A stretch of 64,000 nt of DNA from a virus. Within the stretch, counting starts at the first letter, position 1, and each line of letters begins with the position of its first letter. Location of the stretch: IMG/VR virus record IMGVR_UViG_3300010396_000048, positions 1-64,000 of that record. One strand, given 5' to 3'. Below are positions 1 to 64,000 of the stretch, piece after piece. The position numbers and the translations under genes were made by a program. Under the pieces are notes generated by a model that did no database searches, was not told where the DNA came from, and was given only the letters and a program-made list of their open reading frames with translations.

Positions 1-470
1 GAAGCAATGAAGTTAGATGCCGGGAGTGGCCGCTCGACGCCGTAGTAGTCGGCTTCGATGCACTCCTCGAGATAAATCTGCGCGTCGTGCAGCGCCTTAA
101 TCTGCTCGGCAAAGACCTGCCGATTCCCGTAGACGATCGCCGCCTCGCGAATGTAGTCGTCTACCTTCCCGCACAAGCCCACCGGCTTGGTGCCCTTGTA
201 GACAATCTCGTTCTCGAGATTCTTCACCCACAACTCGACAGCGACGATCCGCTCGGAGCGCTCCTCGTCGGTCATCGTTCGTGCGCGTAACCTCGGATCT
301 CGGATGAAACTCGGGATAGCGTCGCCGGGCCGATAACAGCCGGCAGCGAGGCATCCCTTATAATTCGTGTGGACATGCCAACCGCGCGAAAGAATCTGCG
401 CCCGAAGGCCGGCAACAAATCCAAAAACCATACCGACGCATACGAGCAAGCACAATACGAAAGTCAGCAC
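1..470 (-). CDS. Hypothetical membrane-anchored protein, C-terminus cut by the window edge
   Basis: An open frame runs off the left edge with no stop. From a GTG at 470 it begins with a hydrophobic stretch (about residues 1-22) that looks like one membrane segment, followed by a hydrophilic domain containing an in-frame ATG at 275. The GTG start is preferred because it overlaps the end of the upstream gene (stop at 464-466) by 7 nt, as in the rest of this operon. If translation starts at 275 instead, the product is soluble. I do not recognise the family. Confidence 0.5.
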   Translation of the reverse strand, partial: MLTFVLCLLVCVGMVFGFVAGLRAQILSRGWHVHTNYKGCLAAGCYRPGDAIPSFIRDPRLRARTMTDEERSERIVAVELWVKNLENEIVYKGTKPVGLCGKVDDYIREAAIVYGNRQVFAEQIKALHDAQIYLEECIEADYYGVERPLPASNFIA

Positions 471-655
471 TCGCGGTCGGGGTCCTCCACGCTTAGGGTG
501 CAGTCGACAATTGCGAGTTCGTGCCGCGTATTGTCGGCGTTGCTACGACGAATCAGGTAGCCGGTTTCCGTGCGATCGTATACGCGAAAGCCATCGCGTA
601 GCGCATCTCCCAACCGACGGTAGACGCGCACTCCCGGCACGGTCCGACCCTCCAA
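464..655 (-). CDS. Small hypothetical protein with GFRVY motif
   Basis: A 63-residue protein starting 3 nt after the stop of the upstream gene. Its core (L-x-DA-x-R-x-GFRVY, then T-x-x-G-x-x-x-R) closely resembles that of a 46-residue protein encoded at 25266-25406 in the lysis region, so the two are probably paralogues. Function is unknown. It is a late member of the leftward early operon. Confidence 0.6.
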   Translation of the reverse strand: MEGRTVPGVRVYRRLGDALRDGFRVYDRTETGYLIRRSNADNTRHELAIVDCTLSVEDPDREC

Positions 656-658
656 TGG

Positions 659-1204
659 TTAGGCGGCGGTCTTCGTTTTCAAACGCAGCGCCAGCGCTTT
701 CATGAAGCGCGATACGCTTGCCCACCACGCGCGTACCTCGTCTGGCATGACGGCGCCAAGCGTGAGGCGCGTTTCATCATCCCGATCGAGAGCCATATCG
801 CAAATGGCGGCAATCTTTAGCGCGGTGTCCGGCGTCTTCGGGTATTCCAGCCAGGGCAAACCCGAAAACCCCTCCGCAGCGCCGGTATGCTTCGGTCGCA
901 TAATCTCGGCGTACGTCGACCGGGCACGGGCTCGAATCACAGCGGCCGGATCTCTGGAATCCTCGCTGACGTTCAGTTCGCGAACCTTCTGCTCAACGAG
1001 CGGCTGCGCTTTGGGCGCCGACGCTGGCCGTCGAACATACGACTTGCGGCCGTTGACTCTGAGCCCGAGGGTCGCCACTCGCTGACAGCAGGCCGTAAAG
1101 GTCCTGGCGTTGAGGGCCACATCCTTGAAGCACGATTGACCGTGGACTGGGTAGTTCGCTCGCAGGAACGCGTCTTCTCGCACGCTCCAAACCGGGTAAG
1201 CCAA
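659..1204 (-). CDS. Hypothetical protein with Myb/SANT-like N-terminus
   Basis: A 181-residue protein from a TTG start with an AGGAA ribosome-binding site 7 nt upstream. The first 45 residues have spaced tryptophan and aromatic residues and a helix-helix-LG pattern (W-S-x-x-E-D-x-x-L-R...V-A-T-L-G) like the small helix-turn-helix domains found in many phage early proteins. This suggests DNA binding. The rest is Ala/Arg-rich and unassigned. Confidence 0.6.
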   Translation of the reverse strand: MAYPVWSVREDAFLRANYPVHGQSCFKDVALNARTFTACCQRVATLGLRVNGRKSYVRRPASAPKAQPLVEQKVRELNVSEDSRDPAAVIRARARSTYAEIMRPKHTGAAEGFSGLPWLEYPKTPDTALKIAAICDMALDRDDETRLTLGAVMPDEVRAWWASVSRFMKALALRLKTKTAA

Positions 1205-1214
1205 GCGGAGATTC

Positions 1215-1415
1215 CTATCCGGCGATGCCAGTAAGCGCGAGGCGTGCAGCCTGCGTCAGTTCAGCCGTTGTGCGCGGGTCGTTCGCATCGAACGCAAGCT
1301 CCGCACGCCGCAAGCGCCCCTGCGTCACGATCTCTCGCTCGAGGTGCTCGTTGGCGATGCCAGCATATCGACGTTGGGCGATGGCTCGGCGACTTAGCGG
1401 ACGACGACGCGCCAT
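1215..1415 (-). CDS. Small basic hypothetical protein
   Basis: A 66-residue, Arg- and Ala-rich, probably helical protein. The start at 1415 is chosen because GGAGG lies 7 nt upstream. The same frame extends to 1976, but that extension is low-complexity and overlaps the real gene at 1631-1912 in another frame. The stop lies 11 nt before the TTG of the next gene. Family unknown. Confidence 0.6.
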   Translation of the reverse strand: MARRRPLSRRAIAQRRYAGIANEHLEREIVTQGRLRRAELAFDANDPRTTAELTQAARLALTGIAG

Positions 1416-1491
1416 AACTCGCCTCCATGAACGCACGAAGGCCCAGTGTGCGCCGGGCCCCGCACGCATACGCACGCGGCTGGTGAAAACT

Positions 1492-1591
1492 TGGTGGAGC
1501 TGCCGGGCAACGAACCCGGGTTCGCATCCATCGTTGACGAGCATTTCTTGGACCGGGGCTGGAGTCGAACCAGCTTCTCCCCCTCCCGGCC
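1492..1591 (-). other. Two tandem tRNA T-arm/acceptor-like elements
   Basis: In the gap between two genes, the minus strand carries two tRNA-like 3' ends. The first (1549-1591) has a T-stem GCTGG/CCAGC around the canonical loop TTCGACT. It is stacked on a 7-bp helix GGCCGGG/CCCGGTC, with 10 nt replacing the D and anticodon arms. The second (1492-1519) has CCGGG/CCCGG around TTCGTTG followed by CAGCTCCACCA, with an encoded CCA. I could not fold either into a full cloverleaf, so I do not call a tRNA gene. They could be decayed tRNAs, tRNA-mimic RNAs, or chance hairpins. Confidence 0.4.
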
Positions 1592-1630
1592 ACACACCGA
1601 CGAGCGAGCTCGCCGGCGGTTGATGCGGCT

Positions 1631-1912
1631 TTAGACCGCGACGAGTTCGGCACCGAACGAGCGGGACATGATCCCCTCGAACACGGTGTCGGTCTCGGAC
1701 TGCTTTTCGGTGTTGCCGGTTAGCAGATGCACGATTTGTGGCGGGCCATCGTGCGACCCGGCTCGCGACGAATACGTCGAATCGATCAGCCCCAGGGCAA
1801 GCGAAAACCCGGCCATCCACATCGTGAACGCCGGGCCTCGAATCTTTTCGTCTGCGAAATCCTGGGACTCCACTGACACGCTTAGGATACCAAGGGCGCG
1901 GAGCGTTGTCAA
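1631..1912 (-). CDS. Hypothetical protein, 93 aa
   Basis: The start codon overlaps the stop of the upstream gene by 4 nt (ATGA), which supports the start at 1912. The sequence is mixed, with no clear membrane segment or motif. Its TAA stop lies 39 nt before the first tRNA-like element. Unknown function. Confidence 0.6.
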   Translation of the reverse strand: MTTLRALGILSVSVESQDFADEKIRGPAFTMWMAGFSLALGLIDSTYSSRAGSHDGPPQIVHLLTGNTEKQSETDTVFEGIMSRSFGAELVAV

Positions 1913-2769
1913 CTTGCCGTGTGCAATTCCTCGCCGCCGTGCTCAAGTAGCGTTTGAAGCCGATTGAGAATAGCATCGGTCTGTGTGCCGTTGCGCGCCA
2001 TCGAAAGTAGGCCGTGCATCTGCTCGGCGAGTTCGATTACGCCCATCCCGGTCATCTCGTGCATCTCAACGACGACGCCCGGCTCGATGCGCCCGGAAAT
2101 CTTCATCCTGGGCTCGCTGCCCTTCAGTGGCCGGCCGGACCCACGGCGTCCCTCGATCGACCGCACGTTGCGCGCGTGCATCCGGCGGGCGCGCTCCTCC
2201 TCGGACAGCGGACCCGTCTCGTCGCTCAGAATCTCGTCATAGTTGCGCTGCCGGCGATCAGCCATGGCATCGGCGTTCGGAGGATCTTCATGCTTGCGAC
2301 CCGATCGGCTACCGCCGGAAATCTCGACGTCGTGTTTCATGAGGTTCGTGACCGAATCGCCCAAATAGTCCGCGTCACGACCCTTCGATGCATCGGTCTC
2401 CCCAAGCCGCGCCGCTTCTTCCGCTCGTTGACGGCCGAGTTGGACGATCTCCACCTCTGGCAAAGCGGGGAACTCTTTGCGGACTTCGTCGATCGCCTTG
2501 CTTACATCGAGATAGGCACCGCGATTCGAGGGGCCCTTCTCCGGGGGTGGCGCACCAAACGGAATCCCCGCGGCTTCCAGCCGAGCCCGCTCTTTGCGGT
2601 TTTGCCGTTCGTTCCACTCGAAGCCGTCGACGCGAGTCGCATGGTGCCCGATCCCCAAGACCGAGGAACTATCATCGGTAAAGGAATCGTCCAATTGCGA
2701 CGACGGAGCCTCCCGGTTATCGGGTGCTCCGTCATACTGCGGCTCCGGCTGATCGTCACCGAAACTCAT
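1909..2769 (-). CDS. Hypothetical charged protein, 286 aa
   Basis: A long acidic and Arg-rich protein with disordered-looking N- and C-terminal thirds. The middle contains E-E-R-A-R-type segments that may form coiled coil. It starts with ATG at 2769. About 50 nt separate it from the upstream zinc-finger gene. No family recognised. Confidence 0.65.
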   Translation of the reverse strand: MSFGDDQPEPQYDGAPDNREAPSSQLDDSFTDDSSSVLGIGHHATRVDGFEWNERQNRKERARLEAAGIPFGAPPPEKGPSNRGAYLDVSKAIDEVRKEFPALPEVEIVQLGRQRAEEAARLGETDASKGRDADYLGDSVTNLMKHDVEISGGSRSGRKHEDPPNADAMADRRQRNYDEILSDETGPLSEEERARRMHARNVRSIEGRRGSGRPLKGSEPRMKISGRIEPGVVVEMHEMTGMGVIELAEQMHGLLSMARNGTQTDAILNRLQTLLEHGGEELHTAS

Positions 2770-2819
2770 TGCTCAAATCCTCGCTCACGCCGGTCCGGAA
2801 ACCGGCGGCCTAAAAGCCG

Positions 2820-3320
2820 CTACGCGGCTGTTGCGTCTACTGTTCCACGTATATCGAGGCGCTGCTTTTTTGTCGCGTCTGCCGCGGCTTTCCCGGCGGC
2901 CTTCGCTCGAAAGCGCCTTTTATACTCGGCGTGTCGAACGACGAGGACGGCTCTCTGGCAGTCACGACACCGCTCTTTGCCTCCGGCTTTGCGCTCCTCG
3001 GCGCCGCAATCCTTACAGGTCATCGCAGAGTAGACGCGGGGCTTTTGTACCCTCGCTGCTGCGCGCGCGTTACCGCGGCAAGGACCACATCTGGACGAAT
3101 GAAGCTGCGGCGGAACTGCAGCACCGCACTCTCTGCACACGCCACCAATGGGGCGACGCACGCGTTTCTGTCTGGCTGGAATTACCCGCCGCATTGTCGC
3201 GTCGCTAGCATCCGTCTGGATCATTTCGTCGCGCCACCCGTCGCGAAGCAACTTCGCGAGGCGGTCGAACAGTTGTTGCGTTGGTATGCTATCTAGAACA
3301 CGCATCGGTCTTGCGATCAT
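2820..3320 (-). CDS. Zinc-finger protein with two CxxC-pair clusters
   Basis: A 166-residue basic protein with two zinc-ribbon-like clusters, CRECG...CGPC and CKDCG...CRDC, and a basic helical C-terminus. Probably binds nucleic acid. The start overlaps the stop of the upstream gene by 4 nt (ATGA). Specific role unknown. Confidence 0.65.
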   Translation of the reverse strand: MIARPMRVLDSIPTQQLFDRLAKLLRDGWRDEMIQTDASDATMRRVIPARQKRVRRPIGGVCRECGAAVPPQLHSSRCGPCRGNARAAARVQKPRVYSAMTCKDCGAEERKAGGKERCRDCQRAVLVVRHAEYKRRFRAKAAGKAAADATKKQRLDIRGTVDATAA

Positions 3321-3685
3321 GCCACCCTCCCGCGCTGCTTTCGATCGGTATCGATATTATTGCCAAGATGCCACCCGTGTAGCGGGCAGCGGTAGGCGTG
3401 TTGACGGTTGACGAGGTTGCGCGTTGCGATCTTGGCTTGCGCCTCGTCGAAGCTCGCGTACGCCCTCTTGGCCGTCCCATCGGACTTGATGCACTGCCGG
3501 TACTCGGCGTGCACGACGTTGCCTTTCTTCTGCTCGATAAGCGATAGCAGGTGCGCCTTCGACTCGCTCCCATGCCCCACGAGTTCGCCGAGATAGGCTT
3601 CCACTTGCCGGCGATGCGGAGCCACCCATACGACATCGTAGAGGATCGCCAAAAGGATAGCCCCGGAAATGACGGCGGCGGTCAC
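3317..3685 (-). CDS. Membrane-anchored protein with C-terminal zinc-ribbon motif
   Basis: 122 residues from a GTG start. Residues about 3-20 are a hydrophobic helix. The C-terminus carries an AYRCPLHGWHLG motif of the kind found at the ends of small phage zinc-ribbon proteins. A related ending (AYRCSQGHCHVG) occurs in the gene at 6756-7154. Likely an inner-membrane-anchored early protein of unknown role. Confidence 0.6.
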   Translation of the reverse strand: MTAAVISGAILLAILYDVVWVAPHRRQVEAYLGELVGHGSESKAHLLSLIEQKKGNVVHAEYRQCIKSDGTAKRAYASFDEAQAKIATRNLVNRQHAYRCPLHGWHLGNNIDTDRKQRGRVA

Positions 3686-3730
3686 TCCAGGTATCCAAGC
3701 CGCTCGATCGGAGATAGCGACTCCCAGGCG

Positions 3731-3916
3731 TTACGCATCGCGCTTCTCTTTCTCGCAGTCATCCGCTGCTTGGTGCAAGAAGTCTCCGATTTTGCGAGCT
3801 TCACTTGGCGTGAATGCCCATGAGCCGACGACGCGCCTACTTAATGACGCGGTCCCCAAAAGTACGCAGTCTCCCGGTTGCACCGAAATCACGACTTGAG
3901 CCCTGCTGCCCCTCAC
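3731..3916 (-). CDS. Small hypothetical protein, 61 aa
   Basis: The start overlaps the upstream stop by 4 nt (ATGA). Composition is protein-like, with an N-terminal beta-rich half and a C-terminal helix ending in K-E-K-R. No motif recognised. Confidence 0.5.
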   Translation of the reverse strand: MRGSRAQVVISVQPGDCVLLGTASLSRRVVGSWAFTPSEARKIGDFLHQAADDCEKEKRDA

Positions 3917-4197
3917 GATACCTCCCCACCCTTGACCGACAGGGCAAACGCGGCTTCGAGGGCGCGACGCACAGAATAAGTGTCATGGGCTCCAACAAGC
4001 CCTGCCGCTTGCAAGGATTCTTCCGCCGCTTCCACCATTTGCTCCGTAACGGCTGGCGAGGCTCGCTCGGCATCGCGCTTTGCTTGCCACTCTGCTCCAG
4101 CCACGAAGGCGCGTTCCAGGTGCGGCGCTCGCGCAATGGTTTCGCGTTCCAGCATCGCGTAGGTCAACGCCGCTTCTCTCGCGTCATCCATGCTCAA
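3913..4197 (-). CDS. Hypothetical protein with VTEQMVEAA motif
   Basis: A 94-residue helical protein. Its second half (VTEQMVEAAEES...VRRALEAA) resembles the second half of the neighbouring protein at 4184-4477 (VTEAMVDAARDA...MRAALEAA). The two are likely tandem paralogues of a small helical module common in phages. It overlaps both neighbours. Role unknown. Confidence 0.6.
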   Translation of the reverse strand: MSMDDAREAALTYAMLERETIARAPHLERAFVAGAEWQAKRDAERASPAVTEQMVEAAEESLQAAGLVGAHDTYSVRRALEAAFALSVKGGEVS

Positions 4198-4477
4198 CCC
4201 TCGCTTTCTCTGCTGCTTCTAGCGCAGCGCGCATCGGTTTCGGTTGCAGGCAAAGGTCGTCGTCGTCGCAGGCTGCGTAATAAGCATCCCGCGCGGCGTC
4301 AACCATCGCCTCTGTCACCTCTCGCGGTTCTGACAGAGCATCGGTAAAGCCGAGAATGTAGGCTTCGCGAGCGCAACGAACGATTTCCGGATACCGTTCG
4401 GTATAGGTCTTTCCGTAGTGGTACTCAGACATTGGATACGCCTGTTTGGCCCGCTCTTTGCCGCGCTCTTGGCTCAT
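4184..4477 (-). CDS. Hypothetical protein with VTEAMVDAA motif
   Basis: A 97-residue protein, paralogous in its C-terminal half to the product of 3913-4197. It overlaps the downstream gene by 14 nt and the upstream gene by 4 nt. Function unknown. Confidence 0.6.
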   Translation of the reverse strand: MSQERGKERAKQAYPMSEYHYGKTYTERYPEIVRCAREAYILGFTDALSEPREVTEAMVDAARDAYYAACDDDDLCLQPKPMRAALEAAEKARVEHG

Positions 4478-4959
4478 ACCGGTTCCTTTCCGTGAAGGAT
4501 GCGACGAATAGCGCCAGATGGAACGGGGACACTATCGCAGGTAGCTGCGTGTAAGTTTGATATGGCGTTCTCGTGTTCGATGCAGTACGCAACTGAAGCC
4601 GCGATCTTGCCGCGCAGTCGCTCGTTCTCCGTAGCCAGGGATTCGAGAGCATCGGCTGCTTCCGTAAGCGTTGCCCAATCCGTCTTTTCGTAGACCGGCT
4701 CGCGGTCTTCAACGACGGCGAGTTGGCCTTCTGTCAGCGTTGCCGCCCAACCCGAAAAGATATAGTCAGGCTCTCGGCCTAGAAGCCGCTGGAAGGCTTC
4801 GGATACCGCGTCCCTCATTGGGCAATCGGACGCTGGCGCAAGCAGGTTGCGTGGAATCTCACCGACCTTGCACGACCATACGGCTGCGTCGGGGTTCGGT
4901 TCTTGCGGGATTCTAAGCGCGCGAATCCGCGCTACGAGGTCCGCGACGTTATCGGCCAT
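4474..4959 (-). CDS. Hypothetical protein, 161 aa
   Basis: Begins inside the last codons of a 49-residue gene and ends with an ATGA overlap onto the next gene. A leucine-rich stretch around residues 95-120 (ALESLATENERLRGKI) could form a short coiled coil. Scattered cysteines. No family assigned. Confidence 0.6.
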   Translation of the reverse strand: MADNVADLVARIRALRIPQEPNPDAAVWSCKVGEIPRNLLAPASDCPMRDAVSEAFQRLLGREPDYIFSGWAATLTEGQLAVVEDREPVYEKTDWATLTEAADALESLATENERLRGKIAASVAYCIEHENAISNLHAATCDSVPVPSGAIRRILHGKEPV

Positions 4960-5098
4960 CGGGTGTCTCCAATATGCTAATCACGAGGTCGCGCTCCGCC
5001 CGAGTTAACTTCACGCTGCGGTACTCGATGATGCCCTTGCGGCTAACAATCGGCGCGCGTCGCAGTTTGCGGAGGATGCGCTTTACGGGTTCAGTCAC
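4949..5098 (-). CDS. Small basic protein, 49 aa
   Basis: A GTG-initiated frame, with the start read as VTEPVKRILRK, giving a basic 49-residue protein. Its stop overlaps the start of the next gene. The sequence is coherent and the spacing fits the operon, but there is no family match. Confidence 0.5.
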   Translation of the reverse strand: MTEPVKRILRKLRRAPIVSRKGIIEYRSVKLTRAERDLVISILETPDGR

Positions 5099-5125
5099 GC
5101 TCTCGCCTCGCTCATTCGCTTGCCC

Positions 5126-5425
5126 TCATCCACGGTATTGAATCTCCTCTCGAATCTCGTTGGCTATGTCGATGCTGGTTTGCATCTCGCGCAACGAACG
5201 CTGCAGATGCTTTAGGGCCTCGTTTGGGCCACGCAGTTTCATGAACTCGGTGTCTCGAATCTCATAGGTCGTCCACCTATTGCTGCAGTCAGCGTTGGCG
5301 CACTTGCGGCGGCGCCGCACATGCTCGCGGGCCTCGCGGGAGTCGATGACCGCCGACTCGGGACAGCCGCACTCGTCACAAGCGGCGCTGGTTCCCCGGC
5401 GCTTGCCCTCATCCGATGGAGTCAT
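5126..5425 (-). CDS. NrdR-type zinc-ribbon protein
   Basis: 99 residues. The N-terminus has CDECGCPES, a D-S-R segment, and KCANADC with W-T-T-Y-E. This matches the zinc ribbon of NrdR and related phage proteins: CxxC...D-S-R...RR-R-x-C...C...R-x-T-T-Y-E. The ATP-cone domain of NrdR is absent; the rest is a helical tail. Possibly a small nucleic-acid-binding regulator. The start at 5425 overlaps the upstream stop by 4 nt, so the longer frame upstream is rejected. Confidence 0.6.
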   Translation of the reverse strand: MTPSDEGKRRGTSAACDECGCPESAVIDSREAREHVRRRRKCANADCSNRWTTYEIRDTEFMKLRGPNEALKHLQRSLREMQTSIDIANEIREEIQYRG

Positions 5426-5610
5426 GCTCGACACCGCGGATGATTGCCGAGGCAGTCCGTGGCGCTCTCGTGGCCCTGAGGGCGACCGCATCCGCAAAGC
5501 GGCAGCGTCGAGCCCGTTACCATGACAGGGACGTAACCCGGCCCGCAGGTGCATGACGCGACCCATCCAGCCCAAACTTTTCCGCAACGCGGGCAAATCC
5601 ACGGTTCCAT
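5422..5610 (-). CDS. Small zinc-ribbon protein, 62 aa
   Basis: Starts MEPWICPRCGKVWAGW and contains four CxxC or CxC pairs plus a terminal H-x-R-C. Probably binds two zinc ions. It sits 5 nt after the upstream stop and overlaps the next gene by 4 nt. Role unknown. Confidence 0.55.
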   Translation of the reverse strand: MEPWICPRCGKVWAGWVASCTCGPGYVPVMVTGSTLPLCGCGRPQGHESATDCLGNHPRCRA

Positions 5611-5615
5611 CTTGG

Positions 5616-5975
5616 TTACGCCGGGACCAGCGTGTGCGCGGCGATGAAGGCTCGGATGCGCTCCGCTACCGCGTGAGGGTTTCGCTCCCATTCCGAGTAC
5701 GCAAAGAGATGGAACAACTCATACGCATCGGCCAACGCTATTTCATAGAACGACTCGACGGCGTTCCAATTCACCAGCGATGCGCCGTAGCAGGGCACCT
5801 CGCCGCGCCTAAAGTCTCTGAGTCGTAGCCCCTCGGCGTTGTGCGCCGCATCCTGGCAGGCGTGGCCGATGACGCACGCGGTGGTCCCGCACTTCCAGAT
5901 TGCGAGGTCTACGGCTGCAGGGTCGAGCCGGTCGGCGAGATCGGCGGTCATCTTGAGGCGACGAATGTTTGGCAT
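5616..5975 (-). CDS. Hypothetical phage protein, 119 aa
   Basis: Starts MPNIRRLKMTADLADRL and contains a W-K-C-G-T-T-A-C-V-I-G-H segment that recurs in small early phage proteins of unknown function. The ATG shares a base with the upstream TGA (TGATG). The longer frame upstream is a shadow of the Ala/Ser repeats. Confidence 0.6.
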   Translation of the reverse strand: MPNIRRLKMTADLADRLDPAAVDLAIWKCGTTACVIGHACQDAAHNAEGLRLRDFRRGEVPCYGASLVNWNAVESFYEIALADAYELFHLFAYSEWERNPHAVAERIRAFIAAHTLVPA

Positions 5976-6724
5976 CACGCCGCCTCCAATAGTTCGATCA
6001 GCACGTCCGCCATGCGCGAATACGCCGCGCTCCACGCCGCGCCCGCCGCGCTCTCCGCGCTCTCCGCGCTCTCCGCCGCGCTCGCCGCGCTCTCCGCGCT
6101 CTCCGCCGCGCTCATCGCCGCGCTCATCGCCGCGCTCATCGCCGCGCTCCTCGCCTCGCTCCTCGCCGCGCTCGCCGCGCTCCACGCCGCGCTCCTCGCC
6201 GCGCTCGCCGCGCTCGCCGCGCTCCTCGCCTCGCTCGCCGCGCTCGCCGCGCTCATCGCCGCGCTCCTCGCCGCGCTCGCATCCATCGGGTCGCCCTTAG
6301 CCCAGGCCGCAACGAGCGCCGCAACATCCGAAACAGCCTGCTTCACCAGCGGATGGTTGATGCCAGGACTTATCGTTTCGTCAGTCAGTATTCGGTGTAA
6401 AAACTGCCATTGAACGGCCCCCAGGTCCGCTCCGGGTCGAATCGCGCCCATAAACCGCAACGGAAACTGTTTGGCAGCACCGTTGGGCAGCCCCTCAAAG
6501 AGCGTATCTTCGAGGTACGCGAGCGGTGCGGGAATCCCAAACAGAGCCTCATATCGCGAATGGTCCGAGTCGTGAATAGTGCAGCCGATGGCGCAGCCCT
6601 TGCCGTGCTCCCAATACTGACCTTTGACGATCTCGTCGGCGGCAGCATGCAGGCGAAGTTGTTCGAGGATTGCGTCTTTTTCCACTTGCGAATCGTGATA
6701 GGCGATGAGTTTGGTTGCCGTCAT
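5975..6724 (-). CDS. Protein with Ala-Ser repeat tail, 249 aa
   Basis: The N-terminal 150 residues form a folded-looking domain. Residues about 150-240 are a run of S-A-A, S-A-A-R, S-A-E and S-A-W repeats, then a short C-terminal helix. The start at 6724 has AAGGAA 7 nt upstream; an adjacent ATG at 6727 is also possible. Proteins with such Ala/Ser tails are common in phages of high-GC hosts and have no known function. Confidence 0.65.
   Translation of the reverse strand: MTATKLIAYHDSQVEKDAILEQLRLHAAADEIVKGQYWEHGKGCAIGCTIHDSDHSRYEALFGIPAPLAYLEDTLFEGLPNGAAKQFPLRFMGAIRPGADLGAVQWQFLHRILTDETISPGINHPLVKQAVSDVAALVAAWAKGDPMDASAARSAAMSAASAASEARSAASAASAARSAAWSAASAARSEARSAAMSAAMSAAMSAAESAESAASAAESAESAESAAGAAWSAAYSRMADVLIELLEAA
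6020..6285 (-). repeat. Ala/Ser-coding GC-rich tandem repeat
   Basis: A degenerate tandem array of the nonanucleotide-like unit cgccgcgctc and variants (ctccgcgct, ctcatcgcc). It encodes the Ala-Ser tail of the protein at 5975-6724. Copy number could vary by slippage. Confidence 0.75.
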
Positions 6725-6755
6725 CATTTCGTTCCTTTCGATTGCGGTGCAGGCG

Positions 6756-7154
6756 TCATGCCCACCGCTTTCCGACGTGGCAGTGACCTTGCGAGCAACG
6801 GTAAGCGTGGCAGGTTCGTCCCCGCGTGGACGCCGCCGAGTCGGCCTCCTGCATCGTTGCAAAGTGCTTTTTGGGTGAGCCATCTTTGCTCGAACATTCT
6901 CGGATTGACGACACCCACGACCCATCGGGAGCGTAGTGGTGCGTTGCAATAATCGCAGCAATACGCTGACTGCTCAACGGGTGCGCGATCGACCGCTGCC
7001 CAGGCTTTAGCCCTGTGTGCCGCGTCGCAACCGTCCAAGGATGCTTCGCCTTCGCGTGATTGACGTAAGGGCGCACCCATCCTGGGCGCCGATGGTCGTG
7101 GTAGTCCCACCGGAGCAGCGCATGGCATTCGACGCAGGAGAACCGGCCTTCCAC
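6756..7154 (-). CDS. Zinc-finger hypothetical protein, 132 aa
   Basis: The N-terminus has a C-V-E-C-H...H-x-x-x-x-H cluster resembling a C2H2-like finger. The C-terminus ends AYRCSQGHCHVGKRW after a F-A-T-M-Q-E-A-D segment, a small zinc-binding motif shared with the protein at 3317-3685. Function unknown. Confidence 0.6.
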   Translation of the reverse strand: MEGRFSCVECHALLRWDYHDHRRPGWVRPYVNHAKAKHPWTVATRHTGLKPGQRSIAHPLSSQRIAAIIATHHYAPDGSWVSSIRECSSKDGSPKKHFATMQEADSAASTRGRTCHAYRCSQGHCHVGKRWA

Positions 7155-7169
7155 TATCTTGCGGGGCGC

Positions 7170-7412
7170 TCACGGGGAATACGGGTGCTCCAAAAGTTCG
7201 GCGATGCGGCTCAAGGACTCAGCCCAATGCGAATTTAGGTAACGCGCCAGGCTCTCGCGCGCTCCGGCAACAGGCTTTGGCGATCCGCCGCGACCATAGT
7301 TTCGCTTCGCCGCCAAACGTTCGCGCAAGCATGGTCGGCAGACCCAATACGGACTGTCCGGGCGACCAGCTCGCTCCTTGACTCGTCCGCAGCGGCAGAT
7401 GGGATCCGTCAC
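7170..7412 (-). CDS. Small zinc-ribbon protein, 80 aa
   Basis: GTG start overlapping the upstream stop by 4 nt (GTGA). CRCG...WVCRPCLRERL forms one CxC/CxxC zinc site, followed by a helical tail ending in HPYSP. Unknown function. Confidence 0.55.
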   Translation of the reverse strand: MTDPICRCGRVKERAGRPDSPYWVCRPCLRERLAAKRNYGRGGSPKPVAGARESLARYLNSHWAESLSRIAELLEHPYSP

Positions 7413-7648
7413 GTCGCTGAATCTCCGAATAGCGTCGGGCTTGCCAGCGAGCCCCAGGAGCCGTCCGCGCGGAGTCCTTCGAGGCAGGCGCAGCCCTTCA
7501 CGCGGCACTTCGATTCGCTACGCTTAAGCGAATACGAATGCTGAATGTCGTGGTGCCCGCAAAGGCACGCGACGACCGGAACCTGGCCGCACTCGTACTC
7601 GCGCACCTCGACGACAAGGCCGCCCATAAACACGTCTCCGACCTTCAC
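7409..7648 (-). CDS. Small Cys-rich protein, 79 aa
   Basis: GTG start at 7648 overlapping the stop of a 24-residue ORF (GTGA). Contains CLCGHHDIQHSY and CRVKGCACL clusters, likely zinc binding. A longer frame upstream is rejected because of the overlap pattern. Confidence 0.5.
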   Translation of the reverse strand: MKVGDVFMGGLVVEVREYECGQVPVVACLCGHHDIQHSYSLKRSESKCRVKGCACLEGLRADGSWGSLASPTLFGDSAT

Positions 7649-7719
7649 TCGTTGCTCCTCGGTGAAGGCTGCGGCGTTGCGATCGCCACGAGGACAGCGA
7701 GGATGACGGCGCTCGTCAT
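7645..7719 (-). CDS. Micro-ORF, 24 aa, hydrophobic N-terminus
   Basis: ATG overlaps the upstream stop (ATGA) and its TGA overlaps the downstream GTG (GTGA). The peptide starts MTSAVILAVLVAIATP, so it could insert in a membrane. The double overlap suggests it is translated, if only to couple its neighbours. Confidence 0.4.
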   Translation of the reverse strand: MTSAVILAVLVAIATPQPSPRSNE

Positions 7720-7946
7720 TCTTGCCCCATCGCGCGACGGTACGCGGCCTGCTCATCTTCCGGCGAGAAAACTCCAGCCGCCAATCGCGGACCCTGGAAG
7801 GCGTGAAACTCCCCGCCGACCCCCAACCCTTCCCACGGTCGCGCGCAATCGCCGCACAGTTGCGTATCATTGAATGGCTGGTGCGACGAATACGGATGAC
7901 CGCACCCGGACGCCGAACAAATACCAGCCTTCTCGTTGTCGCTCAC
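7716..7946 (-). CDS. Small zinc-binding protein, 76 aa
   Basis: GTG at 7946 overlaps the TGA of an 18-residue ORF. The C...GCGHPYSSH...CGDC pattern suggests one zinc site. A TTG start at 8021 in the same frame would add 25 residues; the overlap favours 7946. Confidence 0.5.
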   Translation of the reverse strand: MSDNEKAGICSASGCGHPYSSHQPFNDTQLCGDCARPWEGLGVGGEFHAFQGPRLAAGVFSPEDEQAAYRRAMGQE

Positions 7947-7999
7947 CCCTTCACCGATGCCTTTCCGCGCTCCGTGCGCTGCGTAGATGATGTGGTCAT
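7943..7999 (-). CDS. Micro-ORF, 18 aa
   Basis: Linked to its neighbours by ATGA and GTGA overlaps. It has no recognisable content (starts MTTSSTQRTERG). It may act only to carry ribosomes from one cistron to the next. Confidence 0.25.
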   Translation of the reverse strand: MTTSSTQRTERGKASVKG

Positions 8000-8094
8000 G
8001 CGGCTCGGCGTTTCTTTGCAAACAGTTCCATTAGGCGCTCGAACTCATCGGCATGCCGCGTCGCAATCGGCGTTTCCGGCCTGGTTGTATTCGG

Positions 8095-8265
8095 CTACTT
8101 ATGCTTACCAATCCATCGCCGTCCGATTTTGCGTTTATAACGGCGCCCGCACCGCATCCGAATCTTTCGGCGCGCTTCACTTGCCGCTGCCATCTCGGGA
8201 GTAACGCCCAAAAGGCCGGCTAAGAATCCAACTTCGCGCGTCGATACGGCTTGAAGCGTTTTCAC
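8095..8265 (-). CDS. Small basic hypothetical protein ending in amber, possible readthrough
   Basis: 56 residues from a GTG, ending RRWIGKHK then TAG. The same frame continues for 32 protein-like codons (P-N-T-T-R-P-E-T-P-I-A-T, then H-A-D-E-F-E-R-L) to a TGA at 7996-7998. That TGA overlaps the next ATG. Either the amber codon interrupts one gene, or it is read through. A 12-codon ORF (8259-8297) just upstream ends in a TGA that overlaps this GTG. Confidence 0.45.
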   Translation of the reverse strand: MKTLQAVSTREVGFLAGLLGVTPEMAAASEARRKIRMRCGRRYKRKIGRRWIGKHK

Positions 8266-8305
8266 GGCTTCACCACGGGCCAGGGGATCGCAGTTGTCAT
8301 GCGGT

Positions 8306-9178
8306 TTATCCGAACAGCGCTGGCGAATCGCGCTCGATCACGGCCGCCTCAAGATTACCAACAGCCTGCTCGAAGTACGATTCCTTGAGTTCGACCCCAA
8401 CGAACCGCCGACGCATCTTGACCGCGACATACCCTTCGCTGCCGATGCCGGCGAACGGAGACAGCACCACGTCGCCAGGATTAGACCAAAGCATCGTGGC
8501 GCGTTCGATCACGTCTAGTTGCAACGGCGCGATGTGGCGCTCGTCTTTCTCGTCGCGTGCCGAGTCACGTTGAAGCGTTCGGCTGGCGTTAATATCCATC
8601 CAGACCGGAGAAGCGTATCGCTGCCAAAGATCGACCGGGAAATCCTCTGCGCGATGCGCTACGGGTTGCGGATTGTCGCCCGGCTTGCGAACGGTTATGA
8701 GGTAGTCGGGGATGCCCTGGCGCGACATTGCCGAGTCTTTCTTGAGCTGCTTCCACAGTAGCCCTAAAGCCTTGGTGCGTTGCATCGCCGTCACCGGATC
8801 TTTCCAAATGCAGACGCCCGAATGATAGATGAACCCGCCGTCCGAGAACGAGCGGAGCAGATCACCACGAAAGTCGTAGAGCCCGATGACCCCGTCCCGC
8901 GTTTTGCTTGTCGGCAGGTCCATGCAATGGAAACTCAGATTGCGGCCGGGCATCATCACGCGATAGAGTTCCGCCACCAAAAATCGGAAGTGCTCGAAGA
9001 ACTCCTTGGCGTCCTTACAGTTGCCCATGTCGCGATCGGAGGCAGAATAGGTGTAGAGGCTCGCGAAGGGTGGGCTAAAGATCGAGTAGCCGACCGAATC
9101 ATCCGGCAGTTCACGCAAGACTTCAATGCAGTCCCCGCGATACAAGGCGTAATCGTCGGTTACGATGCGGTCAGCCAC
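8306..9178 (-). CDS. DNA methyltransferase, N4-cytosine/N6-adenine type
   Basis: 290 residues. The catalytic motif IV SPPF lies at about residues 35-38, and the AdoMet-binding motif SPFAGIGSEGYVAV lies near residue 250. The order IV then I is that of beta-class amino-methyltransferases. The gene overlaps the end of the helicase gene by 19 nt, and this helicase-methyltransferase pairing is common in temperate phages. Likely modifies phage DNA to escape host restriction. No cognate endonuclease gene is seen beside it. Target sequence cannot be predicted. Confidence 0.9.
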   Translation of the reverse strand: MADRIVTDDYALYRGDCIEVLRELPDDSVGYSIFSPPFASLYTYSASDRDMGNCKDAKEFFEHFRFLVAELYRVMMPGRNLSFHCMDLPTSKTRDGVIGLYDFRGDLLRSFSDGGFIYHSGVCIWKDPVTAMQRTKALGLLWKQLKKDSAMSRQGIPDYLITVRKPGDNPQPVAHRAEDFPVDLWQRYASPVWMDINASRTLQRDSARDEKDERHIAPLQLDVIERATMLWSNPGDVVLSPFAGIGSEGYVAVKMRRRFVGVELKESYFEQAVGNLEAAVIERDSPALFG

Positions 9179-10515
9179 GCGGGTACCTCTACTTTCGGAT
9201 GGGCATAGTCACTGCGGATGGGAGCGTTTTCGTTGAAGCCGAGCATCGACTCGGCAACCATCGCGGCGCGCATCCGCTCTGCGTCCCGCTCCTTGCGCTT
9301 GAGATTTTCCAGAACGCTGCGCTCGCGTTCGGTCAGGACGAGGTGGCACTCGACGGGCCGCGTTTGCCCGAAGCGCCAACAACGCCGAATAGCCTGGTAA
9401 AACTGCTCCCACGAGTCCGTTACGGACGCGAACATCATCTTGTGGCAGACCTGGAAATTCATTCCGAGCCCGGCGATCTTGGGTTTCGTGAGGAGAACGC
9501 GGATGCGCCCATGCGCGAAGTCGATCAGGCGACGTTCCTTTGCGTCGCGATCGTCCGAGCCGCGAATCTCCACGGCGTCCGGAATGCGTGCGCGAATCGC
9601 GTCGGCCTCGGCGTTGAGATCACACCATATCAGCCACGGTCCATCGCCTTGTACCGTTTCCGCCACGCGGTCTGCCCGAATCTCGATACCCTCGCTACGC
9701 GCCTGCCGGCGCTCCACCAAGCCCTGCGCGGGCATGGCAAACAACATCCCTTCGGTCGTCGTGCCGGATTCGAGCAGGTGCTCGACCATCCGCAACTCCG
9801 GCAGATCGTATCGTGAATCATCGAAGCCGAGATCGCTAGGCTTCTGCATCACAACCGCCCACAATGCCACCCACCGCCAGAACGCAGTCTCGGCGTGACC
9901 CTTAAGTCTCCACTTTTGCGTATCGCCGCCGTCATGAACGAAGTACGTCGCGAGCATCTCAACCGCCGAGAGAATCCCAAGGAACTCGGCATGGTTGCCT
10001 AACTCCATCGTATCGTTCGGAGCGGGCGTAGCCGTGCAGCACAGACGGTATGGGGTGCGCGAGAACGCCTCGGTCAATGATCGGCGCGTCTTGCCATCGA
10101 CCGACTTAAGAATGCTCGACTCGTCCAGGACGACGCCAGCAAAGCGTGAGGCGCTGAACCGATCGAGGCGGTCGTAGTTCGTGATATTTAGACCAGGGCG
10201 CAGGTCGCGTTCCTCTTTGCAGAGCGTTACCGTTTCGCCAAGGAGGGCGGCTTCTTCGACCGTCTGCTGCGCCACAGCCAGCGGAGCCAAGATGAGTACG
10301 TCGCCGGCTTTCTGCACGACGTTAGCGCCCCAGGAAACTTGCATCGCCGTTTTGCCGAGTCCGGTATTGGCGAAGATCGCCGCACGCCCGCGACGCAAGG
10401 CCCACCGTACAATCGCCTTCTGGAAATCGAATAAGCGGTCGTGGAGTATCTCTCCGTTGAATCCGGTCGCTTCCGCAGCACGCTGTTTGCGCGCTAAAAA
10501 CTCCGCGTAGTTCAA
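9160..10515 (-). CDS. SF2 (SNF2-like) DNA helicase
   Basis: 451 residues. Motifs in order: Walker A ANTGLGKTA (49-57), motif II LDESS (130-134), motif III TATPAPND (161-168), and motif VI QAIRRCWRFGQ near residue 390. A full-length two-lobe ATPase of the compact phage type. The start is TTG, overlapping the stop of a 21-residue ORF (TTGA). Probably acts in replication or recombination with the adjacent RusA-like protein. Confidence 0.92.
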   Translation of the reverse strand: MNYAEFLARKQRAAEATGFNGEILHDRLFDFQKAIVRWALRRGRAAIFANTGLGKTAMQVSWGANVVQKAGDVLILAPLAVAQQTVEEAALLGETVTLCKEERDLRPGLNITNYDRLDRFSASRFAGVVLDESSILKSVDGKTRRSLTEAFSRTPYRLCCTATPAPNDTMELGNHAEFLGILSAVEMLATYFVHDGGDTQKWRLKGHAETAFWRWVALWAVVMQKPSDLGFDDSRYDLPELRMVEHLLESGTTTEGMLFAMPAQGLVERRQARSEGIEIRADRVAETVQGDGPWLIWCDLNAEADAIRARIPDAVEIRGSDDRDAKERRLIDFAHGRIRVLLTKPKIAGLGMNFQVCHKMMFASVTDSWEQFYQAIRRCWRFGQTRPVECHLVLTERERSVLENLKRKERDAERMRAAMVAESMLGFNENAPIRSDYAHPKVEVPAWLTAS

Positions 10516-10577
10516 TTTACGGTCCAGGGGATAGGCGCAGAGAAGGGATGCGCGTGAGGGGCGTACAGGATACTCAT
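10512..10577 (-). CDS. Micro-ORF, 21 aa, bridging RusA-like and helicase genes
   Basis: ATG overlaps the stop of the upstream gene by 4 nt, and its TGA overlaps the TTG of the helicase gene. The product starts MSILYAPHAHPF and has no family. The helicase TTG lacks a clear Shine-Dalgarno, so translation of this ORF may feed ribosomes to it. Confidence 0.35.
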   Translation of the reverse strand: MSILYAPHAHPFSAPIPWTVN

Positions 10578-11164
10578 TTGCGAATCAACTCCTTCGCGTA
10601 ATCGAGCATTACCAACTTGCCGCCGAGCACCGCGCAGCCGTCAGGTATTGGGTCACCCGGGCGCCATGCGGCGAGCACCGACTCTCGCGATGGAGTTGCC
10701 GTGCGTGTGCCACCCGGCACGGCGTCGGGTGTCAGTGGCCGCGCCGCGCCGACGCTTCCAAGACGCTTTGCGGCTGGCACTTCTTGGCGTTGCTTGACGA
10801 CGACGATCGCTAAACGGTGACCGCCCTCGGGTGCATAGCAAACGCTGGAAACAAACGGCGTCGCGAGCGAATCGTCATCCCACACGCCCGCGGCCGTCAA
10901 CGCATCAAGTTCGCATTTGCCCTGGTTGGAAGCGTCCCCACGACGACGGGTGACGACGTAGCGGACGATCATCGCGAAGCACTCGCAGCTCGCCTTCTGC
11001 CATCCGATCCGGGCCATCTCGGCTTCCGCCGCGGTCTTGACGTCGGCAAAGAGTCGTTTGTAGGCGTCGGACTTCTTGCCGGCGCGATGGCCGTTTGCAC
11101 CGACACTGTTGACCGAGGCATACCGGCTTCCGAGCGGCACGGAGATCGCAAGCACGTCGCTCAC
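10574..11164 (-). CDS. RusA-like Holliday junction resolvase (putative)
   Basis: 196 residues. The core R-R-R-G-D-A-S-N (76-80), E-L-D-A-L (86-89) and VWDDDS (95-99) matches the spaced acidic residues of RusA: RR-x-D-x-D-N...D-x-L...DD. The N-terminal N-G-H-R-A-G-K segment and position beside a helicase also fit. The C-terminal third is extra. Would resolve branched phage DNA. One canonical Asp in the first motif is replaced by Ser. Confidence 0.6.
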   Translation of the reverse strand: MSDVLAISVPLGSRYASVNSVGANGHRAGKKSDAYKRLFADVKTAAEAEMARIGWQKASCECFAMIVRYVVTRRRGDASNQGKCELDALTAAGVWDDDSLATPFVSSVCYAPEGGHRLAIVVVKQRQEVPAAKRLGSVGAARPLTPDAVPGGTRTATPSRESVLAAWRPGDPIPDGCAVLGGKLVMLDYAKELIRK

Positions 11165-11298
11165 GCAGGGCCCTCCGGCAAGCGACGAAAGCGCTCTAGC
11201 TCGGCCTCGGCTTCCTTACGCGCTTCTTCTTCGCTACATCCGAATGAGCCATAGACCGTTACACCACGAAAGGAGGTGATCGTCACGATGTCACTCAC
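11161..11298 (-). CDS. Small hypothetical protein, 45 aa
   Basis: GTG start overlapping the upstream stop by 4 nt. Short beta-rich N-terminus (VTITSFRGVTVYG) and a charged helix. The stop overlaps the next start. Function unknown. Confidence 0.5.
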   Translation of the reverse strand: MSDIVTITSFRGVTVYGSFGCSEEEARKEAEAELERFRRLPEGPA

Positions 11299-11702
11299 GA
11301 TGCCTTCTCCCGAACGAGCGGACGCGACGGCGGAAGTCTCCGTGCAATCCCAACTTTGCTCGCCATATTGATCGCTTTGAATGCCGTGAACTCGCGCTTT
11401 AGCGGCACACGGACCCGATCGCCGTGCCGATCGTATTCCTCGTGGCAATCGCGGCACGCCGTGAGCCCCACGATGGCTTCGAAGCGGATGGATGGCGGCA
11501 AGTGCGGACGCCCGTAAATATGCGCTGCGTCCAGCGGGTTGCACGGATCGCCCTTGATGCCGTGCTCGACGTAACGAGATCCATCCCACCGCTCCATGCG
11601 GCAACGATGACCGTCGCGTTCCTTGACGTTCCGGGAGAAAGCAGCATCGAGCGCTGCTCCGTTGAAGGTTGCCGTCTTGCGACGCGCGCGCATCTGTTTC
11701 AT
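11295..11702 (-). CDS. HNH-like endonuclease
   Basis: 135 residues. V-K-E-R-D-G-H-R-C at about 26-34, L-D-A-A-H-I-Y at 57-63, and T-A-C-R-D-C-H near 81-87 match the layout of small HNH proteins: C, then AH, then C-x-x-CH. The usual Asn before the CxxC is not evident, so activity is uncertain. The start at 11702 overlaps the upstream stop (ATGA). Confidence 0.6.
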   Translation of the reverse strand: MKQMRARRKTATFNGAALDAAFSRNVKERDGHRCRMERWDGSRYVEHGIKGDPCNPLDAAHIYGRPHLPPSIRFEAIVGLTACRDCHEEYDRHGDRVRVPLKREFTAFKAINMASKVGIARRLPPSRPLVREKAS

Positions 11703-12037
11703 GCCGACGCCGCCTGCATGACCTTCGCCCATCGGAGTAACCCCTCGAAGGTAAGGAATATGGGGATACCGATTCGCACGGCTTCGGCTTGCTCGATGTC
11801 GGCGCCGCGACTCTTACCAGGCAACCGCAAGAAGGCATCGCACGCCGGCAAAAACGCAAGATCGATTTTCATCCAATCTTCCCACGGACGTGGGGTCATT
11901 GTGTGCCAGAAGTGCGAAATATGCGGAACGAACGGCACCAAGCCAGCATCGAGCAGTTGATTTCCGGCGACAATCGCGTTGTGCGTATTCTCGCAAGGAT
12001 CCCCGTAGCTATACGGTCCGCTGACGTAAACTTTCAC
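11699..12037 (-). CDS. DUF4406 / nucleoside 2-deoxyribosyltransferase-like protein
   Basis: 112 residues starting VKVYVSGPYSYGDP. It then has N-x-x-x-A-I-x-A-G-x-x-L-L-x-A-G, V-P-H-I, and the motif CDAFLRLPGKSRGADIE. This is the signature of small nucleoside-deoxyribosyltransferase-fold proteins (DUF4406 or DUF1937 type). May act on nucleotides or NAD-like substrates; substrate unknown. The GTG overlaps the upstream stop. Confidence 0.65.
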   Translation of the reverse strand: MKVYVSGPYSYGDPCENTHNAIVAGNQLLDAGLVPFVPHISHFWHTMTPRPWEDWMKIDLAFLPACDAFLRLPGKSRGADIEQAEAVRIGIPIFLTFEGLLRWAKVMQAASA

Positions 12038-12204
12038 GCCACACCTTTCTCGCGTTTGGAAAAACAAGTCCGACACATGTGCTTCATCCCGTTGGCAGTT
12101 CGCACGGTCCGCATGCTCGACGGCGACGCTTGCGCCGGGCATGTCACGCAGGTTTCACTTCGATCGCTACGACGCCGCAGTGTGAGCCCATACCCCACCG
12201 TCAT
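12034..12204 (-). CDS. Small zinc-ribbon protein, 56 aa
   Basis: Contains ETCVTCPA and HMCRTCFSK, one zinc ribbon in a basic protein. The start at 12204 overlaps the upstream stop by 4 nt. Function unknown. Confidence 0.55.
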   Translation of the reverse strand: MTVGYGLTLRRRSDRSETCVTCPAQASPSSMRTVRTANGMKHMCRTCFSKREKGVA

Positions 12205-13049
12205 GCCGCGTGCTCCTGCTGCGAACACTCTCGGCAAACGAGCTTTTGCCGATCGTGAACGCTCGGAACCATGTCCAGCTCGCGCTTGAACGAATCACAA
12301 CGACGGCACCGGGAGTACATCGTCGTTTGGGCGCCCGAGGGTTTGTCGGTCGGTTTCACCGGCTGCGGCAACGCCATACGCCCAAGTTGATCTTGCACGA
12401 TCTGCAAGGTGCGCGGCGGGGTTCCCATGCGCTTCTCGGCGGCGCGATAGGCTGCGATGCATTGGTCAGCCGTGACGCCATTGGTCGCCAAGTCGAGAGC
12501 GACGCGAGAGTTGCGCCGGCCCCACTCGGTCTTGGTGATCGTTCGGGAGAATGGGGTGCGTCCGATGAGGTCCCACACGGCAGCGAGGATCGCTCGACGA
12601 GCGTCCTGGACCTGAGCGTCCAGCGGCAGCTTCAGCGGTCGGTGGGAGGGGGGTGGATTTCCCTGGGTGCTGGCCTGCGATTTTTTCGCAGGCAGAGCCG
12701 AAGGCTCTGCTAATAAACTAGGAATTACCTTATCGCGCGTGAGTCCGTTGGCGGTGCCGTTTAGGTGCCGATCCGGTGCCGATTCACATCCTTGCGGCAC
12801 CTGATTTTCCTCATAGCCGCCCTCGTGCTGCGGCACCTGTATATCGGTGCCGACTTCAGGTGCCGCGAGCGGTGCCGATGACCGAGCGGCCGCAGCTGCG
12901 ATGAACGGCTTGAGCCAATCGCTCGAGTCCTTGTTGGTGAACTTGTAGCCAAGCGAGCGAGCAGCGAGGCGAACTTTGTGAATGTTCCCCGAGCCTGTTG
13001 CCCTTTCGATCGCCAGATAGAGTTCGATCACAATCTTCTCTGCGCTCAC
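12201..13049 (-). CDS. Putative replication-associated protein with C-terminal zinc ribbon
   Basis: 282 residues from a GTG that overlaps the TGA of a 10-codon ORF. Three parts: a helical N-terminal domain (EKIVIELYLAIERATGSG), a Ser/Pro-rich linker, and a helical domain near residues 150-220. It ends with C-R-R-C...C-R-E-C. The plan resembles phage replication initiators or helicase loaders, and the neighbours are replication genes, but no diagnostic motif is present. Confidence 0.45.
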   Translation of the reverse strand: MSAEKIVIELYLAIERATGSGNIHKVRLAARSLGYKFTNKDSSDWLKPFIAAAAARSSAPLAAPEVGTDIQVPQHEGGYEENQVPQGCESAPDRHLNGTANGLTRDKVIPSLLAEPSALPAKKSQASTQGNPPPSHRPLKLPLDAQVQDARRAILAAVWDLIGRTPFSRTITKTEWGRRNSRVALDLATNGVTADQCIAAYRAAEKRMGTPPRTLQIVQDQLGRMALPQPVKPTDKPSGAQTTMYSRCRRCDSFKRELDMVPSVHDRQKLVCRECSQQEHAA

Positions 13050-13074
13050 GAAACAATCCGGAATGGGAGTGCTA

Positions 13075-13389
13075 TCATGCGCCGTATCCTTGCGGTGCCC
13101 GGACCTGGGTCTGCAGCATCGACGCCTGCTTGGAACGAGTCCGCACGGCAACCTCGACCTTCTTCAGATTGCGCTTGGCATCGATGACCCGGGCTTTATG
13201 CTCGCGCGACGGCTCGCGCGTAAATATCATCTCGGCATCCGCCAGGACATCGATCGCTAGCATCTGCACCCCGGCAAGTCGTCCCGTTTCGCCAATCAGA
13301 TCGTCAAGCAATTGGCACTTGACACCGTAGGCGAGCGTACGAAGCTCGGCGTTCGAGTAGCGGTCGATGTCCAAAGCAGATACGTCCAT
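13075..13389 (-). CDS. Hypothetical helical protein, 104 aa
   Basis: Its ATG overlaps the TAA of the upstream SWIM-protein gene (TAATG). It lacks cysteine clusters and is rich in Ala, Leu, Arg and Glu, probably helical. Function unknown. Confidence 0.55.
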   Translation of the reverse strand: MDVSALDIDRYSNAELRTLAYGVKCQLLDDLIGETGRLAGVQMLAIDVLADAEMIFTREPSREHKARVIDAKRNLKKVEVAVRTRSKQASMLQTQVRAPQGYGA

Positions 13390-14258
13390 TAGAACGGGAT
13401 GTCGTCGTCTTCGTCGTCGAAGGTTTCGGCCGGCGGCGGAGGCGCTGCGGCGGCCTGAACATCGCGCAGACGAACTTCGCCAATGCGAACCTCGTCCGGC
13501 TTACCTTCCTTGCCCACGACCGTTAGCCAAATGGGAATCGGAACGATCGCTTCGCCGGCGGGGCCTTGGCGCGTCGGCAGACTGTCGTACCAGGCTTTGA
13601 TGTCCTCGGGGTCTTGCAGACCCGAGATCGCACTGAGACGCACCCACATCGTCGACGCCTTGGCCACCTTGCCGTTTGGGAGTTGCTTCGGAGCGGCCAA
13701 AGACCGCGTCACCCACTCCTCTTGCACAGTGTTTTTTCCGGTGGCGTAACGCAGCGCGACTTTTTCTTGATGCTTCTTTCCCGTGCCGGCGCACGCGCGG
13801 CAGTCCTCGCCGTTCTTTATGCGTGAACCGCTGCAAATGCCGCAGGGGAACTGTGATTCTTCCTTGGAAATCTCGGGTCCGATCCCGAGGAAATAGGACT
13901 TGTGATCGCCGCGCGCGACCGTAATGACGGTTCGCTTGAAATCGGTGTTTCGTTCGCGCGGGATGGCTCCATCGAGAATGCTCATGGTGTGTTTGGGTTC
14001 CTTTTCAAGATTGCCGATGCACCATTGGTTGACTGCGATCGCGTGGCGACAGATGTTGCCGTATTGAGACGCGACGCAGCTGCACCGGACTTCGTAGGTG
14101 TTTCTATCGACGGTAACGTCGTAGACCCCAGAACGGCCTGGAACGTGGAACGCAAGCTCGTGGCGCGTGTCCTTATCGACGTTCCGGTAGACCGTGAGTG
14201 TGAGCGCGCTGATCCGTGGGATCCGCTGCAGGCTCTGAGAGAGGTGCCGAAAATGCAT
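13389..14258 (-). CDS. SWIM zinc-finger protein with SSB-like acidic C-terminal tip
   Basis: 289 residues. C59-x-C61-x8-C70-x-H72 is a SWIM finger. CGIC (139-142) and CRACAGTG (153-160) form a DnaJ-like zinc cluster. Residues after 170 form a domain ending in a Pro-rich linker and the tail DDEDDDIPF. That tail is the protein-recruiting tip of bacterial and phage single-strand-binding proteins. I infer a phage ssDNA-binding or recombination mediator that docks host SSB partners. No OB-fold is obvious from sequence. Confidence 0.65.
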   Translation of the reverse strand: MHFRHLSQSLQRIPRISALTLTVYRNVDKDTRHELAFHVPGRSGVYDVTVDRNTYEVRCSCVASQYGNICRHAIAVNQWCIGNLEKEPKHTMSILDGAIPRERNTDFKRTVITVARGDHKSYFLGIGPEISKEESQFPCGICSGSRIKNGEDCRACAGTGKKHQEKVALRYATGKNTVQEEWVTRSLAAPKQLPNGKVAKASTMWVRLSAISGLQDPEDIKAWYDSLPTRQGPAGEAIVPIPIWLTVVGKEGKPDEVRIGEVRLRDVQAAAAPPPPAETFDDEDDDIPF

Positions 14259-14266
14259 GGCATGGG

Positions 14267-14755
14267 TTAGGCCACGGCCGACAGCGCGGGAGGCTTCGGC
14301 GCGATAATGCCGGCGATCACGTCGAGCAACTCACGCTGCGACGTTACGAGATGGTCGGCCATCTTCCACATCAACTCCGGCTCGAATACCCGCCGGCCGT
14401 GGTCACCAATGTAGACGATCGTCGTCTTTCCCGCACCGACCGCATAGCCAAGTTCGAGATTCGCGCTGATACCGGCTGGCATCAAGAGCAGACAGACATC
14501 GCACTCGCGAAGCGCGGTCATGTCGTAACTGAAGCCCTGCTCGGCGATCGGATCGGCCAGCGCAATCTTGAGGGATTCACCGTCCCACGGTTTGGCGCGG
14601 GCAGCGGTTTGATGCCATGCGAAGCCGTTGTCGCCGGGGACCGGATTGCGAAAATCGTAAACGCTCTGGTCGAGTTCGCGGAGCAGCTTGACGTAGGCGG
14701 GCTGCTCGTCATTGCGCCACGAGGACGCGACGTACCAACGCAACGTGCGACTCAT
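14267..14755 (-). CDS. Nucleoside deoxyribosyltransferase/TIR-like fold protein
   Basis: 162 residues. The start RTLRWYVASSWRN and the late motif LLLMPAGISANLELGYAVG with G-K-T resemble nucleoside 2-deoxyribosyltransferase and TIR-like proteins (beta strand plus A-S-S-W; P-A-G...E-x-G-Y-A-x-G). Glu in the last motif is the likely catalytic residue. Could hydrolyse a nucleotide glycosidic bond; substrate unknown. The start at 14755 overlaps the upstream stop. Confidence 0.6.
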   Translation of the reverse strand: MSRTLRWYVASSWRNDEQPAYVKLLRELDQSVYDFRNPVPGDNGFAWHQTAARAKPWDGESLKIALADPIAEQGFSYDMTALRECDVCLLLMPAGISANLELGYAVGAGKTTIVYIGDHGRRVFEPELMWKMADHLVTSQRELLDVIAGIIAPKPPALSAVA

Positions 14756-14958
14756 GCGCGCAGCCACCGATAGACCCCATAGCAAACACCAACTACTGCG
14801 AGAATGATCAATCCGAGAAGGACGGATAACGCGATGCCGGTGTAAATATCACCGTCGGCGAAATTATCACGAATGAAGCCCAGCATGGCGGGCAGGGTGA
14901 CGAGAACCCCGATCGTCATGGCAGCGGCAGCGCCTATTGCCAACAGTTGATCGCTCAT
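14752..14958 (-). CDS. Small membrane protein, two helices
   Basis: 68 residues with hydrophobic helices at about 5-27 and 40-64, ending YRWLRA. Overlaps both neighbours by 4 nt (ATGA). Position in the early region argues against a holin role, though the topology would fit one. Confidence 0.6.
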   Translation of the reverse strand: MSDQLLAIGAAAAMTIGVLVTLPAMLGFIRDNFADGDIYTGIALSVLLGLIILAVVGVCYGVYRWLRA

Positions 14959-15101
14959 CGAACCATCATCCTGTAGAACGGCTCAACCAGCCGGTAAAGG
15001 GGTACAAACAAGGCGTTCCACTCCCACTCGAACAGCAGTGACGATAGGTACATGTCGAGCGTCAAGCCAACGGCTAAGAGACGTAGCTTGCGGTGCGTCA
15101 T
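14955..15101 (-). CDS. Small hypothetical protein, 48 aa
   Basis: Starts MTHRKLRLLAVGLTLDMY and is hydrophobic with several aromatics (FEWEWN). Probably membrane associated. Supported by ATGA overlaps at both ends. Confidence 0.5.
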   Translation of the reverse strand: MTHRKLRLLAVGLTLDMYLSSLLFEWEWNALFVPLYRLVEPFYRMMVR

Positions 15102-15361
15102 CGTTCGGGGTCCTCGACCTTCGAGCACACGACGTCAGGATTCGTGCGAACGTGCTTGTGATAGACCGTCCCGATCGACGCACCCGGCGCCATCATCATC
15201 TCGTACGCCGCTTTCAGGTCGGCCGTGGGGCCGTTCTCGCGGTACTCGTAAACGGTAAGCTCGCTGCCGGAAGAACGCACGAACTCAACGTGCATGATGC
15301 GGAGTTCCTCGTCGAAGCCGACGGAAGCGAGCGACGTCGACGCGACCTTCACGCGGTTCAT
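15098..15361 (-). CDS. KTSC-domain protein
   Basis: 87 residues. V-A-S-T-S-L-A-S-V-G-F-D near the start, then L-x-V-Y-E-Y and G-T-V-Y-H-K-H-V, match the KTSC domain (named for lysyl-tRNA synthetase C-termini). It is common as a stand-alone phage protein with unclear function. The start overlaps the upstream stop. Confidence 0.7.
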   Translation of the reverse strand: MNRVKVASTSLASVGFDEELRIMHVEFVRSSGSELTVYEYRENGPTADLKAAYEMMMAPGASIGTVYHKHVRTNPDVVCSKVEDPER

Positions 15362-15921
15362 TTGGCCACCGACTTGCTCGGCTTCCACACCAGCTTCGTA
15401 CCGAGTGATTCGCGCGTCTGAATAGCTTTCAGCGCCGCACCTAAGCCCGGCGTATCGCCGTACTTCTTCACCAATGCCGTGATCGAGACGCGCGCGCCCA
15501 ACTGATCGTGGGCAGGCTTGACGATCGTCTCCTCGGGAATGTGCTTAATGATTTTGGCGGCTTCTTCGTCCTTGCCGGCGGCGCGTAAAAGCTCCGCGGC
15601 CGTACGAGCAGCGTCGAGGTTGTCCATGTACGCCGTGAACTGCTCCTCCAACGCCACCCGCTCCATTCCGGGCACGGCAAGCTCCGTCGCGTTGTTCTCG
15701 CGCATCCGGCGCTCGATCTCGGCTTTGCCGGCGTCTTCGATCGCCCGGAAGAAGTCCATCAAGCGATGGCGTTCCTCGGCTGCGGCGTTGACGTACAGAA
15801 CGATGGCGTCGTTCGTCATCTCGCGCCATGCGATTTCCTTATTGCGCGGCAGGTCGATCAGTTGCGGCGGCTCCTCCGTAACGCGGAACTCGCCTTCGTG
15901 AACCTCTAGTTGTGCTGACAT
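15358..15921 (-). CDS. Hypothetical helical protein, 187 aa
   Basis: Start at 15921 with GGAGGTG 5 nt upstream, the best ribosome site in this part of the operon. Strongly helical and charged, probably with a coiled coil around residues 40-110. No family recognised. Confidence 0.6.
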   Translation of the reverse strand: MSAQLEVHEGEFRVTEEPPQLIDLPRNKEIAWREMTNDAIVLYVNAAAEERHRLMDFFRAIEDAGKAEIERRMRENNATELAVPGMERVALEEQFTAYMDNLDAARTAAELLRAAGKDEEAAKIIKHIPEETIVKPAHDQLGARVSITALVKKYGDTPGLGAALKAIQTRESLGTKLVWKPSKSVAK

Positions 15922-16178
15922 GGGACACCTCCGCAAGTAAGCGCGGCTGCAACCTCAGTCGATACGCGGTCGGCAACGGTGTGGAGGCCGTAGGCCAAGC
16001 CACACAAGAGCGAAAGCAGAATCAAAAGGTGCACCGCGAATGGATGAATAGATAGGTAGGCGCGCCCCATCGAAGGGGAAACGGCAGGACGCGCACAGCA
16101 TGGACAGAGCGGCTCGTTCGAGCCTGGCAAAAATGAAATCCCGCACGCTAGACAAGTAACGAGATTGCGAGCGCTCAT
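15906..16178 (-). CDS. Zinc-ribbon membrane protein, 90 aa
   Basis: CLAC and CPCC pairs in the first 30 residues, then a hydrophobic helix about 48-68. A zinc-ribbon-plus-one-helix design. Overlaps its neighbours by 16 and 4 nt. Role unknown. Confidence 0.55.
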   Translation of the reverse strand: MSARNLVTCLACGISFLPGSNEPLCPCCARPAVSPSMGRAYLSIHPFAVHLLILLSLLCGLAYGLHTVADRVSTEVAAALTCGGVPCQHN

Positions 16179-16531
16179 ACGTCACCTCGCATGGAAAGCC
16201 GGTAGGTCGTCACGAACGACGAACCAATGCCGGAACGAGCGATTCGCTCAGTGCGTTTCGTGGGACGCTGCCCAACCGCAATAAAGTCTTTCGTGTTGAA
16301 CACGGTTCCGAGAATGCGGTTGTCGGCGTTAATCTCGTCGGGGAATGGAAAGCCGCGCTCTTTCATGACCTCGCGCAAACGGTCGATCGTGACGGAGCCC
16401 TCTTCAAGGCAGATGACTCGTGCGAACGAACGCAAGCTCGTCAGATAAACGGAATGGTTTTCTGCCATCGCGGCAAGGATGCGATTGCGCTCGCCAACGC
16501 CGTGAAAGAACGCGAGTTGCGTGGCGCTCAC
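16175..16531 (-). CDS. Hypothetical protein, 118 aa
   Basis: Contains a helix-rich segment and a winged-helix-like pattern (V-T-I-D-R-L-R-E-V-M-K-E-R-G). It ends in a basic C-terminus. Could bind DNA. ATGA overlaps both sides. Confidence 0.5.
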   Translation of the reverse strand: MSATQLAFFHGVGERNRILAAMAENHSVYLTSLRSFARVICLEEGSVTIDRLREVMKERGFPFPDEINADNRILGTVFNTKDFIAVGQRPTKRTERIARSGIGSSFVTTYRLSMRGDV

Positions 16532-16713
16532 GGCCGGTACGCCTTCGAAAGAAAGTAGGGGTCGGCAACCAACGCCTGCACGGAATCACCGCGTACATGA
16601 ATGCCAACCTCGCGCGCTTGCGGACGAGAAGCCACCCAAAGGCGAGCAATGACCCAAGCGTTTGCGCCAATAAATGCGAGCAAGAGAACGCCGAGAATAA
16701 GGTGGAGCGCCAT
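16528..16713 (-). CDS. Small single-pass membrane protein, 61 aa
   Basis: Hydrophobic helix about residues 3-26 followed by a short soluble tail. Start is 1 nt after the upstream stop codon. Unknown function. Confidence 0.5.
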   Translation of the reverse strand: MALHLILGVLLLAFIGANAWVIARLWVASRPQAREVGIHVRGDSVQALVADPYFLSKAYRP

Positions 16714-16714
16714 G

Positions 16715-17308
16715 TCAGGCCGCCACGGAGGAGGCCGTACGCATCCGCACGATCTCGTCCCGATTCTCGACCGACCCGATCAGCGCGGCTTCCCAAATCT
16801 CTTTGAGCGTTTCTTGTACCGCAGCGCGCTTGGCCGAGTCGGTCTCTTTCTTCAGCAGTTCCAGCCCACGCTTCAGGTCTTCCGAAGCATGGGAAAGCGT
16901 TACCGGGAGAAGGTCATCCTCGCGCGATGCGCGGACGAGCTTTTCGTTTTCCAGGAACGCGCAATGCGGGCACAGGCCGGACGCGTCGCCTACCGTTTTG
17001 CCGCACCGCGGATGAATCACGCAGTCGGTGCAGGTCGAACAATGCGTCAGGTTCTCCGAGAGAACCGCGACATTGCGCGTTCCTTCGTAGTTTCGGTCGC
17101 CGTCGTCAAACTCGATGCCGTGGCATTTGGCGCAGAGGCGCGCGCTGGCGCCGCGGCCATCGGCGTTGGCAACGTGATCGTCTTCCGGCTCGCCCGTAAC
17201 TCTGGCTGCCCACTCCGCCTCGTCGATGATGATGTCGAAGGGGATGTCATCGACCGCGGGCTTGGACGCTTGCGCGGTATAAGGAAGTGCGATATGGTCG
17301 TTATGCAT
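16715..17308 (-). CDS. Multi-zinc hypothetical protein, 197 aa
   Basis: CAKCHG, CSTCTDC, H-P-R-C-G-K and CPHC motifs spread over residues 60-125 suggest two or more zinc sites, followed by a charged helical tail. The start at 17308 has AAGGAG 8 nt upstream. Function unknown. Confidence 0.55.
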   Translation of the reverse strand: MHNDHIALPYTAQASKPAVDDIPFDIIIDEAEWAARVTGEPEDDHVANADGRGASARLCAKCHGIEFDDGDRNYEGTRNVAVLSENLTHCSTCTDCVIHPRCGKTVGDASGLCPHCAFLENEKLVRASREDDLLPVTLSHASEDLKRGLELLKKETDSAKRAAVQETLKEIWEAALIGSVENRDEIVRMRTASSVAA

Positions 17309-17321
17309 TGATGGCTCCTTA

Positions 17322-17528
17322 CTAGCCGTTGGTGCTCGCGGCACGATCGTTACGAGCGGTCGTGCCGTTTTTGTAGTTTTGCGCTGCTTCGGCGCGCAGA
17401 ATCAAATCGACGATCTGCCGCACGTTCGCGTCATCAGCGTTGTCGATGTAGATGCGAGCGCGGCCGGGTGCCGCGGTGGTGCCGCGTACCTTCCGCCCAC
17501 TCGTAGCATCTGTTATGGTCAGCGACAT
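17322..17528 (-). CDS. Small hypothetical protein, 68 aa
   Basis: Composition is coherent (RARIYIDNADDANVRQIVDL) with a beta-alpha pattern. It lies 1 nt after the upstream stop. No family recognised. Confidence 0.5.
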   Translation of the reverse strand: MSLTITDATSGRKVRGTTAAPGRARIYIDNADDANVRQIVDLILRAEAAQNYKNGTTARNDRAASTNG

Positions 17529-17529
17529 G

Positions 17530-17757
17530 CTAAATCGTCGCTTTCACAAGTCGGACGGCGCCTTGGTGGTCGCGGAACGACTCGTAGGCGATGCCGGCGC
17601 GCGCGATGCGCGCCAGGTCACTGTAATACGTACGGAGAGAGCGTTTGAAATGCCGCTGGTACGCGGTATAGTTCACTTCATGCTTCAGCAAGAGCTTTGC
17701 TGTAAGCCAGACGGCACGAGTCACTTGGCGCTCGACGGCCGCGGAGGCCAGCTTCAC
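17530..17757 (-). CDS. Putative HTH early regulator (Cro-like position)
   Basis: 75 residues from a GTG overlapping the TGA of a short upstream ORF. The middle (AYQRHFKRSLRTYYSDLARI) fits a helix-turn-helix of the winged type. It is the first sizeable gene of the leftward early operon opposite the repressor, where Cro usually lies. Function is inferred from position. Confidence 0.45.
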   Translation of the reverse strand: MKLASAAVERQVTRAVWLTAKLLLKHEVNYTAYQRHFKRSLRTYYSDLARIARAGIAYESFRDHQGAVRLVKATI

Positions 17758-17843
17758 GCCGCAATCTCCAGCCCAATCAGTCGGGCGAAACCGGGGACGG
17801 TCGCGATCAACGTGGCGATGTGCTTACCGCGAGGCGACCGCAA
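17754..17843 (-). CDS. Short leader ORF, start uncertain
   Basis: The frame ending at TGA 17754-17756 is protein-like (KHIATLIATVPGFARLIG) and overlaps the next GTG by 4 nt. Its only normal starts are TTG at 17843 or further in. A second ORF in another frame begins with ATG at 17884, exactly where transcription should start, and stops at 17807. Either two leader peptides or one frameshifted gene is possible. Confidence 0.3.
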   Translation of the reverse strand: MRSPRGKHIATLIATVPGFARLIGLEIAA

Positions 17844-17891
17844 ACCGGTGCGCCCGCCCTGGAAAGGGCCTCGGCAATAGTCATTGGGGCC

Positions 17892-17921
17892 ATTATAGCC
17901 TAGTGGCTTACTGTTTGGCAA
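17892..17921 (-). promoter_or_regulatory. Leftward early promoter
   Basis: On the minus strand, TTGCCA (17921-17916), an 18-nt spacer and a perfect TATAAT (17897-17892). Transcription should start near 17885, at or next to the ATG at 17884. It lies in the 73-bp intergenic region opposite the repressor gene. Confidence 0.75.
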
Positions 17922-17957
17922 TCCCTTTGGCTGAGTTTTTAGCCCTAAGATTCAGGC
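17912..17957 (+). promoter_or_regulatory. Repressor promoter/operator region
   Basis: TAAGAT at 17946-17951 lies 6 nt before the repressor ATG, so the mRNA would be leaderless. No good -35 is seen at 17 nt. Two TTTGGC direct repeats 12 bp apart (17914 and 17926), and a GGCT...AGCC inverted repeat around 17929-17944, are candidate operators. The first TTTGGC also overlaps the -35 of the leftward promoter. Confidence 0.45.
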
Positions 17958-18443
17958 ATGCCTAGCCGCGACGGAAAGACCGCCGAGAAGGGCGATTTGG
18001 AGCAGCAGACCTTCTACGGAAGGTTGACGATGGCGGCTAGCGAGGCCGGCAAGACCGAGTCCGAAGTCGCCGCCATGCTTGGCTATAAGAACTCCCAGAG
18101 CGCCAAGCGGGTGATGATGGGCGACCGCGGGTCGGTGAAGTTCCCGGCCGGCCTGAAGCTCTGCGAGGAGTTGGGGATCGACCCCTATTGGTTGGCGTTC
18201 GGGCGGCCTAGGCGGACCGTTTCCTCCGGTGCGATCGAAGCCAATCCTCCATCTGAATCACCACCGCGGGACCCGCTGCTGGCGATTCTGGCACACACGT
18301 TAGTGCAGATTGCCCAGCAGGTCGGGCTGAACATCGACACTCTGAAAGAGCACATTCCAGAGGCGTTTGACACCCCTCCGGAAGCTGGTACGCCCTCCGA
18401 ATCTCCGACGAAATCAAAGCGCGGAAAGCGGGGAATTGCGTGA
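17958..18443 (+). CDS. Phage repressor-like DNA-binding protein
   Basis: 161 residues. The N-terminal 75 residues fit an XRE-type helix-turn-helix (G-K-T-E-S-E-V-A-A-M-L-G-Y, then A-K-R-V-M-M-G-D-R, ELGIDPYWLAFG). A Pro/Ser linker and a helical C-terminal segment (residues about 100-125) probably dimerise. There is no LexA-type protease domain, so induction by self-cleavage is unlikely. Divergent from the early operon and upstream of the integrase. Confidence 0.7.
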   Translation: MPSRDGKTAEKGDLEQQTFYGRLTMAASEAGKTESEVAAMLGYKNSQSAKRVMMGDRGSVKFPAGLKLCEELGIDPYWLAFGRPRRTVSSGAIEANPPSESPPRDPLLAILAHTLVQIAQQVGLNIDTLKEHIPEAFDTPPEAGTPSESPTKSKRGKRGIA

Positions 18444-18614
18444 TTGGGTTCGGGATGCCGTCCGAGGATACCAAACGTTCACCCTCCTTTAGGGCGAGAA
18501 GGAAACTTCAAAACGCCAACCTGGGCGCCTGTAAGCGCCCGCTCGGTTTCGACCATCAGCACTTAGCGTAATGGCGCACCGAACCTCGCACAACAAACAA
18601 GCGGGCGTTAACCC

Positions 18615-18632
18615 TGCAATACATGTATTGCA
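18615..18632. promoter_or_regulatory. Perfect 18-bp palindrome
   Basis: TGCAATACATGTATTGCA is a perfect inverted repeat without a loop, AT-rich in a GC-rich region. It lies about 80 bp before the preferred start of the exported protein at 18709. A dimeric repressor operator is the simplest reading; part of an attachment site is possible. Confidence 0.65.
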
Positions 18633-18708
18633 CACTTTCTTAAGGTTCGCCCAAGCGGCTCTCGCTTGGAAGTTCCACCGTACGCGCCAATGGTGCCATA
18701 CGCTCGGC

Positions 18709-19164
18709 ATGCTCGTCACGACCGCCGGTCTTTTTTCATGCCTGGGCGCCGTCGCTCGAGCCGAAACGTGTCACTTTCCGGTAGCAGCTGCGATCAGCGT
18801 TGGCGGATTCGTGCAAGGACGTACCGCCCAAGATGCGGCCGTCGCCGTTGCGATCGCCGGCGGTCTCGGACCGAACGCGTACCGATACGGAAAGGCAGAC
18901 GCACCGGTGACGGTGCTCGCGATGCTTCCACCGGCCGTGTGGATCCCGCGCTATCACGACGTCATGGCCGCAGCGGTGCACAAACGCTGGCCGAAGATGA
19001 CGCTGGGCGCATTCTTGGATCTCGATCAACTCGACCGAAATCCCTGGCTGTCACAAGTAGCAATGGGCAGCAGCACGGAATGGATCGCCGGCGCGAACGT
19101 CATCAACGCTCCAAGCCTCGGCGGCGTTCTAAGCGCCGGCCCAACGACTTGCACCGCTCCCTAG
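18709..19164 (+). CDS. Hypothetical exported protein
   Basis: 151 residues from ATG 18709. The N-terminus MLVTTAGLFSCLGAVARAE is a signal-peptide-like hydrophobic run with an A-R-A end. The mature part has several Cys and W-I-P-R-Y-H segments. An upstream in-frame ATG at 18571 would add 46 residues but would place the 18-bp palindrome inside the gene. Expressed next to repressor and integrase, so possibly a lysogenic surface factor; that is inference. Confidence 0.5.
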   Translation: MLVTTAGLFSCLGAVARAETCHFPVAAAISVGGFVQGRTAQDAAVAVAIAGGLGPNAYRYGKADAPVTVLAMLPPAVWIPRYHDVMAAAVHKRWPKMTLGAFLDLDQLDRNPWLSQVAMGSSTEWIAGANVINAPSLGGVLSAGPTTCTAP

Positions 19165-19168
19165 CGTC

Positions 19169-19360
19169 GTGCCGACTGACGAGGAGATACGGACCGCCCA
19201 ACTCGCTGCAGCAAAAGCGTCGCTTGAACTGAGCAAAACGCAAGCCGGTTGCATGTCGATGGCTGGCGGCTGCGGCGCCCTGATTCTCCTCCCTATTGGC
19301 ATCATCGTTATTCTGATCGCCGTCGCACTCATCGCCGACGGTTTTGGCCTCTGGAAATGA
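19169..19360 (+). CDS. Small membrane protein, 63 aa
   Basis: GTG start. One hydrophobic helix about residues 35-58 (CGALILLPIGIIVILIAVAL) after a charged N-terminus. Its stop overlaps the integrase ATG by 4 nt, so the two are coupled. Confidence 0.55.
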   Translation: MPTDEEIRTAQLAAAKASLELSKTQAGCMSMAGGCGALILLPIGIIVILIAVALIADGFGLWK

Positions 19361-20850
19361 GCGCCACCGCGTGGTCGTACCTCGTCGTATCGAGCGATCA
19401 GCAAGCCGAAACCCTCGACGCACAACAACGTTGGGCCGAGGAGACCGCCGCCGCGCAAGGCTGGCGCATCGAGCGCGTGTTTCGGGGCGTTTCCACAGGA
19501 AAACTCGGCGTCCGCAAACTCCTCTCGGACCTCATCTCCGAACTGCAAGCCATTCCGAAGGGCGCTCGGCCGGCGCGCATCCTCCTGACGCGCATCGATC
19601 GGTTAGGACGCGGCGACTCGCTCGACGTCATGGGGGCTATTGCTGAACTGCGGCGCCTTGGGCCGGTGCTTCACACACGCGAAGATGGCGACGTCCGCCT
19701 GCAGCGCGCAAGCGATGCGATCTTGCCGGCCATCAAATCGATCGTGGCCGCCGTCGAAAACGAGGTGCGCGCCGACCGGGTGCGCGCTGGCCATGCCCGA
19801 CGTCGGGCCGCCGGCAAGCACCTTGGAGCCGTTCCCTACGGCGTGGTACTCGTCGACGGTAAACCGGTTCCCTACGAGCCCGAGGCAGCGATCGTGCGCG
19901 AGATATTCGACCTCTTGGCTCAGCGATGGGGGCTAACCCGTATTGCGAACCATATCCGCATGAAGGCGCCACCAAAGCGGCTGTACGACGGCGCCGAACG
20001 GCCCCTCACCTGGGGTGCGTCGACGATCCGCAGTCTTTATGCCTCGGAGGTCGTGCGGCGGGTCGTCGTGTCACCGGAAGCGGTTGCGCGCGCGGAAGCG
20101 GCCAGAGTCGACAACTTCCGCTTCGCCCCGACTGGCGAATGGGAGTGGCCGCTGCGCGGCGCCGTGCACTGCACCTGCGGGCACCTGCTCGTCGGTCACG
20201 CGACCGGGAACGCCCCCTACCGAATTCGGTACTACCGTTGCCGTCACCACCCGCAAGAGCCGGGGAAGGAGTCGACGAACCGGCCGGGCCATCGGGCGGA
20301 CGCCTTGGAAGCGGCGTTCCTCCAGATCCTCCGGGAGATTGGGGTGCAACCCGACCTTCTGGCACCGGAGCCCTCGGCGCGGGACGCTGAGGCCATTGCC
20401 GTTCGAATCAACGAAGCGCGCAAGCGGCTGGCTAAGGTCGAGGCCCGTCGACGACGGGCATGTGAGTTCGCGGAAGACGGGGTCTATACCGCGACGGACC
20501 TGCGGGAACGGCTTCGCAAGATCGACGCGGAAAAGCAAGGCGTCGTCGCGGAGTTGGAGCGGCTCGAGATCGATCACGCCGCGTTGGGTACCGATTCGGC
20601 CCTTCGGCAGCGGCTCTCAACGGTTTTCGGGCGCCTGCCAGACCTCTGGAAGACGCAGTCGACGGAGTGGCGCCAGGACGTGGCTCGGGCCATTGGCAAA
20701 CTCGCCTGCGGCCTCTGGGCGCATCCTAGCCGGCGCGGGGAGCTGTTTCTCGGGCATGACGCGGCCTTGCGAGGGTTCAAAATCAAGAGCACGTATGCGA
20801 CACGCGAACGTATGTTTTCACGTGAAATGCTTAAGATTTTGGAGCGGTAG
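19357..20850 (+). CDS. int: Large serine recombinase (phage integrase)
   Basis: 497 residues. Resolvase domain with Y8-L-V-V-S12-S-D-Q-Q (nucleophile S12) and R-I-D-R-L-G-R (79-85). The recombinase domain spans about 145-235, a zinc ribbon has C272-x-C274...C295-x-H297, and a coiled coil lies about 360-440. The usual Arg two residues before the nucleophile (Y-x-R-V-S) is Val here. Full length for the family. Expected to integrate the phage by attP x attB crossover; I could not define attP. The start at 19357 overlaps the upstream stop. Confidence 0.9.
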   Translation: MSATAWSYLVVSSDQQAETLDAQQRWAEETAAAQGWRIERVFRGVSTGKLGVRKLLSDLISELQAIPKGARPARILLTRIDRLGRGDSLDVMGAIAELRRLGPVLHTREDGDVRLQRASDAILPAIKSIVAAVENEVRADRVRAGHARRRAAGKHLGAVPYGVVLVDGKPVPYEPEAAIVREIFDLLAQRWGLTRIANHIRMKAPPKRLYDGAERPLTWGASTIRSLYASEVVRRVVVSPEAVARAEAARVDNFRFAPTGEWEWPLRGAVHCTCGHLLVGHATGNAPYRIRYYRCRHHPQEPGKESTNRPGHRADALEAAFLQILREIGVQPDLLAPEPSARDAEAIAVRINEARKRLAKVEARRRRACEFAEDGVYTATDLRERLRKIDAEKQGVVAELERLEIDHAALGTDSALRQRLSTVFGRLPDLWKTQSTEWRQDVARAIGKLACGLWAHPSRRGELFLGHDAALRGFKIKSTYATRERMFSREMLKILER

Positions 20851-20860
20851 GAGACACCGA

Positions 20861-20892
20861 AAGGGGAGACCGGCGCAAGCCAGCCTCCCCTT
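20861..20892 (+). terminator. Terminator after integrase
   Basis: AAGGGGAG pairs with CTCCCCTT around an inner GGC-GCAA-GCC hairpin, followed by a pyrimidine-rich TTCTTCC. It starts 10 nt after the integrase stop. Confidence 0.65.
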
Positions 20893-20967
20893 CTTCCGTA
20901 ATCCTATGGCACCAGCACGGCACCTACCTGGCGCTGCGGCCGGCGGCCTGCGTGGTAGTATCCGCGC

Positions 20968-21072
20968 ATGAACGCAACCAAATCCTTCGGCGTCGACCCC
21001 TCGCTGCTCGTTGTGGCGATTCCCGTCGCGGGCGCGATCGTCGGAGCCGTGTTAGCCCTGATTTTCCGCTAG
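20968..21072 (+). CDS. Small membrane peptide, 34 aa
   Basis: ATG...TAG encoding MNATKSFGVDPSLL followed by a 20-residue hydrophobic helix and a final R. TGGTAGTAT (20953-20961) ends 6 nt before the ATG, suggesting a leaderless transcript. A strong terminator follows at 21129. Perhaps expressed in the lysogen. Confidence 0.45.
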   Translation: MNATKSFGVDPSLLVVAIPVAGAIVGAVLALIFR

Positions 21073-21128
21073 GCCCCACACCGGACTGTCCTCCGAGTGT
21101 CCACCAACCCTCTCGGGGGATAGCACGA

Positions 21129-21165
21129 CCCCTCGCCACCCATCCGGCGGGGGGTTCGCGTTTTT
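21129..21165 (+). terminator. Rho-independent terminator
   Basis: Nine-base-pair stem CCCCTCGCC/GGCGGGGGG with an 8-nt loop, then TTCGCG and TTTTT. Ends the rightward integrase/peptide unit and abuts the last late gene, whose stop is at 21164. Confidence 0.75.
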
Positions 21166-21550
21166 ACACCGTCGAGGGATCAGGCAAGATCACCGCTGCC
21201 GCCTGCCGTTGCTCGTACTCGTCGCGCAACGTCGTGTATACTGCGCGGTACGCGATCCCATCGACGAGCGAGTCTGGATTCCACTTGCCGATGAGGCGCG
21301 AATCCTTGACGTCGATGAGGCAGGCGAGCTGCAGTAGTCGCATTTCGTAAGCGTCGAGGCCACGAATGCCGAAGCGTTCGAGCGTGGCCCTTGTGACTGC
21401 GTCCGTGACGTTGGAAACGTCCCAACTGTCGCCGTAGCCGTTACCGCGTTCGGCGTAGGTCGCTCGCGTGCGGTCGAGCGTAGCGTCGGCCGTCCGTTCG
21501 AACGTCGGCGGCCGTGCAATAATCGTTTTGGAACTGAGTTCCGCTGGCAA
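21164..21550 (-). CDS. DUF1599-like (nucleotide modification-associated) protein
   Basis: 128 residues from TTG with GGAG 7 nt upstream. The pattern Y-A-E-R-G-N-G-Y-G-D-S-W, E-M-R-L-L-Q-L-A-C-L and K-D-S-R-L-x-G-K-W-N-P-D-S-x-x-D matches the small phage family linked to nucleotide modification (DUF1599). It may bind nucleotides. Last gene of the late direction. Confidence 0.6.
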   Translation of the reverse strand: MPAELSSKTIIARPPTFERTADATLDRTRATYAERGNGYGDSWDVSNVTDAVTRATLERFGIRGLDAYEMRLLQLACLIDVKDSRLIGKWNPDSLVDGIAYRAVYTTLRDEYEQRQAAAVILPDPSTV

Positions 21551-21565
21551 GCGTATCTCCTTGTG

Positions 21566-22297
21566 CTAGATCGTGCGGGTTGACGGCTTCGCGATGCTCC
21601 GCCTTGGGTGGTACGGTTGAATCGGCGTCATCTTGTCGGCGAGGCCCTCGGACACCGCCTGGCGTGCGGTAAGATACCAGTCGCGTCGCTCCATTTTGCC
21701 GCGCCAATACTCAACCGGCTTTCCGCTGCGCGCCGAATACAGACCGTTGATGATCGTTTCCCAGGTCCGATTGAATGCAACGCGATCTTCGAGGTCGCAG
21801 TTCTTTGATTCAGGCGGAGCGTCGCTCATACCGTGAACCATCATCGCAGCGAACGGCTCGATTGTTCGAACGTCGCACGCCTGAGCAAGAATCGAACCCA
21901 TGCTCATGGCGACGCCTTGAATGTGGCAGTTCACCTTGCGACCTTGCCGGCGGATTTCTTGCACGGTCGAAAACAATGCGAGCCCCGACTCGACGCTTCC
22001 GCCGAGCGACGACAGGTACACGAGAATCGGAATGCCGGCTTTGATATTGTGGTGGATCGCCATGAGTTCTTCATGGGAGTCCACACACGCGGCCTCAGTG
22101 AAGTCGCCGTGGAAATGAATGAGCCCGCGTTCCCAGATAGGCTTTGTGTCGAATGCCTCGGTCGGAATGTGCGCGACGAGCTTCGGAACGATGTCATCCG
22201 CAACCGTCTTCGCGCGAGGAACCCTTAGCGACCGTAGCCGTGCGACGATCTCCTCCTGGAAAGCGTAGGCGATTTCGTGGGTCGTGATTCTCGCCAT
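21566..22297 (-). CDS. ClpP-like serine protease
   Basis: 243 residues. GVAMSMGS with S132, M-V-H-G with H155, and E-G-L-A-D-K with D221 give a complete Ser-His-Asp triad. The oxyanion loop S-S-L-G-G-S-V sits at 96-102. The start at 22297 has GGGAGA 5 nt upstream. Phage ClpP-like proteases usually mature the head and lie near portal and capsid. This one lies about 30 kb away next to the integrase, so its substrate may differ. Confidence 0.88.
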   Translation of the reverse strand: MARITTHEIAYAFQEEIVARLRSLRVPRAKTVADDIVPKLVAHIPTEAFDTKPIWERGLIHFHGDFTEAACVDSHEELMAIHHNIKAGIPILVYLSSLGGSVESGLALFSTVQEIRRQGRKVNCHIQGVAMSMGSILAQACDVRTIEPFAAMMVHGMSDAPPESKNCDLEDRVAFNRTWETIINGLYSARSGKPVEYWRGKMERRDWYLTARQAVSEGLADKMTPIQPYHPRRSIAKPSTRTI

Positions 22298-22398
22298 GGC
22301 ATCTCCCCATAGTGGGCATCTCGCGGCCACTCACACCGCTTGCAGACGGTATCAGCGGCGTATCCGATCGGGAACTCGCACGGCTCAGGCTGCCGCAC
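22225..22398 (-). CDS. Small Cys-rich protein overlapping the ClpP-like gene (tentative)
   Basis: A GTG frame begins 14 nt before the end of the phosphoesterase gene and runs 57 codons, the last 73 nt inside the protease gene. Its first part, PCEFPIGYAADTVCKRCEWP followed by R-D-A-H, resembles small phage zinc-knuckle proteins and fills an otherwise empty 87-nt gap. The second half looks like a shadow. Confidence 0.4.
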   Translation of the reverse strand: MRQPEPCEFPIGYAADTVCKRCEWPRDAHYGEMPWRESRPTKSPTLSRRRSSHGYGR

Positions 22399-23824
22399 GC
22401 GCCGTCTTGCCGCCCGGAAGCGGCGCTCGCTTCGCCTCGAACTTCTGGCCCCGATAGAGCGCCACACCGTCGAGAATGGGAATGAACTCGACCCGGTGCT
22501 GCCCGGTATCTTCGAGGATCTCGACCACGGCGATGCCGTTCACCCACTCCGATACAAAGCCGCGGTCGGAAGGCGTGCGCGTGCGCTGAATGGCGCCCTT
22601 GGCCTTCACGCGTTCGAGCGAGCAGAGCGCGCCGATTTCGTACAGCGTAAAGGTTTGGTGGCCGAACGGCGTCCGAACGGTAAAGGTTTCTTCCCGGTGC
22701 CGGTGCGTGTGACCGGCGATCACGGAGGCTTGATAGGCCCCCTTCTTCTTCGGGTCGTGCACGACGACGAGTGCATGGCGCCCTTCGATCAGCCACGCCT
22801 CCGATCCGGGCCACATACCGCATTGCTCGAACCCGAGTTCGTCGAGTCGGAGCAGATGTGGAAACGAGAGGTCTGGCCACGATTCCGGCGTCGCGTTGGC
22901 CGGCCGTAGACCGAACGCCGCTCGGGCGTTCTGTTGAACGTAGGTCGCCAGGCGTTTCCAGTCGTGGTTCCCGTCAACCAATCTATAGCGTTTTGCTATA
23001 GTTTTGCCAGCGCGGCGGCGGGGCGAACCCATGGCGCTCTTGACGTTCGCGAGGTAGTTGTGGCCCCAATTGATCGACTCTTGCGTGACACGCCAGAACT
23101 CCTCAACCTGCAAATATTTTGAGAACTCGGACATGTCGAGCAGATCGCCGACGTGGGTGAAACCGTCCGGCTGAATCGCAGCCGTCAGTTGGAGTGCGAC
23201 GTCGACGGCGTCCTCGTCGTGAATAGCCTGGAGGATGTAGCTTTCGCGGTGTCCGTCAAACTCTCGCGAGTCGAGCACGCGTTGGAATCCGCCCTGGGTG
23301 TCGGGGTGCACGACCTCGATACGTAAGCCTCGCGGAACGATGATGGTCGGTGCCGTGTATTTTATGGTGGCTGGTTTAGCTGGCTGAACGACGGGCCACG
23401 CTGGACCGCTCTCCCATTTCGGGCTGAGCATGACGGTGACGTTCTTGGAACTCAGGCGCGTAACAACCGGCTCGTCGTCCGGGCCTTTGGTCAAACCTTC
23501 GTGGAAACCGCTCTTGATCTTGACGTTGTCGATCTTGTCGATCGCGTCGAGTGGGATGTTCGCTTCGTCGAGCAGGTTCTTGATTTGGTTCAGCTTATCG
23601 GCTTCGGCGCCGTCGTAAATCTTCGGAACGTCAGCGGCACCCTGCCCGTCCAGGGCTCTCCGCATACAGTGGATGACGGCTTCGAGTGACGGCTTGCGAC
23701 CGTGCTCATCGCGAAACTGCGCATGAATGGCGCGCGCGGCCGCAGTCTTATTACCGTACTGCGCGACGAGATCGAGCGCGATGCGTTTTGTCAGGGTTCT
23801 CGAGGTGTACTGGGGTTCGCTCAC
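22385..23824 (-). CDS. Calcineurin-like metallophosphoesterase with N-terminal HTH-like domain
   Basis: 479 residues. Metal motifs H-P-D-T-Q (173-177, in place of D-x-H), GDLLD (226-230), GNHD (285-288) and GHTHR (371-375). The first 65 residues (GNKTAAARAIHAQFR...EAVIHCMRRAL) look like a helix-turn-helix of the homing or early-protein type. Could process nucleic acid or nucleotides. It follows a terminator at 23911, so probably has its own promoter or is reached by readthrough. Confidence 0.8.
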   Translation of the reverse strand: MSEPQYTSRTLTKRIALDLVAQYGNKTAAARAIHAQFRDEHGRKPSLEAVIHCMRRALDGQGAADVPKIYDGAEADKLNQIKNLLDEANIPLDAIDKIDNVKIKSGFHEGLTKGPDDEPVVTRLSSKNVTVMLSPKWESGPAWPVVQPAKPATIKYTAPTIIVPRGLRIEVVHPDTQGGFQRVLDSREFDGHRESYILQAIHDEDAVDVALQLTAAIQPDGFTHVGDLLDMSEFSKYLQVEEFWRVTQESINWGHNYLANVKSAMGSPRRRAGKTIAKRYRLVDGNHDWKRLATYVQQNARAAFGLRPANATPESWPDLSFPHLLRLDELGFEQCGMWPGSEAWLIEGRHALVVVHDPKKKGAYQASVIAGHTHRHREETFTVRTPFGHQTFTLYEIGALCSLERVKAKGAIQRTRTPSDRGFVSEWVNGIAVVEILEDTGQHRVEFIPILDGVALYRGQKFEAKRAPLPGGKTARAAA

Positions 23825-23910
23825 GTATTTCCACCCGTGCCGTCAATATGTAACCGGGATGGCAACATATTGGCAGCGGTTGGCTCCGGGATGATTCCCG
23901 GCGCGAGAGA

Positions 23911-23959
23911 CAAAACGAGCCCGCACCACGCCGGAAAATCGGGTGGATACGGGCTCGTT
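23911..23959 (-). terminator. Rho-independent terminator of the lysis operon
   Basis: AACGAGCCCG (23914-23923) pairs perfectly with CGGGCTCGTT (23950-23959). An inner CCAC/GTGG can extend the stem. On the minus strand the stem is followed by TTTTG. It lies between the small gene at 23986 and the phosphoesterase gene. Confidence 0.75.
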
Positions 23960-23985
23960 CCGCACGCTAAGTGCCGAAATGGGAC

Positions 23986-24219
23986 TTACGGGTTCGGGGT
24001 CCAAGTAATGACGACTTTGCCGTTCTCCTCGGCTTCCGTGAGGGTGCCGTTCAGCACTTGCTGACTGACCTTCTCGGCCGGGATGGCGACGGCGAACTTC
24101 GCCGGCAAACGCAGAGCAACGTTCTCGACGAACTTCTCCGCCTTTTGCAGCAGCGTTTCGGTGTCGGGTTGCGCGGCGGGAGCCGCTTGAGCGGCCGGAG
24201 CCGGATCGGTAGTGGACAT
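23986..24219 (-). CDS. Small hypothetical protein, 77 aa
   Basis: Ala/Pro-rich N-terminal tail, then an amphipathic helix and a short beta segment ending TWTPNP. Last gene before the terminator. Unknown function. Confidence 0.55.
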   Translation of the reverse strand: MSTTDPAPAAQAAPAAQPDTETLLQKAEKFVENVALRLPAKFAVAIPAEKVSQQVLNGTLTEAEENGKVVITWTPNP

Positions 24220-24231
24220 GAATACTCCTAG

Positions 24232-24540
24232 CTAGTGAGTGTTGGGGGAATCCGGCGGTATCGTCGTTGGCATGCCGAAGTACGATGCGAAAAGTGCCAG
24301 GATGATGCCGCCGAAAATGGCCATGCCGGCGCCAATCAACTGCGCGAACGTCTGAACGTCCGCAGGCGTCGATGAATGCGAGCCGGCACGGATGACCGCG
24401 CCGTACAGCGCGACCAAAAAACTCGGATCGGAAAGCAGCTTAAAGAGTGCGGCTATGGCTCCAAGAATGGAGAATCCGCCCACGCTGACGCCGATGTAAC
24501 CGACGAGATGCGTGTTCAAACTGCGAAGCAATGCGTTCAT
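24232..24540 (-). CDS. Putative holin, two membrane helices
   Basis: 102 residues with hydrophobic segments about 14-36 (plus a weaker 38-52) and 68-90. Located among lysozyme and RlpA-like genes. Topology and position fit a class II holin; no family match, so the call is inferential. Confidence 0.5.
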   Translation of the reverse strand: MNALLRSLNTHLVGYIGVSVGGFSILGAIAALFKLLSDPSFLVALYGAVIRAGSHSSTPADVQTFAQLIGAGMAIFGGIILALFASYFGMPTTIPPDSPNTH

Positions 24541-24839
24541 TTCGATAAGTTCTGGAAGGTAAAGATTTGCATGCGCTCGACTGGCTTGGCGATGCCGGAA
24601 AGGAACTCGTCAAAAAGAAAGCGGCGCGCCGGATCGGTGAGCGTGAACCGCCCGATGATGCCGTCGCCGTATATGTGGACCTTCTCACGCGTGACGGCCA
24701 CCTTAATCGACTTGCCGACTTCGCGGTGGTGCCGTTCGAGCGCAATGGCGAGCGGATTGTGCCAGGCGTGGACGGAGAGCATACTTTTCGACCGGGCATA
24801 CGCTTGAAGAATGTCGTCGCGCGTAATGTCGATATGCAT
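24537..24839 (-). CDS. Hypothetical protein, 100 aa
   Basis: Overlaps the holin candidate by 4 nt. Mixed alpha/beta, starts MHIDITRDDILQAYARSK. No membrane segment. Unknown. Confidence 0.5.
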   Translation of the reverse strand: MHIDITRDDILQAYARSKSMLSVHAWHNPLAIALERHHREVGKSIKVAVTREKVHIYGDGIIGRFTLTDPARRFLFDEFLSGIAKPVERMQIFTFQNLSK

Positions 24840-24845
24840 GGGCCT

Positions 24846-25229
24846 CTACTTGCAAACGAGAAGGGCGTGTGTCGGGAGGTCAAGGATGCAGGGAGCCGGC
24901 GGCGGCTGGCGGCAGGTCAACGGTGGTGGAGCGCGATGGCACCGACCGGCGACACCGATCGAACGATAGACCACCACGCTCGCAAGACCGTCCATTCCAA
25001 GTCGGTCGCGCACGGCAGGAGAAACATCCAGAATACGACCAGGAACAAATGGGCCCGTCCCTATCACAACGCAGGGTGAAGTTTTGTGAGTGTCGACGTT
25101 CTCGACGTAAATGCGCGTACCGGGAACGACCATATTCGACGCGCACACCAGCGCGTTCGATCCGTACAGCCCGGTGTCGATGTTGAACCACGACGCAATG
25201 CCAGCAACGAGGAACACGAAGATATGCAC
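24846..25229 (-). CDS. RlpA-like double-psi beta-barrel protein
   Basis: 127 residues from a GTG with AGGAGG 6 nt upstream. An N-terminal hydrophobic segment (residues 1-17) is followed by Y-G-S-N-A-L-V-C-A-S, then V-V-I-G-T-G-P-F-V-P-G-R-I-L-D-V-S, the RlpA double-psi barrel signature. RlpA acts on peptidoglycan. Here it lies 180 nt downstream of the lysozyme gene, so a role in lysis is inferred. The Pro/Cys-rich C-terminus is unusual. Confidence 0.7.
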   Translation of the reverse strand: MHIFVFLVAGIASWFNIDTGLYGSNALVCASNMVVPGTRIYVENVDTHKTSPCVVIGTGPFVPGRILDVSPAVRDRLGMDGLASVVVYRSIGVAGRCHRAPPPLTCRQPPPAPCILDLPTHALLVCK

Positions 25230-25265
25230 GGGGCGCCTCCTTGCGGAAGCCACCCCAGCGGGCGA

Positions 25266-25406
25266 CTACGCGGGCTTGTATCGCACGAACGCCTTCAGAA
25301 AGACGCCATGCGAGATTTCTTTGCGAACGATGATGCCATCGTCGGTATAGGAGTAGACGCGGAACCCTTCGCGGATCGCGTCTGCGAGCGTCGGTAGTTC
25401 TTCCAA
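25266..25406 (-). CDS. Small GFRVY-motif protein, paralogue of the 464-655 product
   Basis: 46 codons from a TTG 2 nt after the lysozyme stop. L-A-D-A-I-R-E-G-F-R-V-Y then T-D-D-G-I-I-V-R-K parallels L-G-D-A-L-R-D-G-F-R-V-Y and T-x-x-G-Y-L-I-R-R in the early protein. The start is uncertain but the frame is well supported by this similarity. Confidence 0.5.
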   Translation of the reverse strand: MEELPTLADAIREGFRVYSYTDDGIIVRKEISHGVFLKAFVRYKPA

Positions 25407-25408
25407 GG

Positions 25409-26029
25409 CTAACGCATCAACTCGGCCAGGGAGTCAGCAAGCGCGACGTCACGATCGACGTTCGTGGAGAATCCTGGAATGACGCCGGCGTTACTGAATT
25501 GGTGCATCTGTGCCGATCGCCAGCCGTCAGGAAGCGCGAAGTGCCCCGGCTCGCGCGGGTAGTTGGCAACCCAAAGCGTATGGCCGGCAAAGGCGTCCGA
25601 GCCGGCGAACCGCGTGGCCCACGTATCGGCGTTGGTATAGATGATCGGATCGCATCCGAGCTGCCGCCGAATCTCCGAGTTGAATGCTGCCAGCCGTGTA
25701 ATGTTTTCCGTGACGCTGCCGGCGCTGCCGGACTGCTCCTCGACGTCGACCATCGGTCGCAGTTGACCGTATCGGCCGTTCGCCTGAGCAAGGAAGTGCT
25801 GCGCTTCGGCCACCGGGTCTTCGCTGGACAGGAAGAAGCAGTAGGCGCCGAATGGGATGCCCAACCGCTTGCACTCGTCGTGGTTCCGGTTGAAGATCGA
25901 GCCGTCGTCGTCGACCGGATTGTCGCCAAAGCAGACGCGGGAAAAGACGAACTTGACGAGCGGAGATTTCACTGCCAGGTCCCAATCGGGGTTGCCCTGA
26001 GCGAACGAAATATCAATGCCGTAAATCAA
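25409..26029 (-). CDS. Endolysin, GH25 lysozyme
   Basis: 206 residues. MIYGIDISFAQG with D6 at the N-terminus, F-G-A-Y at 60-63, M-V-D-V-E-E with catalytic D95 and E97, and W-V-A-N-Y near 155 are glycoside hydrolase family 25 landmarks. A single domain with no signal peptide or cell-wall-binding module. Cuts muramic acid linkages in peptidoglycan and needs a holin for release. Confidence 0.9.
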   Translation of the reverse strand: MIYGIDISFAQGNPDWDLAVKSPLVKFVFSRVCFGDNPVDDDGSIFNRNHDECKRLGIPFGAYCFFLSSEDPVAEAQHFLAQANGRYGQLRPMVDVEEQSGSAGSVTENITRLAAFNSEIRRQLGCDPIIYTNADTWATRFAGSDAFAGHTLWVANYPREPGHFALPDGWRSAQMHQFSNAGVIPGFSTNVDRDVALADSLAELMR

Positions 26030-26042
26030 CGGGCGGCTCTCC

Positions 26043-26342
26043 TTAATGGGTCACCGGAGCATGATAGAAGAATTGGAAGTAGATCGTCAGCGCGGCAAAC
26101 ACGGCGCTCACCACGAGCGAGGTGATCGCGATGAGGTTTTGCCGGCGAATCTTGTGAGCTTCGCGCGAGTCTTTAATACGGTCTTCGATCGCCTTGACGC
26201 GACCCTCGATCTTTTCGAGTTCCGTAATTTTCTCGGAATGCTCGCCCACTGAATCGGCGACACCGTCGAGTCGAGCGGAGGTTGTCGCGAGTGCTTCTCC
26301 GAGACGAATGACTTTATCGAGCAGGAACTGGAGCTGATCCAT
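26043..26342 (-). CDS. Coiled-coil protein with C-terminal membrane helix (holin-like candidate)
   Basis: 99 residues. Residues about 1-65 form a coiled coil with heptad Leu/Ile and Glu/Lys. A hydrophobic helix about 72-92 lies near the C-terminus. The layout resembles XhlA-type proteins that act with holins. Overlaps the upstream gene by 29 nt and sits just before the lysozyme gene. Confidence 0.5.
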   Translation of the reverse strand: MDQLQFLLDKVIRLGEALATTSARLDGVADSVGEHSEKITELEKIEGRVKAIEDRIKDSREAHKIRRQNLIAITSLVVSAVFAALTIYFQFFYHAPVTH

Positions 26343-26739
26343 CGCTGCCCACCCCGACGGCACGGAAATAGAAGCAGTAAATGCGGGCGATCGGCTCGAG
26401 TGCGGTTACCGAGCGACCTGGACCGGCCGTGACGACCATGAAATGCCGGCCGACGAGCGTCGTCGAGACGCGACCGGCATCCACGCGGATGGAGCCCTCC
26501 TGAACGGCGACGGCCACCTCCGCATCGTCCGGGAGAAAAAATGGAGCGTGCTCCTCGGGTTTTGAGCGAGCCTGAACGATTCGAAACTCCGAGTTGACTT
26601 CGATGATCGTCGGCTTGCTAATCGTCCACCCAGGAACGTCCTCGTCGGAAATGTCTTTTTGAAACCCCACCAAGTCGTCGAGGATTGCCCGTACTTGTGG
26701 GGTTACCGGTTCGCGAGGGACCTCGCACCCATCACTCAT
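26314..26739 (-). CDS. Hypothetical cupin-like protein, 141 aa
   Basis: Starts MSDGCEVPREPVTPQVRA. The middle (V-A-V-A-V-Q-E-G-S-I-R-V-D-A, then F-M-V-V-T-A-G-P-G) has the strand-turn rhythm of a small jelly roll, though cupin metal residues are not evident. Between fibre and lysis genes; perhaps a fibre-associated protein. Confidence 0.45.
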   Translation of the reverse strand: MSDGCEVPREPVTPQVRAILDDLVGFQKDISDEDVPGWTISKPTIIEVNSEFRIVQARSKPEEHAPFFLPDDAEVAVAVQEGSIRVDAGRVSTTLVGRHFMVVTAGPGRSVTALEPIARIYCFYFRAVGVGSDGSAPVPAR

Positions 26740-26755
26740 GGCCGAAGCCCTCCGC

Positions 26756-27730
26756 CTAGAGGAAGCATTGGTAGTTGTAGGCGAGCGTACCGGTCGCCGA
26801 AGACGTCTGCAGCGTGAACGTCGCTGTGCTGGAACTGACGGCGGAAATCGCGGCCGGCTCGAGACCGGAAAGATCCACGGTCGTATCGGTAGCGTTATAG
26901 GCTCCGCCGCAGACCGATCCATTGGGTGCCGTTGCCGTCGCACTGCATGAGGTGGCCGCGGCCACCGTGCAACTGACCTCGCCGTATGTCACCGTAGTCA
27001 AACCGCCAAAGACGGCGCCTGCGGAGATCATGCCGGTGGTAATCGTCGACGTTCCGCTCGGAACGAGTACGTAAGCGAAGGCGACCCACCCGCTATCGAC
27101 CGCGGGCTTTGCCGGCGATACCCCCGGGGTGCCTTCCTTGGTTTGGAAAACGATTGCGTCTTGCCGCTGCGTATTTACCGACTGCGAGGCGATCGCGCCG
27201 GTGATCGGATTGAAGAAACCACGCGAGTCGACGGCGCCGTCCGACGTCTGAAGTTGACCTTCGAGCAGCCAATAGACGGAGTTGGAGCCGGGCGGCGTGA
27301 GGGGTCCGATTTGCGATGTAGATCCGGTTTGCAACGCCTGCACCACGATAAGCGTCGGGTCGGCGGCTAGTTGCGGCGTGTATCCCACGGGTATCGGATT
27401 GGCGTCGTCGGGCTGGACTTGGTAGAGCCCGCAGACCGATCCGGAAACCGTTGGGGATACCTCAACGTACAGGCCAGATGCGGGAGCGGTCGTGCAACCA
27501 GCGTACACGCCGTCGCCGGACGCTGTGAGGTTCAACTCTTGCATGAGCCACGCGCCGATCGCCAAGCGCGTGAAGCGCGCCGGTTGCGTAACCGTGTCGG
27601 TCGACGGAGGATTCTCAAGCGGGTAGACGATCGTTCGTCCTGAAACCGGCACGGCTTGCGCCGACGCTGGCGCCATAATAAGGCCCACCAGCAGGGCCAG
27701 CATCCCCGCGAGCGCTGCGATCTTCTTCAT
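26756..27730 (-). CDS. Tail-fibre-like protein with Sec signal peptide
   Basis: 324 residues. Residues 1-25 are a textbook signal peptide (MKKIAALAGMLALLVGL...A-S-A-Q). The rest is Thr/Ser/Gly-rich. A segment P-A-V-D-S-G-W-V-A-F-A-Y-V-L-V-P-S-G-T-S matches the arrangement in the neighbouring fibre protein at 28926 (T-G-W-E-V-F-A-Y-V-N-V-P-D-S-A-T-S). So it looks like a fibre homologue sent out of the cytoplasm. AAGGAC lies upstream of the ATG. Confidence 0.6.
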   Translation of the reverse strand: MKKIAALAGMLALLVGLIMAPASAQAVPVSGRTIVYPLENPPSTDTVTQPARFTRLAIGAWLMQELNLTASGDGVYAGCTTAPASGLYVEVSPTVSGSVCGLYQVQPDDANPIPVGYTPQLAADPTLIVVQALQTGSTSQIGPLTPPGSNSVYWLLEGQLQTSDGAVDSRGFFNPITGAIASQSVNTQRQDAIVFQTKEGTPGVSPAKPAVDSGWVAFAYVLVPSGTSTITTGMISAGAVFGGLTTVTYGEVSCTVAAATSCSATATAPNGSVCGGAYNATDTTVDLSGLEPAAISAVSSSTATFTLQTSSATGTLAYNYQCFL

Positions 27731-27738
27731 GGTGTCCT

Positions 27739-28926
27739 TTACGGTGGCGAAAGGAAGTCGAAGTTCGTGATGCTGATCGTTCCGAGGTCGGACGAGTCGC
27801 TACTCGTCCATGTCGGAGCGCCATTGATGTCGTTGATGAAGATCAACTCGTTACTCGATGCGGTGTCCATCGCGTATGCACCGTAGTGCTGCAGCGCGGT
27901 GCAGACGATCGCGGCCTCGCGGTGCATCGCGGCGCAGTTCACGGATGCCTTCAACCGAATATGCGCGCCGTATGGTGCGGGTGTATCGCTTGGAGGACCA
28001 TTGTAGGTAAGCCCATCGGTACAGTCCGTAGAGCCAGCCGGCGATACGCAGGCGGTCTTGGAGAGCGATCCCTTGGTGGCGTCCCAACACAGTGCGTGTG
28101 AGATGACGCCGGCCGTCAGTTCTTCGGGCCGTACGGCGCAGAGTCCAAGCGCGACGCCAGACGCCGTTGACGTGGCGCCAGTTGGCGGCCGCACGAACGG
28201 AGCCGTAAGGTCGACGTGCTGGTTGTTGTAGGCCGAGAGTGTCGTGCCGCTGACCTTCGTTCCGTACTGCTCGTAGTATTGGCAGGTATCGGTTTGTAGA
28301 ACGAGCGAGTGCGCGTCGGACAAGGGTTCGATGTAGAACGGCGGGCTGAACATCCACGGAATCGGAGAGTACGGGATGTGCCACGCCACCTGCTTATTGA
28401 CCGTCACCAGCGGCGTAGAATTGTTGGCGCTGTTGACCTTCTCGTTCGTCGTCGGTGCGTACGCGCCGAACGAACCGCCGCCCCCGCCCTGGGCCGTTGC
28501 CGTAACATAGGCAGCGCTGTTGGGATCGGGCGAAGCGGAGAAGATGTCGGTCTGCCAAACGTCGCCTGACGGGTACGGACAGCCGAGGAATCCCGCTGGT
28601 GTCGGCGTTGCCGTTGGAGTCGGTGTCGGGGTGGGAGTCGGCGTTGCGGTCGGCACGGGCGTCGGCGTAGCCGTTGGCGAACTCGTTGGCGTCGGAGATG
28701 CCGTCGGTGAACTTGTGGGCGATGTGGTGGGCGACGTCGTCGGCGACGCGGTTGGAACCGGAGTCGGCGTTCCCGTGGGCATCGGCGTCGGGGTCGGCCG
28801 ATGCGAGGTGTTGTAGTTCGTAGCCGGCGTGCAGCAGTTTGGCGGAATTGAGGCGGCCCGACTGAGGCGCCCGAACGCGAGTGCTAAGCAAAGCATCGCG
28901 AATGCGGAAAACAATGCACGACGCAT
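27739..28926 (-). CDS. Secreted protein with Pro/Thr linker and C-terminal domain
   Basis: 395 residues. Signal peptide (MRRALFSAFAMLCLALAFG...S-R-A-A-S), then a Thr/Pro/Ser repeat linker at about 45-110. The C-terminal domain has Y-S-P-I-P-W-M, D-A-H-S-L-V-L-Q-T-D-T-C-Q-Y-Y-E-Q-Y-G and GAHIRLKASVNC. I recall the last pattern from secreted proteins of soil bacteria, possibly carbohydrate-active. Its ATG overlaps the fibre gene stop (TAATG). Could be a receptor-modifying enzyme or lysogenic surface factor; function not proven. Confidence 0.55.
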   Translation of the reverse strand: MRRALFSAFAMLCLALAFGRLSRAASIPPNCCTPATNYNTSHRPTPTPMPTGTPTPVPTASPTTSPTTSPTSSPTASPTPTSSPTATPTPVPTATPTPTPTPTPTATPTPAGFLGCPYPSGDVWQTDIFSASPDPNSAAYVTATAQGGGGGSFGAYAPTTNEKVNSANNSTPLVTVNKQVAWHIPYSPIPWMFSPPFYIEPLSDAHSLVLQTDTCQYYEQYGTKVSGTTLSAYNNQHVDLTAPFVRPPTGATSTASGVALGLCAVRPEELTAGVISHALCWDATKGSLSKTACVSPAGSTDCTDGLTYNGPPSDTPAPYGAHIRLKASVNCAAMHREAAIVCTALQHYGAYAMDTASSNELIFINDINGAPTWTSSDSSDLGTISITNFDFLSPP

Positions 28927-30335
28927 TAGTAGCCCATCGCGATCCAGCCGATGTCGCCGGTTCCGGTTGCGTTGACGGTAAAGCCGCCTGCGCTCTTAGA
29001 GGTATAGTAAGGGGCCGAAACGCCGGCGCTGCCCTTGCACGTCAGAACAATCTCGTAACTCGAACTGCTGAAGAAATTTGCCCCGCCAGAGCCGGCAAAC
29101 GTGACGTCCACGGGGGCGCCGCTGGTAATCGTGACCGTCCCCTTTTTGACCCGAAGTGGTTGCGTTGGATTCAGGAATCCGCCGTTGTCCTGATCTTCTT
29201 CGATAATTCCTGGTGGCGCGCACGAGTTGATCGTCGAGCCGGGCAGCAGCGTCGAGCCCAAAAGCGATGGTCCGCCCTGCGCGATGCCAATGAGCGTGCA
29301 TTGCAGTTGCGTCGCCGAGTTCTGATTGGTAACCAGGAAGTACGCGCCCTTGCCGTGCACTCGGCCGGTAATCAAACCGTACGATCCTGGCGTATATTGC
29401 CCGGTGCTAGACATGTCGATCGTGAACGAATCCCCGATATTAGCGGGAATGTCAGTGACCGTCATCGAGCACACGACCGGAGCAATACCGGCCGGAACGA
29501 CCAACGCACCGATCGGCATAGTTCCGCTGCCATTGATCGCCGTATTCAGGTTTTCAACCGTCAACGTGTTAGCGTTGCCGTCAACTCCGCCAGATACGAT
29601 TTGCGCGAGGAACCCATTGTCCGAGTGTGGGCCGACAATGTAGGCGAGATCGAGTTCTTTCCATACCGACGTATCGTTCACGTTGACCGTGACCTGCGAA
29701 CCTTCGGCTGGAACCGTGGTGCTGGTAGTCGTTACCGTGAACGCGTTAGGATTCATGTACGGGAACTGCACGTCGATGTCGCCGTCCACGATCGACGTCG
29801 CACTGTCCGGTACGTTTACGTACGCGAAAACCTCCCAACCGGTCGGAATGGTCGGATTGCCGCCGCCATCCGGGCCCTCGACGTATTGGAACGCGAGCCC
29901 TTGGATGACGATGGGGATGTCTTGCGTCGGAGTGCTGCCGCCGGGTTGCTCAACTTTGCGGGAGGCCGTATCGACTTGCGGATAGTCCGGTTGGCAGCAA
30001 ATCGCGTCGACGCGCGTCTCGCCGGTCGAGTTCGCCGGCACCGTGAGCGTGACTTGGGTTCCCGGCGGATCGCCAACGGACGCGCAGAGCAATCCCTGAC
30101 ACAACGTCCACTGCGGATGGTCCGTATCCGGTCCACCGATATTGATCTCGAGGACACCGCTGACGGGAGCCGCCTGCACCGGTTGAATCGGCGGCAGTGC
30201 GTTCGTCACGCCCTGTTGCAGGGCAAGACCGATGCTCGACATCGACTCCGTTAAGGAGACGAGCTGGTTCCAATCCTCAAAGGAAATCTGCGTGCCCATG
30301 ATCGGTTGGAGCACGGCTGGAGCGATCAGCTTCAC
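28926..30335 (-). CDS. Tail fibre protein
   Basis: 469 residues, Gly/Thr/Val-rich and beta-structured. The C-terminal 45 residues (YEIVLTCKGSAG...S-A-G-G-F-T-V-N-A-T-G-T-G-D-I-G-W-I-A-M-G-Y) match the closing domain of many phage fibres. It follows the baseplate/tail-I gene in transcription order, the usual fibre position. Likely the receptor-binding adhesin. Confidence 0.65.
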   Translation of the reverse strand: MKLIAPAVLQPIMGTQISFEDWNQLVSLTESMSSIGLALQQGVTNALPPIQPVQAAPVSGVLEINIGGPDTDHPQWTLCQGLLCASVGDPPGTQVTLTVPANSTGETRVDAICCQPDYPQVDTASRKVEQPGGSTPTQDIPIVIQGLAFQYVEGPDGGGNPTIPTGWEVFAYVNVPDSATSIVDGDIDVQFPYMNPNAFTVTTTSTTVPAEGSQVTVNVNDTSVWKELDLAYIVGPHSDNGFLAQIVSGGVDGNANTLTVENLNTAINGSGTMPIGALVVPAGIAPVVCSMTVTDIPANIGDSFTIDMSSTGQYTPGSYGLITGRVHGKGAYFLVTNQNSATQLQCTLIGIAQGGPSLLGSTLLPGSTINSCAPPGIIEEDQDNGGFLNPTQPLRVKKGTVTITSGAPVDVTFAGSGGANFFSSSSYEIVLTCKGSAGVSAPYYTSKSAGGFTVNATGTGDIGWIAMGY

Positions 30336-30343
30336 GGGATCTC

Positions 30344-31375
30344 CTATGAAGTAGCGAGGAACGTGGTCAAGTAAATCGGCTTGGTGCCCTCGGCTTTAAC
30401 GAAGTTCACCAACTCGCCAAGACGCGGGTCGGGAGGCGTCGTCGACGCGTTCCAATTGTTGATGTCGATCAGGAATGAGTCGTAGTCGACGTACCCGTAG
30501 TCGAGATACCACGCGCGCAGCGCCGGTAAATTGAAACCGGCCTGAATGACGAACCAGCCAACGCCAAAGCGTTTGGATATTTTGTAGAGCGCATCGAGGT
30601 CGGGGCGCGAGTGGTGATCCCACACGGAGATCGACGGCAGCGATCCGCCGCCGGCCGTCGATAGGTCGAAGGCTCCGACCGGAGCATCGAACGCTCCAAA
30701 CGGGGCATCGAACGCGAGGGCGCCGCCGGCCGACGTTTCCACGGCCGTGTAAAAGGCCAAGACCATTGCGTAGATCGAAGCGAGCGTCGTCTTTGGATTG
30801 GCGAGCGCCGCATAGATGCGGTTCTTGAACGATTGATCGCTCTCGCCGGTAAACCGCGGAACGTACTGGCCAAGGAAATCGAAAGCCCAGGTATCGACGT
30901 CGCCGCCGGCCGACGATTGGAGCCGCGCGGCTTGCAAGCGGTCTTGCGTGGAACTATCGAAGAATTGCAGCATCGCGCCCATGGCGCGCGCCATCGCCCA
31001 GGCGATACCACCGCCGGGCTGCAAATACTGATCGCCCCACCACGATACGCCCTTGGGCAGCAGACGCTGTGTAATGAGCGAAGCGTAGTTGTCAGTCGTC
31101 AGTGACGGCGCCCGGTACGGCAAGCAGTCGACAACGGTCGGATTAGTTCCGTCCCCGGTGAACTCTTGGGCCGTGGCCGGGCCCTGTCGTCCGGTAAAGA
31201 ATGCGACGTAGCTTTGGCCGTCAACGGCAAAAAGGTTGGGGCACAGACCGCCGGATTGCGTCCAATCGGTGCCGATCAGATTGGCATCTGACGGTGGCAC
31301 GCCTTCAGGGTAGAGTTTCACCTCTACGCCTGCGGCCATTGGGTTGCCGTCCTCGTCGAGAAAGAGCAACGCCAT
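30344..31375 (-). CDS. Baseplate/tail protein I-like
   Basis: 343 residues. An N-terminal beta domain is followed by R-L-L-P-K-G-V-S-W-W-G and a helical region (L-Q-A-A-R-L-Q-S-S-A-G-G-D-V-D-T-W-A-x-D-F-L-G). This region resembles the tail protein I or YmfQ family that joins baseplate J to fibres. Position directly after baseplate J supports this. Confidence 0.6.
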   Translation of the reverse strand: MALLFLDEDGNPMAAGVEVKLYPEGVPPSDANLIGTDWTQSGGLCPNLFAVDGQSYVAFFTGRQGPATAQEFTGDGTNPTVVDCLPYRAPSLTTDNYASLITQRLLPKGVSWWGDQYLQPGGGIAWAMARAMGAMLQFFDSSTQDRLQAARLQSSAGGDVDTWAFDFLGQYVPRFTGESDQSFKNRIYAALANPKTTLASIYAMVLAFYTAVETSAGGALAFDAPFGAFDAPVGAFDLSTAGGGSLPSISVWDHHSRPDLDALYKISKRFGVGWFVIQAGFNLPALRAWYLDYGYVDYDSFLIDINNWNASTTPPDPRLGELVNFVKAEGTKPIYLTTFLATS

Positions 31376-31378
31376 AAA

Positions 31379-32590
31379 CTAGCCCACCGTGAAGTTTGGA
31401 GATCCTGCGATGAACTGATTGCCGAATGGCAGCGAGAGATCGACGCTCGAACCGTTCAGTGTGAGACCCTTGACATCGAAGATGCAGGGGACGCCGTTGA
31501 TCGTCGCGCCCAAGAGTGCTGCGTAGCAACGCGCGATTGAACAAATCGTTGGCGACGTATCGGCGTTCAAGCCGATCGCGTTAACAAACGTCTGATACGC
31601 GAGATTCGCAGCGGCAATGACCGCAGTCGGTTGGTTCGCGAACTGTGGCGTCGGCACGAGCACGGCAGAGCCGGCGACGGCTTCCACCGCAGGACCGAGA
31701 ACTTGATAGTCGATGCCGGCCGACCGCACGGCTTCGATCGCAGCTTCCGTATCGACGATGAGACCGCTCGGAGCGGCTGCTCCGGTGTTGGCCAGATTGA
31801 CGATGAACGTGAAATACGCATCGTGCTCGGTGAGATCGAGGTCGACGCGATCGCCCATCGAGTAGATGATGCCGGCCTGCCCGGCGAGCACCGCGGCGAT
31901 GATGGCATTCGCCGTGCCAACGCGGCCGCTCGAGACGGTGATTGTAAAGCGGGTCTTGTAGGCCGCATCGCTCTCGGCGGATTGGGCCGAATCGAAAGCG
32001 TCGGCGTTCGTGATCGAGTTGACCGACGGCGGAAGTGGACCACCGATGCCGGTAGCCGTAAAGACGGTGCCGGCGAGCACGTTTCCGACGATGCCGGGCG
32101 TGAGGCAGACCACCGGAACGTCGACGCTCGACTGCCCCGAGGGGATGTCGTAGCCGCCAGTGTCTGGGTCGTAGCCGGCGCCGCCGGGCTGAATCTGGAA
32201 TTGGACGCCCAGGGGGGTCGAGAGAATGGCACCTGCCGGGACGGTGATCTGCTGCGAGCCGGGCGACGGCGTCGAACAGGTGACCGTACCGTCAGCGAAG
32301 GTTGCCGGAAGGCGCGGGACGCCGAATGGGGCGCAAAACGAGTCGACGTCGGGATTGGGCTGGCCGTTCGACAGCGCACGGATGCTTGCTAGGCGCTCGA
32401 TCGAGAGAACGTAGAGGATCTCGTTTTGGATCAGCGTGCCGCCGAAGGCGCCGGCTTGGAAATATCCGCCAAGTGCTGAGCCGGCGTCCGTATTGGGCGC
32501 CTTGACGCCGTTCTTACCGACCAGGGAGGCGAAGTTGGTCGCCATCAATTGGGCGAGGTCGGCCTGACTAATCGGCGTGAATCCGGACAC
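31379..32590 (-). CDS. Baseplate J-like protein
   Basis: 403 residues. A G-G-Y-F-Q-A...E-x-L-Y entry, a P-A-G-A-I-L strand and an I-T-N-A-D-A-F-D...A-E-S-D-A-A-Y-K-T-R-F segment match the E-S-D-x-x-x-R-x-R hallmark of baseplate J. GTG 32590 is chosen because GGGGGG lies 6 nt upstream; a TTG at 32632 is weaker. Forms the baseplate wedge of a contractile tail. Confidence 0.82.
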   Translation of the reverse strand: MSGFTPISQADLAQLMATNFASLVGKNGVKAPNTDAGSALGGYFQAGAFGGTLIQNEILYVLSIERLASIRALSNGQPNPDVDSFCAPFGVPRLPATFADGTVTCSTPSPGSQQITVPAGAILSTPLGVQFQIQPGGAGYDPDTGGYDIPSGQSSVDVPVVCLTPGIVGNVLAGTVFTATGIGGPLPPSVNSITNADAFDSAQSAESDAAYKTRFTITVSSGRVGTANAIIAAVLAGQAGIIYSMGDRVDLDLTEHDAYFTFIVNLANTGAAAPSGLIVDTEAAIEAVRSAGIDYQVLGPAVEAVAGSAVLVPTPQFANQPTAVIAAANLAYQTFVNAIGLNADTSPTICSIARCYAALLGATINGVPCIFDVKGLTLNGSSVDLSLPFGNQFIAGSPNFTVG

Positions 32591-32644
32591 GAAGGACCCC
32601 CCTGCGAAATAGGTAGCCGAACCCGCTCCCAATGGGGCGGGAAG

Positions 32645-32661
32645 TGTGGTAGGATGCCTGC
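32645..32661 (+). promoter_or_regulatory. Extended -10 promoter for a leaderless moron
   Basis: TGGTAGGAT ends at 32655, 6 nt before the GTG at 32662. The sequence around it (GTGGTAGGATGCCTGCGTG) closely matches that before the 34-residue peptide at 20968 (GTGGTAGTATCCGCGCATG). No clear -35 is seen. Confidence 0.5.
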
Positions 32662-33024
32662 GTGCTACGGATGCGCGTCGCTCGGGTAAGCCGCTGGGCC
32701 CAGCCCTTCGTCGACGCCGAGGACGACGAACCGATCAATGTCACGCCCGGACGCCATCAACCGCGTCGACCGCGTTCGGATAGCGCGCTCCGCGACCGAA
32801 TCGACGCTTTCCACGACGAGCAAGCCGCTAAAGCCCAACGGCTATCGCGCTGCTCGCTTCAGGGGTGGGCGTTGTCTGCGCTGTTTTTCGCGTTCACGTA
32901 CTCAACGCTGCCGGGACCGCACGTTTTGGGATACTTCCTCGGATCGCTGAGCGGTGGGCTCGCGCTCTATGCGTGGTTCCAAGGCAAGCTCGCGCGCGAG
33001 TTCAGCCGCATGGAAGTCGACTAG
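32662..33024 (+). CDS. Plus-strand membrane protein, moron candidate
   Basis: 120 residues. A basic, Arg/Asp-rich N-terminal half is followed by two membrane helices at about 68-85 and 88-108, then a charged tail. It is the only plus-strand gene inside the 39-kb leftward late region and has its own promoter-like element. This suggests expression in the lysogen. It overlaps the end of the gp25-like gene by 4 nt. Function unknown; superinfection exclusion is one possibility. Confidence 0.55.
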   Translation: MLRMRVARVSRWAQPFVDAEDDEPINVTPGRHQPRRPRSDSALRDRIDAFHDEQAAKAQRLSRCSLQGWALSALFFAFTYSTLPGPHVLGYFLGSLSGGLALYAWFQGKLAREFSRMEVD

Positions 33025-33443
33025 CTCGGAAGCGAGAACTGCACCGTCTGGCCCTGCACCGTCTTTGCCGTGATTTGCACGCTCACGGTCGATGTATTGA
33101 CCAGCGTCACGACGACCTGGGGCGCAGGATTCTGCACGATCGTCGGGTCCATTGAAAGACCCTTGAGAATGCGCGCCTGAAGATCGGCGATGAACGCCTG
33201 CGTTACCGGCTGGTCGACGAGCGCGGGTTCGCTCGCACCATAGTCGGGATGAAAGAGATCACCCGGCGTCGAGATTGGGTTACCGGCCGGATCGACAATG
33301 CGCGCGTTGGTCGTCAGTAGACGGCAAATGCGCTGAATCGTCGCGGGAGCACTGTCGGCATCGTCCACCGCAAGCAGCAGGTCGCCGTTGTCGGTTTGAA
33401 TGAAGTCGCCGCCCGGAGCGAGCCAGATTTCCGTTGCGCTCAC
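33021..33443 (-). CDS. Baseplate wedge protein, gp25/W-like
   Basis: 140 residues. D-F-I-Q-T-D-N-G-D-L-L-L, then a helix and L-T-T-N-A-R-I, H-P-D-Y-G-A, resemble the T4 gp25 / P2 W family (also DUF2634) beside baseplate J. Position in the module supports it. Confidence 0.7.
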   Translation of the reverse strand: MSATEIWLAPGGDFIQTDNGDLLLAVDDADSAPATIQRICRLLTTNARIVDPAGNPISTPGDLFHPDYGASEPALVDQPVTQAFIADLQARILKGLSMDPTIVQNPAPQVVVTLVNTSTVSVQITAKTVQGQTVQFSLPS

Positions 33444-33452
33444 AGCGACTCC

Positions 33453-34355
33453 TTACGATCCGGTAGCAATGCGAACGATCGAAGAACCTTCAGGCGTCTC
33501 TAACGAGGCGACCGATGAGGTGATGTCCTCGAAAGACAGGGACGGCAGTCCGGCTTGAATGCCTGCAAGCCATTCCGTCGCGTTGGTCATGCTGGCTGCA
33601 ATCGCCGCCTTGGCCATCTGTTGCGCGACGTTACCGACCATCGTTCGGATGTTCGTGGCGAATGTTTCGAGGATGTCCTTATTGATGGCCGCGGTGCTAC
33701 TATCGAGCGAACCGGCGAGCCCGCCAAGATTTAGAAGCGGAGCCGAACGGCTTAAGTTCGGAACGATTGAGATTGCGTTTCGGACGTCGTCGAAAATCTG
33801 CGTCTGGCCACCAGCGGTGACCGTTTCCACGACCTGCGCGGTGTCGTCGATCGTGTGGCGCGCACCGGAAGCCGTTTGCGATTGGGTGAGCGCACCGGTT
33901 CCACCGACGAGCGTACCGCCAAGACCGTCGCCGGCTGTGGCCGCGTCGTTTTGCAGGCGCACGGCAGCGTCCCATTGCGGCGATTCCGGCAATGTACCGA
34001 CTTTGCGATGCTGAATCCACCGCTCGCCGGCCGGAACGGGTGAGGTATCATCCGGCCCGTGATAGAGCCAGCAGTTCCAGCCGCCTTCGGTCTCCCAAAT
34101 CAGCGCGCGTTCACCGCCCACCGGGGCGTATTGGTCCCCGATCGCGGGAGAGATCATACGGCATACGGGCATTAACGGTTGGTTGCCATCCGCGAAGAAC
34201 GCGTTCTCAAATCCGAGCGTACTGCCAATAAAGACCTGGCAAACACCCTCACTGGCAATCCACGAACCCGGTAGCACCCAGCCTTCGACGGCGTCGTCGG
34301 GCGGCCGGAACGCGGCGACTGCGGACTGCAGCGCAATATCATCCAGGCGCCCCAT
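33453..34355 (-). CDS. Baseplate protein, possibly spike/hub-associated
   Basis: 300 residues. The N-terminal half is beta-rich with W-E-T-E-G-G-W-N-C-W-L-Y-H. Then comes a G-x-R-H-T-I-D-D-T segment like those in spike proteins, and finally a long helical C-terminus. Lies between the hub and the wedge gene, where gpV/gp45-like spike proteins usually occur. Not certain. Confidence 0.5.
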   Translation of the reverse strand: MGRLDDIALQSAVAAFRPPDDAVEGWVLPGSWIASEGVCQVFIGSTLGFENAFFADGNQPLMPVCRMISPAIGDQYAPVGGERALIWETEGGWNCWLYHGPDDTSPVPAGERWIQHRKVGTLPESPQWDAAVRLQNDAATAGDGLGGTLVGGTGALTQSQTASGARHTIDDTAQVVETVTAGGQTQIFDDVRNAISIVPNLSRSAPLLNLGGLAGSLDSSTAAINKDILETFATNIRTMVGNVAQQMAKAAIAASMTNATEWLAGIQAGLPSLSFEDITSSVASLETPEGSSIVRIATGS

Positions 34356-34356
34356 G

Positions 34357-35745
34357 TCAGACCGCTCCCTGCGGCAATTCGTGATTCACCGCGTCGATCT
34401 CCCAAAAGAAGCCAGTCTTTGTATCGAACGTCTCGACGATCTCGCGGGGCCAGAAATACGAAAAAGGCTCGTTGAACAGCGCCCACGGATGCCCGCTCAG
34501 CACGATCTTCGCCGTGACATCCATCACCTTGAGGTCTGCTGGCGTTACTGGTGCACGTAGCTTAATGGCGTATTCGTGCATCGAGATTTGGCGCCAAATC
34601 TGCTGCGCGATTACTTCGCACTGAGCAAGCGTCTTGTTTTTGACGAAGAAAATATGCTTTTGGATGCCCGATTCCGACTCGGAACCCGTGCCACCATTCG
34701 CTCCGCCGCCGCTGCTCGTGCTCTCGCTCGTCGTCACGGTTCCGTTCGACGAAATCGTGGTGATAATACTGGAGGTCGTTCCAAAGATCGGGGTCGAGCT
34801 GGTCTGCCGCGTGTACGATGACGTCTTGATGCCGCCATTGAGGTCTGTTTGCACGCGCGTCACGCTGCCGGTACGCGTCCTGGGCGTGTACGAGTGGACT
34901 TCGACCCGAACGTTCTTTGAGAACTGCGGGGAATGGGTCGACGCGAGGCCCTTACAGTTCGAGCCCCATTGATAGTAGACTTTCGCGCGTTGCCCATTGG
35001 GATTGCCGACGAGCGATGCGGCCTCGTAGTGGATCGTTCCGGTACGATCGACCCAGATGTCGACGTCGTCCATAAGCGCGCACTGCAGCATCAAATCCCA
35101 GATATACCAGCCCTTCACGCCGGTGATGAACTCGCTGCCGAGAACGTCGATCATGAGAAACGGCGGGTTGGCGAGCTTGGGCGGAGCGAGCTTCAACCCG
35201 AAACGCGCGGCCTGCTGCTGAATGAACGCAATTGTGGTAACGGAATCTTCGCGCGGGAATGGGGTAACGATCTTCGTCGATGTCAACGGAAACGCTAGCG
35301 ATCGACAACTGAAGGTCGTCTGGTTTTCCTCGAGCACGCCCGAGTACATGTCCACGCAGCCGCGAAAACGCAGGTACAGCCCGTCGAGGCTCTTTTGCGA
35401 GACGCCAGCGAGGTTGGTCGGGAAACCGGCCCAAATCTCGGCGACCACGGGCTGACCAGCGTTACCGGCTTCGTCAGAACGCTGAATACTGACGGTCCAA
35501 TCGGGATAGAGGCTCGAGAGCCCACCGCCGGAGATGCCAGCAAAGTTCGCCTTACCATCGATCGGGAGCGTGATCGTCGCTTCGTCCGTCGCGCCGTGCG
35601 CGTTTTGGGTGTACGTGTAGGACTTTGGGAAGTAAATGTTGCCGTCGATCTTGACCAGGCACCGCGGAGCCTGCCGGAGATATACCGGCTTCCAGACGAC
35701 TTTATTTAGAGGTGCCTGATAGCCCGGCGATGGCGAGGTATTCAT
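34357..35745 (-). CDS. Baseplate hub protein (late control D / gp44-like)
   Basis: 462 residues. F-P-K-S-Y-T-Y-T-Q, E-A-T-I-T-L-P, S-L-Y-P-D-W-T-V-S-I-Q-R and a later F-x-W-E-I-D-A segment are consistent with the hub fold of gpD/gp44/gp27. A Ser/Thr/Gly-rich insertion lies about 300-345. Position after the gpU/LysM-like gene fits. Confidence 0.6.
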   Translation of the reverse strand: MNTSPSPGYQAPLNKVVWKPVYLRQAPRCLVKIDGNIYFPKSYTYTQNAHGATDEATITLPIDGKANFAGISGGGLSSLYPDWTVSIQRSDEAGNAGQPVVAEIWAGFPTNLAGVSQKSLDGLYLRFRGCVDMYSGVLEENQTTFSCRSLAFPLTSTKIVTPFPREDSVTTIAFIQQQAARFGLKLAPPKLANPPFLMIDVLGSEFITGVKGWYIWDLMLQCALMDDVDIWVDRTGTIHYEAASLVGNPNGQRAKVYYQWGSNCKGLASTHSPQFSKNVRVEVHSYTPRTRTGSVTRVQTDLNGGIKTSSYTRQTSSTPIFGTTSSIITTISSNGTVTTSESTSSGGGANGGTGSESESGIQKHIFFVKNKTLAQCEVIAQQIWRQISMHEYAIKLRAPVTPADLKVMDVTAKIVLSGHPWALFNEPFSYFWPREIVETFDTKTGFFWEIDAVNHELPQGAV

Positions 35746-36708
35746 CTACGGTCCCTGTTGCGGCGGTGGAATCGCGACGCTCGTTTGCAACCCAGTCGGG
35801 AGAATCGGATACACCAGGCTGTTGGCAGCGGCGATCGCAAAGCATTGCGTGATGTCGCCGTACTCAAGCGCAGCCACTTCAAAGAGGTCTCCGCCGTCGA
35901 ATGGTACAGTCTTTTGTACCATCCCGGCCTGGACGTTCGAATAGATGCCCTGCAACGAGGACAGCAATCCAACCGTGTTGGGATACTGCGAATCGGTTGG
36001 GGCAATCGAGCCCTGATACGTCTGCACCGCATTCATCGCGAGTTGCGCCGCGGTAAGGATCTCCGCACCGTATTGTACGATGTTCTGCGACAGCGGCGAA
36101 GCGTCCGAAAGCAGTTCCCACAGGTCTATGAGGTATTGGGCATAGACTTGGTTACCGGTTTGGTCCGGCACGGTACTCGCGAACTGCTCGGCCTGCTGAA
36201 CGCCGTTCTGCTGAACGATCGCCTGCGACTGCAGTTGCGTCACGGCCTGGTCGATCGATTGACCTTGCGACACCGTTAAGGCGCCGTTGAGGTCTTGGAT
36301 GACGACGAGCGTAATCGTGTACTCGTTGCGGCCGCCCATGTAGCCTGGATCGAAGGACTTGATCTGAACGCTGTAGCGCTCGTTCCACCACGTTAGCGGA
36401 ATCTCGGCACTATTGACCTGGTAGAGCCGAATCTGTTGAACGCGCGGCCAGATGTTCGGTCCGTACAAACGGCCGTTCCAGGTGACCTCGTGCGCGGAGT
36501 TCCCGAAGTCATCGATGACGCGGCCACCGCCCGGCATATCGTCAACGACGAGCATTTGCTCACTCGAGCCGATGTTCCACTTGTCGGGCAATTCTTCGGT
36601 GGAAAACAGGATGCCGCCGAGGTTGACGGGGTACTTCCCCGGCCGGATCACCATCTGCGGTGATTGCGGCGCATCCTGTGGGGGCGATGGCAACTGTACG
36701 ACGGACAC
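35746..36708 (-). CDS. Tail/baseplate adaptor with C-terminal LysM-like segment
   Basis: 320 residues. The N-terminus (P-V-N-L-G-G-I-L-F, then W-N-I-G-S-S-E-Q, H-E-V-T-W-N-G-R-L-Y-G) resembles the gp43/DNA-circularisation family of Mu-like phages. The C-terminus G-G-D-L-F-E-V-A-A-L-E-Y-G-D...I-A-A-A-N is LysM-like. Directly follows the tape measure. Confidence 0.6.
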   Translation of the reverse strand: MSVVQLPSPPQDAPQSPQMVIRPGKYPVNLGGILFSTEELPDKWNIGSSEQMLVVDDMPGGGRVIDDFGNSAHEVTWNGRLYGPNIWPRVQQIRLYQVNSAEIPLTWWNERYSVQIKSFDPGYMGGRNEYTITLVVIQDLNGALTVSQGQSIDQAVTQLQSQAIVQQNGVQQAEQFASTVPDQTGNQVYAQYLIDLWELLSDASPLSQNIVQYGAEILTAAQLAMNAVQTYQGSIAPTDSQYPNTVGLLSSLQGIYSNVQAGMVQKTVPFDGGDLFEVAALEYGDITQCFAIAAANSLVYPILPTGLQTSVAIPPPQQGP

Positions 36709-36716
36709 GATGCCCC

Positions 36717-38678
36717 CTAGCGCGGTTTAGTGGTCAGTGGCCGCGGCAATCCTTTGGACGTCCGGGTGCCGCCGGAGTTGTAGAGCGGCGAGCGTGGGTC
36801 GGAAAGCTCGTTGACAAACTCGCGCGCATTCGTGACATGCGGAAGGTGGACGTTCTGAATCGTAATGTGCGTCGCACGATCGAAGGCGTGGACCGCCTTG
36901 GGGGAGGCCCCGAGAGCATGCCCCGTACGCATGAGGTTTTGGTACGCCATCCACGCTTTTGAACCGTAGGGGGCATTCGGATCCGGAACGACCGGAGCGT
37001 TCCCCTCGGCGGACGCATTATTGAAAGCGGTGAGGATGTCGGATGGAAGATTCGCGAGCGATGCGAGCTTCGCAATGATACCACCGAGCAATCGAAGCGC
37101 CGGAGACGCCTCCGTCGCCGCGCGCCCTACGTCGCGGATGGTACCGAGCATTTCCTGCCCGACGCCGCGAAGAAAGATGTTGTCGATGGTCTTGCCGGTG
37201 CTCACGGCAAACTTTCCAATGTCTAGCAAGCCGCCGCCGATGAACTTCAACGCCGGAACGATGATTTTAGCGCCGGCACCGATCGCCGCGATGCCCGTAC
37301 CGATTTCGATACCGCGGAAGATTCCGCTTGCGGTTGCCGGGTGCCGCTCGAGGTTCATCGTCGCGTGATAGAGCGCGTTGCCAAACCGTTGGAGGACCGG
37401 TGTGAGGTTCTTGATCTCCGGGCCGGCGAGTGCTGCACCCAAGCTGCCAATACCGCGGGAATCGCGCTGTAGCGCGCCCCAGAAGGTATTCAGGCGCATC
37501 GCCTGGTCCTGAGCGATCGATGGAATCTTCTCCATCCGCTTCAGAACGTTCATCATCTGCTGGTTGCCACCACCGGCGGCGACGAGCCCAACCAGCGAAC
37601 CCTGAATACCAAGCGCCGAGAAGGCGTTGCGGAGGAAGATTTCCTCGGCGTGGGACCTCGCCGTGCCGGTGAGGCCCTGCGTTTGCGACTCGGCGTACTT
37701 CTGCACTTGGCGCAGCGCGCCGATGACGTCGAAATAGGTCTGATTCTGGGCGTTCGTCCGAACGAACGGCGTATTGCCGTGCTCGTCGATCAGGCCCATC
37801 TTCAGCAAGGCTTCGCGCCGGCCGCTCTGGGCGTGGCTCGTCATCGCGAGGCCCTGAATGATCTGCCGCTCGAATGCCGCGACGCCCGTACCACCACGAC
37901 CGCGGCCAAGGCCCGTCTGCTGCAGCAGGATGCCCAAGAGCACCGACTGACGCATGGCGTCCACGTTGCCGGCCGAGAGGGCCAGCAGTGGGGTGAAATA
38001 CTTCGATTGCGTGAGGAACTGCGACATGCCGCCCGGCATGAAGTACGTCGCCTTGTGCAGCATCTCGGCAAATGTGCCGATCTGCTGAGGCGTATACGCC
38101 CGGTATTGGTGGGCAAGCTCGATCAGCTGCGTGGCCGCCTCGAGCGCCGTGTACTCGTGCTGAGTCCCGGCGGACTTCATCTGCACGATCTCGCCGAACT
38201 TCGTGACGGTCGAGAGGAACCGCGGCGTCAGCGATGACGCCGGCAGGCCGGAAGTCGAAGCGATCGCACCGTAGATGGCAGCAATGTCGGGGGCGCTTTG
38301 CGCCGTCGCGAATGCGGTCTGATAGACCGAATCGCGGAAGGCGTCCATCGTCTTGCGCGAGGAGTGCGTAGCGATCTGCAGGTTCAACATGGCGCGTTCC
38401 ATGTTGGCGGCCTGCGTGACCGAGTAGGCCAGCACGCCGGCACCGGCGAGCGCGACGCCACCGGATACCGCAGAGAAGGCGGCGAGACGCGCCTTTTCGA
38501 CGCCTGTAATACGATTCTGGAGCCGGAGGTAGGCGGCTTCCTGAGCGGTGATTTGGCCGCGAAGTTCTGCTTCTCGGATCGCTGTCGCCTTGGTCGCAAC
38601 GCCGAGGCGCTCCATGTACGAGATGCCGTTGCCGCCGAACCGAATCGCAGCTTCGACCACCCAGCCGCCTATAGCCAC
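36717..38678 (-). CDS. Tape measure protein
   Basis: 653 residues. A long helical N-terminal part is followed by the Gly/Ala-rich hydrophobic stretch V-S-G-G-V-A-L-A-G-A-G-V-L-A near 70-85, and the family pattern of repeated helices with L-x-x-A-x-x-S-G. It lies downstream of the frameshifted chaperone and upstream of the baseplate genes. Its length suggests a tail of roughly 100 nm, using about 0.15 nm per residue. Confidence 0.82.
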   Translation of the reverse strand: MAIGGWVVEAAIRFGGNGISYMERLGVATKATAIREAELRGQITAQEAAYLRLQNRITGVEKARLAAFSAVSGGVALAGAGVLAYSVTQAANMERAMLNLQIATHSSRKTMDAFRDSVYQTAFATAQSAPDIAAIYGAIASTSGLPASSLTPRFLSTVTKFGEIVQMKSAGTQHEYTALEAATQLIELAHQYRAYTPQQIGTFAEMLHKATYFMPGGMSQFLTQSKYFTPLLALSAGNVDAMRQSVLLGILLQQTGLGRGRGGTGVAAFERQIIQGLAMTSHAQSGRREALLKMGLIDEHGNTPFVRTNAQNQTYFDVIGALRQVQKYAESQTQGLTGTARSHAEEIFLRNAFSALGIQGSLVGLVAAGGGNQQMMNVLKRMEKIPSIAQDQAMRLNTFWGALQRDSRGIGSLGAALAGPEIKNLTPVLQRFGNALYHATMNLERHPATASGIFRGIEIGTGIAAIGAGAKIIVPALKFIGGGLLDIGKFAVSTGKTIDNIFLRGVGQEMLGTIRDVGRAATEASPALRLLGGIIAKLASLANLPSDILTAFNNASAEGNAPVVPDPNAPYGSKAWMAYQNLMRTGHALGASPKAVHAFDRATHITIQNVHLPHVTNAREFVNELSDPRSPLYNSGGTRTSKGLPRPLTTKPR

Positions 38679-38681
38679 GGG

Positions 38682-39215
38682 CTACTCCTTCTGGATGGCC
38701 TCCGTGAGATAGGAGGCCGTGCCCGATTCGATCGCGCTCGACAACGTCGGAAGCGAGGTCGCGAAGCCCAGCTGAATGCCGAGGGCACCTTCGATGAGTT
38801 TGACGACGCCCGCAGCCGAACGCTCGAGCGCATACTTGTAGACCGCGCGCGCGACAACAAACTTTTGCGCGCGAACGTTCCAGTAGCCGAATTCGTGATA
38901 ACCCGCAATCGGCTCGGACGTTCCGGCTGCGGCTACGTCTGGACCGACGCGCATTTCGGTCGAGTCGCGCAGTAGCGCGCCGTCCCGCAACAGCGGATCA
39001 TCCGGCGAGTAGCCCTTTGCCACACGATCGGCTTGCGTGGCTTCCGCGAGTTCCGGCAACAGATGGTCGCCGTAGCCCTTGCGGACTTCTTGAGCAAGAA
39101 TACGAGCAGACTCGCCGACAACGAGCTGGCCCGTGGGGATCATGACGGCCGGCCGCGCCTCGAGAAACTCTGCAAATTGCATGAGCCCCTCGAAAACCTT
39201 CAACGCGCCGCTCAC
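38682..39215 (-). CDS. Hypothetical tail protein between chaperone and tape measure
   Basis: 177 residues, starting 4 nt after the frameshift product ends. Contains S-G-A-L-K-V-F-E, E-F-G-Y-W-N-V-R-A-Q-K-F segments reminiscent of gp10-like (HK97 family) proteins. That family is normally found nearer the neck. Call is tentative. Confidence 0.45.
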   Translation of the reverse strand: MSGALKVFEGLMQFAEFLEARPAVMIPTGQLVVGESARILAQEVRKGYGDHLLPELAEATQADRVAKGYSPDDPLLRDGALLRDSTEMRVGPDVAAAGTSEPIAGYHEFGYWNVRAQKFVVARAVYKYALERSAAGVVKLIEGALGIQLGFATSLPTLSSAIESGTASYLTEAIQKE

Positions 39216-39219
39216 GACT

Positions 39220-40076
39220 TCACTCCTTAGAAGGTTTGATGAAGTCCCACTCGTCGTAATCCCAGGTGAGTCCCTGCGCCTCTCCCATAGCGATGTGCGT
39301 CTGCCAGAGTTCCGGTTCGGTCATCCGTTCAGCGCGCTCGTAGGGAATGCCGGCGGCGACTACTGCGTAGAAGAGTCGCTCGAGGGGGGACTGTTTTCGT
39401 TTTTTAGGACTTCCGGTTTCACGGAGAACACGACGGTATAGGCCGAACCGAGTTCGTCCAGGTCGAGACCCGTGAACCGGCGCAACACACCGTCGAGCGC
39501 CTCGATTGTTTCCGGAGGCGGCACTTCCTGGCCATCGATCGACGCGACGGCAATGCCCGTCCGGTAGTACCCGATCCGCGCCACCTCGCCGCGCGTCCAC
39601 GAATCGGCCTGCATCTGCTGGCGTGCCGTGATCTCGCGCATGGCGACCTTTTTACCCGACGTCAGTTCGAACACGCGGTTCCCATCCGGTCCGAGTTCCG
39701 TGATGAAGTCGAGGACCGACTCCAGCGTGCTCGCGGACTCCATGCCTTCTTCGCCGATCTCGACGAACTTCTTCAGGATCGCGTCCTTGAACGGGGTCCA
39801 CTGCGCCTTGTATGCGTCGCGGAGTTCGTCCTGATCGCGTCCGGAAAGGCGTTCGATCATCATCTCGAGATTCGCCGATGAGAGCACCGGCCCAATCAGG
39901 ACTTCCGTACCGTCCTCAAGCGTCAGTTTCTTGATCGATGCGGCGATGCGGTAGTATTCGGTCCTCATCGGATCCGACATAGCGCAGCAGTCCGCTCGGA
40001 CTTGCTCTGCGCTCGAGAGTGGATGCAGTTCGGCGACCTTTCCGGTGGAAAGGCGCACGGTGATCTTGTCGCTCAA
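39220..40076 (-). CDS. Tail assembly chaperone G / GT made by -1 frameshift
   Basis: The zero frame (39360-40076, 238 residues) ends shortly after V-L-K-N at the slippery site. A -1 slip there continues as R-K-Q-S-P-L-E-R-L-F-Y to 39220, adding 59 residues. The layout (short helical protein, slip near its end, then tape measure) is the conserved tail-chaperone arrangement of long-tailed phages. The two products chaperone the tape measure during tail assembly. Confidence 0.85.
39399..39405 (-). promoter_or_regulatory. -1 frameshift slippery heptamer
   Basis: On the minus strand the zero-frame codons are CTA AAA AAC, giving A AAA AAC, a classical slippery heptamer. Re-reading one base back opens the downstream frame, which stays open to 39220. 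Six As are present in the given sequence. Confidence 0.88.
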
Positions 40077-40094
40077 GGCGATACGGGTCCTCCC

Positions 40095-40547
40095 TTAGAC
40101 GCGCTGCGAGCAGGAGAAGTCGACGTGCGGCAACGTGATTGACGTGCGCGACCACTGGCCTGCTTTGTATCCGTGAAACACGACGTCGACGAACGTGTTC
40201 TGCTCGACGGCGTCGCCCGGCTTAACCGGAAGGATCGTTTCGACGATTGTGAACCGCCTCGAAGAAAGGCCGGCGTAAAACGCGGCGTCGAGCAGCTTCA
40301 CGTAGGTCGAGAAGTTGGCGTTGGCCTTTTCGACTTCGATCGAGCCGGTCCAACCGCCAGGGATTTGCTCGTGATCGACAACGCCGCCGCCGTCGATCGG
40401 GGCAGACGTTACGACCTCGTCCTTTGCGCTCGACTCCATCATACGGCGTTTGCCGTCGAGTTGGACCTGCGCTCCGGTCGTGTTGTCGATGATGACGATC
40501 GACTGCTTGGTGCCGGTCAGAAACGTACCGGTAGCGGTGACGCTCAT
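40095..40547 (-). CDS. Tail tube protein
   Basis: 150 residues, beta-rich: T-G-T-F-L-T-G-T, I-P-G-G-W-T-G-S-I-E-V, F-V-D-V-V-F-H-G-Y. Size and place between sheath and chaperones fit the contractile tail tube family. Confidence 0.7.
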   Translation of the reverse strand: MSVTATGTFLTGTKQSIVIIDNTTGAQVQLDGKRRMMESSAKDEVVTSAPIDGGGVVDHEQIPGGWTGSIEVEKANANFSTYVKLLDAAFYAGLSSRRFTIVETILPVKPGDAVEQNTFVDVVFHGYKAGQWSRTSITLPHVDFSCSQRV

Positions 40548-40575
40548 GGTTGGTGCTCCCTAACGATGTGGGCTT

Positions 40576-40607
40576 GAAAAAGAAAAAGGAGCGCGTGAAG
40601 CGCCCCC
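40576..40607 (-). terminator. Terminator between sheath and tube genes
   Basis: On the minus strand GGGGCGC-TTCAC-GCGCTCC (one G-U pair) followed by TTTTTCTTTTT. Probably tunes sheath versus downstream expression. Confidence 0.75.
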
Positions 40608-40630
40608 GAGGGGTGGAGAACCGAGAGCGG

Positions 40631-42589
40631 TTAGCCGCCCTGTGCGACGACGACTTGGACGTTCGGGCCGACCTGAACGAGGTTCAGGATGTATTGCGCG
40701 GACGAGAGCGTCGTCACGCTGACCGAGATGATCAGGAAGCCCTGACCAACGGTCTGCGGCGTGTTCTGCGAGCCGAGCACGAACGAGAAGTCGCTGATCT
40801 GTTTCGGCTGGCCGTTCTTCATCTGATTGAAGAAGGCAACCGCGGCCGACTGAATCAGCCCGAACGTGGGCTGACCGAGGTTCGCCGGGTTGGTGTCGAT
40901 CGGTCCGTCGACGAACTGCCCTTCGATCTGCTGCAACAGGTCGGTGACGAGGCACAGCATGCGGAAGTCGAGGATGCGCGTGATGCCATCGGACGCCATG
41001 CCGTGCGGCAGTCCGAGCAGCGGGCCGCGCAACGAACGCGGCGGACGACCGATGTACTCGATGCCGTTTTGCTGCCGACGGCCGGCCTCGGCTTGCGTGA
41101 CCGAGTTGATACCGTTGACGATGCGCTCGGTGCCGAGCAGTCCCGCGACGCCATTGACGGGTTGGTTACCCGGCGAGTACGCCGCCGTTTGACCGGCGAT
41201 CACCGCGGCGATCTTCGCCGAGGGATACGAGAGAATCGGCTGGCCGACGAAGACGTCGTTCACGCGCAGCCAATCGATGCCGAGTACGAGGCCCGGGTTC
41301 GAGAGCGAGTATGCCTGCCGCGTGGCAATCGCGACGTCGGTGGTCGTCCCTTGCGGGAACGAGAAGTGAATGAGGCAGTTCTCGCGCGTACGCCAGGCGA
41401 CCATGTCCTGCACGATCGTCGGGTCGGTGAGGCCAGCGATCATCGCCTGTCCGCCCGAGACCTGGCCGTTGAAGGCGTACAGGCCCGTGGGACCGACTTC
41501 GAGGTCTTGGCCGAGCAGAATCTCCGGCGTGAGACCGGAGGTGCCGTCCGTGCCGCCGTCGGCCGCTTGCGGCTCGTTCAGCGTGGGCGGAATCGCAGCG
41601 TTGCCGGCGACTGCCGTCCAATAGGCCGAGCCCGATACGTTGCTGAGCGCGCCGTTGATCGCGGCGATGGCGTTGGTTTGCGCCGTGGCGGAATCGTAAC
41701 CGCCGCCGGCCGTCGCGTACGCAACGATATTCGCAAAGACTTCCGTTTGGAAGCCCGGGAAGTTGAGCGAGATCGACAGCACCGGCTGATAGTTCATCGA
41801 GCCGGACTGCAAGGTCACGAGCCCCGACGCGCCGGCGTTGCTCGGGTTGGGCAGCGAACCGGTGAACTTGTTCGTGAGGATGAGGAAGTTGACGTCGCTG
41901 CCGTTCGTGCCGCCGGTGAGTGCCGTCGGGCTGTTGGGCGTGATCGTTGCACCGCCACCCGTGGCTGTACCGGAGATGACGATGGAGTTGCCGCCCGTTC
42001 CGGGTTTCAACGCTGCAATGCCGATCGTATCGGAGCCTCCGGGGAACACCGGTTGAACGAAGGCTTTGCCGCCAACGACCGCGCCCGTCTGATTGAACAG
42101 CGCGCATACTGCTGCGACGATGTCGTCCAGCGAATCGTCGGCTTGCACCGTGTAGGGCGCCGAAGTGTACGAAAGCGCACCGCTAGCGTTTGATGCCGCG
42201 ACCGTCATCGTGACGGTGTTGCCTGCTGCGGGCGAGCCGCCGATGGTTAGTTCGCCGGCTGCGTAGTTTCCGGACGTACCGAGGTCCATGACCGCGGCAA
42301 CGTCGGTGCCATCCGTACGGCGCGAGCCGAGGAACTGCTGGCACTCGGGCATGGCGGTCAAACCGGCACGCACGAGCGAATACGGCGAGGCCGTATCGTT
42401 ACCGAATAGCGCCAGAAGTGACGGCCCGTCGGTAAACGGCTGAGGGTCGTCGACGGGTCCGTAGTTGCCGCCGCCTTCGATGGCGATCAGGCCCGTTGCT
42501 GGTCCGACCGGAGTCGGTGGAACGGTGACCGGACTGGTGAAGACGCCGTCCGTGGTGAAGTTCCCGGGGTTGGTATCCGTGATAATCAT
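40631..42589 (-). CDS. Tail sheath protein
   Basis: 652 residues. The C-terminal third (G-R-P-P-R-S-L...D-F-R-M-L-C-L-V-T-D-L-L-Q...N-L-V-Q-V) and the N-terminal P-A-T-G-L-I-A-I-E-G fit phage sheath proteins. Residues about 110-230 form an inserted beta domain with Y-T-V-Q-A-D-D-S-L-D-D-I. Similar segments occur in the proteins at 48685 and 50739. Defines the phage as a myovirus. Confidence 0.88.
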   Translation of the reverse strand: MIITDTNPGNFTTDGVFTSPVTVPPTPVGPATGLIAIEGGGNYGPVDDPQPFTDGPSLLALFGNDTASPYSLVRAGLTAMPECQQFLGSRRTDGTDVAAVMDLGTSGNYAAGELTIGGSPAAGNTVTMTVAASNASGALSYTSAPYTVQADDSLDDIVAAVCALFNQTGAVVGGKAFVQPVFPGGSDTIGIAALKPGTGGNSIVISGTATGGGATITPNSPTALTGGTNGSDVNFLILTNKFTGSLPNPSNAGASGLVTLQSGSMNYQPVLSISLNFPGFQTEVFANIVAYATAGGGYDSATAQTNAIAAINGALSNVSGSAYWTAVAGNAAIPPTLNEPQAADGGTDGTSGLTPEILLGQDLEVGPTGLYAFNGQVSGGQAMIAGLTDPTIVQDMVAWRTRENCLIHFSFPQGTTTDVAIATRQAYSLSNPGLVLGIDWLRVNDVFVGQPILSYPSAKIAAVIAGQTAAYSPGNQPVNGVAGLLGTERIVNGINSVTQAEAGRRQQNGIEYIGRPPRSLRGPLLGLPHGMASDGITRILDFRMLCLVTDLLQQIEGQFVDGPIDTNPANLGQPTFGLIQSAAVAFFNQMKNGQPKQISDFSFVLGSQNTPQTVGQGFLIISVSVTTLSSAQYILNLVQVGPNVQVVVAQGG

Positions 42590-42610
42590 GTGGGCCTCTC
42601 AATGGGCAAA

Positions 42611-42636
42611 CAAAAAGAGGCCGGTAGGCCCCTCGG
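42611..42636 (-). terminator. Terminator upstream of the sheath gene
   Basis: On the minus strand GAGGGGCC-TACC-GGCCTC followed by TTTTTG, 22 nt before the sheath ATG region. Confidence 0.65.
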
Positions 42637-42666
42637 ACGTGCTGAAGTGCGGGGTTGAAACGAGGT

Positions 42667-42933
42667 TTACGTTGCGCGCAAGATCACGAGACCGTGCGCG
42701 TACGGTGACGCATTGGAAAAGGTCGCGACGATGACGTCGCCAGCAGCCACCGGAATCTTTCCGATAAAGACGCAACGCCTGCCGGTCGATTGCACGACCA
42801 CCGTGCCGTTTTTCGTCATGGTCAGTTGGGCGTTTTTATCCTCGGAGCGTGCCATGATGCGACGGACGGCCCCAGTCGCAGAAGCGGTCCAGGTGAGAGC
42901 CGTACCGTTGCCGTACGTTGCGCCGTGAATCAT
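42667..42933 (-). CDS. Hypothetical small beta-rich protein, 88 aa
   Basis: Starts MIHGATYGNGTALTWTAS. Beta-strand pattern with V-V-V-Q and G-R-R-C-V-F-I. In a cluster of virion decoration-like genes. Unknown. Confidence 0.5.
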   Translation of the reverse strand: MIHGATYGNGTALTWTASATGAVRRIMARSEDKNAQLTMTKNGTVVVQSTGRRCVFIGKIPVAAGDVIVATFSNASPYAHGLVILRAT

Positions 42934-42945
42934 GCGTCGGGGCTC

Positions 42946-43473
42946 CTACGAAAGCGTGAAGGTAACGTTCCAGGTGCTCGTCGCACCGCCCGATGTCGTC
43001 ACGGTGAGGGTTGCGGTGTACGTTCCCGTGGAACCGTACGTATGGCTGGGGCTCGGCAACGCAGAGGTGTTGGAATCGCCAAAATCCCAGGCGTACGTAA
43101 TAATCGAACCCTGCGATCCGTCGACGATCGACAGATTCGTGAAGTCGACCGTAAGGCCGGAGATTTCGATGTCCGCGATCGCGGCGACGGAGCCTTCCGG
43201 GCTATCCGTGAATCCGATGTCGGACTCGACGCTTTGGCTCTCAATGGTGAGGAGACCATCGTCGACCGTGAAAACGGCTTCGCTCGCTTCGGTCGGACCG
43301 TCGAGATTGAGCGAACCGCCGGCACCGATGTGCACGACCGGATCACCGGTTGTTCCACCGTACAACTGTGCGTAGTTCTGAATCTTGAGATCGCCGCCGT
43401 TATCAACGAGCACGTCGCAGGTCAGCTTGGCGTTGAAGGTAAGGTCGGTCGATGCCTGTATGAGTACGGCCAT
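42946..43473 (-). CDS. Virion-associated protein with C-terminal PKD domain
   Basis: 175 residues. The C-terminal 60 residues contain ITYAWDFGDSNTS...HTYGSTGTYTATLTV, the PKD signature (W-D-F-G-D and H-T-Y). The N-terminal part is beta-rich and resembles the neighbouring longer protein. Such Ig-like domains decorate phage heads, tails and fibres and bind cell-surface sugars weakly. Confidence 0.65.
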   Translation of the reverse strand: MAVLIQASTDLTFNAKLTCDVLVDNGGDLKIQNYAQLYGGTTGDPVVHIGAGGSLNLDGPTEASEAVFTVDDGLLTIESQSVESDIGFTDSPEGSVAAIADIEISGLTVDFTNLSIVDGSQGSIITYAWDFGDSNTSALPSPSHTYGSTGTYTATLTVTTSGGATSTWNVTFTLS

Positions 43474-43474
43474 G

Positions 43475-44551
43475 TTAGCTCACCACGACCGGACGCTTGG
43501 TGACGCAGACTTTCCCATTCCCGCTGGTGACCGTTAGCGTTACGAGATACGAACCCGCATCGGCATATGCGTAAGTTGGGTTCCGATCGGCACTCGTGCC
43601 GGATCCGTCGCCGAAGTCCCATGCCCATGACGCTTCGCCGTCGGCGCTTGCATCGGTATAAGTACCGTCTGTGAAGTCGACCGTGTGGCCGCCAACATCT
43701 TCGTAGTCGAAGTACGCCAGCACGCCGCCGTTCTTCATGTTGATGCTGGCGTCGACGTGCGTGAGGCTCACACCGGCAATGTCAAGCGTTCCACCGCCAA
43801 GATTGACGGTCGGTCCAAACCAGTGGCCGATGAACATCGCCTGGCTCGGCGTGACCGCGCTCATAATCCAACTCGCGTCGGATTCTACCGTTACGTCAAC
43901 GTCTGAGGCGCCGCTGCCGTCATAGCCAGGCTCGACAAAGACCTCATTGCCGTCCGTCGGCAGACCGATCTTCATCACGCCCTTGACGAGGAGCGTGCCG
44001 ACGCCGGGTCCGAACGACAGCGAGTTTCCCGCGTCGTCCTGAGCGTCGATAATGAGCGTGCCGCCATCGACGGTGATCGAGTCGCCATCGACGCCGATGT
44101 CGAACGCTGGCTCTGCGCCAGAAGCGGTCGCATTCCCAATGAGGAACGTGCCGCCGTTCTTGACGTAGACCGGCGTGACGCCGCCCATGAGGTTGAACGA
44201 GCCGGGGTACGAGTAGTAGATGCCGTTTGTATCTACGGTGAAATCGCAGCCTTCGGCTTGGATGTCCAAGCCGGCATCGTCGAACGTAGCCTGAGCGCCG
44301 CCGTCCGTATCGACGAAACAGCGGCCGCTCTCGACGACGAAGATTCCCGAAAAGTTCTTTGCGAGAAAGAATCCGGTCGGCGCGTGAATGACCTCAGCGG
44401 TCAGGTCGCCTTCAAGTCCGAGCGTTGCATCGAGATCTTCGGCCGGTGGTCCAGGAGGAGTCGGCGAAGTCTGTCGTAGGTAGACGTTGGGGCCTTGGAC
44501 CTGAACGCCCGTGACCTTACGGTTGGCGACGTTACGGTTGAACTGAATCAT
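43475..44551 (-). CDS. Virion-associated protein with C-terminal PKD domain, 358 aa
   Basis: Start at 44551 (MIQFNRNVANRK). Residues about 40-280 form a regular beta-repeat (G-G-T-L-x-I-D-A type, likely beta-helix) and the end carries WAWDFGDGSG...Y-A-Y-A-D-A-G-S-Y-L-V. A paralogue of the product of 42946-43473 with a longer stalk; probably an adhesin or decoration protein. Confidence 0.6.
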   Translation of the reverse strand: MIQFNRNVANRKVTGVQVQGPNVYLRQTSPTPPGPPAEDLDATLGLEGDLTAEVIHAPTGFFLAKNFSGIFVVESGRCFVDTDGGAQATFDDAGLDIQAEGCDFTVDTNGIYYSYPGSFNLMGGVTPVYVKNGGTFLIGNATASGAEPAFDIGVDGDSITVDGGTLIIDAQDDAGNSLSFGPGVGTLLVKGVMKIGLPTDGNEVFVEPGYDGSGASDVDVTVESDASWIMSAVTPSQAMFIGHWFGPTVNLGGGTLDIAGVSLTHVDASINMKNGGVLAYFDYEDVGGHTVDFTDGTYTDASADGEASWAWDFGDGSGTSADRNPTYAYADAGSYLVTLTVTSGNGKVCVTKRPVVVS

Positions 44552-44562
44552 CGGCCATCGTC

Positions 44563-44862
44563 CTAGATCGACTGGCCGACATAGAGCGGACGCAACGGCG
44601 TCTGAATGAACGGGCTCGAACCATACTGTGCCTGCACCTGCCATTGGTACGTGCCATACTCGCTGGCCGGAAAATCGTTCGGAACGGTCGTGTATGTGGC
44701 GTACGTTCCATCGTCCGATGGCGTCATGTCGAATACTTTGCGCGTATGCGTTACGGGCGAAATCGTCACAAGTTGGACGACAGTCGCTCCAGTGAGGTTG
44801 CGGAACCCGGTGCCGACGGTGGGCGTGAAGGTGATCTCTACGCCGTAGTCGCCTGCCTGCAT
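44563..44862 (-). CDS. Hypothetical Ig-like/BppU-N-like protein
   Basis: 99 residues, beta-rich: D-Y-G-V-E-I-T-F-T-P, N-L-T-G-A-T, G-T-Y-Q-W-Q-V-Q-A-Q-Y. The pattern is that of small adaptor domains at the base of baseplate adhesins. Unproven. Confidence 0.5.
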   Translation of the reverse strand: MQAGDYGVEITFTPTVGTGFRNLTGATVVQLVTISPVTHTRKVFDMTPSDDGTYATYTTVPNDFPASEYGTYQWQVQAQYGSSPFIQTPLRPLYVGQSI

Positions 44863-44873
44863 CGGGTGATTCC

Positions 44874-45539
44874 TTACGCCATGAGCGGAGCGGTGAGATC
44901 GACTTGCGCGACGAGTGCGCCTTCAAAGGCGAGCACGGAAGTGAGGCCACCGCTGAAACTGAGCTGATCGACCAACGGCGCGGACAGTGCGAGCTTAGCT
45001 GGTGGCGAACCGCCGCCGGTGACTAGACGGCCGACAAACGAAAGCGCTGCCCGGAGAGAGCGGGAGATGAGGCGTGCGATGCCGCCCGCGGGTGCGACGA
45101 CTGCGGTCAGACGCTTGCGAATGGACTTGGCGATCGTAGCGGCCGGAATGATCGCGGCCGTGAACGCCTTACCGATGGCCTTGCCGAGCGCTGAGCTTGC
45201 AGCGATTTGCGCTGCCAGGACGACACTGTGAACCGTTCCCGTAACCAAAGAGCCAGCCGGGGCGATGACCGCGCTCTGGAGCAATCCTACGGCTTTGGAA
45301 AGGGTCGCGGACGATTGAACTTCAGCCGTCAGAAGCGCAAAGACGGTGCGGGTTAACCCACCGGCCGAGACCGACGCGGCCAGGTTCCTGAAAATCGACC
45401 GAACGAGACTTCCGACCGGGGTGACCGATGCGGCGAGCCGTTTCTCGGTGTTCTTTGCGAGGGAGCCGACCGAGTCGATTTCAGCGGTGAGGTCCTGGAT
45501 GATGGGGCCCGTATCGTGAGGCCAAAGGAGTAGTGGCAT
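44874..45539 (-). CDS. Protein of eight or nine 18-residue repeats
   Basis: 221 residues. From residue about 17 to 185 the protein repeats an 18-residue unit with consensus L-T-A-x-V-x-P-x-G-S-L-x-K-x-I-x-K-x. Alternating hydrophobic residues and a Gly/Ala-Ser turn suggest a solenoid or membrane-active fold. Tandem units of this type are known to me from phage proteins of high-GC bacteria, without function. Confidence 0.6.
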   Translation of the reverse strand: MPLLLWPHDTGPIIQDLTAEIDSVGSLAKNTEKRLAASVTPVGSLVRSIFRNLAASVSAGGLTRTVFALLTAEVQSSATLSKAVGLLQSAVIAPAGSLVTGTVHSVVLAAQIAASSALGKAIGKAFTAAIIPAATIAKSIRKRLTAVVAPAGGIARLISRSLRAALSFVGRLVTGGGSPPAKLALSAPLVDQLSFSGGLTSVLAFEGALVAQVDLTAPLMA

Positions 45540-45597
45540 CCCTTAGCCTCCGAGAAAATCCGATGGGTTTAGAGCAGCGCGCTTATCGCCTGTCTCA

Positions 45598-46995
45598 TCA
45601 AATCGGGAGCCACAGGTTTATCGTGGATGAACCAGCGCCGACTTCGACCATGCCCGCGAAGTTCGTACCATTGAATATCGACGTGCATATATCCGCGCCG
45701 TTGTAAACGGGCGGAACTACCGGGATGCCGTACACGATTTGATTGTTCGCGCCACCATCGGAACCAATCCAAGGAGTGGGCATAGAGCCATGAGGAGCAA
45801 AAGCCTGGCCGCCTGACGACGAGTTGGGGGACAGCAGCACCAAATCGTTCGCCGCAACGCCCCCAAGGCAGGAGCTGTTTGCGCTTTGCACGATGGGTGT
45901 GCCGGTATTGAAGTTTGCGACCTCAACGACCGTAATTGATACGTCGCTGTTTCCTAGAGCAAAAGGCGTGATTGTCGTGCCAACGTCACCAGGGCCAGCG
46001 ACCTTATAGGCAGCGCCGGCAGCGGGCGTGCAGCATCCGTTTGCGTAAATACTCGTCCAACCGCTTTGCACGGACCATTGGACTGTGTTGCAGCAAGAAA
46101 TGAACGCCACCAACAAATCGCCCTGTACGATAGTGCGCTGCATGGGGACCGCTGGCGCGGCAGTCGCGCCTGGGTCAGCCGATACGCCGTAGTTCGCGAC
46201 ATACGGCGTATCGTATTGGCCGACGTAACCGTACAGTTGCGCACCCGGTCCACCATCAGTCAGGGAAACGACCTGCCCAACGGTCCCGGCACCCGTTGGG
46301 ACACCCGTCGTCGTAGGGACACCCCCGCCGCTGGAGCACCCCGCCGGAATGTTTATTTGTGCTCCCGGTCCTACGCTTGGAGCAGCCGCACACGCGGTTG
46401 GGCTCACGATGGGCGAAGGCAGAGGCGATGGCTGACACCCGGCCGGAATCGACAGCGCCCAACTCGGCCAGGTACCGCTAAGACCAGGCGATGCCGCGCA
46501 AGCGGTCGCCGTTACCGTAGGGTTTGGAGAGGCAGTTCCCGTACCCCCCTTCGCGACAGCGAGAGGGAGCGGAAGTATCTGCGCGATCGACGGGGCCAGC
46601 GTATTGCAGTCCACTGTCAACGTGGTCGAACTCGACCCACCCGTACCAATGAACTGCAGCGTTCCCTGCGCGCTCGGATAGATGATGTAGCCGGAAGCAC
46701 CAGAACTCGGTGTGAAGGCCGTGAGCGGAGCCGCACCAGAATCCAGATTCAGATTCAGAACGATGGGCACCGTTGTGTTCGACGGCTCAAACTTCACCGC
46801 CACCGACCCTGTGTACCCCGTACCCGGATTGGTAATGCGGCACTGCGACGATGCGGGGATAGAAACCGGGGCCGTGGTCGCCGAAACGGAAACGGTCGCA
46901 TGGTACGGAGCCGTGACCTGCGCCACGCCGTTCTGCGCCAACCCAAGTGCAATAACCGCCGCCGCAAAGAGCGACAGCCCTAAACCCTTCTTCAT
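45598..46995 (-). CDS. Tail-fibre-like protein with signal peptide and GGTG motif
   Basis: 465 residues. Residues 1-25 form a signal peptide (MKKGLGLSLFAAAVIALGL...G-V-A-Q). Near residue 145, L-P-L-P-L-A-V-A-K-G-G-T-G-T is the classic short fibre motif. The C-terminal half is a separate Cys-containing beta domain ending NLWLPI. GGAGAT lies 4 nt before the ATG. The mix of export signal and fibre motif is unusual. Confidence 0.6.
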   Translation of the reverse strand: MKKGLGLSLFAAAVIALGLAQNGVAQVTAPYHATVSVSATTAPVSIPASSQCRITNPGTGYTGSVAVKFEPSNTTVPIVLNLNLDSGAAPLTAFTPSSGASGYIIYPSAQGTLQFIGTGGSSSTTLTVDCNTLAPSIAQILPLPLAVAKGGTGTASPNPTVTATACAASPGLSGTWPSWALSIPAGCQPSPLPSPIVSPTACAAAPSVGPGAQINIPAGCSSGGGVPTTTGVPTGAGTVGQVVSLTDGGPGAQLYGYVGQYDTPYVANYGVSADPGATAAPAVPMQRTIVQGDLLVAFISCCNTVQWSVQSGWTSIYANGCCTPAAGAAYKVAGPGDVGTTITPFALGNSDVSITVVEVANFNTGTPIVQSANSSCLGGVAANDLVLLSPNSSSGGQAFAPHGSMPTPWIGSDGGANNQIVYGIPVVPPVYNGADICTSIFNGTNFAGMVEVGAGSSTINLWLPI

Positions 46996-47004
46996 TCGAT
47001 CTCC

Positions 47005-47484
47005 CTAGAAGTCGCAGACGTTAACGCCGGAATCGGTACCATCCCAGATGCCGTAGAGCGCTCCGGTATAAGCCACCGGGAGCGTCCACTGACCACCGCC
47101 GGGAATCTTCCACAGCACAGCCGTACCGGACGCCGCGACGGAGCTTGAGAGGCCGACGTACAGGTTATCCTGAGACAAGTTGTTTAGCACGACGCCAACG
47201 CGCGCTGCTCGCGCAGCCAAAATCTGTGTGGCCGAGGTGGCAGCGGCGACGTTCGTAACTGTACCGCTGGAAACGCGCCCAACGATGACGTGAGCGTTCC
47301 CGTCTGAATCGACCGCCTGAAACTGCTCCGAGCCATCCGTGCCGTCACCAATCGCTACGACCTGACGCAGTGAAGCGGGGGGCGTGGGATTGGCCAGGCT
47401 CGACCCACCAAGGATGCCCTCAATGGGTACCAGCGCGGAGGATGATGCGTCTTTTACCGCTGCTTCACTTGGAGTTACCGCCAT
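47005..47484 (-). CDS. Hypothetical virion protein, 159 aa
   Basis: Beta-rich with L-A-A-R-A-A-R-V-G-V-V-L-N-N and L-Y-V-G-L-S segments. I associate this pattern with small phage decoration proteins (S-R-x-x-V-x-I-x-N-x-S). No signal peptide. Role uncertain. Confidence 0.5.
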   Translation of the reverse strand: MAVTPSEAAVKDASSSALVPIEGILGGSSLANPTPPASLRQVVAIGDGTDGSEQFQAVDSDGNAHVIVGRVSSGTVTNVAAATSATQILAARAARVGVVLNNLSQDNLYVGLSSSVAASGTAVLWKIPGGGQWTLPVAYTGALYGIWDGTDSGVNVCDF

Positions 47485-47487
47485 AAC

Positions 47488-48303
47488 TCAATTTCCGCTT
47501 TGCAATAAAAGCGTATATTGCCACTGAATACTGTCGCCACTCGAAACGTTCACGGCGCTGAAAACTTTATGGTCGAGCATCACCGGGCGAATCACCAGCG
47601 CATCGGCGTTCGCAGGGAACGTGCCGGCCGCCGTCCCATCCGTGACCTTGTACCACGCCGGAACGGTGACGGTGCTCGTCGTATTCGACAGCGCCAACCC
47701 GTAGATGTTCGGGCTCTTGGTGGTGTCAACAAAGATAAACTGCTGCTCGCCCTGCGCCGTTGAACTCGATGCCGTATAAGGCGTTCCGGTTGCGATACCT
47801 GTCGTTGCCGAGCCGCCCGTCCACGGGGTTCCGGTCGTCGCCGACAGTGTGCCGTTCGTAAACAGCCCAAACTCCGTCACCGCCTCCGTGCCAGTGTAGC
47901 TAATCGTGCAGGTGACGCGATAGGACTGCGAGTTCGCCGCGGAAACGAGAGCCTGCGTTCCGGCGACCGGAGCGATCGAATCCCACGTCTGCAAGGAAAT
48001 GTCCGTCGCCGCGGCAGCCGTCGTTCCCGTACCACTCGCGCAATACTTCGCCAGAGCCAAGGTGTTGATTGGGGCGCCGGAAGGACCGGCCCACGCGAAG
48101 TCGTTGGCCATCGCCGTAACGCCCGCGTTCGTGACCGCACCCGTGCCCAAGTCTCTACGGCCGAGCAGTTTGCCATGCCGGTAGTGGGCGACCCAAACGT
48201 GACCGATCGGACGCCAATGCGCCGTCTTAAGTCCTGAGTCTTTCGGGGCAGCGCAGCCCGCAATCAGCAGGGCCGATAGGAGGCCAAGTACGAGCTTCTT
48301 CAC
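47488..48303 (-). CDS. Phage protein with lipoprotein signal
   Basis: 271 residues from a GTG overlapping the upstream stop (GTGA). The start reads VKKLVLGLLSALLIAGC, a lipobox with Cys17. The mature part begins with R-D-L-G-T-G-A-V-T-N-A-G-V-T-A-M-A-N-D-F-A-W, which recurs in phage structural-region proteins. A GTG at 48315 is an alternative start. Confidence 0.6.
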   Translation of the reverse strand: MKKLVLGLLSALLIAGCAAPKDSGLKTAHWRPIGHVWVAHYRHGKLLGRRDLGTGAVTNAGVTAMANDFAWAGPSGAPINTLALAKYCASGTGTTAAAATDISLQTWDSIAPVAGTQALVSAANSQSYRVTCTISYTGTEAVTEFGLFTNGTLSATTGTPWTGGSATTGIATGTPYTASSSTAQGEQQFIFVDTTKSPNIYGLALSNTTSTVTVPAWYKVTDGTAAGTFPANADALVIRPVMLDHKVFSAVNVSSGDSIQWQYTLLLQSGN

Positions 48304-48452
48304 GGTTTGAGCCACTCCAAGAGACTAGAGAGAAAGGTGATGAATGGGTGCTCGACCTTGCCGTCCTTACGGATGACCGTGACGTCAAGAGAACCCGAAG
48401 GGCCGACGGAACCGTGCGAGGGATCGTCGGGCGGTGTCGGTTGAGCCGGCAC
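48300..48452 (-). CDS. Small hypothetical protein, 50 aa
   Basis: GTG start 2 nt after the upstream TAA; its TGA overlaps the next GTG. Pro-rich N-terminus, then V-T-V-I-R-K-D-G-K-V and a C-terminal amphipathic helix. Supported by the tight spacing on both sides. Confidence 0.5.
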   Translation of the reverse strand: MPAQPTPPDDPSHGSVGPSGSLDVTVIRKDGKVEHPFITFLSSLLEWLKP

Positions 48453-48454
48453 GC

Positions 48455-48673
48455 TTAGGCGCCGATGCGGCGGACCGAGCCGTCAGTTTTGACCACGGCT
48501 TCGATCATCCAACCGGGGCGCAGATGCCCAACGTGCGATTCATGCACGCGCACCGTATGCTTCGCAAAGATTGGATTGCTCGCGACGGCCTCGGCCTCGG
48601 CGTCGAATAGCACGGTTCCGGGCGAGAAAGTCTTGCCGTCCTTGGTGAACGACGATTTGACGACGAGAGGCAT
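48455..48673 (-). CDS. Hypothetical protein, 72 aa
   Basis: Starts MPLVVKSSFTKDGKTFSPG. Small beta-rich protein. Lies between neck and adhesin genes. Unknown. Confidence 0.5.
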   Translation of the reverse strand: MPLVVKSSFTKDGKTFSPGTVLFDAEAEAVASNPIFAKHTVRVHESHVGHLRPGWMIEAVVKTDGSVRRIGA

Positions 48674-48684
48674 GGGGGATCTCC

Positions 48685-49590
48685 TTAGCCGACGTAGATG
48701 TCTCGCTCGGTATCGCCGAGCGTGGTTTCGTTTTTGACCGCGCCGAGTTGGGCGACCGGCGACGTGAGAATGAGGCCGTACTCGACTAGGAACGAGATAC
48801 GGGAAATGAAAGCGGAATAGCTGGATTGCGAGTCGTCGTCGTAGGCTTCGCCGGTCGAGTTTTCAATGTAGAACATCGAGCCATCAGCGAACGGTAGGAA
48901 CTGTGAGAATACTGTGCCTATTCGATCAACGAGCGCTCCACTCAAAAAGGAGCGGCCGTACGGATCGTTCGTCCAAATGGTCGCGACGATCTGTCGTTGG
49001 TACCGGCCGACCTCATAGCCGACGGTAGCTCCAGGTCCGCCGATATTGCATTCGAGTAAGGACGCGCCGGTCGGAACGACCGTATTGCCTTCTGCTACTG
49101 CAGACACGCCGTCGAGGCCGAGTCCATTGATGGCATCGGCCACGGCTGTAGCGAGGTCCGCCAAAGATTGGTTCGGCGTCGTTTGGACGAATGCGTCACC
49201 GTCGCCATTGACGACCGTGTGCACGTTGTACTGCTGCGTGCCGATTGAGCCCTCGAACGTGATGACACCGCTCGCGAACGAGGCAGTTACGGAAGGCGCT
49301 GGGCCTGGCGTATAGAGCGGATTGTCGAACGGACTAAACCGCGTGGCGTTCTTTGCTTGGCCTACCGGGAAGACCGAGATTTGCCAGGTGCCAGGCGGAT
49401 TCGCGAGGATCTTAATGAGTTCCGGCACGAGCGGTTCGCCAGCGTAGACCTGTCCATCGGTTGAGAGGATGGCGTCAACGGCGCCTGACGGTGTCGGGCA
49501 CTCGTAGGCCGTGCCGAGAACGTTGCTCGACTCAAGCGCTGCCTTGATCGCGTCGCAAAGGGAGCCGCAAACATCATCTATCCGTCCCAC
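48685..49590 (-). CDS. Tail terminator/completion-like protein with inserted domain
   Basis: 301 residues. The N-terminal A-I-K-A-A-L...Y and the C-terminal I-S-R-I-S-F-L-V-E-Y-G fit tail terminator-type proteins of the neck. Residues about 90-190 form an inserted beta domain (N-V-H-T-V-V...N-Q-S-L-A-D-L-A-T-A-V-A-D-A-I-N) like that in the sheath. Confidence 0.5.
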   Translation of the reverse strand: MGRIDDVCGSLCDAIKAALESSNVLGTAYECPTPSGAVDAILSTDGQVYAGEPLVPELIKILANPPGTWQISVFPVGQAKNATRFSPFDNPLYTPGPAPSVTASFASGVITFEGSIGTQQYNVHTVVNGDGDAFVQTTPNQSLADLATAVADAINGLGLDGVSAVAEGNTVVPTGASLLECNIGGPGATVGYEVGRYQRQIVATIWTNDPYGRSFLSGALVDRIGTVFSQFLPFADGSMFYIENSTGEAYDDDSQSSYSAFISRISFLVEYGLILTSPVAQLGAVKNETTLGDTERDIYVG

Positions 49591-49936
49591 CTAGCAACTC
49601 CCTAACATCTTTGGCTAGTTTTTGGCGCTTGTACGGTTTCGGTACAGCCTTCATTCCGAGCGCACGGTACGCGGCCACCATGTGCTCAGCGCCGGTCGCC
49701 AAGATGACGTTGCCAGCATAGCCCTTTGCGAGAATCACCTTTGCCGCGTCGTCGCCGCTGGTGGGCTCCATGTTGACATCCAGAATCGCAATGTCCGGGC
49801 GTTTCTTGCGGCATAGTTCGATCGCTTCGTCGCCGCTTGCGGCCTGTCCAACGACCTCCCAGCCAAGATCGGAAACCACAAGTCCGAAAAGGATACCGCG
49901 GCAGATGCCATTGTCGTCGGCGATGACACAGCGCAC
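49574..49936 (-). CDS. Stand-alone response regulator receiver (CheY-like)
   Basis: 120 residues from a GTG with AAGGAG 6 nt upstream. V-I-A-D7-D8-N gives the acidic pocket, I-L-D53-V-N-M the phosphoacceptor, A-T81-G the switch Thr and V-P-K100-P-Y the conserved Lys. All receiver landmarks are present and there is no output domain. It lies co-directionally inside neck genes and overlaps the next gene by 17 nt, so it is probably expressed late. It may take phosphate from a host kinase; role unknown. Confidence 0.82.
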   Translation of the reverse strand: MRCVIADDNGICRGILFGLVVSDLGWEVVGQAASGDEAIELCRKKRPDIAILDVNMEPTSGDDAAKVILAKGYAGNVILATGAEHMVAAYRALGMKAVPKPYKRQKLAKDVRELLGGTDR

Positions 49937-49946
49937 GGTGGCTCCT

Positions 49947-50726
49947 TTACGTGGCGAGTTTCTCGACAATGCAGATGTAACCGCTCAGGCCCACTTCGAC
50001 TGTTGAGTGAACCTCCATAATCTCATAGCGATCCCCGGTAGCCGCGTTGATGCGGTCTTGCTCGTTCAGCTGCTCGCCAATGACGAGTGGAACGAATACA
50101 AGATGGTGCGTCCGGTATTGTTTCGTCGGAACCTTCGGAATCGTTCCATCGCGCACGCGGTTGAGGGGCTGAATCCCGATTGGAATGGTCGCGCCCATCG
50201 TTGCATCCGGCGGGCTCTTGAACGTGTAGACTCCGCCAGCGAGCGTGAGATATTCCTCGATCCCTTTGTACGTAGCGCCCCACGCGCGCGACACGACCAC
50301 GCCTGAGCCGGCGACCTGCTGCGCTGAGGAGCCTGCCCCGGTGTTTGGCCTCGAGATGAAGCATTTTGTTTCGACCCGCATGAACACCGACTCGCGGGTC
50401 GGCCGGTCCTGGGCGAACATCCAGATGCCGTTGTCGCTCTTGTAGCCCGTTTCAACGAGGATGTCTCCCCGCTCGAGCTTCAGGTTGTCGACTTCGAACG
50501 TAAAGGCGAGGAGGTCAAAGGTGGCATTCTCTAGCGCCTTCTTCGACGACTTTTCCCCGCGCATCTGAAACTTGTTGTAAACGGGCTTGCCGTTCAGGAT
50601 CGAGCCGTTAGACTTCGGGCCAAGCCGGTACACCGTGTACGTTTGGCCGAGGACGTTCGCCGCGCGCCCGCGACCATACTGAATCTTGCCGTCGACATAC
50701 TTGACGCGCGTCGGTCCGGTGGCCAC
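49947..50726 (-). CDS. Neck/connector structural protein (putative)
   Basis: 259 residues, beta-rich N-terminus with V-Y-R-L-G-P, later W-M-F-A-Q-D-R-P and a C-terminal G-D-R-Y-E-I-M-E-V. Its place between head and tail genes fits a head-tail connector; no family assigned. Confidence 0.5.
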   Translation of the reverse strand: MATGPTRVKYVDGKIQYGRGRAANVLGQTYTVYRLGPKSNGSILNGKPVYNKFQMRGEKSSKKALENATFDLLAFTFEVDNLKLERGDILVETGYKSDNGIWMFAQDRPTRESVFMRVETKCFISRPNTGAGSSAQQVAGSGVVVSRAWGATYKGIEEYLTLAGGVYTFKSPPDATMGATIPIGIQPLNRVRDGTIPKVPTKQYRTHHLVFVPLVIGEQLNEQDRINAATGDRYEIMEVHSTVEVGLSGYICIVEKLAT

Positions 50727-50738
50727 GGTTTACGCCTC

Positions 50739-51581
50739 CTAGACGACTCGCTGTATGCTTCGCGATTGGTTCCCGGCGATGTCAGGGTCGAGTGGAACGG
50801 AAATGCGATCGGCCAACTCTGCGCGATACTTGCGCCACAACGCGGCGCGCACTGACAGTTCGTCCTGACGCGGTTCCCAAACGTCCGCCTTAAGCGTGTC
50901 CAGATTGATGCGCGCGTTGATGAGGTCAGACTCGAGGATCCGAATGATCGGTACGTAGCCGTAGATCGGTTCGGTTGCCTCTGGGTCGAGAAACCGCGGG
51001 CCGGGCGGGTTCGTACCACCGCCCGTCGCACCGGTCGCAACCTGAGCCGGCGTGCCAACACCCACGACTTGGATCTGAAGGTTTGAGTCGCTGGAGGCGG
51101 CGATACACTGAAAGCCGTTGCCACTGCCGCCGAGGCCAGCCGTGTAGAACGCCGTAATTGTCGTGCCGATCCCATTCACCATGAACGAATCGGTGATATT
51201 AACGTCGTTCATCGCGAGCGCGAACAGCGCCGCCACGACAGTCGCGGGGGTGTCTCCAGTCTCAATCGTGTACTCGATAGTTTCGCCGTTTAGGTTCATC
51301 TGCACGACTGAACCTGCGGTCAGCGAACCCGTGGAGGAGAACACGAAACCTATCTGCGCTGGAATGAACATGCCGGCGAAAAGCGGACTTTCGGCGCCGA
51401 AGTATTGCACTTCGTCGTCGGGACTCGCCTGCGACAGGCGGTTCAGCAGCATTGCGTAGGGCTGAAACATCGCCAACTGCGACGAAAAGTACGGGTATCC
51501 AACCTGCAAACTCGACATCGGCGAGAGATTGGGAAAGCCGAGGATTCGAGCGACCTCGCCCATCTGCTGCTTGGTGATCAC
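50739..51581 (-). CDS. Structural protein with inserted beta domain
   Basis: 280 residues from a GTG with AAGGAG 6 nt upstream. Helical ends (I-T-K-Q-Q-M-G-E-V-A-R-I-L and A-A-L-W-R-K-Y-R-A-E-L-A-D) flank an inserted domain at about 75-185 with I-E-Y-T-I-E-T-G-D-T-P-A-T-V-V-A-A. Probable head completion protein. Confidence 0.5.
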   Translation of the reverse strand: MITKQQMGEVARILGFPNLSPMSSLQVGYPYFSSQLAMFQPYAMLLNRLSQASPDDEVQYFGAESPLFAGMFIPAQIGFVFSSTGSLTAGSVVQMNLNGETIEYTIETGDTPATVVAALFALAMNDVNITDSFMVNGIGTTITAFYTAGLGGSGNGFQCIAASSDSNLQIQVVGVGTPAQVATGATGGGTNPPGPRFLDPEATEPIYGYVPIIRILESDLINARINLDTLKADVWEPRQDELSVRAALWRKYRAELADRISVPLDPDIAGNQSRSIQRVV

Positions 51582-51597
51582 GTCGGGCTCCTTGCGG

Positions 51598-51891
51598 CTA
51601 TTTCTTGGGTGCTTTCGCTTCCGCCGGATAGCGCAGCGCGACGCCAAAATGCTTTGCCATGTTGACGAGATGCTCGGTCTTGAGTTTCTGATTCGGCCGG
51701 AAGATGTACGTCGAGTGTGCGACCTGAACCGCGCGAGATTTTTCCTCGTCGACGATCGCCAATACTTTGGCTGACTTCGTGAACCTGGGCTGTAAGCCAG
51801 GTCGAATTCCGACGCGCGCACGTTCTCCGGCTTCGATAGCTCGCGCCTCGGCGAGCTTCGCGGGATCGGGTAGACGAATGGGACCGTTCAC
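51598..51891 (-). CDS. Small hypothetical protein, 97 aa
   Basis: GTG at 51891 with GGAGA upstream. Basic; the middle S-T-Y-I-F-R-P-N-Q-K-L and C-terminal K-A-P-K-K stand out. Lies just downstream of a terminator following the capsid gene. Unknown. Confidence 0.5.
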   Translation of the reverse strand: MNGPIRLPDPAKLAEARAIEAGERARVGIRPGLQPRFTKSAKVLAIVDEEKSRAVQVAHSTYIFRPNQKLKTEHLVNMAKHFGVALRYPAEAKAPKK

Positions 51892-51906
51892 GTTGTCTCC
51901 ATGGGA

Positions 51907-51942
51907 AATGAAGAGGAGGGGACCGCTTTCGCGCTCCCCTCC
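51907..51942 (-). terminator. Terminator after the major capsid gene
   Basis: On the minus strand GGAGGGGA pairs with TCCCCTCC around a loop holding CGC-GAAA-GCG, followed by TCTTCATTT. It would let capsid mRNA exceed that of the downstream neck genes. Confidence 0.7.
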
Positions 51943-51959
51943 AGCTGTATTGCCAGCGC

Positions 51960-53459
51960 TTACGTCGCGCTGAAGGTCCAGATGCCGACCGCACGCGCGC
52001 GCCGACCGGCCGTGCCGGTCAGAACGACGCTCGAGCGAGTGACGTCCGTCGGGCACACCATATCGCGGATGGTCATCCAGTCGATGTGGATGCGCCGGCC
52101 CTGACGATCGGCATATGCCGGCATCAGGATCTGCACGATACCGCGGTCGAGTGCGACGTAGCCCGGGTTCAGACCGTTCGTGGCCCAATCCTCGATGCCG
52201 GCGTACCACGCATCGATCAGGGCGCCTTGACCCGTCACGATCGTCAAGTACGCAAAGCCGGAACCGCCATACGGTGCCAGCGCGATGCGCGGAGCGTTGG
52301 TATTCGGCAGGAAGGTAACGCCGACGTACTCGGAGACTTTACCGCGCTGGTAAATCTGCGACAGACCCAACGTTTGGTTGGCCTGTTTGAAGTCGTCGTC
52401 GTTGTACAGCGAACGCATGATCGACGGAGCGATGTGCGCGATGTACGTGCCTTCGTCGTCGCCAGCGTAGTTCCGAGCGAACGGAACTGCGTTGTTCTGC
52501 AAGCCGCCGACCGCATCCAGCAGGAGTGCCTGGGTCAGGCCCTCGGTAACCTGCGAGAAGTGGACGACGCCGCCAGAGAACAACTGCGTCGGGGCATCGC
52601 CAGCGACAATGACGTCACCGGATTGCACCGAGTAGCTGCCTTCTACGTCGGCGAGCGTGAGGGTTCCGGAGATTCCGTTGCCGCGAGCAGCCGTGGGAGC
52701 GCCGGCCGAACCGTACATCGAGCCGTACAGGACGTAGTCCGATACGTTAGTGACGTCCGGTGTGGCAAGGGTCACGTTGGCCGTGATCGGGCCGGCGAAG
52801 GACGCCGACTTCTTATAGATCAAAACCGGCAACGGGGTGCTGCCCGAAACGGGCGTGAGGACGCCATTCGTCGAGCCGGCGCCGACGGTGATGACCGTCG
52901 ACAGGCCGCGGATGTCGTCGACCTGTACTGTCGCGCCCGAGGCGTTGGCCATCGCGACGGTATACGACGCGCCGTAGCCAGCGATGTACGTGTCGCGAGC
53001 GAGCAAGTCAACCGATTGGTATGCCTGCTTGAACGAGACCGTGACGTCGTGCGTGAAGCGATCGACGATACCGAAGTTGGTGCCGACCAAGTCGAGGTCG
53101 ATACCGTCCGTCAGCTCGAAGGGAGCGAACGTATACTGCTCGATGTCGAAGTCGGATGGGGTGACGCCGTCGTCCGGTGGCGTTTGAGCTGCGGTCGGAT
53201 CGGCCGCGACAACTACGGGCGCCTTGAGTCCCGGACGGGTGCGGGTGATCGTCGTGCCGCGGTTCTTCTCGAAGACTTTCTCTTCGAATGACTCGCCGTC
53301 GACGGCCTCCCAATACCCGTTGTTGGATTCGAGGAAGTCCTCGAACTCGGTCTCCAGGTAGCCCTGCTGGATCATGGGCTGCAACTGCGCCGGGAACTGC
53401 GCGATGTCGAAGATCGCAAGCACGTACTCGGGCAGGGCAACGCCGTGCGAATTACGCAT
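51960..53459 (-). CDS. Major capsid protein (putative, N4 gp56-like)
   Basis: 499 residues, preceded by the scaffold gene and followed by a terminator, as for capsid genes. Features such as F-E-E-K-V-F-E-K-N-R-G-T-T-I-T-R-T-R-P and V-G-V-T-F-L-P-N-T-N recall the N4-gp56 capsid family. Residues about 185-305 look like an inserted beta domain. Residues 9-18 (LPEYVLAIFD) nearly match residues 7-16 of the scaffold. Confidence 0.75.
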   Translation of the reverse strand: MRNSHGVALPEYVLAIFDIAQFPAQLQPMIQQGYLETEFEDFLESNNGYWEAVDGESFEEKVFEKNRGTTITRTRPGLKAPVVVAADPTAAQTPPDDGVTPSDFDIEQYTFAPFELTDGIDLDLVGTNFGIVDRFTHDVTVSFKQAYQSVDLLARDTYIAGYGASYTVAMANASGATVQVDDIRGLSTVITVGAGSTNGVLTPVSGSTPLPVLIYKKSASFAGPITANVTLATPDVTNVSDYVLYGSMYGSAGAPTAARGNGISGTLTLADVEGSYSVQSGDVIVAGDAPTQLFSGGVVHFSQVTEGLTQALLLDAVGGLQNNAVPFARNYAGDDEGTYIAHIAPSIMRSLYNDDDFKQANQTLGLSQIYQRGKVSEYVGVTFLPNTNAPRIALAPYGGSGFAYLTIVTGQGALIDAWYAGIEDWATNGLNPGYVALDRGIVQILMPAYADRQGRRIHIDWMTIRDMVCPTDVTRSSVVLTGTAGRRARAVGIWTFSAT

Positions 53460-53657
53460 GGTGTGAACCTTTGCAAGGGGAGTGAAAGTAGAAATGCGCG
53501 CCGAGCGTTAAATCGACGGCGTCAATACGCAGGGCGTTAGCCCGCTTCGGTGAGCGTCTCGCTCGCTTCGTTGGGCATCTCGCCCATTTGCGTGCGGGCA
53601 TCGCGCCCGCCGTTCTCTCTCGTACACCTTGCAGCGCTCACGCTGCGGCCACACGCC
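53460..53657 (-). other. Scaffold-capsid intergenic region
   Basis: 198 nt upstream of the capsid start. Contains a GCGGGC-GCGAT-GCCCGC hairpin (53596-53612) and a 16-codon ORF (starts MGEMPNEASETL, stop at 53537). No clear promoter or Shine-Dalgarno was seen. Confidence 0.4.
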
Positions 53658-54563
53658 TTAGCGGCGCAAAGTGGCCTTGTAGTCCTTGAGCGCTTGCGCG
53701 CGCTGCTTGCGGTCGAGACCGCGCAGATCTGGCAGACCGAACGTGTTGCCGCCAGTACCGGAGCCGTTTGCGGATCCCCCAGCTGGCGATGCTCCACCAC
53801 TCGTGGAGTTCCGCCGCGTGCCCGAGCCGTTTGCACTGCCCTGGCCGCCAGCGGCATTCCCGCCGGCCGCTCCATTGTGTCCGACACCCGCGCTCGAGCC
53901 AGAGCCCGAACCGTCGCTTGAGCCAGCGCCAGCACCCGAGCCTCCGTCACCGGAACTCGAGCCGTCGCCAGCACCGCTGCCATCTCCACTGGCGGCCGCC
54001 GCTTTGAACAGAGCCGCGTGGGACGACTTGAACGCGGCTACCGCCTCGCTCAAACCTTTGATGTCGCCCGTCTTTGAATCGATGCTGATCTTGCCCTCGT
54101 TGTCGGAGAGCATGAGATTGGTTACGGTCGGATCGAGTACTCCCGCTTCCACCATCATGGCACGCGCTTCGCCGTGGATGGCGCGACGCTCCATGGTGGA
54201 AACACGGCCATTCAGCGCGCCGTTCTCCTTCTTTAGTTCGCGGGTCTCGTGGCGACGTTGTGCGGCTTCGCGACTGACCTCTTCGAACCGCCGATTGGCC
54301 TCTTCGATCGAAGCAAACCGCCCGTCGTTGCCGCGCGCGTCGTGCCGTGTTCCGCCGCGATCACCGTCACTTCCCGACCTATCGCCAGGCGCACCGGCGT
54401 CGCCGCCGGCCGCGCCGCTGGATGCGCTTCCTGCGCTCGAGCCGGCGTCTGAACCGGTTGAACCGTTAGCATCGCTCTGGCTCGAACCGCCGCTAGCATC
54501 GCCACCTTGCTCGCCATCGAACAAAGCGAGAACATAGTCAGGCAGTTCCTTATTGAATTTCAC
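53658..54563 (-). CDS. Capsid scaffold protein
   Basis: 301 residues. Starts MKFNKELPDYVLALFDGEQG, then an Asp/Gly/Ser-rich disordered region. A coiled-coil helix at about 85-130 (A-N-R-R-F-E-E-V...E-L-K-K-E-N) is followed by a second low-complexity Gly/Ser region and a basic C-terminus (L-D-R-K-Q-R-A-Q-A-L-K-D-Y). Helical core plus basic tail between portal and capsid genes is typical of scaffolds. Confidence 0.7.
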   Translation of the reverse strand: MKFNKELPDYVLALFDGEQGGDASGGSSQSDANGSTGSDAGSSAGSASSGAAGGDAGAPGDRSGSDGDRGGTRHDARGNDGRFASIEEANRRFEEVSREAAQRRHETRELKKENGALNGRVSTMERRAIHGEARAMMVEAGVLDPTVTNLMLSDNEGKISIDSKTGDIKGLSEAVAAFKSSHAALFKAAAASGDGSGAGDGSSSGDGGSGAGAGSSDGSGSGSSAGVGHNGAAGGNAAGGQGSANGSGTRRNSTSGGASPAGGSANGSGTGGNTFGLPDLRGLDRKQRAQALKDYKATLRR

Positions 54564-56351
54564 TTAGGCGGGTACTCCTTCTTTCGCTGGAGGTGTTACC
54601 TTGTTGAGCGCTTCCTGACGCGTGACTTCTTGCGCGACGTCGTTCGCCTGGTCGGCTTCGATTCGCTCACGCTCGTCGGATACGTTTTGCACGTCGTACA
54701 TCGCGCCGACGTTGGCAATGCCGGTCTCTTGCGAGATGAAGTTGTTGTCCTTAGAAATCGCCGCGGCTTGAACTTCGAACAACTTCTCCTGACCGTGCAA
54801 CTCGTAGTAGTCTGGCCATTGCCATTCGAGGTTCGCTTCAGCGTCGGGCTTCACGGAGGAGGCGTCTTGCAATGACGGAAGCGCGACGTCGACCTTGTCC
54901 GCCATACGCATAGCCAGGCGTAGGAGGCGCGAACCGGCGTGTTCACCGCATGTTTGCCGCAAAATACCGCAGAGAACGAGTTGGGCGAAGTTTAGGAGCT
55001 TCATCGCGGCCGCCGAAAGCGGGCCAGAGGCTCCGGTTTTGGAGTCGGGGGTCACGCGGGACATCGCGCCGGCTTCGCGCGCGAGATCGCGCAGCGTTTC
55101 CACGTACGTATCGATCGCGACCTCGAGCCCCTGGCCCGTGATCTCGACAAACTTTAAGTCGCCGCCGGCCGAGGACTCAAGGACATCGGATGCCGTTCCA
55201 CCCATGGCAACGTCCGTGCCGAATCCGAACTTGCCTGCAGCCGCTTCCGGGCCAGCGGCCAAAATACGCGCCATCTGTGGATCGCCGGCGTAGTCCAATG
55301 CGCGGCCGGTCTGCGACACCGTGCGGTCGATTCGGAATTGATAGTCGATGACAGCGTCGAAGATGCACGCGCCGTCTGGATACAGGTCGTCCGCGTCGAT
55401 CGGGAAGGGCCGCACCCACTGCCCAGGCACCTCGCCGAGCTCATGGTCGAACGTTCTTCCTGTATCGAGGATCCAACTCGACTGTTTCCAATCGCGACGC
55501 TCGTAGATGAAGCGAGGGACGGGTTCGTACCATGTCTCGGCCTTAGTGTCGAGCGTCACGCGCAAGACCCAATCCTGCTTCGCGTTCATCCCGACTTGAG
55601 ACTGAGCATATATCCGGGCAGCGTTCTTCCATGCACGGTTGCCCTTGGCGTTCCACTGCTGAACGATCGCGTCGACGTCGTAGCCCTGTGCACGTAGCGA
55701 GTCCTCGGAAATGAAATACTCCCGATTTACTGAGATCAGGTCATCGGGCGACTGCCGATCGAAGACCGGCGTGCATTGTTCGGCCGGCCACAATTCGAAA
55801 AAATACTTGCCCGGACCGTCTGGCTCCCGACGCGATGTCGGTTCCCCGCTTTCGGGATCGGGATCTCCGGGAACGTCTTTCTGCTTGCCGAGAACGCGCA
55901 ATACGACGAATGCCGAGCCAACCGAGCCCTGCCAGGTCGCGTCCATCATCGTCAGCCAGAATTGGGTATCCTTGATGAAGGCGGCAATCCAATCGGTCGT
56001 AGGCGTCTCGCGCCTCGCCGTCGACTGTCCGCCGCTGCCTTGCGATTCCCTGGGAGTCTTCTCATCCTTTGAAATGACGAGCGGTCGATGGTCCTCGCCG
56101 AAAAGCAACCCCACGACGTCGCGTACGAGCTCGATCGGGAGCGGATACTGCGTAGCGGGGCGCCGGTTATCAAGCAGGATACGCTTGCCGCTGAACCCGT
56201 CGCCGTCACGCTCCTGCGAAAACGCATTGGCGATATGAGCATAAAGTTTACCCTTGAGCGCGCGACGATATGCATCGAGCCTTTTCTGTCGCTCCGTCCA
56301 CCGAGCGCACTGTGTGCGAGCGATTGCGGCGCGGTATGCCTGGAAGTCGAT
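54564..56351 (-). CDS. Portal protein, start apparently AUC
   Basis: About 595 residues. W-P-A-E-Q-C-T-P-V, E-V-P-G-Q-W-V-R-P and a long helical C-terminal part fit large portal proteins, and the gene lies between terminase and scaffold. The first ordinary start (GTG 56114) would lose 79 codons of coherent coding sequence. Upstream no ATG, GTG or TTG exists before the preceding in-frame stop. AAAGGAG ends 7 nt before ATC at 56351. Either AUC initiation or a sequence error. Confidence 0.7.
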   Translation of the reverse strand: MDFQAYRAAIARTQCARWTERQKRLDAYRRALKGKLYAHIANAFSQERDGDGFSGKRILLDNRRPATQYPLPIELVRDVVGLLFGEDHRPLVISKDEKTPRESQGSGGQSTARRETPTTDWIAAFIKDTQFWLTMMDATWQGSVGSAFVVLRVLGKQKDVPGDPDPESGEPTSRREPDGPGKYFFELWPAEQCTPVFDRQSPDDLISVNREYFISEDSLRAQGYDVDAIVQQWNAKGNRAWKNAARIYAQSQVGMNAKQDWVLRVTLDTKAETWYEPVPRFIYERRDWKQSSWILDTGRTFDHELGEVPGQWVRPFPIDADDLYPDGACIFDAVIDYQFRIDRTVSQTGRALDYAGDPQMARILAAGPEAAAGKFGFGTDVAMGGTASDVLESSAGGDLKFVEITGQGLEVAIDTYVETLRDLAREAGAMSRVTPDSKTGASGPLSAAAMKLLNFAQLVLCGILRQTCGEHAGSRLLRLAMRMADKVDVALPSLQDASSVKPDAEANLEWQWPDYYELHGQEKLFEVQAAAISKDNNFISQETGIANVGAMYDVQNVSDERERIEADQANDVAQEVTRQEALNKVTPPAKEGVPA

Positions 56352-56370
56352 GACTCGGCTCCTTTCGGGC

Positions 56371-56874
56371 TTACATGCTCAGGGCAGGACTGCGTCCCGG
56401 GACGACGGCGTCGGCCGTATCGGCCGAGCGAACGCGCCGATTTCGGCGCAAAGGTGGTGACCCGCGAACTGGGTCGATGCGCTGCGCGGCGCCCGTGATC
56501 GGGACGACGTTGTCCGCTTCCGGGGGCGCGGCTTCTTCTTCTGTCGGCTGGATCTCGCCGTCGCCGACCATCCGCGAGACATCCGGAGCGACTACGCTAT
56601 TCGGGTCGAGTGCCGCCGCCATTTGAGCGCGCCTTGGCCTCTCGCCGACGGTCTCAATAACCTGTGCAGGCTTAGGGTGGCTATTCATCGCGACAGCCGC
56701 CGCAAGACACAGTGCGTTCTTTAGGTCCGTTTCCGAGGAGAACTCCAAACGCGTGCCGCAAGCCAATGCCTGCATAGCGACAACCGATTCCCCGGTCTCG
56801 TAGTCGTACCGTTCGGTGCGGTAGACTTGAAGCGGTATCCTCTCTTTGATCACAGAGAGATATTTACTTGCCAT
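56371..56874 (-). CDS. Hypothetical head-region protein, 167 aa
   Basis: Between the large terminase and portal genes. The N-terminal 80 residues are mixed; the C-terminal half is acidic/Pro-rich then Arg-rich and probably disordered. A TTG at 56895 would add 7 residues. Function unknown. Confidence 0.55.
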   Translation of the reverse strand: MASKYLSVIKERIPLQVYRTERYDYETGESVVAMQALACGTRLEFSSETDLKNALCLAAAVAMNSHPKPAQVIETVGERPRRAQMAAALDPNSVVAPDVSRMVGDGEIQPTEEEAAPPEADNVVPITGAAQRIDPVRGSPPLRRNRRVRSADTADAVVPGRSPALSM

Positions 56875-56910
56875 TTCCCCGAAACAAGTCGCCAAGCGAA
56901 CAGTCCTTTC

Positions 56911-58320
56911 TTAGCGAATCGTGCTGACGGACGCGAGATGCCGCTCAGCGATCGGGTATTCATACACGATCGGATACGACCACGCGTCCGCAAGGTGCGT
57001 CACGAGGCGGACGGGCTTGCCGTCTTTGATCTTCGGCACCTCGACGATCGATGTGCCAGGCCTGAAGTACATGCGCTCGAGGTCGAGCGGCAGATTCACA
57101 CAACGTTCGTGGATCACGACGCCGAGGTTGCCGTTGGCGTCCTCGAGCATCCGGTTTCCAGACTTGTACCGCAGCGTGCGATCGGGGTTTGCCGCTGGCA
57201 CCTTTGCCGTTCCAGAGAAGCCGAGGTCGGCCAGCGCCATCCGCAGACTCTCCCAATCGGATAGGCCGGTCTGCCGATTGCCCTGATAGCCAGAGGCATC
57301 GCCGTACAGCAGGATGCCGTTGCGTTTCGCGATGCGCGCGAGATCCCCGCGGTTCAGCAACTCCTTCGCTACCAGGTCGATCGTCGAATCGCGAATATAG
57401 AACTCATCGAGAACATACATCACGTCCTCTTGGTATCCATTCACGCGAACGCGGCGCCATTGGAACAGCACTGAGCAGAGCGGGTCGATGTTGAAGTCTT
57501 GCCCGAGGCACAGCGGCAATGTCGGGTCCGGCCGTAAGGCCGGCAGACCGCGGCGCCTTGCTTCGGTTTCGCCGAGAACATGTCGGCCACGGTTGAACCG
57601 ACGCCAGACGCGACCGCGCTGAATGTCGCCAAACTTCCCGCCGAGTTCAATATCAGCGACTTCAGGGTCGTAGTTCCGACGGAGACTTTGAATGTAAGCC
57701 GCAGGCAAAAACGGGTTGTCTTCCGTGGCCGCCGAGATCAGGCGCACCGCTGGCTTGCCGGTTTCCGGCAGAGGCTTCGTGCACTTGTCAACGAGCCAAT
57801 GATCCATCGTGTGGGGCGGATTAGCCGTGATCCGAAGATTCAGCGGCATATTCGGGTAAAGTCGACGCTGGCGATCGGTGCCACGACGTCTGGCCAGTAC
57901 AAAATGGTACGCCATCTCGGACCATGCTTGCGCCTCATCGATCCACACGTAGCAGAGCTCGAGAGACTTGAAGTCGAGCGGGTTATCGACCGACCAGACG
58001 GCCAACCAGCAATCGAAGGTCGAGAGGTAGACCTTGTGTTCCGAGCGGATCTTGTCGACGTACTGAACGCCCCAATGATCGCAACGCTCGAAGAACGAGC
58101 CCATCGTGCCCTGCGACAGCTGCGGATAGGTGTTCGAGAAGATGCCGATGCCGGGCTTCTCGCGTGTCCCGCACCGCGGATATGTGGCCGCCATCTTCAG
58201 GACGTCATCGGACGCGACGACTGTCTTGCCCGTCCCGACTCCGCCGACGAAGGCAACCTCGGCTTCCGGCGCGTTGTAAAAGTCATCTTGCGCCGGCAAG
58301 TGCTCAAGAATTACGTTCAT
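56911..58320 (-). CDS. Terminase large subunit
   Basis: 469 residues. ATPase: Walker A GGVGTGKT (26-33), Walker B L-C-Y-V-W-I-D128-E129-A. Nuclease: G-Q-D275-F-N-I-D-P and a later Y-G-D-A-S-G. Packages DNA through the portal with the small subunit encoded at 59675. Full length for the family. Confidence 0.92.
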   Translation of the reverse strand: MNVILEHLPAQDDFYNAPEAEVAFVGGVGTGKTVVASDDVLKMAATYPRCGTREKPGIGIFSNTYPQLSQGTMGSFFERCDHWGVQYVDKIRSEHKVYLSTFDCWLAVWSVDNPLDFKSLELCYVWIDEAQAWSEMAYHFVLARRRGTDRQRRLYPNMPLNLRITANPPHTMDHWLVDKCTKPLPETGKPAVRLISAATEDNPFLPAAYIQSLRRNYDPEVADIELGGKFGDIQRGRVWRRFNRGRHVLGETEARRRGLPALRPDPTLPLCLGQDFNIDPLCSVLFQWRRVRVNGYQEDVMYVLDEFYIRDSTIDLVAKELLNRGDLARIAKRNGILLYGDASGYQGNRQTGLSDWESLRMALADLGFSGTAKVPAANPDRTLRYKSGNRMLEDANGNLGVVIHERCVNLPLDLERMYFRPGTSIVEVPKIKDGKPVRLVTHLADAWSYPIVYEYPIAERHLASVSTIR

Positions 58321-58682
58321 CTGGTGGTGCTCGGCGGTGGTGGCGCCAGCACGCGGTTCGCGCGCAATGGCTTCGCCAGGCGATCGTCATCGCGCATATT
58401 TGCTCGCCGCCCCGCTTCGATCACGTCGGTAATGTTCACACGCACCGCAACATAGGCGACCGTCCTGCCGGTTGGCATGTCGGGGTTGAAGTCGTCGGGG
58501 CTGTCTTCGTGAAACACGCGTCCAACGACGCACCCGATGATGCCTTCCCAGAGGTACACCTGGTGAGACATCTGCCGCTGCGGCTCAAGATCGAACACGA
58601 CGTGCGTGTGGCCAAGCTCCCGCTGCTTCAGCGCATAGGCGAATGCCGCGCGGAGCGAATCAAGGCTTCCGTTTACGACCAT
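58317..58682 (-). CDS. Hypothetical protein, 121 aa
   Basis: Overlaps the terminase start by 4 nt. Start chosen at 58682 (MVVNGSLDSLRA); it overlaps the end of the upstream gene by 23 nt. Mixed alpha/beta. Unknown. Confidence 0.5.
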   Translation of the reverse strand: MVVNGSLDSLRAAFAYALKQRELGHTHVVFDLEPQRQMSHQVYLWEGIIGCVVGRVFHEDSPDDFNPDMPTGRTVAYVAVRVNITDVIEAGRRANMRDDDRLAKPLRANRVLAPPPPSTTR

Positions 58683-59085
58683 CGTGTACTTCGAGTGATC
58701 CCGGCGCCGTGCGCTCGATTCCGGCCATCGAAACCACCAATCCAAAGATGCAACGGTCCGATGCCGGTCCGGGGATAAAATACACGCGATAGAGCGGTTC
58801 GGTGTGCTCGCCGCGCTCGAGCACGACCTCTTCCACGCACTCGAACTGCTTGCCGATCGCGGCCATCGTCTGCGCCGCCGCTGAGATCGCTATGCAAGCG
58901 GCACGATTCTTCGAGTGGCCGATGATGGTGACTTCCGAATCGCCGATGAGGCAACGCGTCTTAAACTTCGCCGGATCAGTCGGCTCCTGGTAGTTGTCCT
59001 CGACGAACGATCGAACCGGAATACTGCCAGCTTCGGGAATCGGCGGCTCAGGATTTCCCGCCGGCGTGTTTTCTTGCAACGTCAT
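58660..59085 (-). CDS. Prp-like cysteine protease (tentative)
   Basis: 141 residues. I-I-G-H-S-K-N-R-A-A-C-I-A-I-S-A-A-A-Q-T resembles the Prp (YsxB) core G-H...D-I-V-C-A-A-V-S-A-x-x-Q-T, with spaced His and Cys catalytic residues. In staphylococci Prp trims ribosomal protein L27 and phage head proteins. Here, beside terminase, it could trim scaffold or capsid. Confidence 0.4.
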   Translation of the reverse strand: MTLQENTPAGNPEPPIPEAGSIPVRSFVEDNYQEPTDPAKFKTRCLIGDSEVTIIGHSKNRAACIAISAAAQTMAAIGKQFECVEEVVLERGEHTEPLYRVYFIPGPASDRCIFGLVVSMAGIERTAPGSLEVHDGRKRKP

Positions 59086-59366
59086 CCTCTCGTTGGGTCG
59101 ACTGTCCGGCTCTCCAGAGAGTTGAGCCTATTTATTAGCACGTCAATCGTTGCCAGAAGGTTCCGATAGTCAGTCTGGTTAATGTGGCGCAGCCTCGCAA
59201 GGGCATCAGCCGTTAGTGGCGCGCCAGGGATATTTGGAAATCTTTCCGCGAACTCGGAGCTCCCGGCCAGCCACTCCAACTCCTCGGTCGGTAGCGATCT
59301 CGCAATAGTGTCGGCCAAGGCACAACGACGCGCCAACTCGGCAGCGGTGTAAACTGCACCGCCCAT
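59082..59366 (-). CDS. Hypothetical protein, 94 aa
   Basis: Helical (A-A-E-L-A-R-R-C-A-L-A-D-T, then A-L-A-R-L-R-H-I-N-Q-T-D-Y). Overlaps the downstream start by 4 nt. Unknown. Confidence 0.5.
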   Translation of the reverse strand: MGGAVYTAAELARRCALADTIARSLPTEELEWLAGSSEFAERFPNIPGAPLTADALARLRHINQTDYRNLLATIDVLINRLNSLESRTVDPTRG

Positions 59367-59367
59367 A

Positions 59368-59682
59368 TTACGGATCGATGGCTTGGCTTTGAAGCTCTGG
59401 CTCGCCGGCCGACTGCAACGCGTACCCGCCGAAAGGCGGCGATACCGAACCGTCCGAACTGCCGGCGACGACCGCGGCGTAAATCGCCTCTTTGGCGTTG
59501 TCGACGATCGCCTGAGCGATCTCGGGAGCCTTGCGGGGGTCTAAACTGATGATTACCTCGTCCGGTAATCCGTCCTCATGCGCGTACGTGACCTTGAGCA
59601 CGAGCACATCCGGTGCCCATCCGACCTCGAACTTCTCGGGCGGTCGCAGCATCGTCACCTTTGTATCGATCGGCTTATCCAA
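59368..59682 (-). CDS. Hypothetical protein, 104 aa
   Basis: Beta-rich N-terminus, a helix around 60-75 (A-P-E-I-A-Q-A-I-V-D-N-A-K), low-complexity end. Overlaps the small terminase gene by 8 nt. Unknown. Confidence 0.5.
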   Translation of the reverse strand: MDKPIDTKVTMLRPPEKFEVGWAPDVLVLKVTYAHEDGLPDEVIISLDPRKAPEIAQAIVDNAKEAIYAAVVAGSSDGSVSPPFGGYALQSAGEPELQSQAIDP

Positions 59683-60085
59683 CCGCGCGACCCTCCTCGT
59701 CGACGTTTACCCTTGATGGCTCGAGGCGTCGCTGCGTAATCGTCAGCGTACCATCGGGCTCGACGACCTGCTCTTTGGCACCGTAGTCCGCTCGGTAGCG
59801 ACGCTCCAAGAACCAGGTCGCCGTCGAGCTACCCTTACCACTGGCCAATGCAATCTTTGTCAGATTTTGCACGGCCTTCGCGCGCGCGCACGTCACGGCT
59901 TTACGGAAGCTGAGATACGGTTCTATGCCGCGGTCGCCCTTACGCATCCAATCGTGGAAGGCCATCTCGGAAACGCCATTTGCTTCGGCCGCATATTTCT
60001 CGGGGACCGAAATCTCTAGCGCCTCACAAATTGCCTTTTGCACCGATGGCGTCAGACTGGTCGGCGTTCCCGGCTTTCTGCCCAT
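59675..60085 (-). CDS. Terminase small subunit
   Basis: 136 residues. M-G-R-K-P-G-T-P-T-S-L-T-P entry and the helix-turn-helix A-A-E-A-N-G-V-S-E-M-A-F-H-D-W-M-R-K-G are followed by R-A-K-A-V-Q-N-L-T-K-I-A and W-F-L-E-R-R-Y, all typical of small terminases. Recognises the packaging site. Confidence 0.85.
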   Translation of the reverse strand: MGRKPGTPTSLTPSVQKAICEALEISVPEKYAAEANGVSEMAFHDWMRKGDRGIEPYLSFRKAVTCARAKAVQNLTKIALASGKGSSTATWFLERRYRADYGAKEQVVEPDGTLTITQRRLEPSRVNVDEEGRAVG

Positions 60086-60094
60086 GAAAATCTG

Positions 60095-60766
60095 CTACTT
60101 CTTGCTCCGAGCGGTCGTCTTCGCCGCCGGCTTGCGCTTCGTGGTCTCGGCCGGAGGGGTAGCGTAGGTTCGGCCGAGTGGGCCGCCCTTACGCTTGGGG
60201 AAGCCGCGGAAAAACTGGCCAGTGCCGCGGACCGGAGCAGCCGGTTCGCAGAGCCCCGCCATGGTACGCTTGCCGTCGAGCGTCCAGACCTCGGCGAATT
60301 GATGAAACGACTTGGCCGTGCCCCATTCGCCCATCCGAAGCACGAGCGATCGGAATGAAGGTACCCAGCGAGCCATCCGGTTCTCGCGCTTTTTGGCTTC
60401 GGCCAACATTCGAACGAGCCAATCGGCTAACTCGGCATCGCCCACGTTCGGAAGCTGGTCGGCAGCAATCACGCCGCCTACACCCTGATCAGTGAGAATC
60501 GCTTGACGCAGGATCGCGAAGGCCGACAGTTCGGCGTCGCAGACGAAGGCCGGCGATTGAATCGGGGGCAGCGTGAGGGCATCGAACCGCCGCCAGGTCG
60601 CCCACACCCGGGTAACTATGCGGCGATAGATCTCCGTCAGTAACGCCCGCTCGCCCTCGATGAATACCTTGGCATCTGGGGATGCGTACGGTGCGCCTTC
60701 GATCGGCTTCAGCGCGTAGGTTGGGGCGCTGGCCTTGCGACTGCGGAGGAAACCGAAGATACCCAA
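60095..60766 (-). CDS. Hypothetical protein upstream of terminase, 223 aa
   Basis: TTG at 60766 is chosen because AAGGAG lies 6 nt upstream and gives MGIFGFLRSRKA; a GTG at 60781 is the alternative. Helical middle, Lys/Thr-rich C-terminal tail. First gene of the leftward late region. Unknown function. Confidence 0.55.
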   Translation of the reverse strand: MGIFGFLRSRKASAPTYALKPIEGAPYASPDAKVFIEGERALLTEIYRRIVTRVWATWRRFDALTLPPIQSPAFVCDAELSAFAILRQAILTDQGVGGVIAADQLPNVGDAELADWLVRMLAEAKKRENRMARWVPSFRSLVLRMGEWGTAKSFHQFAEVWTLDGKRTMAGLCEPAAPVRGTGQFFRGFPKRKGGPLGRTYATPPAETTKRKPAAKTTARSKK

Positions 60767-60804
60767 ATCGTGCTCCTTCACCCGGGAAAATCTTTGCTCG
60801 CAGG

Positions 60805-60849
60805 TGTTGACATAGTAGGCGGGAAGCAGTATGATGTGGACATAGTAAG
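60805..60849 (+). promoter_or_regulatory. Strong rightward promoter with direct-repeat operator
   Basis: TTGACA (60807-60812), 17-nt spacer, TATGAT (60830-60835). Two 15-bp repeats, TGTTGACATAGTAGG and TGTGGACATAGTAAG, start at 60805 and 60835, exactly 30 bp apart and on either side of the -10. A regulator binding both would block transcription. Confidence 0.75.
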
Positions 60850-60861
60850 GAGTCCACCAAC

Positions 60862-61122
60862 ATGCTGATCCAAATCGAAGTTCGCAACGTCTACGGCAAC
60901 GAAATGATCTACCCGGCCAACGACACAGCCGCGACGTTCGCGCACCAAGAGCGGCGATGGCTATGGCAGGAGCGTCGCGGGGAGGTCGATCGGGCGCCGG
61001 TCGCGCTCTGCGCATGCGGTCACGCCGCGCGCTGGCACGCGTCGCAGCACTCCGAATACCGCAGCTGCGAGCTATGCGACTGCGAGCGCTCGCGGGAGGC
61101 CGTCCGTGCCGCCAACGCCTGA
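60862..61122 (+). CDS. Zinc-binding hypothetical protein, 86 aa
   Basis: ATG with AAGGAG 9 nt upstream. C-A-C-G-H...C-E-L-C-D-C pattern suggests one zinc site. First gene behind the strong promoter. Unknown. Confidence 0.6.
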   Translation: MLIQIEVRNVYGNEMIYPANDTAATFAHQERRWLWQERRGEVDRAPVALCACGHAARWHASQHSEYRSCELCDCERSREAVRAANA

Positions 61123-61417
61123 CGATCGGCTCGCGCGCGTCGCTGCGGGGCTCGATGCGGCCCTCGCCCGAGTCGAGCATCGCTGCGAGGTCTGCGGCGC
61201 TCCGTGCGAGGCCGATCACGCGGAGGTGCTAGAGACACCGTCGAATGGCGCCCCGATGGGGGATCGTACCGACTACTTCCGCCAATACAAACGCGACCAA
61301 CGCAAAGAAGCGCGGAAGGCCGGCCTCTGCATCATCTGCTGCACGCAGCAGCCCCGTAAGGGGAACGTTACCTGTGATCCGTGTCAGAAGCGGGCCAATG
61401 AGGCGAAGCGATCGTGA
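61106..61417 (+). CDS. Zinc-binding hypothetical protein, 103 aa
   Basis: GTG start overlapping the previous gene by 17 nt. CEVCGAPC and a second cluster C-I-I-C-C...C-D-P-C in a basic C-terminal half. An in-frame ATG at 61256 would give only the second cluster. Its stop overlaps the next GTG by 4 nt. Confidence 0.55.
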   Translation: MPPTPDDRLARVAAGLDAALARVEHRCEVCGAPCEADHAEVLETPSNGAPMGDRTDYFRQYKRDQRKEARKAGLCIICCTQQPRKGNVTCDPCQKRANEAKRS

Positions 61418-62802
61418 CCAACGATAACCATCGCCTCGCGGCGATCGAACGGCTACGCAGTCTACCCAATACCGGAGAGCGCCTGCACGCCATCATCTCA
61501 CGCTGCGACCTGCAAGGTGAACTCCACCGCTCGGTAGCCCAAGACCTCGGCATCTCCCGTAGACAGTTCTACCGGGACCTCTCAGCCGCGCGCGCTATCG
61601 TCAAGCAAACCTCAGTCGAAATCGCTTCAGGGCCACGGATGACCGCAACGGAGTCGAGGGTTCACACCGCGCTCTCGCTTTCGGCTACAGGACACGGGCA
61701 AGCCGCTATCCTGCACCTCTCACCCTTCGTTGCATCCCTTCGTGGGGATGAAGCGGTGTGGGGGAATGCGGTCCTGGCCGAACTATCGCTTGAGGCCGGC
61801 GACCTGAAAAGCGCGGAGATCGTCCTGCGCGTGGCCGAATCGTTCTGTATCGACCCGTGCGGTCCACACGCGGCGTATGCCTTGCACGTTTGGGCGAAAA
61901 TCCTTCACGCCAAAGGCGTGGCCAACGAAGCCCACAAGACCCTTGAACACGCCGTCGCCATGCTCGAACGTTGCACGCCGACGCAGCTCGCACGCGATAC
62001 TCTCAGCGATGCCCGTTCGCTCCTAGCCTTCTGCCATCACGAACGCGGGAACTTTGCCGAAGCCGCGGCGATCGACGCCCGCAACGCCGCAAGTCTCCCA
62101 AGCCTATCACCGCTCGGCAAGCGGCAATATCTCAACGTCCACGCCATATTGGCGTGTGATAGCCCACACGGGCCCGAGTTGGGCCGGGAAGCCTCTCATG
62201 CCTACCACGCCTATGCCGTGCAGCACGGGCTCCTGGACGACGTTTCCAATGCACTCTTGCAAATGGGCGGGATTGCGCGGTTCGAGAATCGGCTCGAAGA
62301 AGCCGAAGGCCACTTACAAGACGCCCTGAACCTCAAACACGCCATCGGTCAGCCCACCGCTACCACACTAAGTATGATGACGGGGACCGCGATCGAAGCG
62401 GGCAAGGTGCAACTCGCCACCGCTCTCGCCAAGAATACCAGGGCAACGTCCCCCGAAGGGTCCTATGCCTGGGGGGCCTCCCACCTGCACGAAGCCGAAG
62501 CACTCATCGCATCGGGGAGGCACCTGGAAGCCCAAACGGCGTGCGACACCGCTCGGGAATTCAATAACGGACGCAATACCCGTTTAGCATCGTGGAACCG
62601 TAGAGTCTCAGCTCTTATCCACAAACGCTCGGGCGAAACGCGCAAGGCATTGCACGAAGCCGAAGAATCGTTAGAGATTCTTGGCGAGCATGGGCCGCCG
62701 TTTCACCGATTGAAGGGGTTACTCGCAGCGGAAATCATCAAGCCATCGAACAACCGGGCAAGCAAAATCCGCGAACTTAAAAGCGTGCTGCGCTGGCCCT
62801 AG
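61414..62802 (+). CDS. HTH-TPR regulator
   Basis: 462 residues from a GTG. Residues about 35-65 (V-A-Q-D-L-G-I-S-R-R-Q-F-Y-R-D-L) form a sigma-region-4-like helix-turn-helix. Residues about 80-450 are tandem helical pairs of about 34-40 residues with A-x-x-x-L-x-E-A-x-x-x-L, i.e. TPR-like. DNA-binding head plus TPR body is the plan of RRNPP-type peptide sensors, but no cognate peptide gene is proven. Convergent with 62799-62912. Confidence 0.65.
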   Translation: MTNDNHRLAAIERLRSLPNTGERLHAIISRCDLQGELHRSVAQDLGISRRQFYRDLSAARAIVKQTSVEIASGPRMTATESRVHTALSLSATGHGQAAILHLSPFVASLRGDEAVWGNAVLAELSLEAGDLKSAEIVLRVAESFCIDPCGPHAAYALHVWAKILHAKGVANEAHKTLEHAVAMLERCTPTQLARDTLSDARSLLAFCHHERGNFAEAAAIDARNAASLPSLSPLGKRQYLNVHAILACDSPHGPELGREASHAYHAYAVQHGLLDDVSNALLQMGGIARFENRLEEAEGHLQDALNLKHAIGQPTATTLSMMTGTAIEAGKVQLATALAKNTRATSPEGSYAWGASHLHEAEALIASGRHLEAQTACDTAREFNNGRNTRLASWNRRVSALIHKRSGETRKALHEAEESLEILGEHGPPFHRLKGLLAAEIIKPSNNRASKIRELKSVLRWP

Positions 62803-62912
62803 ACGGTGCCACCGAACGGCTCGTCATCGTCCCACGGTTTCACGAACCGCGACACCGTAAGCACCCCGAGCGCCAGCAGAATCAAGCCGAACACCAGGAA
62901 GCGCCGTATCAC
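62799..62912 (-). CDS. Small membrane peptide, 37 aa
   Basis: GTG overlaps the stop of the lipoprotein gene (GTGA). One hydrophobic helix (R-R-F-L-V-F-G-L-I-L-L-A-L-G-V-L) and a short acidic tail. Its stop overlaps the stop of the TPR regulator gene on the other strand. Role unknown. Confidence 0.45.
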   Translation of the reverse strand: MIRRFLVFGLILLALGVLTVSRFVKPWDDDEPFGGTV

Positions 62913-63838
62913 GGCCCAACCACCGCCCCACCAGGGAATGCCCCGGCCGGCAGGGTGATAACATACGGAACGGACGCCGAATCCGATTCGACCACCACGA
63001 TCGCGGGTTGTCCCGTGTGGATGTTCGAGAACGGAATGGCCACCGCGCCGTCGTTAGCCGTTAGGAATTTAATGTCGGCGTAGGGCTGGAAATCTTGCCA
63101 CCGCTCGCGCTTGTAGAGCGAGGAGAACGTCGCCACCACGCTCAGGTCGCCCTGGATGATGTTGTCGCCGTTGTAGACCGCTACACCACCGCAGCCGCCG
63201 CTGGCCCAAATCACCTGGTAAATCGGGTAGACCTCGGCCAGAAACACGGTCTGCCCAGGAACATTGACATCCGAGAACACCGTGCCGTCTTGGTTCACTG
63301 CCACGCCACCGCATAGCGTGTTGGTGCCGGGAGCCGAGATGGAGCGTATCTGCGTATAGTTGTCCGGTGCGTACTCACGGATGACCGGAGGCCCATCTGC
63401 GGGCTCGTTGCCTACGAACAAGTCCCCGTTAGCGTCGGCCGTGACGCTCGTCGGGTGCTCGACGTTCGTGGTAATCGTTCCGGTCTGAGCCGTTGCACCG
63501 TCGTTGAAGACGGCAATCTTTGAATCGGCCCACTGCGTGACGTAGACGCTGCCATCTGCGTCAACCGTTACCCCGAGCGGCACGTTGAGGTCCGCCGAGC
63601 GAACGGGCTGCGGGTTCGTCACCCCGTAGGGGTACACCCACAGCTTCATGTTGCCGCGGTCGGTCACATAGACGTATCGCGGAACGCCCGAACTGTACAC
63701 GCGCTTGTGGCGCGCAATCAAAGACGGCGGAGTCGATTGCTGCGGCGCAGGGGGAATGTACGACTGCCCGGATCCACCGAGATCCCAACAGCCGGCCAAC
63801 GCCAAGAGCGCCAGAGGCAATAGAAAACGCAAGCGCAT
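62909..63838 (-). CDS. Beta-propeller lipoprotein (NHL/SMP-30-like)
   Basis: 309 residues. Lipobox L-L-A-L-A-G-C with Cys17. Repeated blades such as Y-V-T-D-R-G-N-M-K-L-W-V-Y, L-G-V-T-V-D-A-D-G-S-V-Y-V-T and P-T-S-V-T-A-D-A-N-G-D-L-F-V-G are NHL-type. Exported and membrane-anchored. May be a phage moron or a host gene at the prophage edge. Confidence 0.7.
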   Translation of the reverse strand: MRLRFLLPLALLALAGCWDLGGSGQSYIPPAPQQSTPPSLIARHKRVYSSGVPRYVYVTDRGNMKLWVYPYGVTNPQPVRSADLNVPLGVTVDADGSVYVTQWADSKIAVFNDGATAQTGTITTNVEHPTSVTADANGDLFVGNEPADGPPVIREYAPDNYTQIRSISAPGTNTLCGGVAVNQDGTVFSDVNVPGQTVFLAEVYPIYQVIWASGGCGGVAVYNGDNIIQGDLSVVATFSSLYKRERWQDFQPYADIKFLTANDGAVAIPFSNIHTGQPAIVVVESDSASVPYVITLPAGAFPGGAVVGP

Positions 63839-63879
63839 AACAGCACCGCCCTAACACCCGGGATGAAGGAAACTTTATT

Positions 63880-64000
63880 TCAGGCCGCTATCGTCTCCGA
63901 TAACGCATGGGCGTAACCGAGCACTCCTGCACGCCACTTCGGCAGCACCGCCGACATGACGTACTTCTCTCGAATGAACGAGCGGCTCGTATCGACCAAC
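63880..64000 (-). CDS. Partial CDS, 3' end only
   Basis: An open frame enters from the right edge and ends at TGA 63880-63882. The visible 39 residues (S-R-S-F-I-R-E-K-Y-V-M-S-A-V-L-P-K-W) are protein-like. 41 nt separate its stop from the lipoprotein ATG. Identity unknown. Confidence 0.45.
   Translation of the reverse strand, partial: LVDTSRSFIREKYVMSAVLPKWRAGVLGYAHALSETIAA

What the first reader, a model, noticed from the sequence alone, without database searches (positions are those of the whole stretch)
13389..14258. SWIM-finger protein carrying an SSB-type C-terminal tip
The tail DDEDDDIPF is the SSB interaction peptide, while the body has a SWIM finger and a DnaJ-like zinc cluster rather than an obvious OB fold. 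SWIM domains occur in recombination mediators such as the Shu complex. This could be a new architecture of phage ssDNA-binding or recombination protein.
Basis: partly seen in the sequence, partly recalled or inferred. Interest (0 to 1): 0.75.

Follow-up and report, generated by a model that had tools for sequence, protein, structure and literature searches.

The report
Zinc-finger phage protein with SSB tail

Summary
ORF 13389-14258 (-) is a real 289-aa early gene with a SWIM finger (PF04434, above cut-off), two CxxCxG zinc half-sites, a Pro/Ala linker and the C-terminus FDDEDDDIPF. The tail is not chance: about 1e-5 are expected in this window, and of 10,600 mechanical ORFs from fetched phage loci only 10 end this way, the other nine being SSBs. 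Profile comparison with SSBs aligns the tail and nothing else. The 68-kb phage record has no detectable SSB, RecT, ERF or Sak4. A relative (58% identical terminase) has a Sak4-type annealing protein in the comparable early slot. In most sampled phages that share this phage's SNF2-type helicase and have such a tail, the SSB gene lies upstream of the helicase on the same strand, as this gene does. It most likely works as an SSB-like or mediator hub. It is not an SSB family member (no OB core detected), and the Shu-complex link rests on the SWIM motif alone. No homologue was found in viral contigs, GTDB genomes, phages, plasmids or PDB, and the structure models were too poor to decide the fold. 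Tail conservation and ssDNA binding are therefore untested. It is a new variant of a known kind.

The parts
13389..14258 (-). 289-aa SWIM / zinc half-site / SSB-tail protein
   Evidence: ORF, codon statistics, overlap of its stop with the next gene's ATG
14028..14114 (-). SWIM finger, residues 49-77, CSC-x8-CRHAIA
   Evidence: PF04434 23.2 bits, E=4.9e-5; the N-terminal fragment alone 25.8 bits, E=7.5e-6
13779..13844 (-). two CxxCxG zinc half-sites, residues 139-160 (CGICSG...CRACAGTG), a probable single zinc site
   Evidence: sequence; only weak DnaJ / phrog_3931 matches
13464..13778 (-). C-terminal domain of unknown fold, residues 161-265; predicted strand-strand-helix-strand-strand
   Evidence: single-sequence AlphaFold2 of residues 160-289, mean pLDDT 48.7; no Pfam or PHROG match
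13389..13421 (-). SSB-type C-terminal tip FDDEDDDIPF plus stop, after an Ala/Pro linker
   Evidence: hhalign to SSB alignment, prob 80-87, E 1.4e-5 to 4.4e-6, tail only; tail census
13075..13389 (-). overlapping downstream gene, 104 aa, no family
14267..14785 (-). upstream gene, nucleoside deoxyribosyltransferase
   Evidence: phrog_12607 E=1e-39
15098..15388 (-). KTSC-like gene (sub-threshold), shared with relative G035 next to its Sak4-type gene
   Evidence: PF13619 20.5 bits, below cut-off 25; tblastn to L091 27%, E=9.6e-7
10574..11164 (-). RusA-like Holliday junction resolvase of the same early operon
   Evidence: phrog_34 E=4e-11
9160..10515 (-). SNF2-type DNA helicase of the same early operon
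   Evidence: phrog_62 E=3e-62
8306..9178 (-). DNA methyltransferase next to the helicase
   Evidence: phrog_67 E=3e-39
17892..17921 (-). promoter-like site (11/12) between repressor and early operon
   Evidence: consensus match only; the number found in the region equals the shuffle mean

Best explanation
It is an early phage DNA-metabolism protein that works like an SSB hub. Its body is proposed to sit on phage single-stranded or branched DNA through the SWIM finger, the zinc site and/or the C-terminal domain, while the flexible Ala/Pro linker and the DDEDDDIPF tip dock host proteins that normally recognise SSB (RecO, PriA, RecQ, RecG, ExoI, DnaG type), bringing them to phage replication and recombination intermediates. 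Shown: the tail, the SWIM finger, the early-operon position, and no detectable SSB or annealing protein elsewhere in the record. Inferred: that the tail docks partners, that the body binds DNA, and that it fills the SSB or mediator role.
For: Tail census: 10 of 10,600 ORFs, the other nine all SSBs. hhalign to SSBs aligns the tail only. No PF00436, DUF669, RecT, ERF or Sak4 match in the 68-kb record. Relative G035 has a Sak4-type annealing protein (phrog_124, E=1e-10) after a shared KTSC-like gene. Among loci with a relative of the same helicase, seven of nine SSB genes with the strict tail, or eight of ten counting L067, lie upstream or downstream on the helicase strand, most of them 0.3-4.5 kb upstream; the window gene lies 2.9 kb upstream. 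Neighbours are RusA, helicase and methyltransferase. Published: the six-residue tail of phage HK620 SSB, itself a distant SSB, is needed to load Sak4 (PMC5928155); grafting the SSB tail onto PriB raised ssDNA affinity and stimulated PriA (PMC8509808).
Against: No ssDNA-binding domain is detected: SSB-core HMM 2.6 bits, reached by 53 of 2000 shuffles. No homologue, so no conservation test. Lack of a phage SSB is common in this sample, so absence is weak evidence. Gene order with G035 is loose: one shared gene at 27% identity plus a RusA-type gene. Searches with phrog_743 had no positive control.
Confidence: 0.5

Rival explanations
1. Recombination mediator or annealing partner: it does not coat ssDNA but loads host RecA/RecO (or an unrecognised phage annealing protein) onto host-SSB-covered ssDNA, somewhat like lambda Orf or T4 UvsY, using the SSB-type tip to swap places with host SSB.
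For: It lies in an early region with RusA and helicase genes; G035 has a Sak4-type gene in the comparable region; SWS1/Shu2 proteins share the CXC..CXHXXA motif and regulate RAD51 with Rad51 paralogs (PMC6316741).
Against: No Sak4/RecA-like, RecT or ERF partner found in this record; the motif is shared by SWIM fingers in general; no sequence match to solved structures, which should include Shu-complex proteins.
Confidence: 0.27
2. Decoy or anti-host factor: the tip competes with host SSB for nucleases or helicases (for example RecQ, RecJ, ExoI) to shield phage DNA, and the body need not bind ssDNA.
For: The tip matches the canonical bacterial SSB-Ct, which many host proteins dock onto (PMC10164576); the gene is early and this phage has no other tail-bearing ORF.
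Against: Two zinc sites and a 289-aa body are more than a decoy needs; the only defence-library match (PDC-S62) covers just the SWIM finger.
Confidence: 0.13
3. The C-terminal domain is a highly diverged OB fold, so this is an SSB with an added SWIM and zinc N-terminus.
For: Predicted order strand-strand-helix-strand-strand in residues 160-265, then linker and tail; borderline SSB-core score.
Against: Low-confidence model (pLDDT 49), no fold match, no Pfam or PHROG match to the domain, hhalign aligns the tail only.
Confidence: 0.3

Closest known systems
Bacterial/phage SSB (PF00436)
   Same: C-terminal tip FDDEDDDIPF after a flexible linker; early-gene position upstream of the same helicase family in several phages
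   Different: No detectable OB core; adds a SWIM finger and zinc half-sites; 289 aa instead of about 150
Distant phage SSBs (phrog_743; HK620 SSB / DUF669)
   Same: Body unlike PF00436 but SSB-type acidic tail; in HK620 the tail mediates partner loading (PMC5928155)
   Different: No DUF669 match here; phrog_743 did not match, but that genome search had no positive control; those SSBs were not found to carry SWIM
SWIM-finger proteins, Shu2/SWS1
   Same: CXC..Xn..CXHXXA motif
   Different: No Shu2/SWS1-specific similarity, no Rad51-paralog-like partner found in this record; carries an SSB tail
Phage annealing proteins (Sak4, RecT, ERF)
   Same: Comparable early-operon region; some RecT proteins end in an acidic -PF tip (L076)
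   Different: No family match

Membership tests
SSB (PF00436) | OB-fold ssDNA-binding core | tested here: not met
   No Pfam match; SSB HMM 2.6 bits, 53/2000 shuffles reach it; hhalign aligns the tail only. The fold itself remains undetermined.
SSB (PF00436) | Acidic C-terminal tip ending in -DDIPF | tested here: met
   FDDEDDDIPF; hhalign E 1.4e-5 to 4.4e-6 to the SSB tail
SSB (PF00436) | ssDNA binding and oligomer formation | not testable with these tools
   Needs purified protein
SWIM finger (PF04434) | CxCxnCxH profile above the curated cut-off | tested here: met
   23.2 bits against cut-off 19.6
Shu2/SWS1 | SWIM motif CXC..Xn..CXHXXA | tested here: met
   CSC-x8-CRHAIA; motif as given in PMC6316741
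Shu2/SWS1 | Rad51-paralog partner | tested here: not met
   No Sak4-like (phrog_124) match in the record; the control search rang in all 14 genomes. A host partner is not excluded.
DnaJ | J domain and four CxxCxGxG repeats | tested here: not met
   Two half-sites, no J domain; DnaJ models E=0.04-0.05
Phage annealing proteins (RecT, ERF, Sak4) | Family profile match | tested here: not met
   No match in the whole record

The most novel reading that the evidence does not exclude
The protein founds a new class of phage ssDNA-binding or mediator protein in which a SWIM/zinc body with no OB fold replaced the SSB core while the SSB partner-docking tip was kept or acquired.
Probability: 0.25. Interest if true: 0.75.

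Novelty: new variant of a known kind. Interest (0 to 1): 0.5.

Why it matters
Phages have several unrelated SSBs, and some carry a bacterial-type partner-docking tip. A SWIM/zinc body with that tip would show that the tip is a portable module that can be joined to an unrelated DNA-binding body, and would link SWIM fingers, known from eukaryotic Rad51 regulators, to bacterial SSB partners in one small testable protein.

Tried and rejected
Homologue searches all failed: viral contigs with the full protein, an N-terminal fragment, a zinc-spacing DNA pattern (24 loci, none related) and a SWIM DNA pattern (4 loci, all chance); GTDB genome contigs; phage tblastn; plasmids; PDB; 53 virus records. The collection scans need exact 8-residue matches, so distant homologues may exist. 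A weak tblastn hit in phage 186 orf97 (E=3) is not in the annotated protein's SWIM-like context and was dropped. Structure: full length pLDDT 36, C-terminal part pLDDT 49, Foldseek uninformative. PADLOC PDC-S62 matches only the SWIM finger. OB-core homology to SSBs was tested and not supported. A Shu-complex assignment was rejected as resting on a generic SWIM motif. Major capsid and terminase searches found only a handful of close relatives, so gene-order comparison rests mainly on G035.

Full report
What is there. The window is 64,000 bases of a 68,021-base virus record. It is a temperate tailed phage: repressor at 17958-18443 (+), serine integrase at 19249-20850 (+), tape-measure, capsid, portal and terminase genes at 36-58 kb. 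The gene of interest, 13389-14258 (-), encodes 289 residues. Its stop codon overlaps the ATG of the next gene, and codon statistics trained on other genes of the phage favour only this frame, so it is very likely a real gene.

Parts of the protein. Residues 49-77 are a SWIM finger (PF04434, 23.2 bits, cut-off 19.6; 25.8 bits for the N-terminal fragment). Residues 139-160 hold CGICSG and CRACAGTG, two half-sites that could bind one zinc; similarity to DnaJ is weak, so 'DnaJ-like cluster' is an overstatement. Residues 161-265 match no Pfam or PHROG family. An Ala/Pro linker leads to FDDEDDDIPF.

Is the tail more than chance? With the amino-acid make-up of the window's ORFs, a tip of the form [ILVM]PF with at least five acidic residues in the seven before it is expected about 1e-5 times among 418 ORFs. 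Among 10,600 mechanical ORFs of 60 or more residues in the window and the loci fetched up to then, 10 end in an SSB-type tip by the script's criterion. The other nine are SSBs: six match PF00436, two match phrog_743 'single strand DNA binding protein' (L035, L054), and L037 is identical in sequence to L035. This sample was gathered through the helicase and terminase genes, not at random, but it shows the tip to be a good marker of SSBs. Profile comparison with six SSBs aligns only the last 13-16 residues (prob 80-87, E 1.4e-5 to 4.4e-6).

Is the body an SSB? Not by sequence. An SSB-core HMM gives 2.6 bits, a score that 53 of 2,000 shuffles reach, and pairwise scores are unremarkable. AlphaFold2 without homologues gives pLDDT 36 for the whole protein and 49 for residues 160-289; the latter shows strand-strand-helix-strand-strand, an order an OB fold would allow, but Foldseek finds nothing. 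The fold is open.

Surroundings. Reading on the minus strand from a promoter-like site at 17921-17892 (a consensus match no more frequent than in shuffles), the early genes run in one direction: genes of unknown function, a KTSC-like gene, a nucleoside deoxyribosyltransferase, this gene, two unknown genes, a second deoxyribosyltransferase, an HNH-like gene (weak), RusA, an SNF2-type helicase and a methyltransferase. No SSB (PF00436), DUF669, RecT, ERF or Sak4 was found in the record. phrog_743 also gave nothing, but that search had no positive control. Many sampled phages lack an SSB gene near the helicase, so absence alone is weak evidence.

Comparison with relatives. The terminase lineage has only a handful of members. 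One, G035 (80.8 kb), shares the KTSC-like gene (27%, E=1e-6), followed about 0.8 kb later by a Sak4-like annealing protein (phrog_124, E=1e-10) and then a RusA-type gene. The window has the SWIM gene in the comparable stretch. Among loci with a relative of this phage's helicase, SSB genes with such tails lie upstream on the helicase strand in L004, L028, L030, L035, L037, L057 and L067 (273-4,547 nt), downstream on that strand in L051, and on the other strand in L054 and L061. The window gene ends 2,874 nt upstream of the helicase on the same strand. Position therefore fits an SSB or recombination role without proving it.

Literature. The SSB of phage HK620, a distant SSB, needs its six C-terminal residues to load Sak4 on ssDNA, and up to 80% of sak4 genes are next to an ssb gene (PMC5928155). 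Fusing the SSB C-terminal domain to PriB raised its ssDNA affinity and stimulated PriA (PMC8509808). Most studied SSB-interacting proteins dock on the SSB tip (PMC10164576). The SWS1/Shu2 SWIM motif is CXC..Xn..CXHXXA (PMC6316741), which this protein fits, as SWIM fingers generally do. Full-text searches for SWIM together with phage SSB or phage recombination found no paper on such a protein.

How it most likely works. Most likely the body holds the protein on phage ssDNA or branched intermediates and the tip recruits host SSB-interacting proteins, so it acts as an SSB-like hub (0.5). A mediator that works on host-SSB-coated DNA (0.27) and a decoy for host SSB partners (0.13) remain. The question of an OB fold is separate from these and open. 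The tail, the SWIM finger and the context are shown; DNA binding, partner docking and the biological role are inferred.

Limits. The protein is an orphan in every collection searched, so neither tail conservation nor a good structure model could be obtained. The collection scans need exact short matches and would miss distant homologues.

Noticed in passing
window 19249-20850 (+) and 22385-23824 (-): A serine integrase lies near a metallo-phosphoesterase gene (phrog_20266, E=5e-42). From memory, the Bxb1 recombination directionality factor gp47 is phosphoesterase-related, so this gene is a lead for the phage's directionality factor.
   Followed up: no
L090:14164-14622 (-) and L090:19621-19938 (-): Relative G035 has two small ORFs with SWIM-like motifs (CTCADGHAEKWCKH and CSCPDGAQDKPWCPH), without an SSB tail; only the second was a scored, sub-threshold PF04434 hit.
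   Followed up: partly
window 11699-12142 (-) and 14267-14785 (-): Two different nucleoside deoxyribosyltransferase genes flank the region, which may hint at modified nucleotides or nucleotide salvage.
   Followed up: no
window 5126-5602 (-): ORF with an NrdR-type zinc ribbon (PF22811, 42.6 bits).
   Followed up: no
window 5616-6961 (-): Low-complexity ORFs: a (GERGDER)-type repeat at 5616-6185 and an Ala/Ser-rich repeat at 5975-6961.
   Followed up: no
window 62909-63838 (-): NHL-repeat lipoprotein-like gene shared with G035 (31% identity to L091:9010-9822).
   Followed up: no
window 16715-17344 (-): Early protein of unknown function with an internal AVDDIPF stretch that resembles the SSB tip but is not C-terminal.
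   Followed up: no
L076:4882-5775 (+): RecT-like protein (phrog_148) ending in DEEGIPF, an SSB-like tip on an annealing protein.
   Followed up: partly
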